DNA of 59,886 nucleotides, from NCBI GenBank assembly GCA_002698745.1, contig PAAD01000010.1, positions 1 through 59,886 on the forward strand, in the 5' to 3' direction. The stretch is from Flavobacteriaceae bacterium. GTDB lineage: Bacteria; Bacteroidota; Bacteroidia; Flavobacteriales; Flavobacteriaceae. Numbering within the stretch: position 1 is the stretch's first letter; each line of letters starts with the position of its first letter. The notes under the pieces are model-generated. The model saw only the letters and a program-made list of their open reading frames with translations. It did not search any database and was not told the origin of the DNA. Below are positions 1 through 59,886 of the stretch, piece after piece. Position numbers and translations under genes: made by a program.

Positions 1-32
1 AGGAAATTTCTTGGTCTGGCCAAGAAAAAACA

Positions 33-491
33 ATGGGGCTTATAATCAGTATTTTACTCATTCAAATAATTGCCGTTTTTGGCGCATTGCTTTCTTCTAA
101 GCTTGCCAACAAATGGGGCAATATCAAAACCCTAATACTGCTAAATTGTATTTGGGTAATCTTGTGTATTAGTGCTTACTTTATTTATGAGCCTATTGAG
201 TTTTATTTGGTTGCTGCTTTTGTAGGTCTTTGTATGGGCGGCATACAATCCGTAGCGCGCTCAACTTATTCTCAGCTAATACCAGAAACTCTCGATACCA
301 CTTCATATTTTAGTTTCTACGACGTAGCAGAAAAGGTAGGTATCGTTATCGGTATGTTGATGTATGGCACCATTGACCAAATAACAGGGAGTATGCGAAA
401 TGCTTTATTCTTTTTTGTACTCTTTTTCTTCTCTGGGGCAGTTTTGTTAGTCCGATTGTATAAAAACGATAAATCCCTCACCTCAAGTTAG
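33..491 (+). CDS. MFS transporter, UMF1-like, C-terminal part (5' end probably outside window)
   Basis: Hydrophobic multi-TM protein with GGIQSVARSTYSQLIPE motif; the ORF begins near the window edge, so the listed start is probably internal. Confidence 0.7.
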   Translation: MGLIISILLIQIIAVFGALLSSKLANKWGNIKTLILLNCIWVILCISAYFIYEPIEFYLVAAFVGLCMGGIQSVARSTYSQLIPETLDTTSYFSFYDVAEKVGIVIGMLMYGTIDQITGSMRNALFFFVLFFFSGAVLLVRLYKNDKSLTSS

Positions 492-735
492 TATTTACTG
501 ACCTTCAATGAACCAATAATTTTTTTCTTAATACCGTTAATATATTTATTTAACATCTCAAATAAATAACCTGAGATTTAAATTATCATAAAGTTTTTAA
601 ATCCACTATTAGATCTCCAGAATTTGAAATGTTAGCGGCTACTTGATTTAAATCTAGCCGTTTCCAACAAAAAAGAATGTTTATGTTTTAATGATTTTTA
701 GATATTGATTACAATTTTTAAACTAAATTCTAAAG

Positions 736-751
736 TGGCACAGATTTTGAA
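736..751 (+). promoter_or_regulatory. Candidate promoter element TGGCAC-N5-TTGAA upstream of lon
   Basis: TGGCAC (736-741), AGATT, TTGAA (747-751); same elements and spacing as upstream of dnaK. Confidence 0.45.
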
Positions 752-831
752 AATTATTATATAATATTGTTAAATAGCTGTTTTTAGGTTTTTTGTTTTA
801 AAATCGGACAAAATGGCACTCATAAATTCTG

Positions 832-3282
832 ATGTTTCAAAAAAATATTTTATCTCCTGGTTCCCTTTTACCTCAAGATTTAGAAGATGAAGCGGATTTG
901 ATTCCATTAATGACTTCAGATGACGAGCAAGCTATGCTCAAAGAACCTCTTCCAGAAGAGCTACCAATACTCCCTTTAAAAAACACTGTATTGTTTCCCG
1001 GTGTAGTGATTCCTATTACTGCTAGTAGGGATCGTTCCGTAAAGCTTATCAAAGAAGTAAATAAGGGGAGTAAAATTCTTGGAGTAATTGCTCAACAAAA
1101 TGGCGATACCAAATCTCCCTCCCCAAAAGATTTATTTCAAAAAGGAACTCTTGCGAAAGTTTTACGAGTACTTAAAATGCCTGATGGTAACACCACGGTT
1201 ATCCTACAAGGAAAAAAGCGATTTGAAACTACGGCATATACTCGTGAACACCCTTTTTTAAAGGCTGAGATCAAAGGACTTAATGAAGTGCGACCAGAAG
1301 AAGGGGATCCAAATTTTGATGCAATAATTGAATCTATACGTGATTTGGCATTAAAAATCATTTCTCAAAACCCTGAGATACCCACTGAGGCATCTTTTGC
1401 TATCAAAAATATTCAAAGCAATACATTCTTGGTAAATTTTGTTTCCTCTAATATGAATATGTCAGTAGCTGAAAAGCAAGAAATAATGGAAATAGACCAA
1501 TTGGAAAAACGCGCCATGTTGTGTTTGAAGAAAATGAATATTGAATATCAGAAGCTTTCTCTAAAAAATGATATTCAAAGTAAAGTACGTACAGATTTAG
1601 ACCAACAACAGCGCGAATATTTCTTGCATCAACAAATGAAAACTATCCAAGAAGAGCTGGGTGACGTTTCTTATGACCAAGAGTTGCACGAGATGCGCGA
1701 CCGTGCTAAGACCAAATCTTGGAATGATAAAGTAGCTACGCATTTTAAGAAAGAACTTGCGAAGCTTGAACGGATGAATCCTCAGGTGGCTGAATATTCA
1801 GTACAGCGCAACTACTTGGACTTATATTTAGACTTACCTTGGAACACATATTCTGAAGATTCGTTTGATTTGGACAGGGCACAGAAAATTTTAGACCGAG
1901 ACCATTTTGGTTTGGATAAGGTCAAACAGCGTATAATTGAACATTTGGCCGTACTTAAGTTACGCAAAGACATGAAATCACCCATCATTTGTTTGGTGGG
2001 CCCACCTGGTGTTGGAAAGACCTCATTAGGTAAATCTGTAGCTGAAGCCTTAGGTAGAAAATACGTTCGTATGTCTTTAGGTGGAATGCGCGACGAAGCA
2101 GAAATACGCGGACACCGTAAAACATATATTGGCGCTATGCCGGGTAGGTTAGTGCAAAATATAAAGAAGGCCAGCACATCAAACCCTGTGTTTGTACTCG
2201 ATGAGCTAGATAAGCTTGCAGAAAGTGCACACGGCGATCCATCATCAGCCATGCTAGAGGTATTGGATCCAGAACAAAATACGAATTTTTATGATAATTA
2301 TTTGGAAACAGGCTATGATCTTTCAAAGGTGATGTTTATAGCTACTGCGAACGGTCTTTCGTCCATACAACCTGCATTACGGGATCGTATGGAAATCATT
2401 GAAGTAACGGGATATACAATAGACGAGAAAGTACAAATTGGATTGCGCTATTTATTACCAAAACAACTTAAAGAAAATGGACTAAAAAATTCAGCGGTTA
2501 AACTCCCTAAAGCAACCATGCAACATATCGTGGCTGGATACACTCGCGAGTCAGGAGTAAGAGGTCTTGAAAAACAAATTGCAAAGGTAGTACGTCACTT
2601 TGCAATTCTAGAGGCAAAGGAAACACCAAGAGCTTCCAAACTACCAACTGAGGAGCTTGAGTCAATAATGGGGCCTGCAAAGATGTTGCGAAACACCTAT
2701 GAAAATAACAATGTAGCTGGAGTTGTCACCGGTCTTGCATGGACAAGTCTAGGAGGTGATATTTTATTCATTGAATCATCAATCAGCAAAGGCAAAGGGG
2801 TATTGTCTATTACCGGAAACTTGGGGAAGGTAATGAAAGAATCTGCGACCATAGCACTACAATATATTAAGGCACATGCTTCTGAGCTAGCTATTGAAGA
2901 AGACTTCTTTTCTAAGTATAATTTTCACATCCACGTGCCCGAAGGTGCAACCCCTAAAGACGGTCCCAGTGCAGGGATTACCATGATTACTTCTTTGGTT
3001 TCGAGTATACTTAAACGCAAGGTCAAAAACCGTATTGCTATGACAGGTGAAATTACCTTGCGGGGTAAGGTATTGCCAGTTGGCGGTATCAAGGAAAAGA
3101 TACTTGCAGCCAAGCGTGCCAACATAAAAGAAATTATTTTAAGTGAGAAAAATCAAACTGATATAAATGAGATTAATGCACGTTACCTTAAAGGCTTACA
3201 GTTTCATTTTGTAACATCTATTGATGAAGTACTTGCCATCGCCATCACCAAACAACGTGCATCGGGTACGAAAAAGCAATAA
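832..3282 (+). CDS. lon: ATP-dependent endopeptidase Lon
   Basis: [20 protein letters not shown]-domain, [13 protein letters not shown] Walker [10 protein letters not shown] Ser-Lys protease motif. Confidence 0.98.
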
Positions 3283-3299
3283 TTTGCGTTTTTTGAGGG

Positions 3300-4313
3300 A
3301 TGAAGCAATTTGCTGTTTGTTGGTTGTTGGGCTGCTCAGCTTTTTTGAGCGCACAAATTGGGGGTGACGCTACATTTCGCTTTTTGGAACTTTCCAATTC
3401 CCCACGACAACTCGCATTAGGTGATCCCATAACCCTTCAAGATATGGATATCAGTACCGCCCTCGCAAACCCAGCGATGATTCGAGGTGAGCAAGGAGGT
3501 CAAGTTATGGTCAATTATGAGCCTTATTTTGATGGCATAAGTCGCGGAACTGCTGCCTACGCATATGCGTTCAACAGGCAAAAAGCGTTGGTCTTTGATG
3601 TCAATTATATTAATTATGGCAATTTTGATGGCGCCGACCCTTTAGGTAATCCAACAGGGAGTTTTACGGGGAGCGAGGTAGCTCTTGGTATTGCAAGTTC
3701 TCACTATTTTATCCGCCAAAACATATATCTCGGGGCGCGTTTGCGCTACACGCTGTCTAATTTAGAGACGTATACCTCAACTGCCCTTTCGGGCGATATA
3801 GGATTGTATTTTAGTGGTATTACTAAGGCTTGGCGAATTGCATTGGTCTATCAGCATATGGGAAGTCAATTGACGGCCTACGATGATGTGTTTGAACCTT
3901 TACCCGCTAATCTAAGCTTGGGTATTTCTAGTGCACTTAAATACTTGCCCTTACGCTGGCATCTAACATTTCATCACCTAAATAAATATCCCTTGTATTT
4001 TGATAATACCGAGGATGTAAGTCAAACTTTAGGGGGTGGTACCAACCAAAAACCTGCGGGTTTAACTAAGAAATTATTGCGTCATACGTCATTCGGCGTT
4101 GAGCTTTTTCCAGCGTCTTTGTTTTCCATTCGTTTGGGGTATCATGCCCAGCGAGCAGCAGAATTGCGTATTTTAGAGCTACGTAATTTTTCAGGTCTTT
4201 CGTTTGGCGTAGGTATGCAACTGCGAGGTTTGCGGTTCCAAATAAGTCATGCACGCTATAACATAGCTGGAAACCGTACGTTTTTGGGATTAACCTTAGA
4301 GCCAAAACGATGA
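3300..4313 (+). CDS. porQ: Type IX secretion system protein PorQ
   Basis: Signal peptide, beta-barrel-like, GGDATFRFLELSNSPRQLALGD start typical of PorQ; directly upstream of cmk. Confidence 0.85.
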   Translation: MKQFAVCWLLGCSAFLSAQIGGDATFRFLELSNSPRQLALGDPITLQDMDISTALANPAMIRGEQGGQVMVNYEPYFDGISRGTAAYAYAFNRQKALVFDVNYINYGNFDGADPLGNPTGSFTGSEVALGIASSHYFIRQNIYLGARLRYTLSNLETYTSTALSGDIGLYFSGITKAWRIALVYQHMGSQLTAYDDVFEPLPANLSLGISSALKYLPLRWHLTFHHLNKYPLYFDNTEDVSQTLGGGTNQKPAGLTKKLLRHTSFGVELFPASLFSIRLGYHAQRAAELRILELRNFSGLSFGVGMQLRGLRFQISHARYNIAGNRTFLGLTLEPKR

Positions 4314-4981
4314 AAAAACACTTTGTAATTGCCATAGATGGTGCATCTTCAACAGGTAAAAGTACCTTAGCTAAGGGACTTGCCAAGGCATTGGATCTTG
4401 CACATGTAGATTCAGGCGCCATGTACCGAGGAATTACCCTCTATGCTCAGCAAAACGGCCTTCTCGTAAATAATAAATTGAATACCAAAGCCCTATTGTC
4501 GCAATTGGACGACATTAATTTGTATTTTGAAGGCGATACTTTTAAGTTGAATGGAGTTGATGTAAGCACTCAAATACGCAGTATGCAGGTTTCTGAAGCC
4601 GTAAGCTTGGTGGCAACCATACCGGAAATACGATCCTTTTTGGTTGCACAACAACGTATTATTGGCACTAACCAATCTGTTGTAATGGATGGTCGTGACA
4701 TAGGTACAGTTGTGTTTCCAAAAGCTGACTTAAAACTTTTTTTAGTTGCAGATGTCAATATTAGGGTGCAGCGTCGCTTTGATGAGCTTAATACTCAAAA
4801 TACAACTACTTCTGTAAAGGAGGTATTTAACAATCTTGTGGAGCGTGATCATCTTGATAGTACTCGCGCTGATTCACCTCTTGTACAGGCAGATGACGCC
4901 ATTCTACTCGATGCCACACAGTTCACGGTTGAAAGTATGCTAGACCATGTATTGGACTTGGTAGCCAAACGCCTGGGCTAG
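4310..4981 (+). CDS. cmk: (d)CMP kinase
   Basis: IAIDGASSTGKSTLAKGLAKAL P-loop, HVDSGAMYRGIT, MDGRDIGTVVFP. Confidence 0.96.
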   Translation: MKKHFVIAIDGASSTGKSTLAKGLAKALDLAHVDSGAMYRGITLYAQQNGLLVNNKLNTKALLSQLDDINLYFEGDTFKLNGVDVSTQIRSMQVSEAVSLVATIPEIRSFLVAQQRIIGTNQSVVMDGRDIGTVVFPKADLKLFLVADVNIRVQRRFDELNTQNTTTSVKEVFNNLVERDHLDSTRADSPLVQADDAILLDATQFTVESMLDHVLDLVAKRLG

Positions 4982-4987
4982 GTTTTG

Positions 4988-4995
4988 TACATTTG
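4988..4995 (+). promoter_or_regulatory. Bacteroidota-type -7 element TACATTTG
   Basis: Matches TAnnTTTG; 20 nt upstream of the SMP-30 ORF. Confidence 0.4.
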
Positions 4996-5014
4996 ATGCC
5001 CCAATTGAAAACAT

Positions 5015-6034
5015 ATGTTCAAACAAATAATTTGTGTTCTTACCAATACGCTACTGCTTATTTCGTGCACCAATAAAACTAAGACTCAAGAAAATAAGAC
5101 TATCCATAGCATTGCTGAGCAGTTTAACGTTAGCATACACGACGATGCAGCACGATCTCTAATAGATTCTAACGCTTCTTTTGAAATTCTGGCTACTGGA
5201 TTTAAATGGAGTGAAGGCCCATTGTGGGTGCCAGACCTACAAGCATTGATCTTTTCCGATGTACCTACAAATAAGATCTACAAATGGAGTGAGCAGGATA
5301 GCCTAAGTATTTACCTCGAATATGCTGGACATACAGGTGAGAGAAACAAAGAGTCTGAAAGAGGCTCAAACGGCTTATTTTTGTTTAAGGAAAACAAGTT
5401 GTTGTTATGTCAGCATGGTGATAGGCGTATCGCTCTTCTCGATGCCGAAATAAACCAAGCAAAGCCCCGGTTTATAACTATAGCTGACTCATATGACAAC
5501 AAACGCTTTAACAGTCCTAATGATTTGGATGTGGATATTGATGGGAATATTTATTTTACTGATCCACCATATGGTCAACCTGGTACTAAAACAGCAGAAA
5601 TTGGTGTTAACGGTGTGTTTAAAGTTGGGCCAAGCGGCAAAGTTTCCATATTGATTGACAGTCTCAATCGACCAAATGGTATTGCCTTATCACTCGATTC
5701 AAAAACGCTGTATGTCAATCAGTCTGATAAAGAGAATCCCTTTTTATACAGTTACGAAATTGCAGCAGATGGGACACTCAAAAACGGGAAGATCTTATTT
5801 GATTTTAGGCCATTCACTGCTCAATACAAAGGCCTGCCTGACGGATTAAAAATTCACAAGAATGGTAACATATTTGCTACTGGTCCAGGAGGTGTGTATA
5901 TCATAAGTCCAGTGGGGAAACACCTAGCCACCATTGAGACTGGGAAGCGTACAGCCAATTGTGCTTTTGATTCCGACCAAACATATTTATACACCACTAC
6001 AACAGATATGCTCCTTCGGGTTAGGTTGAAATAG
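5015..6034 (+). CDS. SMP-30/gluconolactonase/LRE family lipoprotein
   Basis: Lipobox-like LLLISC; KWSEGPLW, FNSPNDLDVDIDGNIYFTDPPYG, RPNGIALS motifs. Confidence 0.9.
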   Translation: MFKQIICVLTNTLLLISCTNKTKTQENKTIHSIAEQFNVSIHDDAARSLIDSNASFEILATGFKWSEGPLWVPDLQALIFSDVPTNKIYKWSEQDSLSIYLEYAGHTGERNKESERGSNGLFLFKENKLLLCQHGDRRIALLDAEINQAKPRFITIADSYDNKRFNSPNDLDVDIDGNIYFTDPPYGQPGTKTAEIGVNGVFKVGPSGKVSILIDSLNRPNGIALSLDSKTLYVNQSDKENPFLYSYEIAADGTLKNGKILFDFRPFTAQYKGLPDGLKIHKNGNIFATGPGGVYIISPVGKHLATIETGKRTANCAFDSDQTYLYTTTTDMLLRVRLK

Positions 6035-6101
6035 ATTTTTATTCAACGGTTGTATTCTTACAACTCTAAAAAAATAGTTTGGACATCTTGGAGAAAGACA
6101 T

Positions 6102-6109
6102 TACATTTG
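6102..6109 (+). promoter_or_regulatory. Bacteroidota-type -7 element TACATTTG (rpsA promoter)
   Basis: TTTG at 6078-6081 followed ~20 nt later by TACATTTG, a -33/-7 arrangement. Confidence 0.5.
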
Positions 6110-6220
6110 CCATCCTCTTGGGAAGCGCTTTAGAGTAATGCAAGAGTATAAAAAACAAATAATCCTTCTGTAAGGTTGCGCCTTTTACTCCACTAAACAG
6201 AATACAAATATTACCGCAGC

Positions 6221-8098
6221 ATGGCTAACAAAAAACAAGCTGTAGAAGCGATAACTGAAGAAGTTGATGCTAAAACAGAAATCGCCACAGAGACTATAGA
6301 AGCTCAACCCGAGAATGAAGAGACAGCAACTCCTCAAAAACATTCCACACCAACCGTTTCACCTGAAGAATTCCTTTCCAATTTTAATTGGCAAAATTTC
6401 GAAGAGGGTATTGAAGCCGTTGAGGATGATAAATTAAAGGAGTTCGAACAACTCGTTTCTGAAAATTTTGTAGATACTCACGGCGCAGATGTTGTTGTTG
6501 GAAAAGTCATTCACATGACTGATCGCGAAGCCATTATTGATATAAACGCCAAATCAGAAGGAGTTATTTCACTTAATGAATTCCGTTACAATCCTGAACT
6601 TAAAGTTGGGGATACGGTCGAGGTAATGATCGACACACGTGAAGACAAAACAGGACAACTTGTATTATCACATCGTAAAGCACGTACGATAATGGCATGG
6701 GATCGTGTTAATTCTGCTCATGATAACCAAGAGGTTGTTACTGGCTTTGTTAAGTGCCGAACTAAAGGTGGAATGATTGTAGATGTATTTGGTATTGAAG
6801 CATTCTTGCCTGGTTCTCAAATTGATGTTAAACCAATTCGCGATTACGATCAGTACGTGAACAAAAACATGGAGTTCAAGATTGTCAAAATTAATCATGA
6901 ATTCAAAAATGTTGTGGTATCCCATAAAGCACTGATTGAAGCTGATATTGAAGAGCAGAAAAAAGAGATTATTGCACAACTTGAAAAAGGACAAGTGCTA
7001 GAGGGAACTGTAAAAAACATAACTTCTTACGGAGTGTTTATAGATCTTGGAGGTGTTGATGGACTGGTACATATTACCGATTTATCTTGGAATCGCATTA
7101 GCCATCCAAGTGAAATTTTGGAGGTAGAGCAAAAACTCAATGTGGTCATTCTTGACTTTGATGACGATAAATCACGTATTCAACTTGGTGTGAAGCAATT
7201 ATCGAAGCACCCATGGGAAGCTATTGACGAGAAAATGAATGAGGGCGAAAAAGTTAAAGGAAAAGTTACTGTAATCGCTGATTACGGAGCATTTGTTGAA
7301 GTAGCTCCGGGTGTTGAGGGTCTTGTTCATGTTTCTGAAATGTCTTGGAGTACGCACTTGCGTTCTGCACAAGACTTTGTTAAAGTTGGAGACGAGCTAG
7401 AGGCAGTAATCCTAAACCTTGATCGCGAAAATCGCAAAATGTCTTTGGGTATTAAACAACTTTCACAAGATCCTTGGACCGATATTACTATCAAATATCC
7501 ATTGGGCTCTAAACATACAGGTATTGTTCGCAACTACACTAACTTCGGTGTGTTTGTTGAATTAGAAGAGGGTATTGACGGATTAATTTATATTTCTGAC
7601 TTATCTTGGACAAAAAAAGTAAAACATCCTTCAGAAGTAGTTACTGTTGGACAAGAGCTTGAAGTAATTGTTCTAGAATTAGACGTTGAAGGTCGTAAGC
7701 TCAGTCTTGGACATAAACAAACAACGGACAACCCTTGGGAGAAATACGCTAAAACATATGGTGAAGGTTCTAATCATGAACTTGCTGTTACAGAAATCGT
7801 TGACAAAGGGGCTACAATTGTACTTAACGATGACATCACTGCATTTGTTCCAGGACGTCACTTAGAAAAGCAAGACGGCAGTAAACTTGTTAAAGGTGAA
7901 TCAGCTAATTTCAAAGTTATTGAATTCAATAAAGACTTTAAGCGCGTTGTAATGTCCCACGCAGCAGTTTACAAAGGCATTGAGGCTGATAATGTGAAAA
8001 AATCTAAACGTAAAATGTCTGATAATACAGAAAAATCTACCCTTGGTGATTTAGATGCACTTGCAGATCTTAAGCGTAAATTAGATGGCAAACCATAA
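6221..8098 (+). CDS. rpsA: 30S ribosomal protein S1
   Basis: Repeated S1 RNA-binding domains (VKNITSYGVFIDLGGVDGLVHITDLSW etc.). Confidence 0.97.
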   Translation: MANKKQAVEAITEEVDAKTEIATETIEAQPENEETATPQKHSTPTVSPEEFLSNFNWQNFEEGIEAVEDDKLKEFEQLVSENFVDTHGADVVVGKVIHMTDREAIIDINAKSEGVISLNEFRYNPELKVGDTVEVMIDTREDKTGQLVLSHRKARTIMAWDRVNSAHDNQEVVTGFVKCRTKGGMIVDVFGIEAFLPGSQIDVKPIRDYDQYVNKNMEFKIVKINHEFKNVVVSHKALIEADIEEQKKEIIAQLEKGQVLEGTVKNITSYGVFIDLGGVDGLVHITDLSWNRISHPSEILEVEQKLNVVILDFDDDKSRIQLGVKQLSKHPWEAIDEKMNEGEKVKGKVTVIADYGAFVEVAPGVEGLVHVSEMSWSTHLRSAQDFVKVGDELEAVILNLDRENRKMSLGIKQLSQDPWTDITIKYPLGSKHTGIVRNYTNFGVFVELEEGIDGLIYISDLSWTKKVKHPSEVVTVGQELEVIVLELDVEGRKLSLGHKQTTDNPWEKYAKTYGEGSNHELAVTEIVDKGATIVLNDDITAFVPGRHLEKQDGSKLVKGESANFKVIEFNKDFKRVVMSHAAVYKGIEADNVKKSKRKMSDNTEKSTLGDLDALADLKRKLDGKP

Positions 8099-8146
8099 CA
8101 AATTAAAAGAGAAGTAAATAAAGGGGGTCGATTATATGCACTCTTT

Positions 8147-9205
8147 TTAACTAATAATGTTGGCAATAAAATCGCCTACATCTGAAGTGGTATAATTGTT
8201 AAGTGGGAATATTTCCGGTGTGCAAACTCCTTTTTCAAGTGCCAATACCACTGCATTTCGAACGGCTGTAGATTCGTCATCCATACCAAAGTGCGTAAGC
8301 ATCATAGAAGCAGATAAAATCATGGCAATGGGGTTAGCAATACCTTTTCCTGCTCCCTGTGGGAAAGAACCATGAATGGGCTCAAACAAAGCATGTGTTT
8401 CCCCAATAGAAGCGGAAGGTAGTAATCCAATAGATCCTCCAATAACGCTTCCTTCATCAGATATAATATCACCAAATAAGTTGCTAGTTAGCATTACGTC
8501 AAATTGGTTTGGCGCCAATATCATTTGCATTGCAGCGTTGTCAACAAACAAGTAGCGGAGTTCAACATCACTATAAGTCTCTTCATGCATTGCCGTTATA
8601 ACACGACGCCACAAACGTGATGTCTCTAACACGTTCGCTTTATCAACTAGAGTTAGTATGTTGCGTCTTTTTCGTGCAGCAGCAAATGCTTTGTGTGCTA
8701 TGCGTTCAATTTCGACCTTGCTATATTGACACAAATCGGAAGCCGTATTTTTATCAGCCGATAATTTCTTCTCTCCAAAGTAAATACCGCCCGTTAGTTC
8801 ACGATACATTTCAAAGTCGGTGCCTTTGACTCGTTCTTCTTTTAGGGGGGACTGATGTAATAAGGCATCAAAAGTTTTTACAGGTCTGATGTTACAAAAT
8901 AATCCTAAAGCTTTTCTAATAGTAAGCAAGCCTTGTTCTGGACGTACTTTTGCATTTGGATTGTTATCGTATTTGGGATCACCAATAGCTCCAAATAATA
9001 CAGCATCACTTTCCAAACTTGTTTTGAGTGTAGGTTCGGGAAGTGGGGTACCAGTTTTGTCAATGGCAATAGCACCTACGTCTGCATAATTATAGTTAAA
9101 CTCGTGATCGTAGGCTTTTGCCACGGCATCCAATACTTTGACAGCCTCTTGAACTATTTCAGGGCCAATACCATCTCCAGGAAGTACTGCTATATTTTTT
9201 TTCAT
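8147..9205 (-). CDS. leuB: 3-isopropylmalate dehydrogenase
   Basis: AVLPGDGIGPEIVQEAVKVL; LTSNLFGDIISDEGSVIGGSIGLLPSAS. Confidence 0.97.
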   Translation of the reverse strand: MKKNIAVLPGDGIGPEIVQEAVKVLDAVAKAYDHEFNYNYADVGAIAIDKTGTPLPEPTLKTSLESDAVLFGAIGDPKYDNNPNAKVRPEQGLLTIRKALGLFCNIRPVKTFDALLHQSPLKEERVKGTDFEMYRELTGGIYFGEKKLSADKNTASDLCQYSKVEIERIAHKAFAAARKRRNILTLVDKANVLETSRLWRRVITAMHEETYSDVELRYLFVDNAAMQMILAPNQFDVMLTSNLFGDIISDEGSVIGGSIGLLPSASIGETHALFEPIHGSFPQGAGKGIANPIAMILSASMMLTHFGMDDESTAVRNAVVLALEKGVCTPEIFPLNNYTTSDVGDFIANIIS

Positions 9206-9225
9206 GCTGGTTTATTAAATAGTAA

Positions 9226-9813
9226 TTAAGCACGTTTTTGTTCAAATGCTTCAATAGCCTCTCTTTGACTTATCAAATAATCGATGTCGTCATAGCCGTT
9301 TATCAAGCACATTTTTTTGTAGTCATTTATTTCGAACGATACTGTAATGTCTGCTGCATCAATGATTAGCTTTTGGTTTTCTAAATCGACCGTGGCTTTA
9401 ACAGCAGCATCTAGGTTTACAGCTGAAAATATGCTTTGTAAATTTTCCGGTGTAACCTGAATGGGGAGTATGCCGTTGTTGAGGGCATTTCCTTTAAAGA
9501 TATCGGCAAAAAAGCTTGAAATTACCACCTTGAAACCATAATCGGCAAGAGCCCAAGCCGCGTGTTCTCTGCTTGATCCGCAGCCAAAATTATTCCCTGC
9601 TACTAAGATTGCCCCGCTGTATTTTGTTTGGTTTAAGGTGAAGTCCTCTTTGGTTTGTCCGTCAGTTGTAAAACGCCAATCCCGAAATAGGTTTTCACCA
9701 AATCCTTTTCGGTCTGTAGCTTTTAAGAAGCGTGCAGGAATGATTTGATCTGTGTCCACGTTTTCCACTGTTAGTGGAACCATGCTGCTTTTAAGAAGTG
9801 TAAACTTTTCCAT
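9226..9813 (-). CDS. leuD: 3-isopropylmalate dehydratase small subunit
   Basis: [30 protein letters not shown]. Confidence 0.97.
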
Positions 9814-11189
9814 TATGTTTGACTTACATCTACAATTTTTCCAGCTACTGCTGCCGCTGCTGCGGTAACAGGACTAGCCAATAAAGTTCGTGCACCCTGC
9901 CCTTGACGCCCTTCAAAGTTTCTGTTTGAGGTAGAAACGCAGTATGCACCAGCAGGAATTTTATCGTCATTCATTGCCAAACAAGCTGAACAGCCAGGTT
10001 GACGAAGCTTAAATCCAGCAGATTCAAATATTTTATCAAGACCTTCTGCTACAATCTGTTTTGCTACTTGTTGCGATCCAGGAACGATCAAAGCAGAAAC
10101 GTCAGGTGATTTTTGCTTTCCTTTGATATGCGCTGCAGCAGCTCTAAAGTCTTCAATTCTCGAATTGGTACAACTTCCAATAAATACATGACTAATGGGC
10201 ATATCGAGCAAATAGGTATCCGCTTCAAGCCCCATATATTCTAGTGATTTCACAAAACTAACATCGTTAGAAGAAGGAATTTTATCTACTATTTTTATAC
10301 CCATCCCAGGATTTGTACCATACGTGATCATGGGGCCTATATCAGCTGCATCAAAATTGTACTCTGCATCAAAAGAAGCACCTTCGTCAGTTGGTAAGGT
10401 TTTCCAATGCGTTATTTTTGCTTTTAGCGCTTTTCCTTTAGGCGCAAATTCACGTCCGCTTACATAGTCAAAAGTAGTTTGGTCTGGTGCAATCATGCCA
10501 CCTCGTGCGCCCATTTCAATGCTCATGTTACAGACCGTCATGCGCCCCTCCATGCTCATTTCTTCAAAAATATTTCCTGAAAACTCTACAAAGTATCCAG
10601 TACCAGCATCTGTTCCCAATTTGGCGATGACATAAAGCACTACATCTTTGGGTTCAACAGCTGGGTGTAGTTTACCTGAAACAACAATACGCATACTTTT
10701 AGGTTTGTCAACCAGTATACATTGACTCGCAAATACTTGCGCTACCTGGCTTGTTCCAATGCCAAAGGCAATGGCGCCAAAGGCGCCGTGTGTTGAGGAG
10801 TGACTGTCGCCACAAACCATGGTCATTCCTGGTTGGGTAACACCTAATTCCGGGCCTATAACATGAACAATTCCTTGAAAGGGATGTCCTAACCCAAACA
10901 GTTCAACACCGTATTCCTCACAGTTTTTGCTAAGCTGATTTACTTGCTTACGGGACAGTGCATCTTGGATGGGTAAATGTTGGTTTTCTGTGGGAACATT
11001 GTGATCGGCAGTGGCCACAACTTGTTGGGGCCTAAAGATCGAAATGCCTTTATCTTTTAGCATATTAAAAGCCTGTGGGCTAGTGACTTCGTGAATAAGG
11101 TGTTTGTCAATGTATAAAATGTCTGGACCATGCTTTACAGATGATATAACGTGAGTGTCCCAAACTTTATCAAAAAGTGTTTTTTTCAT
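9813..11189 (-). CDS. leuC: 3-isopropylmalate dehydratase large subunit
   Basis: [49 protein letters not shown]. Confidence 0.97.
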
Positions 11190-11193
11190 AGAG

Positions 11194-12354
11194 TTATAAA
11201 CTTATTCCAGCGGTTTTTACTATTTCATTGATGTCGTTGTCGTTTATTTCTTTTTTCTCGTCTGCAAAGGTCAAAAACGCTGCATATGCAAGGTCTAATT
11301 CGTCTTTTGTGAGTTCAATGCCAATGTTTTTAGCTCGGTAGGCGAGTGCTGCACGGCCACTTCTTGCTGTCAAAACAATAGAAGAAGTATTTACACCTAC
11401 ATCATTTGGATTGATGATTTCATAAGTTTCTCTATTTTTTATCACACCGTCTTGGTGAATACCGGAACTATGCGCAAAGGCATTGGCACCAACAATAGCT
11501 TTGTTGGGCTGCACAATCATTCCCATGGCATCAGAAACCATTTGACTGGTTTCAGATAGCATTTTGGTTTGAATATTGGTATCAAGACCCAAATTGGGGT
11601 GCTGACGCATAATCATCACAACCTCTTCCAAAGAAGTATTACCTGCGCGTTCCCCTATACCATTAATGGTACACTCAATTTGTCTTGCTCCGTTAATGAC
11701 ACCTGTAATGGAGTTGGCTGTTGCAAGCCCAAGGTCGTTGTGGCAGTGACACGAAAGAATTGCTTTGTGTATGGATGGTACGTGTTCCATCAAGTATTTT
11801 ATTTTTGCACCGTATTCTTCAGGTAAGCAATACCCCGTTGTATCTGGTATATTTAATACTGTGGCACCTGCCTTAATCATGGCTTCACAAACTTGTGCTA
11901 GAAAAGCATTATCTGTTCTTCCTGCGTCCTCTGAATAGAACTCAATATCTTCAACGTATTTTTTAGCGTACTTCACAGCTGCTATACCACGCTCTATAAT
12001 CTTTTCACGTGTAGAACGAAACTTGTGTTGTATGTGTGAGTCAGAAGTACCAATTCCTGTATGTATGCGAGGACGTTTGGCAGGCTTTAACGCTTCTACT
12101 GCCACGTCAATATCTTTCTGAACAGCTCTGGTGAGTCCGCAAACTATGGCATTTTTTACCGTTTTGGCAACGTCACTAACGGCTTCAAAATCTCCTGGAG
12201 AAGAAATGGGAAATCCCGCCTCTATGATATCGACACCAAGATCATCAAGTCGTTTGGCCAACACGAGCTTCTCTGCTTTGTTAAGCTTACAGCCTGGAAC
12301 TTGCTCTCCATCTCGTAATGTAGTGTCAAAAATTTGTACATAATCTTGTTCCAT
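11194..12354 (-). CDS. leuA: 2-isopropylmalate synthase (start [18 protein letters not shown]; longer ORF reaches 12375)
   Basis: [33 protein letters not shown]; internal Met at 12354 fits the family start. Confidence 0.95.
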
Positions 12355-12566
12355 GCAAAAAGGCGTTAAAGACAAAAGTAACCAATTTTAACAATTACAA
12401 AAGCAGAAATTAAACACTTCCTTGAATTTATTTGTAACCTGGCTTTCGTGGGTAAATGCATGTTCCCACCTTGCATTGAGGATGACATAATCTTCACTAT
12501 ATTTTAATCATGTAATACTTATTTCCAATTAGTTATGTTGCGGGGTGCATTCTTTTTATTTTAAAA

Positions 12567-13241
12567 TCAATCCACTACCGCATTCCACAAAGCATCCTTT
12601 GGAGGAGGAGCTGTAAAGCTTATCAGCTCTTTTGTGGTTGGATGCATAATGGCCAGTTTTCTGGCGTGCAAATGAATACTACTGTCTTTATTTGGGCGTT
12701 TTGCTCCGTATTTCAAATCACCTTTTATGGTAATTCCTTCCCTGCAAAGTTGTGCCCTTATCTGATGGTGTCTACCTGTAAGAAGTTCAATTTCTAATAG
12801 AGTGTAGCGTTCCAACTCCAATTTTACATAATAAATCAATTCGCTGAACTTGCTGTTAGGTACTTTTTTACGGTGAGCATAGGATTTGTTTTGGGATTGA
12901 TTTCTAACTAGGAAATGCGATAATTTTGTTGGTGTATTAGTAACAACTCCACTTATAATTGCCCAATATATTTTAGAGGTAGTTTTTTGGATAAATTGTT
13001 TGTTGAGTCTGCTTAGGGCCTTTGAAGTTTTAGCCAAAACCATAACTCCGCTAGTGGGTCTGTCAAGCCTATGTACCAAGCCTAAATAAACCTTACCCGG
13101 TTTTTTATCCCTAGTTTTAATTGTGTTTTTTAATATTTCTAGAACAGACAAGTCTTTGGTATTGTCTCCTTGTGCCAACATGCCTGCAGGTTTGTTGATG
13201 ACCAGTAAATGATTATCTTCAAAAAGTATTTGTGGCTGCAA
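12567..13241 (-). CDS. RluA-family pseudouridine synthase
   Basis: INKPAGMLAQG; GLVHRLDRPTSGVMVLAKT catalytic motif. Confidence 0.93.
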   Translation of the reverse strand: MQPQILFEDNHLLVINKPAGMLAQGDNTKDLSVLEILKNTIKTRDKKPGKVYLGLVHRLDRPTSGVMVLAKTSKALSRLNKQFIQKTTSKIYWAIISGVVTNTPTKLSHFLVRNQSQNKSYAHRKKVPNSKFSELIYYVKLELERYTLLEIELLTGRHHQIRAQLCREGITIKGDLKYGAKRPNKDSSIHLHARKLAIMHPTTKELISFTAPPPKDALWNAVVD

Positions 13242-14060
13242 CTAGTATTGTTCGTCTTTATTTGGAAAATCTCTTGATTTTATGTCTTTTACATACTGTT
13301 TTATGGCAGTCGTCATTTGGTTATACAAGTCCATATAGCGTCGTAAAAAACGGGGGCTAAATTCGGTTGTTAGCCCTAGCATATCGTGCAAGACTAATAC
13401 TTGTCCGTCTACACCTCCACCTGCGCCAATACCAATTATAGGTATTTTTACAGCTCCGGCTATTTTTTTAGCAAGCGCTGCGGGTATTTTTTCAAGTACC
13501 AATGCAAAACAGCCCAGTTGTTCAAGAATTTTGGCATCTTCTAATATTTTTTTTGCTTCAGCTTCTTCTCTTGCTCTAACCGTGTATGTACCAAATTTAT
13601 AAATGGATTGAGGTGTGAGACCTAAGTGTCCCATCACTGGGATTCCTGCATTAAGGATTCGTATGATAGAATCCTTAATTTCTGCGCCTCCCTCAATTTT
13701 AACAGCGTGCGCACCGGCTTCCTTCATAATCCGTATAGAAGAACGCAAGGCCTCTTTTGGATCTGATTGGTAACTACCAAAAGGTAAATCAACTACAACC
13801 AGCGCACGTTTTACGGCATTGACAACAGCACTTGCATGATAAATCATCTGGTCCAAGGTTATGGGTAACGTAGTTTCGTGACCTGACATAACATTTGATG
13901 CAGAGTCTCCTACCAAAATCACATCAATATTAGCTGCATCAACAGCTTTGGCCATAGAGTAGTCATATGCTGTTAGCATAGATATCTTGTTTCCCGACGC
14001 TTTCATTTCAATAAGTGCATTTGTCGTTATGCGCTTATATACTTTTTCAGATGTAGCCAT
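13242..14060 (-). CDS. panB: 3-methyl-2-oxobutanoate hydroxymethyltransferase
   Basis: [41 protein letters not shown]. Confidence 0.97.
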
Positions 14061-14105
14061 AAAAATTTTTTCAAAAATACATTATTGATATCAAATTTCC
14101 TTACA

Positions 14106-14122
14106 CATGACACCCTGTCATG
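14106..14122. promoter_or_regulatory. Perfect inverted repeat CATGACA-CCC-TGTCATG upstream of dnaK
   Basis: 7-bp arms with 3-nt spacer, ending 9 nt before the TGGCAC element. Confidence 0.5.
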
Positions 14123-14131
14123 AATTTGTTA

Positions 14132-14147
14132 TGGCACAAAGATTGAA
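14132..14147 (+). promoter_or_regulatory. Candidate promoter element TGGCAC-N5-TTGAA upstream of dnaK
   Basis: TGGCAC (14132-14137), AAAGA, TTGAA (14143-14147); start codon at 14171. Confidence 0.5.
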
Positions 14148-14170
14148 TTAGATCTTAAAAATATATTTAA

Positions 14171-16072
14171 ATGAGTAAAATTATAGGTATTGATTTAGGA
14201 ACAACAAATTCATGTGTTTCTGTGATGGAGGGTAACGAGCCTGTTGTTATTCCAAATGCTGAAGGAAAGCGAACAACCCCCTCAGTTATTGCTTTTGTTG
14301 AAGGTGGTGAGATTAAAGTAGGAGACCCTGCAAAAAGACAAGCTGTTACCAACCCCACAAAAACGATATCATCTATAAAACGTTTTATGGGTAACAAGTT
14401 CTCAGAATCTAAAAATGATGTCGAACGTGTACCCTATAAAGTAGTGAAAGGTGATAATAACACCCCACGTGTTGATATTGATGGTCGTTTGTATACCCCT
14501 CAGGAACTTTCAGCAATGGTGCTTCAAAAAATGAAAAAAACAGCTGAAGACTACCTTGGACAAAGTGTAACAGAAGCTGTAATTACTGTTCCTGCATACT
14601 TTAACGACGCACAACGCCAAGCGACAAAAGAAGCAGGCGAGATTTCAGGACTTAAAGTACAACGTATCATCAATGAACCAACTGCTGCAGCACTTGCCTA
14701 TGGTTTGGATAAGAGTGGTTCTGATAGAAAAATTGCAGTTTATGATCTTGGAGGTGGAACATTTGACATATCTATACTTGAATTAGGCGATGGCGTATTT
14801 GAAGTGTTGTCAACCAATGGTGATACTCACCTTGGTGGTGATGATTTTGATGACGTGATCATTCACTGGTTGGCCTATGAATTTGAGGAAAACGAAGACA
14901 TTAACTTACGTAAAGACCCAATGGCACTACAGCGTTTGAAAGAAGCTGCTGAAAAAGCCAAAATTGAATTGTCATCTTCTGCACAAACAGAAATTAACTT
15001 GCCTTATATTACAGCTACGGCATCTGGGCCTAAGCACTTGGTAAAAACACTAACTCGTGCTAAGTTTGAGCAACTTGCTGATGAGTTGGTTAAGCGTTCT
15101 ATGAATCCTGTTAAAAGCGCTTTGGATGATGCTGGCCTATCTACAGGTGACATTGATGAAGTTATTTTGGTAGGTGGTTCTACGCGTATCCCTGTTATTC
15201 AAGACGAAGTTGAGAAATTCTTTGGCAAAAAGCCCTCAAAAGGTGTAAATCCTGATGAGGTAGTTGCCGTTGGTGCTGCTATACAAGGTGGTGTTTTAAC
15301 TGGTGATGTTAAAGATGTTTTACTATTAGACGTAACGCCACTATCGTTAGGTATTGAAACCATGGGTGGTGTGATGACCAAGCTTATTGAGTCAAATACA
15401 ACTATACCTTCAAAGAAATCACAAGTATTCTCCACAGCTGCTGACAACCAGCCTTCCGTTGAAATTCACGTTCTGCAAGGGGAGCGTTCTATGGCAGCTG
15501 ACAACAATACCATTGGTCGCTTCCACTTAGACGGCATTCCTCCTGCTCAAAGAGGAGTTCCACAAATTGAAGTTACTTTTGATATTGACGCCAACGGACT
15601 GATTCAGGTTACGGCCTTAGACAAGGCTACCAACAAATCTCAAGACATTCGTATTGAAGCCTCCTCAGGACTTACTGAAGAAGAAATTGAGCGTATGCGA
15701 AAAGAAGCGGAAGCTAATGCAGACGCCGACAAAAAGGCTAAGGAAGAAGTTGACGTGCTAAACAATGCCGATCAAATGATTTTCCAAACGGAAAAGCAAC
15801 TAAAAGAATTTGAAGACAAGCTTTCTGACGAGAAAAAAGCGCCTATTGAAACTGCGCTTGAAGCTTTAAAAAAGGCTTATGAGTCCAAAGATATGGAGTC
15901 CATCAAACCAGCACTTGACAATATAAACGAAGCATGGAAACAGGCTTCTGAAGAAATGTATAAAGCGCAGCAGGAAGCTGGCGCCACCGAAGCCCCTCCA
16001 ACTGATGGAGCTGATGCATCCTCACCATCTGATGATGATGTTGAAGATGTTGATTTTGAAGAAGTGAAATAA
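14171..16072 (+). CDS. dnaK: Molecular chaperone DnaK
   Basis: [33 protein letters not shown]; acidic C-terminus [13 protein letters not shown]. Confidence 0.99.
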
Positions 16073-16080
16073 TTAAGTCT

Positions 16081-16110
16081 GCGCCCCTTAGATAGGGGCG
16101 CTTATTTTTT
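16081..16110 (+). terminator. Rho-independent terminator of dnaK
   Basis: GCGCCCC-TTAGATA-GGGGCGC followed by TTATTTTTT. Confidence 0.85.
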
Positions 16111-16530
16111 ATGAAACAAGAATTAATCTTAGCGAAAATACAAGAACGTTGTGCAAATACGTTTGTCGATACCCTTGATATTAAATTTATAGAAGTAGGG
16201 GAAGATTATCTTGTTGCCAAAATGCCCGTCACCCCTGCAGTATTGCAGCTAGATGGAGTGTTACACGGTGGTGCTACGGCTGGTTTGGCCGAAACTGTTG
16301 GTAGTGCGGCCTGTGCTATATTTCGCGGTGCTGATGATATCATGATTCGTGGTATCGAAGTCTCTGCCAATCACGTGCGGGGTGTTCGTTCAGGAAATGT
16401 TTATGCCAAAGCAGTTGCTACGCACATGGGTAAGACCATGCAGCTATGGCAGATTTCCATTACTGACCGCGATGACAACCTGGTATCTTCTTGTAAGCTA
16501 ACCACTCTTTCACTTAGCAGAAAAAAATAG
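16111..16530 (+). CDS. PaaI-family hotdog-fold thioesterase
   Basis: LDGVLHGGATAGLAETVGSAAC hotdog motif. Confidence 0.88.
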   Translation: MKQELILAKIQERCANTFVDTLDIKFIEVGEDYLVAKMPVTPAVLQLDGVLHGGATAGLAETVGSAACAIFRGADDIMIRGIEVSANHVRGVRSGNVYAKAVATHMGKTMQLWQISITDRDDNLVSSCKLTTLSLSRKK

Positions 16531-16561
16531 ATTTAATACCTTTAAAATTAAATTAAAGGAC

Positions 16562-17476
16562 ATGCATTTAGAGAAAATTAGAGAAAGTCAAGGTGGTCGT
16601 TTTGATTATTATGTAATTGGAACTTTCATTATCATATTAGCTTTTTTTGTTGCGCAAATTCCTCATACCTATGCCGTAATAAATGAAGTTGGTATTGATC
16701 AACTTGCTAAACTTGATGTTACTGGTGTGCTCCAAGCCCTACCGCCCAACACAACGATGATACTCATGCTTCTCCCTTTTGCAATTACAACCGCTTTGGT
16801 TTTGGTTTTAGTTCGAACAATCCATCATATATCTATTCGTAAATTCATAACATCACGTGCAAAAATTGATTGGAAACGTATTGGTTTTGCTTTTATGGGG
16901 ATTGTCATGTTGAATACTTTTTTTTTTATTGTTTCGTATTACGAAAACCCAACAAACTTTCAATGGAATTTTGAACCAAAAGCATTTGCCACTTTATTTT
17001 TGATTGCAATTGTTTTAGTGCCTTTGCAAACTAGTGCAGAAGAACTGTTTTTTCGTGGCTATTTGATGCAAGGGTTCGGACAAATATTTAAGCACCGTAT
17101 ATTTCCATTACTCATTACCTCATTATTGTTTGGATTTATGCATTTTGGAAATCCAGAAATTGACAAACTTGGCCCCCTATTAATGGTTTCCTATGTTTCC
17201 ATGGGTTTTTTCTTCGGTATTATAACGCTTATGGATGAAGGTCTTGAACTGGCTCTTGGATATCATGCGGGCAATAACCTTCTTATTTCCCTATTAGTTA
17301 CTTCTGACTGGACGGCTTTTCAAACCAATTCCCTGTTCTTGGATGTTTCTACGCCAAATGTTTATATACTTGCATTTATGCAATTGCCTATGTTAATTAT
17401 TTTGTTGGCTCTATTTAGTTGGAAGTATGGATGGAATCAATGGCGTCGTAGGCTGATTAGTAGCCCTAAAGCTTAA
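16562..17476 (+). CDS. CPBP-family intramembrane metalloprotease
   Basis: AEELFFRGYLMQGF and FGFMHFGNPE and GYHAGNN motifs; multi-TM. Confidence 0.88.
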   Translation: MHLEKIRESQGGRFDYYVIGTFIIILAFFVAQIPHTYAVINEVGIDQLAKLDVTGVLQALPPNTTMILMLLPFAITTALVLVLVRTIHHISIRKFITSRAKIDWKRIGFAFMGIVMLNTFFFIVSYYENPTNFQWNFEPKAFATLFLIAIVLVPLQTSAEELFFRGYLMQGFGQIFKHRIFPLLITSLLFGFMHFGNPEIDKLGPLLMVSYVSMGFFFGIITLMDEGLELALGYHAGNNLLISLLVTSDWTAFQTNSLFLDVSTPNVYILAFMQLPMLIILLALFSWKYGWNQWRRRLISSPKA

Positions 17477-17927
17477 GTAACATTTTAATATTCCCACGTT
17501 CGTAGGGACTATTTGAAATTGGTACTTCCTTAAAACCAAACTTTCGATAGATGTAAATTGAATTTTCTAATTTTCTATTTGAATATAGTAGCATTTCTTT
17601 ATTTCCTAGGGCAGCTGATGTACTGATGGCATGTTTTATTAGTTGTTGACCATATCCATTTCCTTGGTGTTCGGCTGTTATTGCCATTTTCCCGATCTCA
17701 ACGCAACCATTTTTGGGAGCTAGAAGGGCATAAGTGCCAATAATCACTCCGTTAAGCTTACCAAAAAAAATGTGTCCCCCTTTATCTATTATTTCCTTTT
17801 CGCAGTTTTCTAGCAAGGCAGCGTCATAGGGCTCTACCACAAAATACTTATTCAACCATTCCTCATTGAGTTTTTTAAAAAAAGGGCGCAGCGTGGGGGA
17901 ATAGGGGCAAATTTTCATTTTAGTCAC
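17466..17927 (-). CDS. GNAT-family N-acetyltransferase
   Basis: [25 protein letters not shown] acetyl-CoA binding motif. Confidence 0.85.
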
Positions 17928-19314
17928 GGCCTATCATATTCTTTGGCTGAACCCACTTATCAAAATCTGTTTCAGTGAGATATCCAGTTTGTAATGCAGC
18001 TTCTTTAAGCGTAAGTTTGTTTTGATGCGCCAAGTTGGCAATTTCAGCAGCCTTGTAATATCCGATTTTGGGATTTAGTGCCGTTACCAGCATCAAGGAG
18101 TTTTTAAGTAATTTGTCAATTTTTTCTGTATTTGGGACTATTCCCTTTGCACAGTTTAGATTAAAGCTTTGACAGGCATCTCCAATCAGTTGTGCAGATT
18201 CTAATACATTTAGTGCCATTACAGGTTTATATACGTTTAGTTCAAAGTGACCTTGCGAACCTGCAAATGCTACAGTAGTGTCGTTACCCATAACCTGTGT
18301 GCAAACCATGGTGAGTGCTTCGCATTGCGTCGGGTTTACTTTTCCCGGCATGATGGAGCTCCCTGGTTCATTAGCTGGAATTATCAATTCGCCTATACCA
18401 GAGCGCGGGCCACTGGCCATCATGCGAATATCATTTCCAATTTTAAATAATGAAACGGCCAATTGACGAAGTGCGCCGTGTGTTTCAACAAGTGCATCGT
18501 GAGCGGCAATAGCTTCAAACTTATTTTCGGCAGACACAAAGGGAAGACCCGTGAACTTTGCAATATACCCAGAAACTTTTTTTGAATATCCCTTTGGTGT
18601 ATTGATACCAGTTCCGACAGCAGTGCCACCAAGTGCCAATTGTGATAAGTGTGGCAATGTGTTTTCTAATGCCTTAATTCCTTGGTTTAGTTGTGATACA
18701 TAGCCAGAAAACTCTTGTCCCAAACTCAAAGGAGTAGCATCCATAAAGTGGGTACGTCCAATCTTTATAACGTCATCAAATTCTGCTGCTTTTTTGGCAA
18801 GTGTGTCTCTTAATTGACAAATACCAGGGAGTGTTACCTCAAAAATCTTTTTATAAATTGCAATATGCATGCCAGTCGGGAAAGTATCGTTTGAAGATTG
18901 TGATTTATTCACATCGTCGTTTGGAAGTAGGGTAGGTTCACCTTCACCCAAAACACCTCCTTGGATTACATGTGCTCTATTGGCAATAACCTCATTAACA
19001 TTCATATTAGATTGGGTACCCGATCCTGTTTGCCAAGCTACTAACGGAAAATGTTCGTTGAGTTTTCCGGCTTCAATTTCATCACATACTTGCGCGATTA
19101 ACTCCCTTTTTTCAGTACTTAGAATACCTAGTTCTGCATTGGTATAAGCAGCTGCCTTTTTTAGAATAGCAAAGCCATATATGATATCTAAAGGCATAGA
19201 ACTGGGTTTTCCAATCTTAAAGTTATTCCTAGAGCGCTCCGTTTGTGCACCCCAGTATTTGTCGGCTGGCACTTTAACGCTTCCCATGGTGTCTTTTTCG
19301 TTCCTAAACTTCAT
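17920..19314 (-). CDS. fumC: Class II fumarate hydratase
   Basis: [44 protein letters not shown]. Confidence 0.97.
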
Positions 19315-19382
19315 GTGGATATTTTGTACAAAAATACAAAAGGATTAGCAATTTGATTGTTGCTCGTTATGCATGCAATATG

Positions 19383-19390
19383 TACATTTG
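19383..19390 (+). promoter_or_regulatory. Bacteroidota-type -7 element TACATTTG upstream of a 53-aa ORF
   Basis: Matches TAnnTTTG, 15 nt before ATG at 19406. Confidence 0.4.
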
Positions 19391-19405
19391 TAAAAACTTT
19401 AATTA

Positions 19406-19567
19406 ATGATTGAATTTGATCAATATCTTGGTTTTTTAGCATTCTTGACCATTCTTACCATAGGATTTTGGTTAATGATCTTCCTCATTACATTTGTCAT
19501 TCCATTTTGGTTAACGGGAAATTTGATGCAATGGCTTAAAGAAAAACGCCAAAAATCAAGAGAGTAA
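19406..19567 (+). CDS. Small membrane protein (53 aa), uncharacterised
   Basis: Manual translation MIEFDQYLGFLAFLTILTIGFWLMIFLITFVIPFWLTGNLMQWLKEKRQKSRE*; hydrophobic segment with basic C-terminus; abuts the convergent TonB receptor stop; absent from ORF track. Confidence 0.55.
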   Translation: MIEFDQYLGFLAFLTILTIGFWLMIFLITFVIPFWLTGNLMQWLKEKRQKSRE

Positions 19568-21994
19568 CTAAAATTCCATTCCCTCACTACCACTGTAGTC
19601 ACCATTACCTCTTTTTTGTCGTTCTTTTTCCTGTCTAAATCTGTATGTAAATGTAATTTTGTAAAAAGGCTTGCGTCTCTGGTATTCTGCCTCAGTAAAA
19701 ATGGTTTCTGTAAACGAACTCCATCTCCATATCCCAGTGTTGAATACATCATTAAAATTTAGGTTTATGGTAGCATCATTATTCAAGATATCTTTACTCA
19801 AACCTAAACTGGTACTGCTAAATCCTTTTCGACTTCCATAGGCCGACTCTTGAGGCGCCATGTAACGAATATTTATTTGCGTGTTTATGTCCCAAGGGAG
19901 CTTTAGATTGTTGCGTAAATTTCCAGACCAACTTTCATTTTCGTTATCTAGTACTAAATTTTCATATATACCTTTATCAATGGTTTTGTAGATGTTAAAA
20001 CTTATGTTGGTGTTCCACATTGGTGACCATCGAATAGTACTGTTGGTTTCCAAACCAAAGCGATCCTGACTTCCAAAGTTAACTGGTAAACGTTTTATTA
20101 CGGCAGTATTTTCACCATTAACTTCAACAAATTCTCCAGACTCCACAGTTATGCGTTGTGTTGGTTCATATGTGCGTCTAAAATATATAGAGCTATTCAA
20201 TGTAAATTTTTTAAACTGCTTTAAATAACCTAAATCAAATCCATCTGAATAACTAGGTCTCAGATTTGGATTTCCTTGATAAAAACTGGTTTCACTAACC
20301 CTTGATCTGAAAGGGTTTAAACTTCTTGCACTAGGCCTAGTTAAACGGCGGTTGTAACCAAAGGTAAGGTTGGCAGTTTCAGAAAATTCAACACCAATAT
20401 TAAGTGTTGGGAATAAGCCAACAAATATATTATTTCCCACTTCCGAGTTAGTTTTTTGAATAACCGTCCAATCTGTATGTTCGTATCTTAATCCAGCTAA
20501 GAATGAAAAGCTATTCCATTTTTTCCCAAACTGAGAATAAAAGGCGTGTATGGTTTGCTCGTAATCTAAGAAGTTGGTAAGGTCTTCATCAACAACCATA
20601 GTGCCGCCTGTAATTTCATTTAAGACCATAAAACTCGTATCTAGGTATTCGTTAGTGGTTCGATATCCTGCTTCAAATTGAGTATTTTTATCAATAGGTA
20701 ATACATAGTCTACTTGGGCTAAAATCTGTTTTTTGCGCTCCTTTGTGTTATTTTCTTCCAAAAAACCAAGTGCTTTTATCGGTAAAAAAGTTTGTGTCTG
20801 TAAATCTGAAAATTCATCCTCAACAATACGCTCTGTTTGAAACGTGACATCAAGATTGTGTCCAACTTCGTTAAATTTATGGCTGAGTGAAAAACTCAAT
20901 TGCTTACTAATATCTTTGTCTTTTTCAATTTCAGATCGCAGCGATAATGTCTTATTTTCTCTAATCAAGGTGTGGTTTTGTTGGTTCTCACTAATATCTT
21001 TACCGTCTCTGTCATTAATGACATAAGAAAAAGTAAATTTTGTTTTCTGCGCAAGGCTAATATCAACTCCCAAATTGACATTATTACCCACCCTTCTGCG
21101 GTCAAAGCTCCGTGTTTCATAGAATTTATCATAGTTGCCCACCCGGGTGTAAGTATTTTCTTGAAATGCACCTCCCATATCTGTATTATCTCCATAACCA
21201 GAATTGGTAAAGAAGTTGAATTTACCAACTTTGTAATTTAGACTGGCATTTGTACCATAACTATCAAATTTACCTCCTGAAATATTAAAGATACCGTTAA
21301 GTCCTTTTAGCGTATTTTTGACCAATATAATATTCACAATTCCAGATGAACCTTCTGCTTGATAGCGCGCAGATGGAGCTGTAATAACCTCTACGCGATC
21401 TATTGATTCTGCAGGTAGGTCTGCAAGCGCATCAATTCCATTAATACCAACTAAGCCAGATGGTTTACCATCAATTAATATACGAACATTCGCGCTGCCA
21501 CGTAATTCTAAATTACCGTCTAAGTCCAGGGATAGTGATGGGATATTCTCTAACACATCCGACACATTAGTACCTTTGGCATTGAGATTCTGGCCTACAT
21601 TATAAACTCGTTTGTCCAACCTGATTTCTACATCAGATCTTCGTCCTACCAAATCAATAGCCGCCAATTGGTTTTCCTTTGGGGTTAATTTAAGTAATCC
21701 TAAATCTGTTTTTTTTGTAAGAGTTTTAGTAAAAATTAGGGTTTCAAAACCAACGTAGTCTACCTGTATTTCTACATAGGAAACGCTGCTTTCAAGTTCT
21801 GCTTTTCCTCTTTCATCAGAAACTGCGCCACCAATCAGTTTATTGTTGGACGCATCGCGCAATGTAACAGTTGCAAATGGTAGTAAATCACCCGAACTCT
21901 TATCTTGAATGCTTACGCTAATATTATAGCGCAGTTGTGCAAATGTGAAAGTGCTACAAAGCAATAACAAGGGTAAAATCCCTATTTTTTTCAT
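19568..21994 (-). CDS. TonB-dependent receptor / outer-membrane beta-barrel protein with CarboxypepD_reg-like N-domain
   Basis: Signal peptide; SGDLLPFATVTLRDASNNKLIGGAVSDERGKAEL; plug VSDVLENIPSLSLDLDGNLELRGSANVRILIDGKPSG; beta-barrel. Confidence 0.9.
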   Translation of the reverse strand: MKKIGILPLLLLCSTFTFAQLRYNISVSIQDKSSGDLLPFATVTLRDASNNKLIGGAVSDERGKAELESSVSYVEIQVDYVGFETLIFTKTLTKKTDLGLLKLTPKENQLAAIDLVGRRSDVEIRLDKRVYNVGQNLNAKGTNVSDVLENIPSLSLDLDGNLELRGSANVRILIDGKPSGLVGINGIDALADLPAESIDRVEVITAPSARYQAEGSSGIVNIILVKNTLKGLNGIFNISGGKFDSYGTNASLNYKVGKFNFFTNSGYGDNTDMGGAFQENTYTRVGNYDKFYETRSFDRRRVGNNVNLGVDISLAQKTKFTFSYVINDRDGKDISENQQNHTLIRENKTLSLRSEIEKDKDISKQLSFSLSHKFNEVGHNLDVTFQTERIVEDEFSDLQTQTFLPIKALGFLEENNTKERKKQILAQVDYVLPIDKNTQFEAGYRTTNEYLDTSFMVLNEITGGTMVVDEDLTNFLDYEQTIHAFYSQFGKKWNSFSFLAGLRYEHTDWTVIQKTNSEVGNNIFVGLFPTLNIGVEFSETANLTFGYNRRLTRPSARSLNPFRSRVSETSFYQGNPNLRPSYSDGFDLGYLKQFKKFTLNSSIYFRRTYEPTQRITVESGEFVEVNGENTAVIKRLPVNFGSQDRFGLETNSTIRWSPMWNTNISFNIYKTIDKGIYENLVLDNENESWSGNLRNNLKLPWDINTQINIRYMAPQESAYGSRKGFSSTSLGLSKDILNNDATINLNFNDVFNTGIWRWSSFTETIFTEAEYQRRKPFYKITFTYRFRQEKERQKRGNGDYSGSEGMEF

Positions 21995-22208
21995 GCTTTT
22001 TTTTGTAAAAGTAGTCTATTAAACAGTTTATTAAAAAATTTTTGTGAATTTGTCTAAAGCCAAGCTTTTGATTTTACTCCCAGTCGTAAATGGTATTCAA
22101 AAAGTAGCTCATTTCATCTTGATTACTTCTCAATTGTTAAAAAGACATGGGCGGGACTACAATCAATAAGGATGTTCCCAAAATGAATAATTTTGGTGTT
22201 AATTTTAA

Positions 22209-23340
22209 TCATAAAGATTGGTTTTTAAGCTGGTTATGCGACATTAAAAAAGCTTTTAAGAAACGGTCTATGTTTCCGTTAAGTATATCCTCAACAGCCA
22301 CTGTTTCCTCTTGCGTTCGGACATCTTTTATTAGTTTATAGGGGTGTAGTACATAGTTTCTGATTTGCGAACCCCATTCAATTTTCATTTTACCTGCCTC
22401 AATGTCTTCTCTTGCAGCCATACGTTTTTTTAATTCAATTTCATATAATTGGGAGCGAAGCATTTGCAAGGCACGATCGCGGTTATCGTGTTGTGACCTT
22501 GTTTCTGAACAAGATATTTGTATACCCGAAGGTTTGTGTACAAGCTGTACCTTGGTTTCAACTTTATTGACATTTTGACCACCTGCACCACTAGACCGCG
22601 CTGTCGTAATTTCAATATCAGCACTTTTGATTTCTATTTCAATGGAATCATCGACCAATGGGTAAACATAAATTGATGCAAAGCTAGTATGACGTTTTGC
22701 ATTGCTGTCAAAAGGGGAGATGCGCACCAGTCTGTGCACGCCGTTTTCCCCTTTGAGCCAGCCAAATGCATAATCACCCTCTATTTCTAGAGTGACTGTT
22801 TTAATACCAGCCACATCGCCCTCTTGGTGATTTAGCTCTCTCATTTTAAACCCTTTTCTGTCGGCCCACATTTGATACATACGCATCAGCATGGCCGCCC
22901 AATCACAACTTTCAGTTCCTCCAGCTCCCGCGGTAACTTGTATTACAGCACTTAGGTTGTCTCCTTCTTCAGATAGCATATTTTTGAATTCCAGTTCCTC
23001 AAAATGGTTGATGGTGACTTCAAAATGACGTTTGAGTTCTGCCTCATCGATTTCATTTGATTTAAAGAATTCAAGCAATACCTCAAACTCTTCAACGAGT
23101 AGGTTGGCCTTTTCAAAGTCAGTAATCCATTGCTTAGCACTTCTCAACTCACGCATGAATTGTTCCGCCTTTTTGGAGTCATTCCAAAAGTTTGGATCTA
23201 AAGTTTTTTCTTCATTATTGGCAATATCAATGTTTCGCGCATCAATGTCAAAGATACCTCCTTAGCGCACCCAGGCGCTCTATCAGACTTTTAAGCTGGT
23301 CTTGATTCAAATTTTTATACTTTAGAATATAAAAATACAT
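22209..23340 (-). CDS. prfB: Peptide chain release factor 2, with programmed +1 frameshift at codon 31 (TGA 23250-23248)
   Basis: [15 protein letters not shown] and GAGGQNVNK (GGQ) motifs; zero-frame N-terminus [30 protein letters not shown] then CTT-TGA-C, continuing +1 as [24 protein letters not shown]... Confidence 0.93.
23247..23262 (-). promoter_or_regulatory. RF2 programmed frameshift signal AGGAGG-TAT-CTT-TGA-C
   Basis: Internal Shine-Dalgarno-like AGGAGG (23262-23257), 3-nt spacer, CUU UGA C. Confidence 0.93.
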
Positions 23341-23371
23341 TATTATGGACTCAAAATTTATTTTAGCAGCG

Positions 23372-23379
23372 TATTTTTG
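23372..23379 (+). promoter_or_regulatory. Bacteroidota-type -7 element TATTTTTG upstream of S9 peptidase
   Basis: Matches TAnnTTTG 23 nt upstream of ATG. Confidence 0.4.
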
Positions 23380-23401
23380 TTTATAATTTAGTTGCACCCA
23401 C

Positions 23402-25450
23402 ATGACACATACCCCACCAGATGCTAACCCCAAGGTCAAAGAACTGTCTATTCACGGCGATACGCGTCTTGATCCATACTATTGGCTTAAAGACCGAGAG
23501 GATCCAGAAGTAATCCAATATTTAAAAGATGAGAACAGCTATACAAAGGCTGTGCTTGAATCGACAGAAAAGATGCAAACGCAGCTTTTTGAAGAAATGA
23601 AAGGGCGTATTGAGGAAGACGATAGCTCTGTGCCTTATTTCCTGAACGATTATTGGTACATCCGCAAATATGTAAAAGGTAAGGATTACCCTATATTTAC
23701 CCGCAAACACAAAACATTAGATGCTACGGAAGAAATACTCCTCGATGTAAATAAATTGGCTAAAGGCTTATCTTATTGTCAGGTTTCAGGACTCAGTGTA
23801 AGCCCTGACAACACTAAATTATCTTACGGCATTGACACCTTGTCTAGGCGGATTTTCACCATAAAGATTAAAGATTTGACTAGCGGTAAAATGCTTAAAG
23901 ACAAAATTCATGGGGTGAGTTCATTTGCAGCTTGGGCAGCAGATAGCGAAAGTTTCTTTTACACCTCAAAAGATGAAGAAACCCTTCGCACTGATAAGAT
24001 TTTTCGTCACGAAATTGGCAGTACCCAAGCTGATGATATCATGGTCTTTGAAGAAAAAGACGAAACTTTTTACACTTTTGTTTATCCTTCAAAATCTCGT
24101 GAATATATCATGATTGGTTCCACAAGTACCATGACTTCAGAATACCAGTTTTTACCCAGTAATAAGCCTAAAGACAAGTTTAAATTCATACAAAAACGAC
24201 AACGTGGTCTAGAATATGATGTTGCTCACTTTGAAGATATGTTCTACATATCTACAAATGCGGGCAATAGCACCAATTTCAAATTAGTAAAAGCACCAGT
24301 TACATCGCCAAGTAAAAATTATTGGATTGATGTGCTTCCGCACCGTAATAATGTACTATTGGAAGGCGTTGAGCTTTTCCGTGACTTTATGGTGGTTTCT
24401 GAGCGCATCAATGGTTTGCTTCAGCTACGAATAGTAAAATGGGATGCTAGCGAGGATTATTATATAGATTTTGAAAGTGAGACCTATTCCGCTTCTTTGG
24501 GAACGAATGTCGACTTTGATGCCCAAACCTTTAGGTATATTTTCACCTCCCTTACAACCCCTTCCAGCGTCATTGATTATGATACTATTACCAAAACCAA
24601 AGAAGTTAAGAAAGAGCAAGAAATACTGGGTGGTTCTTTTGATAAATCTAATTATATCGCTGAACGTCTATGGGCCACGGCTAATGACGGAACACAAATT
24701 CCGATCTCATTTGTGCGACACATTGATACCGCATTGAGCCCAAAAACTCCCTTACTCCAATACGGATACGGTTCGTATGGTAACACCATTGACCCTTATT
24801 TTTCTTCAGTGCGATTGAGTTTGTTGGATAGGGGATTTGTTTTTGCTATTGCCCACGTCAGGGGAGGAGAGTACTTGGGGAGAACTTGGTACGAAAACGG
24901 ACGTCAGCTTGCTAAAAAGAATACATTTACAGATTTTATAGCTTGTTCAAAATTTTTAATTGATGAGTCATACACCTCATCAAAACATCTTTATGCTATG
25001 GGTGGTTCTGCTGGTGGATTATTAATGGGGGCTATCATGAATATGGCGCCAGAACTTTATAAAGGAATTGTAGCCGCTGTTCCTTTTGTTGATGTACTAA
25101 CGACAATGTTAGATGAATCTATTCCACTCACAACTGGTGAATATGACGAATGGGGTAATCCAAACGATGAAATTTATTACCATTATATTAAATCTTATTC
25201 ACCATATGACAATGTAAAGCCTACGTCATATCCCAATACATTGATAACAACTGGTCTGTACGATTCACAGGTACAATATTGGGAGCCTGCGAAATGGGTA
25301 GCTAAACTTCGTGACGTAAAACAAGGGGATAATCTGATTCTTTTGCATACCAACATGGATGCTGGTCATGGTGGTGCTTCTGGTCGATTTGAAGCATTAA
25401 AGGAAATTGCAATGGAATATGCTTTTATTCTGTATCTAGAAAGGAATTAG
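23402..25450 (+). CDS. S9-family prolyl oligopeptidase / oligopeptidase B
   Basis: DPYYWLKDREDPEVIQYLKDEN; GGSAGGLLMGA nucleophile motif; NMDAGHGGASGRF. Confidence 0.94.
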   Translation: MTHTPPDANPKVKELSIHGDTRLDPYYWLKDREDPEVIQYLKDENSYTKAVLESTEKMQTQLFEEMKGRIEEDDSSVPYFLNDYWYIRKYVKGKDYPIFTRKHKTLDATEEILLDVNKLAKGLSYCQVSGLSVSPDNTKLSYGIDTLSRRIFTIKIKDLTSGKMLKDKIHGVSSFAAWAADSESFFYTSKDEETLRTDKIFRHEIGSTQADDIMVFEEKDETFYTFVYPSKSREYIMIGSTSTMTSEYQFLPSNKPKDKFKFIQKRQRGLEYDVAHFEDMFYISTNAGNSTNFKLVKAPVTSPSKNYWIDVLPHRNNVLLEGVELFRDFMVVSERINGLLQLRIVKWDASEDYYIDFESETYSASLGTNVDFDAQTFRYIFTSLTTPSSVIDYDTITKTKEVKKEQEILGGSFDKSNYIAERLWATANDGTQIPISFVRHIDTALSPKTPLLQYGYGSYGNTIDPYFSSVRLSLLDRGFVFAIAHVRGGEYLGRTWYENGRQLAKKNTFTDFIACSKFLIDESYTSSKHLYAMGGSAGGLLMGAIMNMAPELYKGIVAAVPFVDVLTTMLDESIPLTTGEYDEWGNPNDEIYYHYIKSYSPYDNVKPTSYPNTLITTGLYDSQVQYWEPAKWVAKLRDVKQGDNLILLHTNMDAGHGGASGRFEALKEIAMEYAFILYLERN

Positions 25451-25519
25451 AGAAAAGGATATTAAGTTGATTTTTATTAAATTTGTTCACCAATATTTTT
25501 GCACTTACAGTGCTGCGAT

Positions 25520-26566
25520 ATGACAACCAATAAAATAATTGCACATAATAGCGCTTTAGAGCTGATTGGAAATACACCACTTGTTCGGTTGAATCAAATC
25601 GCCAAAGATTTAAAAGGTGACTTTTATGCCAAAGTCGAAGCCTTTAATCCCGGTCATTCCAATAAAGATAGAATTGCCCTTCATATTATAGAACAGGCTG
25701 AGGAAAAAGGCATTTTAAAGCCCGGCAATACTATTATCGAAACTACATCTGGAAATACAGGATACAGTTTGGCAATGGTTAGCATCATTAAGGGTTATGA
25801 TTGCATATTGGCAGTGACTTCTAAATCCTCTCCAGACAAAATAGATATGTTAAGGTCCATGGGCGCCAAGGTATACGTTTGTCCAGGACATGTAAGTGCC
25901 GACGACCCACGTTCTTACTACCAAGTGGCCAAACGATTGAGTGATGAAATTGAGGGGTCTATTTATATAAACCAATATTTTAATGAACTCAATACTGAAG
26001 CACACTACCTAACTACTGGTCCAGAAATATGGAATCAAACAGGTGGCAAGATTACTCACTTAATTGCCAGCAGTGGTACGGGTGGTACTATTTCTGGAAT
26101 TGGACGTTATTTAAAAGAACAAAACAAGGATGTTCAAATCATAGGCGTAGATGCATATGGTTCGGTTTTAAAGAAATTTCACGAGACACAAGAATTCGAT
26201 TCAAACGAAATCTATCCCTATCGCATAGAAGGTCTTGGCAAAAATCTGATTCCTTCTGCTACAGATTTTGACGTTATTGATTTTTTCGAAAAAGTAACAG
26301 ACGAGGAAAGTGCCCATGCAGCACGTGATATAGCTAAAAAAGAAGGTTTATTTGTGGGATATACATCCGGGGCAGCCCTTCAAGCTGCTCGTCAGTTGGA
26401 TAAAGCTGGCACATTTTTTAATGAAAATAGTGTTATAGTTGTAATTTTTTGTGATCATGGCTCTCGTTATATGAGTAAAATTTATAGCGATAAATGGATG
26501 CGAGAACAAGGTTTTTTCGATGCCAAAAATATCGAAAAGGAAAAACCAATAGAGTTTATACGTTAA
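25520..26566 (+). CDS. PLP-dependent cysteine synthase family protein (ORF extends to 25499)
   Basis: [49 protein letters not shown]. Confidence 0.92.
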
Positions 26567-26626
26567 ATCCATAATAGCTCATATCAGCTTTATAACTATA
26601 TTTGTAACAACTTTAAAACCAATACA

Positions 26627-27889
26627 TTGACTAACGACTTATTCGCAAAAATCCGCAATAACAAAGGTCCACTTGGAAAGTGGGCATCTGTTGCCGAAGG
26701 TTATTTCGCATTTCCTAAACTTGAAGGGCAAATAGGTAACCGCATGTATTTTCAAGGGAAAGAAGTAATCACGTGGAGTGTTAATGATTATCTAGGTCTT
26801 GCCAATCATCCACAAGTTCGTGAGATTGATGCTAAAGCCGCTACCGAACACGGCTCTGCTTATCCAATGGGTGCGCGACTTATGTCAGGTCACACCTCAT
26901 TTCACGAGCAGTTACAAGATGAGTTGGCTGAATTTGTTGGTAAGGAAGCAGCTTATGTGCTAAACTTTGGTTACCAGGGTATACTTTCTACCATTGATAC
27001 GTTGGTTTCTAAAAACGATGTTATTGTTTATGATGTTGATTCCCATGCATGTATTGTTGATGGTGTTCGCTTACACTTAGGCAAACGCTTTACATTTCGT
27101 CACAACGACATTGAGAGTCTTGAAAAAAACTTACAACGTGCCACACGTGTAGTAAGTGAAACTGGCGGTGGTATTTTGGTTATTTCTGAAGGTGTATTTG
27201 GTATGCGTGGTGAACAAGGACGTTTACGCGAAATCGCTGCCCTTAAAGAAAAATATGGGTTCCGCTTTTTGGTTGATGATGCGCACGGCTTCGGAACGCT
27301 TGGTGCTACTGGCGCTGGCGCAGGCGAGGAGCAAGGAGTTATGGACGATATTGATGTTTACTTTGCCACATTTGCCAAGTCTATGGCAAGCACAGGAGCT
27401 TTTATAGCTGGTGACAAGGAAATTATGGACTTTATGAAATACAATATGCGTTCACAAGTATTTGCGAAGTCGTTGCAAATGGTATTAGTTAAAGGTGCAT
27501 TAAAAAGATTGGCTATGTTGCGTACCATGCCAGAGTTAAAAGCCAAGCTTTGGGAAAACGTGAACGCGCTTCAATCAGGTTTGAAAGAACGTGGATTTGA
27601 TATTGGTACCACGCAAAGTTGTGTTACGCCAGTCTATTTAAAAGGCAGTGTTTTAGAAGCGATGGTGTTGGTAAGAGACCTTCGTGAAAACTACGGCATA
27701 TTTTGTTCTATAGTGGTTTACCCTGTGATTCCTAAAGGATTGATTTTATTACGACTTATACCAACTTCTTCACATACACTTGAAGACGTAAGTGAAACAT
27801 TAGAAGCCTTTTCTTCGATTCGTGAAAAGCTAATTTCGGGTGTATATAAACGCTTGTCGGAAAACCTAGCAGCTGCAGTAGATATTTAG
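26627..27889 (+). CDS. Aminotransferase class I/II PLP enzyme, alpha-oxoamine synthase family (serine palmitoyltransferase/KBL-like), TTG start
   Basis: NDYLGLANHP; FLVDDAHGFGTLG; TFAKSMASTGAF; first codon TTG at 26627; TATATTTG at 26597-26604. Confidence 0.88.
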   Translation: MTNDLFAKIRNNKGPLGKWASVAEGYFAFPKLEGQIGNRMYFQGKEVITWSVNDYLGLANHPQVREIDAKAATEHGSAYPMGARLMSGHTSFHEQLQDELAEFVGKEAAYVLNFGYQGILSTIDTLVSKNDVIVYDVDSHACIVDGVRLHLGKRFTFRHNDIESLEKNLQRATRVVSETGGGILVISEGVFGMRGEQGRLREIAALKEKYGFRFLVDDAHGFGTLGATGAGAGEEQGVMDDIDVYFATFAKSMASTGAFIAGDKEIMDFMKYNMRSQVFAKSLQMVLVKGALKRLAMLRTMPELKAKLWENVNALQSGLKERGFDIGTTQSCVTPVYLKGSVLEAMVLVRDLRENYGIFCSIVVYPVIPKGLILLRLIPTSSHTLEDVSETLEAFSSIREKLISGVYKRLSENLAAAVDI

Positions 27890-28869
27890 TCTTCGGCATA
27901 CATGGCTACTACAGGACTGCCATCTAAAGAAATATAACCTCTGAACATTCCAGGTGTATTAAAAGGCATGACTACATGACCTTGACTATCAAGTCCAATA
28001 ACACCTCCTGCACCCCCTTTTTCTTTCAGCTCAGAAATAACTTCTCTTGCTGCTTTTTCTATAGAGTGGGATGCATATTTTATTCGAGCGGCTATGTCGT
28101 GTGCCACCACATTTCGAATAAAAAATTCTCCATGTCCAGTAGCTGAAATACCACAAACACCGTTTTCTGCATAGGTACCTGCCCCAATAACGGGTACGTC
28201 ACCAATACGGCCATAGCGCTTATTAGTCATACCGCCTGTTGATGTACCAGCAGCTAAATTTCCATTTTTATCTATTGCTACAGCTCCTACTGTACCTAAT
28301 TTTTCTTGAGTCGGCATAGTTGTCGAAACCTTAACCTCTTTGAGCCTGTCGTAGTTTTTTTGTGTAAAAAAGTAAGAAGGGTCAACTTCTTCAAGACCTT
28401 GCTCTATTGCAAACTCCTCTGCACCAAGGCCACTCAAAAACACATGAACGGAATGGTCTAGCACTGCACGTGCAACTTGAATGGGATTCTTAATTGTAGT
28501 AATCCCGCTAGCTGCACCTGCGCTGCCAGAGGCTCCATCCATGATGGCGCTATCCATTTCATTGGTTTCATTATACGTAAATACCGAGCCTTTTCCTGCA
28601 TTGAATAATGGAGAGTCTTCAAGATGCTCAATAGTAAGTTGTACTGCATCAAGGCTGCTCCCTCCTTGTTTAATAACTGCCCTTCCTTTTATTAATGCTT
28701 CACCAAGCGTTTCAGTATACTTCTTTTCCATACTATCAGAGACACTTTCCTTTGAAATCCATCCTGCTCCACCGTGTATAACAAGCACAGCTTTAGTTGT
28801 TTCATGGGTTGGGTTAAAGCAACTCAAGGTAATTAGAAATAAAAAAAGGGATAAAGGACGTACTATCAT
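27886..28869 (-). CDS. Isoaspartyl peptidase / L-asparaginase (Ntn-hydrolase), predicted exported lipoprotein
   Basis: VIHGGAGWI; GTVGAVAIDKNGNLAAGTSTGGMTNKRYGRIGD autocleavage Thr motif; LITLSC lipobox-like. Confidence 0.93.
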   Translation of the reverse strand: MIVRPLSLFLFLITLSCFNPTHETTKAVLVIHGGAGWISKESVSDSMEKKYTETLGEALIKGRAVIKQGGSSLDAVQLTIEHLEDSPLFNAGKGSVFTYNETNEMDSAIMDGASGSAGAASGITTIKNPIQVARAVLDHSVHVFLSGLGAEEFAIEQGLEEVDPSYFFTQKNYDRLKEVKVSTTMPTQEKLGTVGAVAIDKNGNLAAGTSTGGMTNKRYGRIGDVPVIGAGTYAENGVCGISATGHGEFFIRNVVAHDIAARIKYASHSIEKAAREVISELKEKGGAGGVIGLDSQGHVVMPFNTPGMFRGYISLDGSPVVAMYAED

Positions 28870-29131
28870 AACGATTAATTTTTACTAAAGTAAAAAAAAT
28901 CAACCTAGCAATGTAATTGTTAAAAATAGTATGTTAAATTAAAAATAGGAATACAATTTTCAGGAATATATCTGCCAATGCAGACTCAAGGATGATGCTT
29001 AAGATTATGAGTTGTATATAACTTCTGGAAAATAACGGAAAGATAGTTTAGAACAATTATAAGACTGAGGTAAATAAAATTACATATTTTTCATAAAAAT
29101 CAAGAAAGGCTTAAAAACCATCTATTTTTTC

Positions 29132-29139
29132 TATTTTTG
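29132..29139 (+). promoter_or_regulatory. Bacteroidota-type -7 element TATTTTTG upstream of pyrR
   Basis: Matches TAnnTTTG; only 14 nt before the pyrR ATG. Confidence 0.45.
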
Positions 29140-29153
29140 TAAAAATATTTTGG

Positions 29154-29693
29154 ATGAGCCAAAAGCAACTACTTAGTGCCGAAGATCTGCGCATCATCCT
29201 TTTTCGTTTAGCTTGCCAACTTAAAGAGACACACGGAAATTTCTCCAAAACAGTTCTAGTTGGATTACAGCCCCGCGGTGTTCGATTGGCTGAAAGACTA
29301 TTGCATATTTTACAACATTATTATAAGGTCACTGATGTAAAGCTCAGTCAGCTTGATATTACTTTTTTTAGAGATGACTTTAGACGAAATGATAAGTTAT
29401 TAAATGCTAATGTCAATGACATGGAATTTGGTGTTGAGAACAAGCGCATTGTTCTAATAGATGATGTATTGTACACAGGTCGAAGTATTCGTGCCGCACT
29501 GACAGCCATTGACTCATACGGACGTCCAGAAGAAGTGCAACTTTTAACTCTAGTTGATCGTAGATTTTCAAGACACCTTCCCATACAACCTGATTTCTGT
29601 GGCCGACAAGTTGATGCAATTCAAAATGAGCGTGTTGTGGTTTGTTGGGAAGAAGAAGATAATGAGGACGCAGTGTATCTGGTAAACAAATGA
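29154..29693 (+). CDS. pyrR: Bifunctional pyr regulatory protein / uracil phosphoribosyltransferase PyrR
   Basis: VGLQPRGVRLAERL; VLIDDVLYTGRSIRAALTAI PRPP loop; LVDRRFSRHLPIQPDFCG. Confidence 0.95.
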   Translation: MSQKQLLSAEDLRIILFRLACQLKETHGNFSKTVLVGLQPRGVRLAERLLHILQHYYKVTDVKLSQLDITFFRDDFRRNDKLLNANVNDMEFGVENKRIVLIDDVLYTGRSIRAALTAIDSYGRPEEVQLLTLVDRRFSRHLPIQPDFCGRQVDAIQNERVVVCWEEEDNEDAVYLVNK

Positions 29694-29694
29694 T

Positions 29695-30618
29695 ATGAGT
29701 GAATTAAGTGTAAAACATTTATTGGGCATCAAATATCTCACAGAAGCAGATATACAACTTATTTTTGATACAGCTACACAATTTAAAGAAGTGATCAACC
29801 GTCCAATTAAGAAAGTTCCTTCATTACGCGACATTACCATAGCCAATCTTTTCTTTGAAAATAGTACACGAACAAAGTTGTCTTTTGAGTTGGCACAGAA
29901 AAGATTATCTGCAGATGTGATAAACTTTGCTTCTTCGTTATCCTCCCTAAAGAAAGGGGAGACCTTAATAGATACCGTAAATAATATTTTGTCCATGAAA
30001 GTTGACATTGTGGTCGTGCGTCATTCCAGTCCAGGTACTGCCAGCTTTCTAGCAAAACATGTTGATGCTACCATCATTAATGCTGGCGATGGTGCACATG
30101 AGCACCCCACACAAGCATTACTCGATACGTTTTCCATAAATGAACGCCTTGGTAGTGTAGCAGGAAAAAAAGTAGTTATTATAGGCGATATCCTTCATTC
30201 AAGAGTTGCTCTGTCCAATATTTTTGCCTTACAAAAATTAGGTGCTGAAGTTTGTGTATGCGGCCCAAAAACATTGATACCAAAGCATATCACTAGCTTG
30301 GGTGTTAAGGTGGAAACGGATGTGAATAAAGCCTTAAAATGGTGTGATGTGGCTAATGTTTTAAGAGTGCAATTTGAACGTATGTCTGCAAGCTATTTTC
30401 CTTCTAATAGAGAGTATTCTACTTTTTATGGCATTACCAAACCCATGCTGGATGCTTTAGAAAAAGAAATTATTATTATGCATCCAGGGCCAATCAACAG
30501 AGGAGTAGAATTATCAAGTGAAGTAGTTGATTCAAATCAGGCAATTATTTTAGATCAGGTTGAAAATGGTGTTGCAATTCGAATGGCTATTTTGTATTTA
30601 CTTGCCTCAAAGAATTAA
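29695..30618 (+). CDS. pyrB: Aspartate carbamoyltransferase catalytic subunit
   Basis: FFENSTRTKLSFELA; VVRHSSPG; NAGDGAHEHPTQALLD; MHPGPINRGVE. Confidence 0.98.
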   Translation: MSELSVKHLLGIKYLTEADIQLIFDTATQFKEVINRPIKKVPSLRDITIANLFFENSTRTKLSFELAQKRLSADVINFASSLSSLKKGETLIDTVNNILSMKVDIVVVRHSSPGTASFLAKHVDATIINAGDGAHEHPTQALLDTFSINERLGSVAGKKVVIIGDILHSRVALSNIFALQKLGAEVCVCGPKTLIPKHITSLGVKVETDVNKALKWCDVANVLRVQFERMSASYFPSNREYSTFYGITKPMLDALEKEIIIMHPGPINRGVELSSEVVDSNQAIILDQVENGVAIRMAILYLLASKN

Positions 30619-30620
30619 TC

Positions 30621-30962
30621 ATGAAAATTAGTCAACACCATAATACTACTGTTTTTTCATGGGACGACACGGACCCAACAGGTATTGATTTTATAAAACT
30701 TATTCAGGCACAATTCAAAAAAATGCATCATGATAACATTGTAATTGATTTATCTGCGATCAAATCATTGAAGCTAAAACACGTTTTAGAATTTTCTGAA
30801 CTCAATACGTATAACAAAGAACAGGTGTTAAAATCATTTGTTGTAGTTATTGGGACGATGTCTGTGAGTCAACTTCCCGGGGATATCGCTACTGCACCAA
30901 CACTGCAAGAGGCTCTTGATATTGTTGAAATGGAGGAGATTGAACGAGATTTAGGATATTGA
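30621..30962 (+). CDS. Small STAS-like hypothetical protein
   Basis: 113 aa with alternating beta/alpha pattern (DNIVIDLSAIKSLKLKHVLEF), tightly packed between pyrB and rnz. Confidence 0.65.
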   Translation: MKISQHHNTTVFSWDDTDPTGIDFIKLIQAQFKKMHHDNIVIDLSAIKSLKLKHVLEFSELNTYNKEQVLKSFVVVIGTMSVSQLPGDIATAPTLQEALDIVEMEEIERDLGY

Positions 30963-31864
30963 TGAAGCTAACTATATTGGGCTGCCATTCGGCTACCCCC
31001 CACCAGAACAAAAATCCCACTGCCCAATTGTTAGAAATTAATGGGCATCGCTTTCTTATTGACTGCGGCGAAGGAACCCAAGTGCAATTGCGTAAAGCAA
31101 AGGTTTCTTTTGTCCATATTAGGCATATCTTTATTTCTCACTTACATGGAGATCATTTTTATGGTCTTCCAGGACTGGTATCCTCTTTTCGTTTATTGGG
31201 TCGCGAAGCACCACTTCATATTTATGGCCCGAAGGGCATTAAGGAAGCCCTGCTTTTGCTGCTGAAATTATCCAAATCAAATATGAATTACCCCCTTCAT
31301 TTTCACGAATTATCCTCTGAACAATCTGAATGTATTTTTGAAGACGACAATGTTTTGGTACGCACGATCCCATTAAAGCATCGAGTTTATACTAACGGTT
31401 TTTTGTTTGAGGAAAAAACAGGGTTCAGAAGAATTAACATAGATGCTGTCCAAGCAGCAGGTATTGATAAAAGTTACTATCGCTTGCTGCAGCAAGGAAA
31501 AGATGTGGAAAGCAACGATGGCACTTTGGTCGAAAATAAAAAAGTCACGTTTGCTCCTTATCCTGTTATGAAGTATGCATATTGCAGTGACACGGCTTAC
31601 CACCCTGCTATAATTGACATCATTCACAAAGCAGATTGGTTGTACCATGAGGCCACTTTTTTAAATCAACATGCTGCACTCGCTGAGCAAACCAAGCATA
31701 GCACTGCCCAACAGGCAGCTGAGATTGCCAAAAAAGCCGAAGTAGGCCGCCTAATTTTAGGTCATTACTCCTCAAGATATAAAGACTTAAAACTGTTTGT
31801 TGATGAGGCAAAAGTTGTATTTCCAAATGTGATTTTAGCGGCAGATGGTGCTCTGATTTCCTAA
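30962..31864 (+). CDS. rnz: Ribonuclease Z
   Basis: MKLTILGCHSATP; FISHLHGDHFYGLPGLVSSF; YCSDTAYHP; LILGHYSSRY. Confidence 0.97.
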   Translation: MKLTILGCHSATPHQNKNPTAQLLEINGHRFLIDCGEGTQVQLRKAKVSFVHIRHIFISHLHGDHFYGLPGLVSSFRLLGREAPLHIYGPKGIKEALLLLLKLSKSNMNYPLHFHELSSEQSECIFEDDNVLVRTIPLKHRVYTNGFLFEEKTGFRRINIDAVQAAGIDKSYYRLLQQGKDVESNDGTLVENKKVTFAPYPVMKYAYCSDTAYHPAIIDIIHKADWLYHEATFLNQHAALAEQTKHSTAQQAAEIAKKAEVGRLILGHYSSRYKDLKLFVDEAKVVFPNVILAADGALIS

Positions 31865-31866
31865 CG

Positions 31867-31874
31867 TATTTTTG
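31867..31874 (+). promoter_or_regulatory. Bacteroidota-type -7 element TATTTTTG between rnz and pdxH
   Basis: Matches TAnnTTTG, immediately after the rnz stop codon. Confidence 0.4.
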
Positions 31875-31886
31875 TATATTTATAAA

Positions 31887-32531
31887 ATGGAAAGAGACTT
31901 TGGGCATCTTCGTAAAAACTATGAGGCAAACGTACTTGACGAAGCACAACTTCCCAATTCGCCTACTGTTCTGTTCAACCAATGGTTTGATGAGGCAACA
32001 CAAGCTGGAGGCGTTGCGGAAGTAAACGCCATGACCCTAAGCTCTATTGATGACACCGGAAAAATCAAGGCTCGTATTGTGTTATTGAAAGAGTTAACTG
32101 CGGAAGGTTTTGTTTTTTATACAAATTACAATAGTGATAAATGTAGTGCGCTCTTTGTCAACCCCAAAGTAAGCTTATCTTTTTTTTGGCCAAACCTAGA
32201 AAGACAAGTCATTATTTCAGGAACAGCTTCGAAAGTAGCACCTGATGTGTCAGACGCTTATTTTGCTTCAAGACCAAAAGGCAGTCAAATTGGGGCTCAT
32301 GTATCCCCACAAAGTGATATCATCGCTTCAAGGGAGGTTTTAGAAGCACGTCAAGCAGCATTGGAGAAATATTTTGCAGGTAAGGATATTCCACGTCCTT
32401 CACACTGGGGCGGTATTGTAGTTGCTCCTTTTGAAATGGAGTTTTGGCAGGGTAGGCCAAATAGATTACACGACCGTCTTGTTTACTTAAAGCAAGATGA
32501 TACTTGGTCGAAACAGCGTAAAGCTCCCTAG
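31887..32531 (+). CDS. pdxH: Pyridoxamine 5'-phosphate oxidase (ORF extends to 31872)
   Basis: ARIVLLKELTAEGFVFYTNYNSDK; RPKGSQIGAHVSPQS; EFWQGRPNRLHDR. Confidence 0.97.
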   Translation: MERDFGHLRKNYEANVLDEAQLPNSPTVLFNQWFDEATQAGGVAEVNAMTLSSIDDTGKIKARIVLLKELTAEGFVFYTNYNSDKCSALFVNPKVSLSFFWPNLERQVIISGTASKVAPDVSDAYFASRPKGSQIGAHVSPQSDIIASREVLEARQAALEKYFAGKDIPRPSHWGGIVVAPFEMEFWQGRPNRLHDRLVYLKQDDTWSKQRKAP

Positions 32532-32561
32532 CTAATATTAACGCCCCACAACTATTTAAAG

Positions 32562-33050
32562 ATGAAAACATGGATTATGATGCGTCATGGAAAGTCTTCT
32601 TGGGAACTAAATGTTTCTGATAAAGACCGTCCCCTTAACCAACGGGGGATTGGTGATTCCCACAACATGGGTGCCTTTTTAGAAGAACAAAAATGTTCTA
32701 TTGACGCCGTTTTTTCAAGTCCTGCTATACGCGCTGCCCATACTGCATTGATCGTATCCAGAGAAATGAATGTGCCTATGCAAAAGATTTTTTTAAGTGA
32801 ATCTTTATATGATTTTTCTGGTGAAGATGTATTAGAGTTTATTCGCTGTCTTGATGATACTATAAATACGGTCATGACTTTTGGTCATAATAACGCCTGC
32901 ACTTCTTTGGCGTATTCTTTAGCTGATTATACTGGTGATAACATTCCAACGGCTGGTGCTGTCCTTTTTTGCTTTGATGTATCTTTATGGTCAAAGATTA
33001 CAAAAGCAAATGCTGTATATTTTTTTCCAAAAACCATAGCCAAGCCGTGA
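32562..33050 (+). CDS. SixA-type histidine phosphatase
   Basis: MMRHGKSSWE RHG motif; FGHNNACTSL. Confidence 0.92.
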   Translation: MKTWIMMRHGKSSWELNVSDKDRPLNQRGIGDSHNMGAFLEEQKCSIDAVFSSPAIRAAHTALIVSREMNVPMQKIFLSESLYDFSGEDVLEFIRCLDDTINTVMTFGHNNACTSLAYSLADYTGDNIPTAGAVLFCFDVSLWSKITKANAVYFFPKTIAKP

Positions 33051-35092
33051 CACTTCCATTTGTAAATCGTGAATTGAGCTGGTTAGACTTTAACCGCCGT
33101 GTTTTGCAAGAGGCGCAAGACGAAAGCGTGCCTTTGATTGAGCGTGTTCGTTTTATTGGGATTTTTTCAAATAATTTAGATGAATTTTTTAAGGTGCGTT
33201 ATGCTACTGTAAAACGTATTGCACAGGGAGAGGCTACTTCTAATTCGTCCGAAACCACCAATGCAGAGGCGCTCCTACAAGATATTACCCAAAAGACCAT
33301 TGCGCTTCAAGATGAAAGCTTTAAAACCATACAGCAACTAACTGCTGCTTTGGCCGACGATAACATCTTTATTTTGGATGAAACTGCTCTCGATGAAGAG
33401 CAAAGTGAATTTGTTCATGCATTTTTCATTAAAAAAGTAAGTCCAAATCTACTTACCATACTAATTAACGATAACAGCTTGTTGCCTAGCAATAGGGGAA
33501 ATAACGCTTTTTTAGCTGTTCGTATTGAGCAAGAAGACGGTGGTTCACAATTTGCATTAATTCAGATGCCAACAGACCTTGAACGAATTGTAGTCCTGCC
33601 TTCACGTGATGGAAAACAGTTTGTGATGTTGTTAGACGATCTTATCCGTCACCAAATGCAGTACATTTTTCAAATACTTTCACCTACTAAAATCAAGGCG
33701 CATATGGTAAAATTTACTCGAGATGCCGAGCTTGATTTTGACGATGATATCAATAAAAGTTATGTTGAAAAAGTAGCTTCAAGTGTCCGAGATAGAGTAG
33801 AGGGCGATCCTGTTCGGTTTGTTTATGATAAAAATATTGATAACGATACGCTTGAGATTTTATTGGAAAAATTTCAAATTGGCTCTCGAGATAGTATAAT
33901 TCCTGGAGGTCGTTACCACAACAGAAGGGACTATATCAAGTTTCCTAGTTTAGGGCGCAATGACTTACTCTACGACAAAAAGCCACCACTACCTATTGTA
34001 GGATTTTCACTCCAAAAAAGTATTTTATCTCAAATAAGCCAACGCGACTTTTTACAGTTCGCTCCTTACCACAGCTATGCTTATGTTGTAGGCTTTTTAA
34101 GAGAAGCTTCATTAGATCCAAAAGTAAAGAGTATTTCCATTACGATTTATCGGTTGTCAAGTGAATCTCATATAGCAAATGCACTTATTCAGGCAGCACG
34201 GAATGGGAAGCAAGTAACCGTTCAAATTGAGTTACAGGCACGTTTTGATGAGGCAGCTAATATTAGATATGCTGAGATACTTAAAAATGAAGGCGTACGT
34301 CTTATTTTTGGGATACCAAGCCTTAAAGTGCACTCCAAAACTTGTTTGGTACAACGCCATGAAGGGGATAAGCTCATGCGCTATGGGTTTATAAGTACTG
34401 GTAATTTTAACGAGTCAACGGCACGACTTTACACCGATTACACGCTTTTTACTGCCAATCAGCAAATTTTAAAAGAAGTCAACAGGGTTTTTACCTTTTT
34501 AGAAAAAAGCTATAAAATTCCTGTCCACAAACACCTGCTGATTTCTCCATTTTCTACTTCAACTGGATTTAAAGAACGTATTGTACGTGAAATGGCATTG
34601 GCACAAGCAGGTAAGAATGCACTTATACGCATTAAAATTAATAACATCACCAATTACGAAATGGTTGCTGCCCTTTACGAAGCCAGTCAGGCAGGTGTAC
34701 AAATACGGATGATTGTTCGTGGAATTTGTTGTTTAGTTCCTGGTGTCTTAGGTATAAGTGAAAATATTGAAGTCATCAGCGTAGTAGATCGTTATTTAGA
34801 GCATCCACGAATGGTTATTTTTGAAAACAGTGGTGATAGAGAAATATTCATTTCTTCAGCCGATTGGATGACTCGTAACCTAGATAATCGTGTCGAAGTG
34901 ACCTGTCCTATTTATGATAAAGACGTACAGCAAGAACTTGTAGATACTTTTGAGTTGAGTTGGAATGACAACGTAAAGGCACGTTGGGTTAATGATTCCG
35001 CTAAACCTGTTTACCGCAATAATGGCGCTGCCCCGCTACGCTCACAGCAAGCGATATATTCATATTATGAAAATAAACTAAACACACTTTGA
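33047..35092 (+). CDS. ppk1: Polyphosphate kinase 1 (GTG start; ORF extends to 32987)
   Basis: NRELSWLDFNRRVLQEA; IRYAEILKNEGVRLIFGIPSLKVHSKTCLV; GTGA overlap with sixA stop. Confidence 0.95.
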   Translation: MTLPFVNRELSWLDFNRRVLQEAQDESVPLIERVRFIGIFSNNLDEFFKVRYATVKRIAQGEATSNSSETTNAEALLQDITQKTIALQDESFKTIQQLTAALADDNIFILDETALDEEQSEFVHAFFIKKVSPNLLTILINDNSLLPSNRGNNAFLAVRIEQEDGGSQFALIQMPTDLERIVVLPSRDGKQFVMLLDDLIRHQMQYIFQILSPTKIKAHMVKFTRDAELDFDDDINKSYVEKVASSVRDRVEGDPVRFVYDKNIDNDTLEILLEKFQIGSRDSIIPGGRYHNRRDYIKFPSLGRNDLLYDKKPPLPIVGFSLQKSILSQISQRDFLQFAPYHSYAYVVGFLREASLDPKVKSISITIYRLSSESHIANALIQAARNGKQVTVQIELQARFDEAANIRYAEILKNEGVRLIFGIPSLKVHSKTCLVQRHEGDKLMRYGFISTGNFNESTARLYTDYTLFTANQQILKEVNRVFTFLEKSYKIPVHKHLLISPFSTSTGFKERIVREMALAQAGKNALIRIKINNITNYEMVAALYEASQAGVQIRMIVRGICCLVPGVLGISENIEVISVVDRYLEHPRMVIFENSGDREIFISSADWMTRNLDNRVEVTCPIYDKDVQQELVDTFELSWNDNVKARWVNDSAKPVYRNNGAAPLRSQQAIYSYYENKLNTL

Positions 35093-35976
35093 GAATATCT
35101 AAATATGCTGCAATTGATATTGGCTCAAATGCGGTACGTTTGTTGGTCAGCAACATCATTGAACGAAAAAATAAGCCAACGCTTTTCACTAAAAATGCTA
35201 TGGTTCGCGTTCCCATTCGCTTGGGTGAGGACACTTTTACCCATAATTCCATAGGAATTCCTAATCAACAGCGAATGATTGATACTATGCTATCTTTTAA
35301 GAAGTTAATGGGAGTTCACGGCGTTTCACATTATATGGCTTGTGCGACTTCAGCACTTAGAGAGTCTAAAAATGGTTTGGAACTGGTGGAGCGTATTTTA
35401 AAAGAAACTGGAGTAGCCGTTGAAATTATTGACGGAAAGCGCGAAGCAGAAATTATTGCTATGACTGATTTATATGATATTATAAAACCTCATAAATCCT
35501 ACCTCCTCGTTGATGTTGGAGGCGGTAGCACCGAACTTACTGTAATTGATCGAGGTAAAACAATTGCATCAAAGTCCTTTAAAATTGGTACGGTTCGTTT
35601 GCTTAACAAAATGGTCACAGATAATGAAATGGATTCCTACCAAAAATGGATTGAAAAACAAACTCATAAACTCGAACGTCTCTCCGTTGTGGGTTCGGGC
35701 GGTACTATAAACAAGGTTTTCAAACTGTCTGGTGTAAGTATAGGCAAGCCGCTTACTTACATACTGCTATCGGAATATTATGATTATTTAAAAAAACTTA
35801 CAAACAAGGAATTAATCATCGATCTGAGGCTAAATCAAGATCGTGCAGATGTAATTGTACCAGCAGTTCATGTATATCTTTTAGCTATGAAACTGTCGGG
35901 TGCCAATAAGATTTATGTTCCAAAAGTTGGTTTGGCAGACGGGATGATCAAGCTTCTATATAAAGAGCTTCATTAA
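35089..35976 (+). CDS. ppx: Ppx/GppA exopolyphosphatase family protein (TTG start)
   Basis: YAAIDIGSNAVRLLVSN; LLVDVGGGSTELTVID; TTGA overlap with ppk1 stop. Confidence 0.93.
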   Translation: MRISKYAAIDIGSNAVRLLVSNIIERKNKPTLFTKNAMVRVPIRLGEDTFTHNSIGIPNQQRMIDTMLSFKKLMGVHGVSHYMACATSALRESKNGLELVERILKETGVAVEIIDGKREAEIIAMTDLYDIIKPHKSYLLVDVGGGSTELTVIDRGKTIASKSFKIGTVRLLNKMVTDNEMDSYQKWIEKQTHKLERLSVVGSGGTINKVFKLSGVSIGKPLTYILLSEYYDYLKKLTNKELIIDLRLNQDRADVIVPAVHVYLLAMKLSGANKIYVPKVGLADGMIKLLYKELH

Positions 35977-35991
35977 AAGGTTTTATTTTAG

Positions 35992-37773
35992 TCAAAATTC
36001 TAAGTTAAATTTTTTTTTGAACTGTTCCAAGTTTGGGTTTTTTTCCAAAAGTGTTTTATACTTTTCTTCGTTGGTGTAGATAAATTTCTTTTTTTCATTC
36101 AATTCCAAATATAATTTTAGAGTAAGAGCATCATTTGAAAGTTGATCGCGTAAATAACCCATCAATTCATTACTGTTTTTTTCAAGCTCAACCTTATTGG
36201 TGTCGTTTGGAACTGCGTAGTGAATTTCAACTTTGTTCTTGAGTCTGGGAAGGCCAAGCTGTAATAGCGCTACCATATTCCTCTCACCATTATCTGTAAT
36301 AATTTCTGTGAACTTTTTCCAATGCTTTTCAATACTTTCTTGATTTACATCTTTGTCACGTACTTCTTTGTCCTCGGAAGCAGAAATGACCTTATTTTTG
36401 TGCTCTTTTTTAACTTTTAGACTTGATAGTGACAAGCCTGAAACGCCTTGTGAAGATAAGTCTAACTGTATTGTTTCCTCTTTTTCAGGGATGTCAGTAG
36501 GTATTTCTGTCTGTTGGTTTTTCTCACCGGCTTTTTCTGTAGGATTTTCTGCTGTTTCGCTAGGCTGAATAATGGCTTCGGGTGCAGGGGTTAAAAAGGC
36601 TTCAGCTGAATTTTCTTCTGACGTTGAAGATGCTTCTATCTGTTTTTGTGCCGCTGTTTTTGGAGCAACAACACCATCAAAAGGCTTTATGTAGTGTTTA
36701 CTGTTTTTTTTTTCGTCTTCGTTTAGTGAAGCTACTTGCATCAAGCACAACTCCACTTGTAAATGTGGGTGAAGGCTGTTTTTGTATTGAAGTGCGTATT
36801 TATTGGTTAAATCAAGGGCATCTAGCAAAAAAGTTTTGGAGACTTGTTTTGCTTGGGCCTTAAAGGCAGCTTCTGTTTCTGTATCTACTTCCAATAATTG
36901 TGTTGTACCTTCATTTTGACACATCATCAAATCCCGGAAGTGTTTTGATAAGCCGTTAATGAAATGATAGCCATCAAAGCCTAGTGCTAACAATTGATTG
37001 AATCTTAGAATACTGTTGTGTAAATCGCCATTATGTAGCAATTCGGTAATGTCCAAATAGCTATCATAGTCCAAAATATTTAAGTTTAGCGAAACATGTT
37101 TGGCTGTAAGTTTTTCACCAACGTAGCTGATCATTCTGTCAAATATGGAGAGTGCATCTCGCATGGCGCCGTCTGCCTTCTGGGCAATGAGGTGTAAGGC
37201 TTTATCTTCTGCATCTACCTCTTCACGATCTGCAATCACTTTCAAATAATCTTGCGCGTCTTTTGTAGATATACGTTTAAAATCAAAGATTTGACATCTC
37301 GACAGTATCGTTGGAATGATTTTTTGTTTTTCTGTAGTGGCAAGTATGAAAAGGGCATGTTGTGGCGGTTCCTCTAGAGTCTTTAGAAAGGCATTAAAGG
37401 CAGCCGTACTTAGCATGTGCACTTCATCAATTATATAAACTTTATAACTTCCTTTTTGAGGGGGAATTTGAACTTTTTCAATAAGGCTTCTTATATCCTC
37501 GACAGAGTTGTTTGATGCTGCATCAAGTTCAAATACATTGAAAGCAAAATCTTCATTTGGGTCAATATCAGCACCAAGACTGTTTATTTTTTTAGCAAAA
37601 ATACGAGCACAAGTGGTTTTGCCTACGCCTCTAGGTCCACAGAACAGCATTGCCTTTGCAATTTTGCCTAAATCAATGGCATTTTGCAAGGTTTTTGTGA
37701 TGGCTTGTTGCCCAACAACATCTGTAAAAGCCTGTGGTCTATATTTTAATGCCGAGACTATGAATTCACTCAT
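35992..37773 (-). CDS. dnaX: DNA polymerase III subunit gamma/tau (ORF extends to 37824)
   Basis: KYRPQAFTDVVGQQAITKTLQNAI; FCGPRGVGKTTCARIFAK; VYIIDEVHMLSTAAFNAFLKTLEEPP. Confidence 0.97.
   Translation of the reverse strand: MSEFIVSALKYRPQAFTDVVGQQAITKTLQNAIDLGKIAKAMLFCGPRGVGKTTCARIFAKKINSLGADIDPNEDFAFNVFELDAASNNSVEDIRSLIEKVQIPPQKGSYKVYIIDEVHMLSTAAFNAFLKTLEEPPQHALFILATTEKQKIIPTILSRCQIFDFKRISTKDAQDYLKVIADREEVDAEDKALHLIAQKADGAMRDALSIFDRMISYVGEKLTAKHVSLNLNILDYDSYLDITELLHNGDLHNSILRFNQLLALGFDGYHFINGLSKHFRDLMMCQNEGTTQLLEVDTETEAAFKAQAKQVSKTFLLDALDLTNKYALQYKNSLHPHLQVELCLMQVASLNEDEKKNSKHYIKPFDGVVAPKTAAQKQIEASSTSEENSAEAFLTPAPEAIIQPSETAENPTEKAGEKNQQTEIPTDIPEKEETIQLDLSSQGVSGLSLSSLKVKKEHKNKVISASEDKEVRDKDVNQESIEKHWKKFTEIITDNGERNMVALLQLGLPRLKNKVEIHYAVPNDTNKVELEKNSNELMGYLRDQLSNDALTLKLYLELNEKKKFIYTNEEKYKTLLEKNPNLEQFKKKFNLEF
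36704..36713 (-). other. A10 slippery tract inside dnaX (codons 354-357, GAA AAA AAA AAC)
   Basis: Ten consecutive T on + strand; in-frame DEKKN; a gained A gives ...KKKQ-stop, a lost A gives ...KKTVNTT-stop. Confidence 0.9.
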
Positions 37774-37838
37774 GAGGTAAATATAAACAAACTCACCTTT
37801 TGTCCTATGATAAATTAGAGACAAATGGTGGAATAGTG

Positions 37839-37846
37839 TATTTTTG
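37839..37846 (+). promoter_or_regulatory. Bacteroidota-type -7 element TATTTTTG for rnpB
   Basis: Matches TAnnTTTG, 4 nt between its end and the inferred RNA 5' end. Confidence 0.55.
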
Positions 37847-37850
37847 CATT

Positions 37851-38136
37851 GCAGGCCTTCTTATCGCTCCGCTTCAGCGGAGAGGAAAGTCCGGACACCA
37901 TAGCGCGGCATAGCGGGTAACTCCCGTCGCTCCGATTTATCAGAGTAGGACCAGTGCAACAGAAAGCAAGTACAGTTCGGCTGTAGTGAAACCAGGCAAA
38001 CTCTATGCGGTGAAACGCCATGTAAACCAACGTTTAGGACAGCGCGTCCAAGTTGGAGGGTAGGCGGATTGAGCGTTGCAGTAATGCATCGCCTAGATTA
38101 ATGATAAGGCACGACAGAATCCGGCTTATGGCCTGC
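37851..38136 (+). ncRNA. rnpB: RNase P RNA (class A)
   Basis: GAGGAAAGTCCGGACACC, ACAGAAAGCAAGTACAG, GGTAAACTC/AACCAGGCAAACTC-like core, GACAGAATCCGGCTTAT; terminal GCAGGCC/GGCCTGC pairing then T-rich tail. Confidence 0.95.
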
Positions 38137-38309
38137 TTTTTATTTTTTAACAAGTCTTCAATTACTTGAAAACGTTAACTAATCATAAAGTCCTTTTGGG
38201 AAGTCTCAAAGTATTTAGGCCGTTAGAAAAATATTTAAGTATTTATTTTCCTGTTATTTTAGATTCTTTCATTGTTTGCGGCTTAGGTTTAAAATGTTGT
38301 TTTTATTAA

Positions 38310-38924
38310 CTAAAGTCCCACTCTTAAAAGTGTTAAAGTATTTGGCCCTTCATTAAACAGTAAATCTATTATGGATAAATTTGGGATAAATCCATTTTTA
38401 TTTTCAAATACTTGGGTGTATTTAATCCCCAAATAGGTATCGCTTTTCTTTTGCTCTATTTGTGCTCTAATGTCTGTAGCAGCGGGTTTGGCTTTATAGC
38501 TTTCGGAATACTGTACGTTAGGTTCAAAACCCAATAACTTTAGTAATAGCTCAAAATAGGCTTTATTAAAACTGTATAGCGATGTAAATTTGATTTTATA
38601 AAGAAAAGCTAAATTATCTTCATAAAACTCGAAATAAGGAGACGATCTATAGGCCGATTGTATGGATTTCCAATGCTGTTTTTGCCAATTAAAGTTATTT
38701 TCTATTTCAACGGTTTGGTAGTATTGGTGCCCTATTTCTCCAAGGTGTTTAACAGGAATAGTAAGCAATAACTTACCGTTCGCTCCGTGTATATATGTTC
38801 TGTTTCGAAAAGTTTGCTTTTGATAATAATCGTGTTGCTCAATGATAAGTGTTTTAGCAGTTGTCATAAAGCTCCACAAGTTAATAGAACCCATGTACGG
38901 TAATGTCGCAACAACAGTACTCAT
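38310..38924 (-). CDS. WbqC-family protein
   Basis: LPYMGSINLWSFM start; YQKQTFRNRTYIHGANGKLLLTIPVKH; WQKQHWKSIQSAYRSSPYFEFY. Confidence 0.9.
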   Translation of the reverse strand: MSTVVATLPYMGSINLWSFMTTAKTLIIEQHDYYQKQTFRNRTYIHGANGKLLLTIPVKHLGEIGHQYYQTVEIENNFNWQKQHWKSIQSAYRSSPYFEFYEDNLAFLYKIKFTSLYSFNKAYFELLLKLLGFEPNVQYSESYKAKPAATDIRAQIEQKKSDTYLGIKYTQVFENKNGFIPNLSIIDLLFNEGPNTLTLLRVGL

Positions 38925-40622
38925 TTATTTTTCTTTAGAACGCCTTATGTACCATGCGGCGCACTGCCAAATAATAATAAAGGCCACAAAATACCATCGG
39001 TAAGAAACAGGTTCCCCTGAGCCACCAACCGTTGTAAATACCCGTTCCCAACGTATGCTCCAATTGCGAAATCCATCCATAAAACCATCAATGCTCATCC
39101 ATATAAAGACTGGTTTTCCAACAATGTGATCTTCTGGTACAAACCCCCAAAAGCGACTGTCTTCTGAGCGGTGACGGTTGTCACCCATCATCCAATAATA
39201 CCCTTGCTTAAAGGTATAGCTGTCTGCGGGCGATCCATTAATCATTATAGTATCACCATTAATCTCTAATTCATTAAATTCATAATCTGAAATAATCTTT
39301 TTATAGAGCGCTACATTTTTTGGGTTTAAGCTAACAGTAACCCCTTTCTCAGGCATGACAAGAGGTCCAAATTGATCTTCGTTCCAGTTATAGCGTAAAT
39401 TGTTTGGAAAATAAGTATCGTTGTAGGTTCGCCTGCTATTGATGTTTCGTTTCAGGCTGTCTAATAGCAACTGATTTGGCAACTCCTCTGCTTCTTTTAG
39501 TGTTAGAAATAAGCTTTTCTCTTTTTCCAACAACTCCTTGGCCTGAATACGGTATTGCTGAACAATGTTAAGGGGTAAACCTCTAGCTTCAGTAAGCACC
39601 TGATAATTATTCGGATCTGGATTGGCGATCATTAATAAATGGGGTCTTAACGCATCAAGAATGGGCTGGGTAATGTTTGTGATTAAGAACTTTCGTGTAA
39701 GGTCGTTATAACCTGCATTGATGAGCCTTCTGGCAGAGATTCCCTTTGAGTTGTAAGCCTTGAAGCCGAAAATGGGCTTTGCTCGGTCTGGCATATTAGA
39801 TTTCGCTCCATTAATTTGTATGATGCCATCTCGAATGGTGAGTGTATCCCCGGGAATGGCAACACAACGTTTTACATAATTGGATTTTTTGTCAATGGGC
39901 TTTACAACACCTGCTTCTTTCTTAAAAAATTGCCTTACCGTATCTGCAGGCCAACTAAATACGACAATATCATTACGCTTTATTCGCTGTAGTCCCGGAA
40001 TTCTCATGTAGGGGAGTTGTGGCTTTTTTAAATACGATCTTGTTCTTAACAATGGAATGGTATCGTGAACCATAGGAAATGAAACCACCGTTTGTGGTGC
40101 TCGCGCGCCATAATGGAATTTACTAACCAACAAAAAATCTCCTACTAATAGTGATTTCTCCAAAGAACCTGTAGGGATTATATATGGCTGCATAAAATAA
40201 GCATGAACTATAGTTGCAATAACCACAGCATAAACGGTTGAGCCAATAAATTGACCAAATTTAGTTTTTGGTGCAACGGATTGTTCTGGATTATATTTAA
40301 CATCAGTTGCGTAGTTTATGTAAAATCCATAAAGCCCTAGGGTTGCCCAAGCCAAAAAGTTATCTGTAATTGAATTTTTACCAAACTTTCGTGCTGTTTC
40401 CACCCATATCACTGGGAGCATTAATAGGTTAACAATAGGAAAATACAACAAAATAACCCACCAAGATGGTCGTCCAATAATGCGAAGTAATATAACAGAG
40501 TTGTAAATGGGAACTGCAGCAAAGTAAGGTGCATAACCCGCTTTTTTATACAATTTCCACAGCTTAACAAACATGAGGATTTGACAAAGCAAAACAAACA
40601 GAGCCCATTGGGATAAAGTCAT
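38925..40622 (-). CDS. lepB: Signal peptidase I, long Bacteroidota form
   Basis: IIPTGSLEKSLLVGDFLLVSKFHYG (Ser box); NYVKRCVAIPGDTL (Lys box); WMMGDNRHRSEDSRFWGFVP. Confidence 0.96.
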   Translation of the reverse strand: MTLSQWALFVLLCQILMFVKLWKLYKKAGYAPYFAAVPIYNSVILLRIIGRPSWWVILLYFPIVNLLMLPVIWVETARKFGKNSITDNFLAWATLGLYGFYINYATDVKYNPEQSVAPKTKFGQFIGSTVYAVVIATIVHAYFMQPYIIPTGSLEKSLLVGDFLLVSKFHYGARAPQTVVSFPMVHDTIPLLRTRSYLKKPQLPYMRIPGLQRIKRNDIVVFSWPADTVRQFFKKEAGVVKPIDKKSNYVKRCVAIPGDTLTIRDGIIQINGAKSNMPDRAKPIFGFKAYNSKGISARRLINAGYNDLTRKFLITNITQPILDALRPHLLMIANPDPNNYQVLTEARGLPLNIVQQYRIQAKELLEKEKSLFLTLKEAEELPNQLLLDSLKRNINSRRTYNDTYFPNNLRYNWNEDQFGPLVMPEKGVTVSLNPKNVALYKKIISDYEFNELEINGDTIMINGSPADSYTFKQGYYWMMGDNRHRSEDSRFWGFVPEDHIVGKPVFIWMSIDGFMDGFRNWSIRWERVFTTVGGSGEPVSYRWYFVAFIIIWQCAAWYIRRSKEK

Positions 40623-40632
40623 GATTTGGAAA

Positions 40633-41337
40633 TTAGGTTATATTTAAAACGTCTTTCATTGTAAAAATACCGCTTTTGCCAATAACCCATTCTGAAGCAA
40701 CAATCGCTCCTAAGGCAAAACCATCGCGATTGTGTGAAACATGCTTAATACTGATTTTGTCTGTTTCAGAGTTATAATCAACGGTATGCGTACCCGGAAC
40801 ATCTGGTAAGCGCTCAGCCTTTATAGGTAAATCCATTCCTTTTGCCTGTCTTTCCAGCGCCCAACTGTTTTTATCTATATGTGGTAAAATACCTTCTGCA
40901 AGTGTGATGGCTGTACCACTAGGTGTATCTAACTTTTGTGTATGGTGAATTTCAGTAAGGCTTGCATCATATTGTTTATACTTACCCATAATTTGTGCTA
41001 GTTTATAGTTGAGAGCAAAAAAAATATTTACTCCTAAGCTAAAGTTTGAAGCATATAAAAAGGCCCCTTTTTTAGTAGTACACAATGATTCAATATCCGC
41101 TCGATTTTCAAGCCAGCCTGTTGTACCGCAAACAACAGCCACACCACGGTTTAAGGCATGAGTGATGTTTGCTACTGCTGCAGACGGAACACTAAAGTTG
41201 ATGGCTACTTCAGCTCCATTAAGTGAGTCTTTTGGGTTGTCCTTGTCTATAATGGAAACTATTTCGTGTCCTCTTGACTTTGCAATGCTTTCAATTGCCT
41301 TACCCATTCTTCCATAACCTAAAATGGCTATCTTCAT
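40633..41337 (-). CDS. dapB: 4-hydroxy-tetrahydrodipicolinate reductase
   Basis: AILGYGRMGKAIE; VVCGTTGW; EIHHTQKLDTPSGTAITLAE. Confidence 0.97.
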   Translation of the reverse strand: MKIAILGYGRMGKAIESIAKSRGHEIVSIIDKDNPKDSLNGAEVAINFSVPSAAVANITHALNRGVAVVCGTTGWLENRADIESLCTTKKGAFLYASNFSLGVNIFFALNYKLAQIMGKYKQYDASLTEIHHTQKLDTPSGTAITLAEGILPHIDKNSWALERQAKGMDLPIKAERLPDVPGTHTVDYNSETDKISIKHVSHNRDGFALGAIVASEWVIGKSGIFTMKDVLNIT

Positions 41338-41338
41338 A

Positions 41339-41884
41339 TTAAAAAGTTAATGCGACCTGCATTCCTGCTACCAGTTGTGCACTAATTGGCGCAACATTTA
41401 AGTAGGGTTTTACAGTTAAATCGCTGTTTACATTGTATTGTTTTAAGTGTGCATCAATATTGGCGTCCAAGATATTAAGAAAATAAAAGCCTAAAATAAA
41501 AATCATCGACCGATCTCTATTTCGTTTATAAAATTCTTGACCATCTATTAGACGGTCCGTGCTTGCTATAAGGTTTATAAATTCGTCATCATTATATCCA
41601 GCAATTCTTCTTTTATATGCATTCCGGTATCGCAAATAGTTTTTGTGATTTTGATCGTATGTATATATTGAAGTACCTATAGCTCCATAAACAAGCGGAA
41701 TTTTCCAATATCGTTTGTTATATACTTGTCCCAAGCCAGGAAGTACGGCGGAATAAAAAGCTGCTTTTGCAGGTCTAAGTGGATCTTCGTTTTCTATTTT
41801 TTGTATGTCATCAACTATAATTTGCTGTCCAAAGACAAGAAGAATGTGACATAATATAAAAACGGATAAAAGGAAATACTTCAC
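41339..41884 (-). CDS. DUF5683-type outer-membrane/periplasmic hypothetical protein
   Basis: KAAFYSAVLPGLGQVYNKRYWKIPLVYGAIG; located between parB and dapB as in many Bacteroidota. Confidence 0.8.
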   Translation of the reverse strand: MKYFLLSVFILCHILLVFGQQIIVDDIQKIENEDPLRPAKAAFYSAVLPGLGQVYNKRYWKIPLVYGAIGTSIYTYDQNHKNYLRYRNAYKRRIAGYNDDEFINLIASTDRLIDGQEFYKRNRDRSMIFILGFYFLNILDANIDAHLKQYNVNSDLTVKPYLNVAPISAQLVAGMQVALTF

Positions 41885-42732
41885 TAGTTTAATTTTTTAC
41901 GAATATTTTCAAATTCCATTTTAGAAGCAAAAGAAATTATGATTTTACCTGCACCGTTTTTGTCAACTGTGGTTTGCACCGTTGCATCGAAAAAGTTTTT
42001 AAATAAATCCAAATGTGGTGATGTATAATCTTCGACTGCAGTGGTTCTATATTTTATTGGTTTTGTGGCTTTTTCAGTAGCCCTAACTGACATACCAGTT
42101 GCAACAATTTTTTTATACAATCTTAATTGCTCTTGTTTTTCTAATACACTCAGTAATGCACGTCCATGCCCCATGCTGATGAATCCGTCTCGAATACCTG
42201 ACTGAATTATTGGGTCAAGGTTAAGTAAACGCAAGTAATTAGTGATTGTTGATCTCTTTTTTCCAACACGTTTACTCATTTGCTCTTGCGTTAGTTCAAT
42301 CTCGTTAATAAGCCTATCGTAGCTCAACGCAATTTCAATAGGATCTAAATCATCTCTTTGGATATTTTCAACCAATGCCATTTCTAATGACTCTTGATCG
42401 TTTGCAATGCGTATGTAGGCAGGAATGTATTTTAGATTGATAGATTGTGAAGCCCTGAAGCGTCGCTCACCAGAAACTAATTGATACCTGTTTTCTTTGA
42501 GTTTACGTACCGTTATAGGCTGGATAACACCAAGTTCAGAGATGGACGAAGCCAGTTCTGCCAAAGTATCTGGATTAAACTGTGTTCGTGGCTGAAAAGG
42601 ATTGGTTTCAATTTGATTTAGAGGAAGTTTGATAACCTTTCCTTCAACACTTTCTTGAACAAGATTTGTTTCCGTTGGGAGTAGTGCTGATAGCCCACGT
42701 CCCATGGCTTGACGTTTTTTTGCTTTTGCCAT
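41884..42732 (-). CDS. parB: Chromosome partitioning protein ParB
   Basis: GRGLSALLP; NPFQPRTQF; LVSGERRFRAS; HTH VGKKRSTITNYLRLLNL. Confidence 0.97.
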   Translation of the reverse strand: MAKAKKRQAMGRGLSALLPTETNLVQESVEGKVIKLPLNQIETNPFQPRTQFNPDTLAELASSISELGVIQPITVRKLKENRYQLVSGERRFRASQSINLKYIPAYIRIANDQESLEMALVENIQRDDLDPIEIALSYDRLINEIELTQEQMSKRVGKKRSTITNYLRLLNLDPIIQSGIRDGFISMGHGRALLSVLEKQEQLRLYKKIVATGMSVRATEKATKPIKYRTTAVEDYTSPHLDLFKNFFDATVQTTVDKNGAGKIIISFASKMEFENIRKKLN

Positions 42733-42733
42733 A

Positions 42734-43498
42734 TTACTTTTTTTTGCTGATTAGTTCTTGTGCCAACTTTAAATAGCTAGAAGCACCTTTGCTGGTTGCA
42801 TCGTAATCAATAATTGTTTCTCCAAAGCTGGGTGCTTCACCTAGCTTTACATTTCTTTGAATAATAGTATTAAAAACCATATTTCCAAAATGTTTTTTTA
42901 CTTCACCGACTACTTGGTTCGAGAGACGTAGTCTGGAGTCGTACATTGTTAACAACATACCCTCAATACCGAGATCCTTGTTATGAATTTTTTGAATGCT
43001 TTTTATGGTATTCAATAGTTTTCCTAATCCTTCGAGTGCAAAGTATTCGCATTGAATGGGAATGATTGCTGAATGAGCAGCTGTAAGCGCATTTAATGTG
43101 ATTAGACCAAGCGAAGGAGCACAGTCAATAAAAATATAATCGTAATCGCCTTTGATGGGTTCCAATGCTTTACGAAGCATCATTTCCCTATTTGTCTTGT
43201 CAATCAATTCTATTTCGATGGCAACTAGATCAATATGTGCAGGGATTAAATCAAGATTTGGTGAATTTGTTGCAACAATGGCTTCTTTAGCAGTGACTAT
43301 GTGTTCTAACACTTGGTAGGATCCTATTTCAACTGTATTAACTTCAATGCCTAGTCCAGATGTTGCATTGGCTTGAGGGTCGGCATCAACAAGCAGGACC
43401 TTTTTTTCAAGGACGCCAAGCGAAGCCGCAAGATTCACAGATGTGGTTGTTTTCCCAACACCCCCTTTCTGATTCGCTATTGCAATAATTTTCCCCAT
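42734..43498 (-). CDS. parA: Chromosome partitioning ATPase ParA
   Basis: IAIANQKGGVGKTTTSVNLAASL deviant Walker A; FIDCAPSLGLITLNAL. Confidence 0.97.
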   Translation of the reverse strand: MGKIIAIANQKGGVGKTTTSVNLAASLGVLEKKVLLVDADPQANATSGLGIEVNTVEIGSYQVLEHIVTAKEAIVATNSPNLDLIPAHIDLVAIEIELIDKTNREMMLRKALEPIKGDYDYIFIDCAPSLGLITLNALTAAHSAIIPIQCEYFALEGLGKLLNTIKSIQKIHNKDLGIEGMLLTMYDSRLRLSNQVVGEVKKHFGNMVFNTIIQRNVKLGEAPSFGETIIDYDATSKGASSYLKLAQELISKKK

Positions 43499-43556
43499 CT
43501 AAAATAATCAAATGTAAAAATACTACTAAAATTCAGTAGTTTCTGCCAAATTTGTG

Positions 43557-44435
43557 TTAACTATTTTTCCTCCTAATAGCAAGCTCAAGTAAGTCCCACA
43601 TGGTTTTTTTAACCTGCTCTAAATTATTAAATTGACCAGCACCTTTGAGCCATTCGCCTCCATCAATTGTAATTACTTCGCCGTTAAGGTAAGCGCCAAA
43701 ATCAGAAATTATGTAGGCAACTAGATTTGATAACTCTTGATGTTCACCTACTCTTCCAATTGGTATACGTTTTTTAGGATCAAATTTCCTTTTTATTGGC
43801 GCGGGCAACAATCGATCCCAAGCACCTTTAGTAGGGAATGGTCCAGGCGCAACAGCATTAAAGCGCATGCCATATTTTGCCCATTCAACAGCCAATGAGC
43901 GCGTCATGGCTAAGACTCCAGCTTTGGCACAGGCAGAGGGAACTACATAGCCCGAACCCGTGAATGCATACGTAGTTACGACATTAAGTACGTTTGTTTT
44001 TTTTTGTTTGGTTTTAATCCAATGCTTCCCAAATGTTAGCGTACAGTTTTTTGTTCCCTTGAGAACAATATCCAAAATGGTATCAAACGCATTTGACGAC
44101 AGTCTTTCTGTAGGTGCTATAAAATTACCAGCCGCATTATTTACCAACACATCTACAGCCCCATAATTTTCTAGTACTTGAATGTGCATGGCTTCAACCT
44201 CGTCAATGTTGCGAACATCACAAGCAACTGCATAACAATCACCCCCTGTTTCTTGCATTAGTTCCTGCGCGGTGGTTTCTAGTTTTTTGAGGTTACGTGA
44301 AGTTATGGCAACCCTAGCTCCAAGTTTTAGAAAATAACTTGTCATTGATTTTCCCAGTCCGCTTCCGCCGCCAGTGACGACTATAACTTTTCCTGCTAAG
44401 GCATCATCTCGCAACATTTGTTCTGCGTGTTTCAT
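43557..44435 (-). CDS. SDR-family oxidoreductase (2,4-dienoyl-CoA reductase-like)
   Basis: VIVVTGGGSGLGKSM; DVLVNNAAGNFIAPTERLS; AVEWAKYGMRFNAVAPGP; conserved Tyr absent from the canonical YxxxK position (S/A-C-A-K), as in DECR-like SDRs. Confidence 0.85.
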   Translation of the reverse strand: MKHAEQMLRDDALAGKVIVVTGGGSGLGKSMTSYFLKLGARVAITSRNLKKLETTAQELMQETGGDCYAVACDVRNIDEVEAMHIQVLENYGAVDVLVNNAAGNFIAPTERLSSNAFDTILDIVLKGTKNCTLTFGKHWIKTKQKKTNVLNVVTTYAFTGSGYVVPSACAKAGVLAMTRSLAVEWAKYGMRFNAVAPGPFPTKGAWDRLLPAPIKRKFDPKKRIPIGRVGEHQELSNLVAYIISDFGAYLNGEVITIDGGEWLKGAGQFNNLEQVKKTMWDLLELAIRRKNS

Positions 44436-44449
44436 GTTGTTTTATTTAG

Positions 44450-44761
44450 TTAATTTATGGTATCTGCGTACTCAATAAGGTACACATCTTCATTACTTTT
44501 TTTCATCAGATAGCGCTCTCTTGCATATCGTTCCATTTCTGTAGAGTCGCTTAATTGTAACAGTGTTTGTCTATCTAAATCGATATTTTCTTCCAAAGTA
44601 CTTTTCTGCCTTTTAAGTTCTGTTAACTTGTTTTCAAGGTTAAAGTATATGAGTAGTGAATTGGAATCTAGAAAAACCATCCATACAATAAAAAATATTC
44701 CAATTAAAGCATAAAGGTTTGTGGCTAACTTAAACCATGGATTTTTAAAAAGCTTTTTCAT
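44450..44761 (-). CDS. FtsB/DivIC-type septum formation initiator
   Basis: Single TM, coiled coil, ERYARERYLMKKSNEDVYLIEY. Confidence 0.88.
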   Translation of the reverse strand: MKKLFKNPWFKLATNLYALIGIFFIVWMVFLDSNSLLIYFNLENKLTELKRQKSTLEENIDLDRQTLLQLSDSTEMERYARERYLMKKSNEDVYLIEYADTIN

Positions 44762-45363
44762 TTAATCAAGGTTTCAATCCATTCTTGTATTTGATTCTTT
44801 GCAAACTTCAAGTCATTATTTATAATAATTATATCAGCTGAGTTCATATGGGGCGATATAAACTTTTTGTGCATGTCTTGAAGTGTATTTTGAAAACGCA
44901 CAGTAACTTCTTCTTTTGTTCTACCTCTAGTCTTTAGATCACGTTCCATGCGCCGTTTAATGCGATTGTTAATATCAGCTTCAATATACACCTTATGGTT
45001 AAATAAATTAAGAAGTGGCGCATGAGCAAAGACCAAAATACCTTCAATTAAAATATATTTTTTTGGATGCAAAACTTCAATTTCATCTTTACGTAAATGC
45101 TGTTCAAACGAATATAAAGGACTTTGTATTGATTTGCCTTCCTGAAGTTGCAAAACATGACTCAAGAGTAAATCAAAATCAAGTGCATCAGGGTGATCAA
45201 AGTTGATTAGACAACGTTCTTCAAAAGATAGCTCCGGTAAGTGTTTGTAATAACGATCTTGTGATATTATAAGCGTTTGGTCTTTGCCTAATATTTCTGC
45301 AAAATAATTGACAAGGGTGGTTTTACCCGCACCTGTGCCGCCACTAATTCCAATTATCACCAA
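44758..45363 (-). CDS. udk: Uridine kinase
   Basis: IIGISGGTGAGKTTLVNYF; INFDHPDALDFDLLLSHV; ILVFAHAPLLNLF. Confidence 0.95.
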   Translation of the reverse strand: MVIIGISGGTGAGKTTLVNYFAEILGKDQTLIISQDRYYKHLPELSFEERCLINFDHPDALDFDLLLSHVLQLQEGKSIQSPLYSFEQHLRKDEIEVLHPKKYILIEGILVFAHAPLLNLFNHKVYIEADINNRIKRRMERDLKTRGRTKEEVTVRFQNTLQDMHKKFISPHMNSADIIIINNDLKFAKNQIQEWIETLIK

Positions 45364-45563
45364 TTACTGTTTTTTACAAAGATAAGCTTCAATATTTGAC
45401 AGTCTGTTTGATTAATTGATAAATATTAACAGAAAAATAAACGGCTTAACATCAATTTAATTTAAACATTGTCGGGATGTATTTCCAGGCTTACCTTATT
45501 ATTGATAAGAATTGGTAAAATTATATTCAAGCAATGTAATTAGGACATTGAATTTTGAAAGAA

Positions 45564-45641
<78 letters not shown>

Positions 45642-45660
45642 AATCATATCAAATAAAATT

Positions 45661-45695
45661 ATTGGGACGTGAAAAGATGTAATATACATCCCAAT
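45661..45695. other. Hairpin-forming spacer between the two tRNA-Pro genes
   Basis: ATTGGGACGT (45661-45670) vs ACATCCCAAT (45686-45695), 9 of 10 complementary. Confidence 0.5.
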
Positions 45696-45704
45696 TAAAT
45701 TTTG

Positions 45705-45779
45705 TCGGGGTGGCAGGATTCGAACCTGCGACCTCCTGCTCCCAAAGCAGGCGCGATGACCGGGCTACGCTACACCCCG
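45705..45779 (-). tRNA. tRNA-Pro (anticodon TGG)
   Basis: Cloverleaf on minus strand: CGGGGTG/CACCCCG acceptor, CCTGC-TTTGGGA-GCAGG anticodon arm, GCAGG-TTCGAAT-CCTGC T arm. Confidence 0.95.
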
Positions 45780-45791
45780 TTAGACGGATTG

Positions 45792-45799
45792 CAAATATA
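45792..45799 (-). promoter_or_regulatory. Bacteroidota-type -7 element TATATTTG for the tRNA-Pro pair
   Basis: Minus-strand TATATTTG 12 nt upstream of the first tRNA. Confidence 0.5.
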
Positions 45800-45927
45800 G
45801 AACATATCGTAAGGTTGCCAAAACATAATTTCTTATCATTTTAGACAATAGATTGATAATAACTTTTGATATTAAAAATGTCAATCTATCATCTTAATCC
45901 TTTAATTTTGGATTTAAAATATATGTC

Positions 45928-46884
45928 ATGAGTGAGGCACCTGAAAATATTAAAACACTTATTATTGGGTCTGGACCTGCGGGTTATACCGCTGCTATCT
46001 ATGCTGCTCGTGCAGACCTAAAACCTGTTGTATACACAGGTTTAGAGCCAGGCGGACAACTTACAACTACCACAGAGGTCGATAATTTCCCTGGATATCC
46101 AGAGGGTGTTGATGGGCCAACTATGATGGTACATCTACAACAACAAGCCGAACGTTTTGGTACAGATGTCCGTATTGGAATGGCTACTGCAGTTGATTTT
46201 TCCAAAGAACCAGGCGGAATGCACCGTGTTACTATTGATGATAATAAGGAAGTATTAGCTGAAACAGTCATCATTTCCACTGGAGCAACTGCCAAATATT
46301 TAGGCTTACCAAGTGAGCAACGTTTACGAGGTGGAGGTGTTTCGGCCTGTGCTGTATGTGATGGTTTCTTTTATAAAGATCAGGATGTTGCCATTGTAGG
46401 TGGTGGAGATACCGCGGCCGAAGAAGCTACATATTTAGCCAATATTTGTAACAAGGTTACAATGTTGGTTCGTAAAGATAAAATGAGAGCTTCAAAAGCT
46501 ATGCAACACCGCGTTACTTCTACACCAAATATTGATTTACTTTACAATACTGAAATTGACGAAGTGTTAGGCGATATGGTTGTCAAAGGACTTCGAATGG
46601 TTAACAATCAAACAGGTGAAAAAGAAGAGATTGCCATAACAGGACTTTTTATTGCGATTGGACACAAACCAAACACAGATATTTTCATTGGGCAGATTGA
46701 AATGGATGATTCAGGCTATCTTATTACTGAAGGCAAATCTACTAAAACAAACATCCCTGGCGTTTTTGCTTCGGGAGATGTTCAGGATAAAGAATACCGT
46801 CAGGCGGTAACTGCTGCTGGAACTGGTTGTATGGCTGCTTTAGATGCTGAACGCTATTTGGCTACCATTGAAACACTGGTCTAG
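45928..46884 (+). CDS. trxB: Thioredoxin-disulfide reductase
   Basis: IIGSGPAGYTAAIYAARADL; CAVCDG redox motif; GVFASGDVQD. Confidence 0.97.
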   Translation: MSEAPENIKTLIIGSGPAGYTAAIYAARADLKPVVYTGLEPGGQLTTTTEVDNFPGYPEGVDGPTMMVHLQQQAERFGTDVRIGMATAVDFSKEPGGMHRVTIDDNKEVLAETVIISTGATAKYLGLPSEQRLRGGGVSACAVCDGFFYKDQDVAIVGGGDTAAEEATYLANICNKVTMLVRKDKMRASKAMQHRVTSTPNIDLLYNTEIDEVLGDMVVKGLRMVNNQTGEKEEIAITGLFIAIGHKPNTDIFIGQIEMDDSGYLITEGKSTKTNIPGVFASGDVQDKEYRQAVTAAGTGCMAALDAERYLATIETLV

Positions 46885-46887
46885 ACA

Positions 46888-47343
46888 ATGCGTATAACAC
46901 CTTTATCTATTAAATATTACACTCTTTTTAAGCTGCCAGCAGCGTATTTTACCGGAGTACGCGTAAAAAGTATAGATGAAAAGCAATGTACTGTTCGTGT
47001 ACGTTTAAACTTTATGAATAAAAATCCTTTTCGTTCTATGTTTTGGGCAGTTCAAGGGATGGCTGCAGAACTAAGCACGGGTGCTTTAATAATGCATGCA
47101 TTACACGCTTTAAATACAAAAGCTTCTATGTTGGTTATCGAAAACAAGGCTACGTTTTCAAAAAAGGCAGTTGGACGCATAAACTTTACTTGTATCCAAG
47201 GTGAAGCAGTTTTGAACGCCATTCGAGTAGCCAAAAAATCAAATGCGTCCCAGCAGGTTTTGCTACATGCTAATGGACTTGATGACGCAGGAAAAGAGGT
47301 TTCTTCCTTTTCTTTTTTGTGGACAATAAAAGTCAAAAATTAA
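46888..47343 (+). CDS. DUF4442 (hotdog-like) protein
   Basis: NKNPFRSMFWAVQGMAAELSTGALIM; resembles DUF4442 thioesterase-like proteins. Confidence 0.8.
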   Translation: MRITPLSIKYYTLFKLPAAYFTGVRVKSIDEKQCTVRVRLNFMNKNPFRSMFWAVQGMAAELSTGALIMHALHALNTKASMLVIENKATFSKKAVGRINFTCIQGEAVLNAIRVAKKSNASQQVLLHANGLDDAGKEVSSFSFLWTIKVKN

Positions 47344-47400
47344 CATTTTTGCAACACTTTTATCGGCTGGGATTTACGTATTTCGTTATAAATAGTAACT

Positions 47401-47580
47401 ATGTCTCCAAAACCAACAGTAACGTATTTTAAAAAGATTTTAATGAATGTTTATGAATACCCTACAATCTTCTATAAAGAGCTAAAAAAGGCCAAAAATC
47501 AGCTCGATGCATATGATTATCTACGTTTAAAAAAATGGGTGTCTAAACTTGAGAAATTTCGTGTTACTTTGGACCGATGA
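47401..47580 (+). CDS. Small basic protein (59 aa), uncharacterised
   Basis: Manual translation MSPKPTVTYFKKILMNVYEYPTIFYKELKKAKNQLDAYDYLRLKKWVSKLEKFRVTLDR*; fills the gap after DUF4442; 17-nt tail-to-tail overlap with the LysR gene; just under the ORF-track cutoff. Confidence 0.5.
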   Translation: MSPKPTVTYFKKILMNVYEYPTIFYKELKKAKNQLDAYDYLRLKKWVSKLEKFRVTLDR

Positions 47581-48493
47581 TTTTTATGTCATCATAAATA
47601 ATAGCACCTCTAATTATAGCTCTAATTTTATCATGTAATGCCTCAATTATGTGTAGCTTTAGTTTTCGTTGATGGTAAATCATGCTCACCTCTCGTGCAG
47701 GCTCAGGTGATTCAAACGATTTTAGATTGACTTGCTGCCGGTCACTTAATTTACGTGCGTATAAATAAGGTAATAAGGTTATGCCCAAACCTTCTTCAGA
47801 CAATTGAACTAAGGTTTCAAAGTTACCACTTTTAATCTCAAATGGAAGCGGTACTTCGTGTATTATTTTACAAATATTTAATGCTGAATTTCTAAAACAA
47901 TGCCCATCTTTTAAGATTAAAACCTTTTCATTCTTTAACATACTAGCGTTTATCTTTTTTTCTTTATTTAGTTCAGAATGCTTAGGTGCGAAGACTATAA
48001 AAGGTTCGTAATAGAGAGGTTTTTCCATTATGTGATCATAATCAAGTGGCGTAGCTGCAATACCCGCGTCAAGAGATCCTTTTTCTAAATTCTCAATTAT
48101 TTGCTGGGTAGCCATTTCTTCAATTTCTAAAATAAGTTTGGGATAAGCCTTTAAAATAGTTTGTAAAAATAGGGGCAGTAGGGTAGACATAACTGTAGGT
48201 ATAATACCGAGTTTAAAACTGCCACCAATCACCCCTTTTTCTTGTTGTATGACGTCTTGTATTCTTTCTGATTCTGCTACAATAAGGTGTGCTTGTTGTA
48301 TGATTTTTTCACCCACTGCAGTAAGGGCAATTGGTTTTTGCGTACGGTCAAATATTTTTAAATCAAGTTCTTGCTCTAACTTTTGAATTTGCATGCTCAA
48401 AGTTGGTTGGGTTACATAAACGTGTTTAGCTGCACTTGTGAAATTTCGGAATTCTGCTACTGCGATACAATATTTAAGTTGGGTTATGGTCAT
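47564..48493 (-). CDS. oxyR: LysR-family regulator, OxyR-like
   Basis: MTITQLKYCIAVAEFRNFTSAAKHVYVTQPTLSMQI HTH; redox-Cys context KDGHCFRNSALNIC. Confidence 0.9.
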   Translation of the reverse strand: MTITQLKYCIAVAEFRNFTSAAKHVYVTQPTLSMQIQKLEQELDLKIFDRTQKPIALTAVGEKIIQQAHLIVAESERIQDVIQQEKGVIGGSFKLGIIPTVMSTLLPLFLQTILKAYPKLILEIEEMATQQIIENLEKGSLDAGIAATPLDYDHIMEKPLYYEPFIVFAPKHSELNKEKKINASMLKNEKVLILKDGHCFRNSALNICKIIHEVPLPFEIKSGNFETLVQLSEEGLGITLLPYLYARKLSDRQQVNLKSFESPEPAREVSMIYHQRKLKLHIIEALHDKIRAIIRGAIIYDDIKIIGPK

Positions 48494-48494
48494 T

Positions 48495-49202
48495 TTATTT
48501 GGTTAAAACGGTTACATACATGCGTATATTTTTTAGTGGCCACTCTCGTTTGTCCGTGGGGAGTGCATTAATTTCATCTATTACGTCCATGCCACGAATG
48601 ACTTTTCCAAACACTGTGTACTCACCGTCCAAATGGTACGCGCCTGGAGATTGTTGTACAATAAAAAACTCATATGGGGAAGCCATTTTGTGTGGGTTGT
48701 TAATTTCGCTGCTAGGCATAGATATGACACCGCGTTTATGTTTGTAGCCTTTGTTAGTGTCGGGGGGTAATAAGTATTTACCAATTTTTCTTCTCTTTTG
48801 TCCAGTATCTGCATTATCAGAATTGCCACCTTGAATAATAAAACCTGGTACTACCCTGTGAAAATAAGTATTGTTAAAATATCCCTGTTTTGTTAAAAAA
48901 ATAAAATTTGCCCGGTGATAAGGTGTATTTTCAAAAAGTAACACATCGAAACTTCCCAGCGAGGTTTCAATTCTAACTTTATTTTCTTTATGCTTATCAC
49001 CATATGCTTTTAAAAATGGAATGGCAGTTTTAACATTTAAAGGTTTATCGCTCTTTTTTTTTGGTAAATCCTCTTTCAGTATTGTTGGTTCAGAAGTTTT
49101 TATGCCAATTTTATTGTTTTGCTTTGGAGCTTTTGGATTAGTGCAAGACAACATGGTACTTGAAAAAATCAAGATAAATGACGAAAAAAAAATATTATTC
49201 AT
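48495..49202 (-). CDS. Cyclophilin-type peptidylprolyl isomerase lipoprotein
   Basis: TYFHRVVPGFIIQGG; YTVFGKVIRGMDVIDEI; lipobox-like MLSC. Confidence 0.92.
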   Translation of the reverse strand: MNNIFFSSFILIFSSTMLSCTNPKAPKQNNKIGIKTSEPTILKEDLPKKKSDKPLNVKTAIPFLKAYGDKHKENKVRIETSLGSFDVLLFENTPYHRANFIFLTKQGYFNNTYFHRVVPGFIIQGGNSDNADTGQKRRKIGKYLLPPDTNKGYKHKRGVISMPSSEINNPHKMASPYEFFIVQQSPGAYHLDGEYTVFGKVIRGMDVIDEINALPTDKREWPLKNIRMYVTVLTK

Positions 49203-49265
49203 ACTTTGTAAAGTTAATATTTTTCCTTTCTATTAAAGAGTTATTTTTATTTGTTGATGCTTTTG

Positions 49266-49273
49266 TATTTTTG
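49266..49273 (+). promoter_or_regulatory. Bacteroidota-type -7 element TATTTTTG upstream of acyltransferase
   Basis: Matches TAnnTTTG, 18 nt upstream of the GTG start. Confidence 0.4.
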
Positions 49274-49290
49274 CCAAACAAATCTAATTC

Positions 49291-50016
49291 GTGTTTAAGC
49301 GCAACCCATTCGGACATTATCTGTTTATTAAACTTTGGCTAATTCGTCTACTAGGTTTTTTTACGCGTCGACGCTTTAATGGTTTTAATAATTTAAGAAT
49401 TAGTGGATCAGAAATTATTAGAGATCTTCCTGATAAAAATGTCCTTTTTATTTCAAATCATCAAACCTATTTCGCTGATGTAACAGCCATGTTTCATGTT
49501 TTTTTTGCCAGTCTTGCGGGTCGCGATGATAATTTAAACTATTTAAGATATATCTGGCGTCCAAAGTTGAATGTATATTATATCGCTGCTAAAGAAACCA
49601 TGAAGGCTGGTTTTTTGCCACGTATTTTGGCTTACACTGGTTCTATTTCTATAGAACGTACTTGGCGTGAAAAAGGTAAGTCCGTCAATCGGCAGGTGAA
49701 GATGAGTGATATTTCAAATATTGGTAAAGCTTTAAATGACGGTTGGGTAATTACTTTTCCACAGGGTACTATCAAACCATTTGCCCCTGTTCGTAAGGGA
49801 ACATTACACATAATCAAAACTTATAACCCAATAGTTGTACCCATACAAATTGATGGTTTTCGTCGTTCCTTTGATAAAAAAGGAATCTTTATTAAAAAAA
49901 AGGGAATCAAGCAGACAATGCGTATAAAGCCGCCAATAAAATTTAATCTTGAAAAGTCAACGGAAGAGCTTGTATTACAGATCTCTAAGGCTATTGGACA
50001 AGTACCTAATAAATAG
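49291..50016 (+). CDS. 1-acyl-sn-glycerol-3-phosphate acyltransferase family protein (GTG start)
   Basis: FISNHQTYFADV (NHxxxxD), FPQGTIKPFAPVRKGT. Confidence 0.9.
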   Translation: MFKRNPFGHYLFIKLWLIRLLGFFTRRRFNGFNNLRISGSEIIRDLPDKNVLFISNHQTYFADVTAMFHVFFASLAGRDDNLNYLRYIWRPKLNVYYIAAKETMKAGFLPRILAYTGSISIERTWREKGKSVNRQVKMSDISNIGKALNDGWVITFPQGTIKPFAPVRKGTLHIIKTYNPIVVPIQIDGFRRSFDKKGIFIKKKGIKQTMRIKPPIKFNLEKSTEELVLQISKAIGQVPNK

Positions 50017-50523
50017 TTATTCTACAATACCACCACAGCTAATGCGTGCACCTGCGGCACCAGAGGGTTGAGAGGTAAAATCATCAGCACCTTGATGAAC
50101 AATAATTGCTTTTCCTAAAATATTTCTTGTGTCATCTTCACAGCCAATACACCATTCGTCTGTCTCAAAATATACCCTGCCTATTCCATTTTCACCAACC
50201 TCAAAATTTCCAATATCCCCCTTATGAAAGCCATTTTTATCACCCCAAGCTCCGTGTGGTGCAAAAGTTGGGTTCCAGTGACCACCCGTTGATTTGCCAT
50301 CATCGGATGAACAATCTGATTTTTCATGAAGGTGTATAGCATGTGTTCCAGGTGAAAGCCCGCGTATGGTAGCACTTAAGCTAACGACCCCATCATATTC
50401 ACTAAATAGTGCAAATCCAGCTGCGTTTGATTCGCTTTTTGCATCTAGGTCTACCTGAAGCTGACTGTGTTTACAAGAAGTTATTGTGATTAAAAAAACA
50501 AGAACTAATGCCCAATTATTCAT
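50017..50523 (-). CDS. Cu/Zn superoxide dismutase-family lipoprotein (ORF extends to 50538)
   Basis: THAIHLHEKSDCSS, GGHWNPTFAPHG, GDIGNFEV, IVHQGADDF, GAAGARISCGGI; metal ligands appear intact; lipobox ITSC. Confidence 0.92.
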   Translation of the reverse strand: MNNWALVLVFLITITSCKHSQLQVDLDAKSESNAAGFALFSEYDGVVSLSATIRGLSPGTHAIHLHEKSDCSSDDGKSTGGHWNPTFAPHGAWGDKNGFHKGDIGNFEVGENGIGRVYFETDEWCIGCEDDTRNILGKAIIVHQGADDFTSQPSGAAGARISCGGIVE

Positions 50524-50789
50524 TTCACCAAAATACACAATTTTTAATATAAACTTATTTTAAAAATGGGACGAGTTTGTTGAAATAGCGTTATGCAATG
50601 AACTCGGCAGCTGATGATATTCAAAATATCACATGAATAATAGAGTAAATATTAAAAAAACTATTTTAATCATAAAAGGACAAAGGCTTGAATAAAAATA
50701 AAATATGCAATTTTCGTAATCCAATAAAAATACAATTCATTTTACAAGCAATTGTTTATAAATACAGATATTTGAAAAAAGAGTTCTTT

Positions 50790-51779
50790 ATGCAAAAGCT
50801 TTCATCTTACATCTTCATTGTGTTTTTCTTAAATGCATGCAATGTAACATACCCCATTGCTTCTTTTACAACTAATACTAATGTGATTGATTACTCGGAC
50901 ACTAATCATTGGGCAGTATATGACGCTATTTCATCCAATGGGGAGACGATAGGTACTATTTCTGAATCTACTGCAGCAGATGTTTTTTATGTTTACCCAA
51001 CTCTTTTTATTGATAAAAAAAATACCAATTGGAATGCAGCTATAGATGATAATAATGTAAATACAGACGTAATAAAATGGATTTTACCTTATCAAGCGGC
51101 AGCATGGGCTGATGCGGGGCGTTTATTTATACCTTTTTATCGTCAGAATCATTACCGTGCTTTTTTTGAACCCTATAGAAATCAAGGGGGTGTTGAAGCA
51201 ATAGCCTTAGCTTATTCAGATGTAAAGGCTGCATTTGACCACTATATGGCGCATGAAAATAATGGCCGTCCCATTATTTTAGCTGGTCATAGCCAAGGTG
51301 CATTACACTTAAAGAAATTATTGCAAGAATATTTTGATGGTAAATTCCTTCAAAATCAGTTGGTAGCTGCGTATTTGATTGGCACCCGTGTTATGGAAGA
51401 CGATTTTAAATTTTTAAAACCCCTTATTTCACCCGAACAGATTGGAGGTTATGTCAGCTGGAACAGTTATAAAAAAGGGAAATACCCCAAATATTATTCA
51501 TGGTATAATAATGCTGTTACTACAAACCCCGTTAATTGGGACGATAGTAAAAAAAGTCTTATGTTAGAACATAAGGGATTATTTTATTACGACAATATAA
51601 TCTATGATAAATGCTTGGAAGTAGAAAAGATCAATGGCATGTTGTGGGTGAGTTTACCAAAAGTACCCAAGCGATTTTGGATGTCTTTTGTCAATGACTA
51701 CCACCGCTTTGATGTCACTTTGTTCTGGGAAGATATAAGGCAAAATGCTTTGCAACGGGTTAAAGCTTTTTATCAATAA
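50790..51779 (+). CDS. DUF3089 alpha/beta-hydrolase-like lipoprotein (ORF extends to 50688)
   Basis: VFYVYPTLF; PILAGHSQGALHLKKLL (GHSQG); lipobox LNAC after internal Met at 50790. Confidence 0.87.
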   Translation: MQKLSSYIFIVFFLNACNVTYPIASFTTNTNVIDYSDTNHWAVYDAISSNGETIGTISESTAADVFYVYPTLFIDKKNTNWNAAIDDNNVNTDVIKWILPYQAAAWADAGRLFIPFYRQNHYRAFFEPYRNQGGVEAIALAYSDVKAAFDHYMAHENNGRPIILAGHSQGALHLKKLLQEYFDGKFLQNQLVAAYLIGTRVMEDDFKFLKPLISPEQIGGYVSWNSYKKGKYPKYYSWYNNAVTTNPVNWDDSKKSLMLEHKGLFYYDNIIYDKCLEVEKINGMLWVSLPKVPKRFWMSFVNDYHRFDVTLFWEDIRQNALQRVKAFYQ

Positions 51780-51783
51780 AAGC

Positions 51784-52110
51784 TTAAAGTTCTTCAGGGG
51801 CAATTTTCACATTTAGTCCATCTAAGTCCGCAGTGATGGGTATCTGACAGCCCAATCGTGAGTTTTCTTCAACATGGTAGGCTTCGTCAAGCATTGCTTG
51901 TTCATCATCGTTTCTTTCTCCAAAATGTTCCTCAGTGAGTATGTAAACTTGACAGGACGCACACATGGCCATACCCCCGCAAATTCCAGCCACTTGAAGG
52001 TCATAGCCTTTACAAACCTCCATTAGGTTAAGGTTCATGTCTACAGGAACAGCAAAGTCGTGTTCTGTACCTTCACGGTCAATAACTGTAATGTTGATAT
52101 CCTGACTCAA
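51784..52110 (-). CDS. 2Fe-2S ferredoxin
   Basis: CGGMAMCASCQVYI ... RLGCQIPIT cluster-binding cysteines. Confidence 0.95.
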   Translation of the reverse strand: MSQDINITVIDREGTEHDFAVPVDMNLNLMEVCKGYDLQVAGICGGMAMCASCQVYILTEEHFGERNDDEQAMLDEAYHVEENSRLGCQIPITADLDGLNVKIAPEEL

Positions 52111-52139
52111 GATTTAATAGTCTCTTTTGGTTGTTCGTC

Positions 52140-53141
52140 TTAAAACCCTTGCACACCTTGCACAGTGGTGTATTTGAGTGTAAATTTCTTCTCTGGATTG
52201 ATAATTTTATATGCCGTTTGAACCGCAAGTGTTGCTTCATGAAAGCCGCACAAAATGAGTTTTAGTTTGCCAGCGTATGTGTTTACATCGCCAATGGCAA
52301 ATATGCCTGGGCGATTGGTTTGATAATCATAGGTATCGACGACTATTGCGTTTTTCTCAATTTCAAGCCCCCAGTCACCAATAGGTCCAATTTTTGGTGA
52401 CAAACCAAAAAGCGGGAACCATAAGTCAGTATAAACTGTGTTTTTAGATAATTTGGTATGAATTACTACGGATCTTAATTCCTGATCTCCATTAAGTTCT
52501 TTTACTTCTGCGAAAGTATGTAGTTTCATTTTACCAGCAGAGGCTAGCTCTTGTGCTCGTGAAACAGAGTCTTTATGTGCTCTAAAGCGGTCACTTCTAT
52601 GAACAAGGTGTACAAAACTACCTTTTTCTGCAAAATAGATAGCCCAGTCAAGGGCAGAATCACCACCACCAGATATGACCATATCTTTTCCTTCAAACTG
52701 GTCAGGATCCTTAACAATGTATCGCACGCCTTTTTCTTCAAAGTCTCCAATATTACTGATTAGGGGTTTTCTTGGCTCAAAACTTCCCAAGCCACCAGCT
52801 ATCATTACAACTAGTGCTTGATGTTGAGTGCCTTTACTTGTTGTTACTATAAAGGATCCATCCGTTTGTTTTTCGATGATATCGGCACGCTCACCAAGTG
52901 TAAATCCAGGTTTGAATGGAGCAGCTTGCTCCATCAGCTTGTCTACCAATTCTCCCGCTAATACGGAGGGATATCCAGGGATATCATAAATAGGTTTTTT
53001 CGGATAAATTTCACATAATTGTCCACCAGGTTGCGGAATTACATCGATTAAATGACAACGCAACTTCATTAGACCTGCTTCAAATACAGTAAATAAGCCG
53101 ACGGGTCCTGCACCAATAATAATAATATCTGTTTTAATCAT
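52140..53141 (-). CDS. Ferredoxin--NADP+ reductase (thioredoxin-reductase-like, no CxxC)
   Basis: DIIIIGAGPVGLFTVFEAG; VISGGGDSALDWAIYFAEKG; GIFAIGDVNTY; adjacent ferredoxin. Confidence 0.93.
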   Translation of the reverse strand: MIKTDIIIIGAGPVGLFTVFEAGLMKLRCHLIDVIPQPGGQLCEIYPKKPIYDIPGYPSVLAGELVDKLMEQAAPFKPGFTLGERADIIEKQTDGSFIVTTSKGTQHQALVVMIAGGLGSFEPRKPLISNIGDFEEKGVRYIVKDPDQFEGKDMVISGGGDSALDWAIYFAEKGSFVHLVHRSDRFRAHKDSVSRAQELASAGKMKLHTFAEVKELNGDQELRSVVIHTKLSKNTVYTDLWFPLFGLSPKIGPIGDWGLEIEKNAIVVDTYDYQTNRPGIFAIGDVNTYAGKLKLILCGFHEATLAVQTAYKIINPEKKFTLKYTTVQGVQGF

Positions 53142-53359
53142 TTACTATAGTAATGTTATTGTTAATTTATTAATTGATAAAGTTTTTTCCACAAAATATC
53201 TTCTAAACTTGTTTCAATAGATATAAAGCCAAAAGAGTAATGCATCAGTTTTTTAGTAAAATGTTTCTAACCACTTTTGTAAACGTTCTGCTAAAATAGT
53301 TGATTTTCTGTTTGTAGAAATGGCAATTTTAAGGATTCCCTGGGTTGCGATAAAATCCT

Positions 53360-53367
53360 TAACTTTG
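53360..53367 (+). promoter_or_regulatory. Bacteroidota-type -7 element TAACTTTG at head of TonB/HMA cluster
   Basis: Matches TAnnTTTG, 19 nt upstream of ATG 53387. Confidence 0.4.
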
Positions 53368-53386
53368 TGATAATAAATATCTGTTT

Positions 53387-53773
53387 ATGAAAGGCCGTTT
53401 TGCCCTTTTATTTGCTTTATTCACACTGTTTCTTTCTACAGAAAGTAGCTTTATGCTGCATTTTTGCCACAATCAATTCGTCGCTGCTGCATTTAACAAG
53501 GAAATTTCTACTTGTTGTAAGAAAAAAGCTCACCCAGGACCAGTTGTTACGAGCATTTGTTGTGAACTGTCATCATTTGATATCCGATTAAATGACACGG
53601 TTGTAAATAACAACAGTAAAACTATTATTTTACCATCATTTTATACAGTTGTTTATGAAAAAGTGGTAGTTAGTATTTTTCTAAATGATCGTTTGCAGGA
53701 ACATATCAACAGACCACCACCCAAGCGCCCAAATCGTGACTTACATATAATTTATGCACAATATTTGATTTGA
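53387..53773 (+). CDS. Small Cys-rich exported protein (resembles the HYC_CC_PP family)
   Basis: Signal peptide; LHFCHNQF, TCCKKK, SICCEL, PPPKRPNRDLHI near the C-terminus. Confidence 0.75.
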   Translation: MKGRFALLFALFTLFLSTESSFMLHFCHNQFVAAAFNKEISTCCKKKAHPGPVVTSICCELSSFDIRLNDTVVNNNSKTIILPSFYTVVYEKVVVSIFLNDRLQEHINRPPPKRPNRDLHIIYAQYLI

Positions 53774-53821
53774 TGTTATAAACAATTCCTATGAACTGTT
53801 TCTCTCGTTAAATTATATATC

Positions 53822-56050
53822 ATGTTTAAATCTTATTTATTGACCATTTATATCTGTCTTTTAGGTGCAGCTCATGCCCAGCACCAGGTTTCAGGTTATA
53901 TTTATAAACAAGACAACAGCATTCAATCCCCATTAGCTGGAGCTAGTGTTTATTGGCAGAATTCAACTTCGGGTACAGTTAGTAACGAATATGGCTACTT
54001 TACTTTGGTCAACAAGCCAGAAAATACGGTTTTAGTAGTTTCCTACTTGGGCTTTAAAACAATTAAGTTAACCTCGGGTTTTAACAAGCCCATAGAATTA
54101 ATTTTAATTCCAGACGATGCCGTTTCTCTAAATGAGGTAACGGTTTTACAACGCAGAAAAGTACTCCAACGTGCTGTTTTCACACCTAGAAACGTAAGCA
54201 CTATTGGAAGTGCCGAATTGCTTAAAGCAGCCTGTTGCAATCTTTCAGAGAGTTTTGAGACCAATCCCTCAATTGATGTTAATTATGCCGACGCTTTGAC
54301 AGGAACCAAACAAATTCAAATGTTGGGTCTTACTAGTCCATATATTTTATTTACTCAAGAGAACATTCCAAACTTGAGGGGCAGTAACCAAACTTTTGGA
54401 CTAAGCTTTACGCCCGGTACTTGGGTGGAAAGCATTCAAATTACAAAAGGAGCTGGTGCGGTAAGTAATGGCTATGAGAGTATTTCAGGTCAGATTAACT
54501 CTGAACTTATTAAGCCTTTAACCGCTTTACCTTTATTTATTAATGGTTTTCATTCTTTGAGCGGTAAAACAGAAGTTAACTTACAGGGCAAATACGATTT
54601 ATCTTCTAAATTATCAACTTCGCTTTTTGTTCATGCGAATAAACTTTCGCAGCCTAACGATAATAATAATGACGGATTCCTGGATTTGCCACTTTCAAAA
54701 CAACTCAATGTGTTGACTCGTTTGCAATATATCGATTCTAAAAAGGGTTGGGTTGGTTTTGCCAGTTTTAAGGCTTTAACTGATACTAAGCAAATAGGTC
54801 AATTTTCCTATATACCAGCTTTACATAAATTTAAAAGTCAATATTGGGGTGGAGAGCTTGACAATGATAAATGGGAGTTTAGTCTTAAAACAGGCTATGT
54901 TGATCCTGAAATCCCGTATAGGAGTATTGGTTTTCAATCGGCTATTAGCCGCCACAAGCAATCAGCTTATTTTGGCAATAAAAACTACAACGTTAGCTAT
55001 ACCAGTTATTTTCATCATTTAGTGTATCAGTCTGTTTTAGGGAATACACTTCATAAATTTAAGGCCGGTTTGCAACATATGGTAGATGTTTATGACGAAA
55101 CAATTTTAACCATACATATGAAAAGAAACGAAACTAATTTGGGAGTTTTTTTTGAGTACAATTACGATGGCATAGAAAGTTTTAATGCGATTATTGGTGC
55201 AAGAGTTGACCATCACAATGTAATGGGTACTTTTTTTACGCCTCGTATTCACTTGCGACATGCTTTCTTTGACAACAAATCTATTATACGTCTGTCAGCA
55301 GGTGAGGGAAGACGTATAGCTAGCATATTTTCTGAAAATCAAAAGTTTTTAGGCAGTCAACGAACATTATTTTTAGCACAGCCAACTGAACCAATGTATG
55401 GCTTGCTGCCAGAGCGTGCTTGGAATTATGGACTTAGTTGGATTCAAAAAGCTATGCTTTTAAATAGACCTTTTGATTTTATCTTAGATTTTTATCGAAC
55501 ACAGTTCACAAATAGGGTAGTGGTAGATTGGGAAACGCCCGGTGTGATTTCTTTTTATAACCTTGATGGCAAAAGTCACGCCCAAAGTATGCAGCTCAGC
55601 GTTAACACCTCTTTGAATGACCGAATTGAACTGCGTTTTGCCTACAAAAACCTTGACATCAAAACGGATTATAGATCTGGGCTTAAACGGGTTCCTTTGC
55701 AAGCTGAAAATCGTTGGTTTGCCTTTGTGGGATATGGATCTGTTATAGAGGACAGTAAGCAATGGCGTGCTGATGCAACGCTTCACCATATTGGTAGACA
55801 ACGACGAGTAGCATCTTTTACTACACCTTCTGATTTCGCACCAGGATTTTCTCTTCTAAGCATGCAATTAACGCGTCAATTCTCAAATCAAATTTCTGTA
55901 TATGCTGGAAGCGAAAACTTACTTGATGTCAAACAGACAGATGCTGTTTTGTCTTCTGACAATCCATTTGGTGCAGCTTTTGATAGTAGTCAGCTGTATG
56001 CTCCTGTCTTTGGCAGGATGTTTTATGCAGGATTTCGTTTTAATCTTTAA
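53822..56050 (+). CDS. TonB-dependent receptor with CarboxypepD_reg-like domain
   Basis: SPLAGASVYWQNSTSGTVSNEYGYFTL; plug ETNPSIDVNYADALTGTKQIQMLGL; barrel ending FYAGFRFNL. Confidence 0.92.
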   Translation: MFKSYLLTIYICLLGAAHAQHQVSGYIYKQDNSIQSPLAGASVYWQNSTSGTVSNEYGYFTLVNKPENTVLVVSYLGFKTIKLTSGFNKPIELILIPDDAVSLNEVTVLQRRKVLQRAVFTPRNVSTIGSAELLKAACCNLSESFETNPSIDVNYADALTGTKQIQMLGLTSPYILFTQENIPNLRGSNQTFGLSFTPGTWVESIQITKGAGAVSNGYESISGQINSELIKPLTALPLFINGFHSLSGKTEVNLQGKYDLSSKLSTSLFVHANKLSQPNDNNNDGFLDLPLSKQLNVLTRLQYIDSKKGWVGFASFKALTDTKQIGQFSYIPALHKFKSQYWGGELDNDKWEFSLKTGYVDPEIPYRSIGFQSAISRHKQSAYFGNKNYNVSYTSYFHHLVYQSVLGNTLHKFKAGLQHMVDVYDETILTIHMKRNETNLGVFFEYNYDGIESFNAIIGARVDHHNVMGTFFTPRIHLRHAFFDNKSIIRLSAGEGRRIASIFSENQKFLGSQRTLFLAQPTEPMYGLLPERAWNYGLSWIQKAMLLNRPFDFILDFYRTQFTNRVVVDWETPGVISFYNLDGKSHAQSMQLSVNTSLNDRIELRFAYKNLDIKTDYRSGLKRVPLQAENRWFAFVGYGSVIEDSKQWRADATLHHIGRQRRVASFTTPSDFAPGFSLLSMQLTRQFSNQISVYAGSENLLDVKQTDAVLSSDNPFGAAFDSSQLYAPVFGRMFYAGFRFNL

Positions 56051-56059
56051 ATTAGTAAC

Positions 56060-56395
56060 ATGAAAATTAAATTAATAATAATTTTATTATTTGCTACAGT
56101 GTCTGTAGCTCAAACTCAAAAAGAGTATATAGAAGTTCGTGGCAATTGTGATATGTGTAAGAAGCGTATTGAAAAAGCAGCTTTGAACACAAAAGGTGTG
56201 AAGTATGCCAGTTGGACAGCTAAAACCCAACAGCTAACACTCATTTATAATCCTAAGAAAACCAGTGCTATAAGCGCAGCAAAAAATATAGCTGCTGTAG
56301 GACATGAGGCTGATAGCATTGTTGCCACTGAAGAAGCCTATAATATGTTACCCGCTTGTTGTATGTATAGATCAGTTTCGCCGCACGGAGGTTAG
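56060..56395 (+). CDS. Exported heavy-metal-associated (HMA) domain protein
   Basis: Signal peptide; VRGNCDMCKKRIEKAALNTKGVKYASW (CxxC HMA motif). Confidence 0.9.
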   Translation: MKIKLIIILLFATVSVAQTQKEYIEVRGNCDMCKKRIEKAALNTKGVKYASWTAKTQQLTLIYNPKKTSAISAAKNIAAVGHEADSIVATEEAYNMLPACCMYRSVSPHGG

Positions 56396-56501
56396 TTTTA
56401 TATATTATGCCTGTTTAATTTTATTGCATTGTAATTCATTAGCGCTACATGAAAGTTTGGATTTTTTTACTTTCTTTATAGAAATTAAAATCTTAATAAT
56501 C

Positions 56502-57014
56502 ATGAAAAAAATAGTAATTATTATGTTGGCATGCATGGCAATCTCCTCATGCCAAATTACAACTACCGAATCTAAGTTAGCACCTGGTTACCTAAACGCT
56601 GGTGGTGAAAAAGTAAATGCATACGATGGTGATCCTGCAAACCTAGCCTTAGTAGATGCTTTTATTGAGGCACACAACGCTAGAGATTATGAAGCCATAG
56701 CATCAATGGAAATAGACTCTACGGAGTTGTTTGGAACTTTCAAGATTATTAATCATGAAGGTGAAGTTTTTGAAGGAAAAGAAACTCATAAAAATACATT
56801 AGTAGCTTGGGTTGAAGCTGAAAACCCTCAATGGAATACTAATTTTGCTTATTCAATGAAGGTTGATGGTCAACCTGGAGAATGGGTAATTACTGGCCAT
56901 AAGCTAACACGTACTGTTAACGGTGTAGAAACCTCCTCTTATGACATTCTAGATATCTATATAGAAAGGGGTAAGATCGGAGGTTTTTGGGTATATAGCC
57001 GAAAAGACAATTAA
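56502..57014 (+). CDS. Nuclear transport factor 2-like (SnoaL-type) lipoprotein
   Basis: Starts MKKIVIIMLACMAISSCQ (lipobox) inside longer ORF 56304-57014; DAFIEAHNARDYEAIASM. Confidence 0.8.
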   Translation: MKKIVIIMLACMAISSCQITTTESKLAPGYLNAGGEKVNAYDGDPANLALVDAFIEAHNARDYEAIASMEIDSTELFGTFKIINHEGEVFEGKETHKNTLVAWVEAENPQWNTNFAYSMKVDGQPGEWVITGHKLTRTVNGVETSSYDILDIYIERGKIGGFWVYSRKDN

Positions 57015-57094
57015 TGGCTTTTATAAGAGGTTATCTCCCTTAACTTTTGCATAATGTAAATTAGGACAAGTTCTTGTCTGTTTTTTAGTCAGGT

Positions 57095-57472
57095 TTAAAC
57101 AAGTTTCCTATTTACAATAATAATTAGTGAACTCAAAACAAACATAATACCTGCTGGTAAGAATTTGATTATTTCATCACCAACTTTGAAGTGCATTACA
57201 ATAGCTCCGACCATTAGCATGGCCATAAGCCCAGCTGCAGGAGTAATGGTTTTTTTGTTGTAGAAACCAATTAACAAACCTATGGCTGCTAATATTTTTA
57301 GACCTCCAACAAGGTAGACCATGGTTTCGTTAAGACCATATACTGCAAATTCTTCTATCATGTTGGTGGCATCTCCTCCGCGGTATATAGTTGCTTTTCC
57401 AAATCTAAATAGCCATACGTTTAGTACAACTGCAGCAACTGTAATCATTGAAATTCTTTTTAAAATTTTCAT
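57095..57472 (-). CDS. DoxX-like four-TM membrane protein
   Basis: Four hydrophobic segments, GGLKILAAIGLLIGFYNKKTITPAAGLMAMLMVGAI. Confidence 0.7.
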   Translation of the reverse strand: MKILKRISMITVAAVVLNVWLFRFGKATIYRGGDATNMIEEFAVYGLNETMVYLVGGLKILAAIGLLIGFYNKKTITPAAGLMAMLMVGAIVMHFKVGDEIIKFLPAGIMFVLSSLIIIVNRKLV

Positions 57473-57475
57473 TTT

Positions 57476-57811
57476 CTAAGATTTTAGTAAATTAAATATA
57501 TACAAATTTAAAATAAGGTACATTACAGCAGGTGCAGATTGTGATACATCGTCCCCAATATATATCCTTGTACATAATGCTCCACCCATGAGTAGCGATA
57601 ATAATAAAGCAGCATATTTTCCAATTTTGGTATAATAGAAGCTTAGAAGAACACCTATTCCCAATAAAGACTGAAAAATTGCAATAGGAAGCCTATAATC
57701 TCCAAAACCATATCTCTCAAACTCTGTTACATAAAATGGATGAGTGAGTGCAATTATTCCATAGAATAAGTGAGAAAAGCCGCTAAAGAAAATTATGGTT
57801 CTTTTAATCAT
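57476..57811 (-). CDS. Small membrane protein, DoxX-like
   Basis: Hydrophobic 111 aa; 3-nt intergenic gap to the next DoxX-like gene. Confidence 0.6.
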   Translation of the reverse strand: MIKRTIIFFSGFSHLFYGIIALTHPFYVTEFERYGFGDYRLPIAIFQSLLGIGVLLSFYYTKIGKYAALLLSLLMGGALCTRIYIGDDVSQSAPAVMYLILNLYIFNLLKS

Positions 57812-57892
57812 TGCGCTAAGGTAGGCTATTATATATTGCTATATGTTAGCCCAATCCGCTACGCGGCTTATTTTTTAATTTCATTCATTTTG

Positions 57893-57908
57893 CGATAGTA
57901 CACTATCG
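57893..57908. repeat. Inverted repeat CGATAGT-AC-ACTATCG
   Basis: Perfect 7-bp arms, 2-nt centre. Confidence 0.6.
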
Positions 57909-57926
57909 ACATTATTGAAATCAAAA

Positions 57927-57957
57927 AACCCACAACTAAAGTTGTGGGTTTCTTTTT
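57927..57957. terminator. Bidirectional-looking terminator AACCCACAAC-TAAA-GTTGTGGGTT with A/T-runs
   Basis: 10-bp perfect stem, A6 on left and TTCTTTTT on right. Confidence 0.8.
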
Positions 57958-57980
57958 GCGGAGAAAGAGGGAAACGAACA
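57958..57980 (-). other. Possible tRNA-Ser 3'-end remnant / att-like segment
   Basis: Minus strand TGTTCGTTTCCCTCTTTCTCCGC resembles the T-arm/acceptor 3' end (GGTTCGAATCCCTCTYTCTCCGC) of Bacteroidota tRNA-Ser, directly upstream of a terminator; no tRNA body. Confidence 0.4.
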
Positions 57981-58090
57981 TTTGTCCGCTAATGTCTAGG
58001 CAATAGGACAAAATATGGTTAAAAACAACTGACAAACCTCTTTTTTTAATTTTGGCTTGTCCAGTTAATTAGGCATTAAATGACAATTTA

Positions 58091-58114
58091 CTTGTCGCTA
58101 TCCTTGTCGCTACC
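58091..58114. repeat. Tandem 12-bp repeat CTTGTCGCTATC-CTTGTCGCTACC
   Basis: Two adjacent copies, one mismatch. Confidence 0.7.
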
Positions 58115-58291
58115 TATATTTGAGGCATGTATTTTAATTATAAGAATACACTATTTATAATTCATTCTACTTGAGCTAATTATAATATATAAAAATCTTG
58201 ATGTAATATTTGTAAAAAACTATCTTACACTCTAATCATGCCAACTAATTTTTGTTCTTTTGACAAAAAGTAAAAATTTTTAAATTATATG

Positions 58292-59886
58292 TTATTTACT
58301 CAATAAGGATTTTAACTCATCAATTTGATTTTGTTGTTCTTTAATTTGATTTTGTTGTTCTTTAATAGCATTGATAAGTACTGGTATTAGTCCTTGATAG
58401 TTCAGACGCAATGTGCCGTCTTTGTCATTACCTTGTTTTACAAGCTCTGGAAAAACTTCCTCTATGTCTTGAGCCAGTAATCCAATCTGATTTACTTTCT
58501 CGTTAGACTTCATCGTATAGCTCTTCCCATCTATTTTCATAAGCTTTGCAAGCGTGCTTCCAAGTGACATAATATTAGATTTTAATCTAGCATCTGAGGC
58601 CTGCGTTATATTACCACTAACTTCAAAATCACCCGTTACGATTGCATGACCATTTAGTATTGTATTACCAAATACGGTTACATTACCAGTTAGGGTTGTT
58701 TCTCCTCCAGTTACTGATAATGTACCAGAAATAGCTGTGTTACCAGCATAAACCTTAGCATCTGAATTCTCTCCCATGTAAATAGCAGTTACATCGGAGT
58801 TTCCTAGGGTAACAGTGTTATCACCTTTGCCAGTTGTATTTGAACCAATAACAATTTGGTTAGTAGAAGTACCGTTATTGCTAAGTACATCTGCATCATA
58901 ACCTATAATTACATTATAATTTCCGGAGGTCATATAACGTCCTGCTCTCCATCCCATTGCTGTATTACCATTACCAGTAGTACCGTATAAACTATAAAAT
59001 CCGTCTGATGTATTTTGATTACCTGTAGCAAAAATTTGACTCTGAAAACCAGATGCCGTATTTTGATAGCCTGTAGTTATACCACGCAAAGCATTTCTTC
59101 CCATTGCTGTATTATGATAACCCGTGGTGTTTTGAAATAAAGCACCAACTCCAAGTGCTACATTGTTATCCCCTGTTGTATTTGCTTTTAATGCACTCTC
59201 ACCAACTGCGGTATTAGCAGTCCCAGTGATATTTCCATACATACTGTAAGCCCCTACTGCTGTATTATACTCACTGGTGGTATTATTATGTAAACTAAAA
59301 AACCCAACTGCAGTATTTTTTGAACCTGAGGTATTAGAAGACATACTTTTAATCCCAACAGCTGTATTTACACGCCCAGAAAGATTTTCAGTTAATGCAT
59401 CGTAACCAACCGCAACATTATTATCACCAGTTGTTATTGCGTCTAAAGCCGTTGCTCCTACTGCTACATTGTATTGAGCTGAATCTGATGTTCCCGAGGG
59501 ATCATTTCCTATGTACAAAGAACTGGACTCAGTAAGCACATCAGTAAGATCATTCAAACTTGTTGTATTTGTTGAAGAACTGATAGCATTTATTTGAGTC
59601 TGAATGTTTGATGTTACACCATCTACATAATTTAACTCTGTAGCAGTTGGTGTAACAACAATACCTGCAAGGGATAATACAGCACCAACATCAAGATCAC
59701 CCGTTACGTTTGCATGACCATTTAGCATTGTATTACCAAATACGGTTGCATTACCAGTTAGGGTTGTATCTCCTCCAGTTACTGATAATGTCCCAGCCGT
59801 TACAGCACCAGAAGCATTTATAGCGGTTGCACCACTTAAAGCTCCACCGGCAAGTGTAGCAATACCATCAGTAACAGATCCAGCCG
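58292..59886 (-). CDS. Repeat-rich fibre/adhesin with C-terminal S74 intramolecular chaperone domain (5' end beyond window; ORF stays open to the edge)
   Basis: About 11 ~17-aa repeats of the NTAVGxxALxxNTTG type; C-terminus SDARLKSNI...IGLLAQDIEEVFPELV...LNYQGLIPVLINAIKEQQNQI; the frame upstream of Met 59728 is open to 59886 (AGSVTDGIATLAGGALSG...). Confidence 0.9.
   Translation of the reverse strand, partial: AGSVTDGIATLAGGALSGATAINASGAVTAGTLSVTGGDTTLTGNATVFGNTMLNGHANVTGDLDVGAVLSLAGIVVTPTATELNYVDGVTSNIQTQINAISSSTNTTSLNDLTDVLTESSSLYIGNDPSGTSDSAQYNVAVGATALDAITTGDNNVAVGYDALTENLSGRVNTAVGIKSMSSNTSGSKNTAVGFFSLHNNTTSEYNTAVGAYSMYGNITGTANTAVGESALKANTTGDNNVALGVGALFQNTTGYHNTAMGRNALRGITTGYQNTASGFQSQIFATGNQNTSDGFYSLYGTTGNGNTAMGWRAGRYMTSGNYNVIIGYDADVLSNNGTSTNQIVIGSNTTGKGDNTVTLGNSDVTAIYMGENSDAKVYAGNTAISGTLSVTGGETTLTGNVTVFGNTILNGHAIVTGDFEVSGNITQASDARLKSNIMSLGSTLAKLMKIDGKSYTMKSNEKVNQIGLLAQDIEEVFPELVKQGNDKDGTLRLNYQGLIPVLINAIKEQQNQIKEQQNQIDELKSLLSK
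58322..58363. repeat. Tandem 21-bp repeat (IKEQQNQ x2) in S74 gene C-terminus
   Basis: AATTTGATTTTGTTGTTCTTT twice in tandem. Confidence 0.85.
58628..58723. repeat. 96-bp direct repeat, copy 1 (inside S74 gene)
   Basis: Matches 59696-59791 with about 4 mismatches by eye. Confidence 0.85.
59696..59791. repeat. 96-bp direct repeat, copy 2 (inside S74 gene)
   Basis: Matches 58628-58723. Confidence 0.85.

Follow-up and report, generated by a model that had tools for sequence, protein, structure and literature searches.

That flavobacterial chaperone genes are under sigma-54 control has already been published and is not a new finding (PMC9723704). A transcription start-site map of Flavobacterium psychrophilum published in 2021 assigned dnaK, groESL, lon, grpE-dnaJ, htpG, and clpB to a sigma-54 -24/-12 motif, which was named SM4, and noted three proteins with a sigma-54 interaction domain (PMC9723704). 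The portion of that report available to us names no activator and describes no upstream site, and the motif mutagenesis it reports concerns only the remFG-spr operon (PMC9723704). A computational study of the Bacteroidota in 2025 found predicted sigma-54 promoters to be enriched at the DnaK, GroEL, GroES, GrpE, DnaJ, IbpA, and Lon families, with the enrichment at heat-shock families being highest in the Flavobacteriia (PMC12316311). This regulon study is a promoter prediction, and its accessible sections give no activator site or regulator for chaperone genes (PMC12316311). The sigma-54 starts of the SM4 regulon (PMC9723704, in the same accessible portion) lie at the genes considered here, to which the present analysis adds an upstream site with its target set, the phasing of this site, a copy of the dyad at the operon of a candidate regulator of the sigma-54 enhancer-binding protein (bEBP) class, an autorepression-type position at that operon, and a conserved GA at -12.

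Several described systems can be compared with this arrangement. PspF of Escherichia coli resembles the bEBP considered here in being an AAA+ protein that lacks an N-terminal receiver domain, carries a C-terminal HTH, and serves sigma-54 stress genes. PspF also represses its own sigma-70 promoter, which is a further likeness to the autorepression proposed below. Unlike PspF, the flavobacterial protein has a linker of about 110 amino acids and would act on cytoplasmic heat-shock genes from promoter-proximal sites. NtrC at glnA is another example of a single protein that activates sigma-54 promoters and also sits over the housekeeping promoter of its own gene, but the bEBP discussed here differs from it in lacking a receiver domain and in having another site and regulon. 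The HrcA-CIRCE and RpoH systems control the same core genes (dnaK, grpE, dnaJ, groESL). In contrast to both, the window (the whole stretch of 59,886 nt of DNA from a marine member of the Flavobacteriaceae that was analyzed) contains no CIRCE, and control would be exerted through a sigma-54 promoter and an ATP-driven activator, where the other two systems use the HrcA repressor and the heat-shock sigma factor RpoH.

In the window, an intergenic region of 110 nt separates panB (13242-14060, minus strand) from dnaK (14171-16072, plus strand), which encodes an Hsp70 of 633 aa (Pfam HSP70, E 4.4e-262). A direct reading of this region agrees with the order given by the first-pass annotation: the dyad CATGACA-CCC-TGTCATG with perfect 7-bp arms (14106-14122, plus strand), 9 nt, the sigma-54 -24/-12 element TGGCAC-AAAGA-TTGAA (14132-14147, plus strand), 23 nt, and the ATG at 14171. 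The conserved core of the dyad, TGACA-N3-TGTCA, occupies positions 14108-14120 of the plus strand, and the dyad, whose center lies near -45, is a predicted bEBP binding site. The -24 GG is found at 14133-14134 and the -12 GA at 14145-14146, and the -12 position predicts a transcription start at 14158 (+/-2 nt, plus strand) with a leader of about 13 nt. A sigma-A-like box for the divergent panB gene (TATTTTTG, 14072-14079, minus strand) is located about 28 nt beyond the dyad, and a protein bound at the dyad could touch both the dnaK and the panB promoters.

The dnaK site is the single match to TGWCA-N3-TGWCA recovered by a pattern search of the whole window. Taken alone, the window lends no significance to either element, with one dyad against 0.26 expected and three matches to TGGCAYN5TTG against 1.6 expected. 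Because these counts are near chance, the case for dnaK rests on conservation. CIRCE (TTAGCACTC-N9-GAGTGCTAA) has no match at <=3 mismatches across the window, dnaK included. Thus, CIRCE control of dnaK was rejected, and the earlier statement that no canonical CIRCE precedes this gene holds. A search of the window likewise found no TAnnTTTG sigma-A box in the vicinity of dnaK on the same strand as this gene.

Upstream regions of dnaK were assembled from 30 relatives and from 80 contigs of Flavobacteriia and uncultured relatives, which together provided 109 loci with >100 nt upstream. TGGCA[CT]-N5-TTG precedes dnaK in all 109 of these Flavobacteriales loci, although the search pattern fixed most columns of the element, such that this result is one of presence and not of column invariance. 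Outside the element, conservation drops off. The sigma-A -7 box TAnnTTTG, an alternative that the first-pass annotation had raised, occurs in just 1 of the 109 promoter regions, and a sigma-A promoter for dnaK was therefore rejected. In a wider sample of the phylum, the element is retained by most representatives of this class and by several outside it, with variants such as CGGCA..TTGA, and a sigma-54-like element (GGGCATGATGATTGA) is also found before dnaK in a symbiont with a genome of 345 kb (G039; L255, L239). The genome to which the window belongs carries RpoN together with a GAFTGA activator, and so possesses what a sigma-54 promoter requires. Correlating the element with the presence of rpoN was uninformative because this gene occurs in 118/118 sampled Bacteroidota genomes. 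As had been cautiously proposed, dnaK is transcribed from a sigma-54 promoter, an assignment that rests on start-site mapping in F. psychrophilum (PMC9723704, in its accessible portion).

At dnaK, the -12 G is followed by A in 79 of the 109 loci, by T in 23, and by C in 5. If GC is held to be a strict feature, then dnaK has a non-canonical sigma-54 promoter. By comparison, GC is present in 19/27 scored grpE promoters and in 18/26 scored groES promoters, while lon has mostly GA. Since GA is common at dnaK and lon, and GC at grpE and groES, the -12 GA is, judging from these counts, a maintained feature of particular promoters including dnaK, and not the product of decay. Our predecessor's observation that GA departs from the usual GC was correct as to the base, but the departure is shared by the 79 loci and is no defect.

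To describe the upstream site, the upstream sets were searched for TGWCA-Nk-TGWCA with k ranging from 0 to 14. A sharp peak is observed at k=3, whereas shuffled sequences average <=0.05. The k=3 pair is present at dnaK in 13/13 genus loci and in 78/96 other loci of the order, which provides the conservation among relatives that had been looked for. It is also present at grpE (24/30), groES (12/29), and the miaB-bEBP operon (10/14). The exact pair is missing from 18/96 order-level dnaK promoters and from many groES promoters. Only the nearest relatives keep the outer CA/TG of the 7-bp arm, and the core TGACA-N3-TGTCA is retained more widely. In the genome of the window, the groES site (TGTCAAGCTGTCA) lies 34 nt before the GG and the grpE site (TGTCATTTTGACA) 13 nt before it. 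The site followed by a sigma-54 element also occurs at hsp20 in four genus genomes (confirmed as hsp20 by Pfam) and at clpC in one relative (ClpC named from sequence). Sigma-54 promoters that would be co-regulated, namely those of dnaK, grpE, groES, hsp20, and clpC, thus share a site, and this recurrence is consistent with the dedicated heat-shock site that was first suspected from the dnaK region alone.

The orientation of the half-sites differs by gene: most pairs at dnaK are inverted, those at grpE are everted or direct, and those at groES are direct. The conservation of the dyad as a putative regulatory site was upheld, but its symmetry is only one arrangement of the general TGWCA-N3-TGWCA. 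As a separate observation, the sigma-54 element of grpE (TGGCAGTACTTTTGC, L249 near 331-345) includes a sigma-A -7 box (TACTTTTG) in 17/24 of the relatives having the site, which suggests that grpE may have overlapping sigma-54 and sigma-A promoters.

The distance between the end of the site and the -24 GG is 12-14 nt in most dnaK promoters and in all scored grpE promoters. Longer distances fall at 23-24, 34-35, 43-45, 54-56, 63-67, and 77 nt, and a single one measures 99 nt. The 39 unique far sites give a Rayleigh R of 0.88 at 10.5 bp, and their phase is the same as that of the near sites. When a single value is taken for each hand-grouped lineage (n=24), R is 0.86 with p about 2e-8, and with distinct values per gene (n=21) R is 0.82; the p-values are approximate because the loci are related, and the step pattern recurs across different families. 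A control made of 38 half-site pairs with other spacings gives R=0.49, which is not zero and probably reflects half-site arrays that are in register at several promoters. Such phasing would fit a protein that contacts polymerase from one face of the DNA. Binding of bEBPs has been described at 100-150 bp upstream, with looping (PMC7057263). The sites examined here lie at 12-14 nt, or at 23-77 nt in phase, and would work like a UAS at most, not like a classical distant enhancer.

The lon gene provides a useful comparison. A second sigma-54-like element of the window (TGGCACAGATTTTGAA, 736-751, plus strand) precedes the lon protease gene (832-3282, plus strand; Pfam Lon_C, LON_substr_bdg) and is conserved at lon in the genus, but no TGWCA pair lies upstream of it. 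In most genus relatives, the lon element is preceded instead by a conserved TTGTTACAA or TTATTACAA. Exact dyads were found near lon in three genomes, and the one whose sequence was inspected (L313, G030) sits at the beginning of the coding region or just inside it. Because this dyad has no promoter position, lon was dropped as a target of the site. The notion that the dyad is a feature of every sigma-54 promoter was also rejected, given that lon has the element and a TGWCA pair in 0/26 cases. Thus, the expectation that site and element would be found together at other heat-shock genes was borne out at grpE and groES and failed at lon. It is probable that lon is a sigma-54 target through a different upstream arrangement, and it may rely on a separate activator site. 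A further sigma-54-like element in an intergenic region, TGGCACAACTTTTGA, was noted at L041 (G000:C17:22520-22534, minus strand), 75 nt before a gene for a serine-rich putative lipoprotein.

Pattern searches of the genome reveal just two copies of the exact dyad TGACA-N3-TGTCA, one preceding dnaK and the other at C33:10417-10429. The second copy lies just upstream of the operon miaB-bEBP-lptE-TPR-secG, which is followed by groES (miaB, lptE, and secG being named from sequence and order). The dyad is found at this operon in 13/13 scanned genus genomes, 1565-1571 nt before the AAA+ domain. In further families, the dyad or a direct-repeat version is located at the bEBP operon, and in one of these families it directly precedes a stand-alone bEBP gene. 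No sigma-54 element follows the site at the bEBP operon. Rather, most cases have a sigma-A TAnnTTTG box 17 nt further downstream, which places the site over the -33 region. This layout is the one expected for negative autoregulation, and the bEBP operon may be autorepressed. The regulator had been left without a name in the first-pass annotation, and this receiver-less bEBP, encoded between miaB and lptE beside groESL, is now a strong candidate.

The candidate bEBP consists of an N-terminal AAA+ domain with a GAFTGA loop, no receiver domain, and a C-terminal Fis-type HTH whose recognition helix (ELGISERTLYRKIK) is invariant in eight distant homologs, the 345-kb symbiont among them. Between the AAA lid and the HTH are about 110 residues that include a conserved helix. 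It can be suggested, by inference only, that this long linker lets the ring reach sigma-54 from a promoter-proximal site, and it may take a stress signal. An AlphaFold model built with eight sequences has a mean pLDDT of 57, with a good HTH and a poor linker, and was not used for a fold search. The protein is PspF-like by architecture only, as it scores 256 bits against the PspF equivalog TIGR02974 (cut-off 444), and it also falls below the ntrC equivalog cut-off. In the symbiont, the sole bEBP is the HTH-bearing protein, encoded directly before groES-groEL. That so small a genome keeps this bEBP beside groESL, along with the dnaK element, hints at a basic role in control. The other bEBP of the genus (L249:2980-4125; G000:C4) is a receiver-AAA+ protein with a GAFTSA loop, and it cannot read the site by itself because it has no HTH. 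Its gene lies downstream of grpE-dnaJ and a gene resembling those for mechanosensitive channels, and is kept across the genus and the order. Given that the genome of the window is 77% complete, an additional DNA-binding regulator may have escaped notice, although 16 genus relatives likewise have only these two strong bEBPs.

These clues make it probable that the bEBP linked to miaB and lptE is a dedicated activator that binds the dnaK dyad and serves as a sigma-54 heat-shock regulator. Its role in the heat-shock response, its binding, the heat trigger, and the nature of the signal are what we infer from the sequence patterns. In the proposed mechanism, sigma-54 RNA polymerase would read the dnaK promoter, and a dimer of the Fis-type-HTH bEBP would occupy TGWCA-N3-TGWCA around -45, or at one or more helical turns further upstream, on one face of the DNA. 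The AAA+ ring would then remodel region I of sigma-54 and cause the promoter to open. The same site would drive grpE-dnaJ, groESL, hsp20, and clpC, and binding to the -33 region of its own sigma-A promoter would limit synthesis of the bEBP. PspF is controlled in trans (PMC7057263), and the bEBP, which has no receiver, would likewise be controlled in trans, in the way that PspA controls PspF, with free chaperone as one possible controller.

In the chief rival to this reading, a separate, heat-labile repressor with an HrcA-like role would use the dyad as its operator and block polymerase, in its sigma-54 form at dnaK, grpE, and groES and in its sigma-A form at the miaB operon, while the activator works without the site. 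Inverted repeats beside promoters are typical of repressors, and both the position near -45 beside polymerase and the -33 overlap at the miaB operon would suit blocking. Furthermore, bEBP sites usually are further away, and those described here are far closer than the 100-150 bp reported (PMC7057263), which counts against the bEBP. A repressor would nevertheless leave unexplained why far sites (34-77 nt) keep to one helical face, as blocking needs no phase, and the variable orientation of the half-sites is also unfavorable to it. The in-phase far sites, together with the one other conserved dyad being at the bEBP operon, weaken this explanation and make it rather unlikely.

It is more doubtful still that the receiver-AAA+ bEBP without an HTH is the heat-shock activator, acting from solution, with the dyad binding a third factor. 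Its linkage to grpE-dnaJ and its conservation throughout the order speak for it, and activators that lack a DNA-binding domain do exist, as with FlgR of Helicobacter and CtcC of Chlamydia. However, the only bEBP-type match in the symbiont is the HTH-bearing protein, even though groESL and the site are retained there. The phased sites would be left unexplained, and the GAFTSA loop departs from GAFTGA. There is very little chance that TGGCAY-N5-TTGA instead serves a different sigma factor or regulator. The GA or GT that replaces the canonical -12 GC in 102/109 loci is what recommends this idea, but TAnnTTTG is absent from 108/109 regions, grpE and groES, which share the upstream site, have mostly canonical GG-N10-GC, and the accessible portion of the start-site map puts dnaK under the sigma-54 motif (PMC9723704).

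The activator reading makes the miaB-linked bEBP the best candidate for the heat-shock switch in flavobacteria and perhaps, on present sequence comparisons, in the whole phylum. For the control of dnaK and groESL in Bacteroidota, the analysis singles out a named gene and a 13-bp site and provides a list of targets. Helical phasing over distances of 12 to 77 bp to the -24 element would represent an unusual mode of action for sigma-54 activators. On balance, we lean slightly toward a broader proposal, in which a single ATP-driven sigma-54 activator of ancient origin, encoded beside groESL, would run the core heat-shock response of Bacteroidota. This protein would act at TGWCA-N3-TGWCA before dnaK, grpE-dnaJ, groESL, hsp20, and clpC from face-locked, promoter-proximal sites with no long-range looping, and would repress its own sigma-A promoter. 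If true, this would constitute a third basic design for the bacterial heat-shock response, besides heat-shock sigma factors and CIRCE-type repressors.
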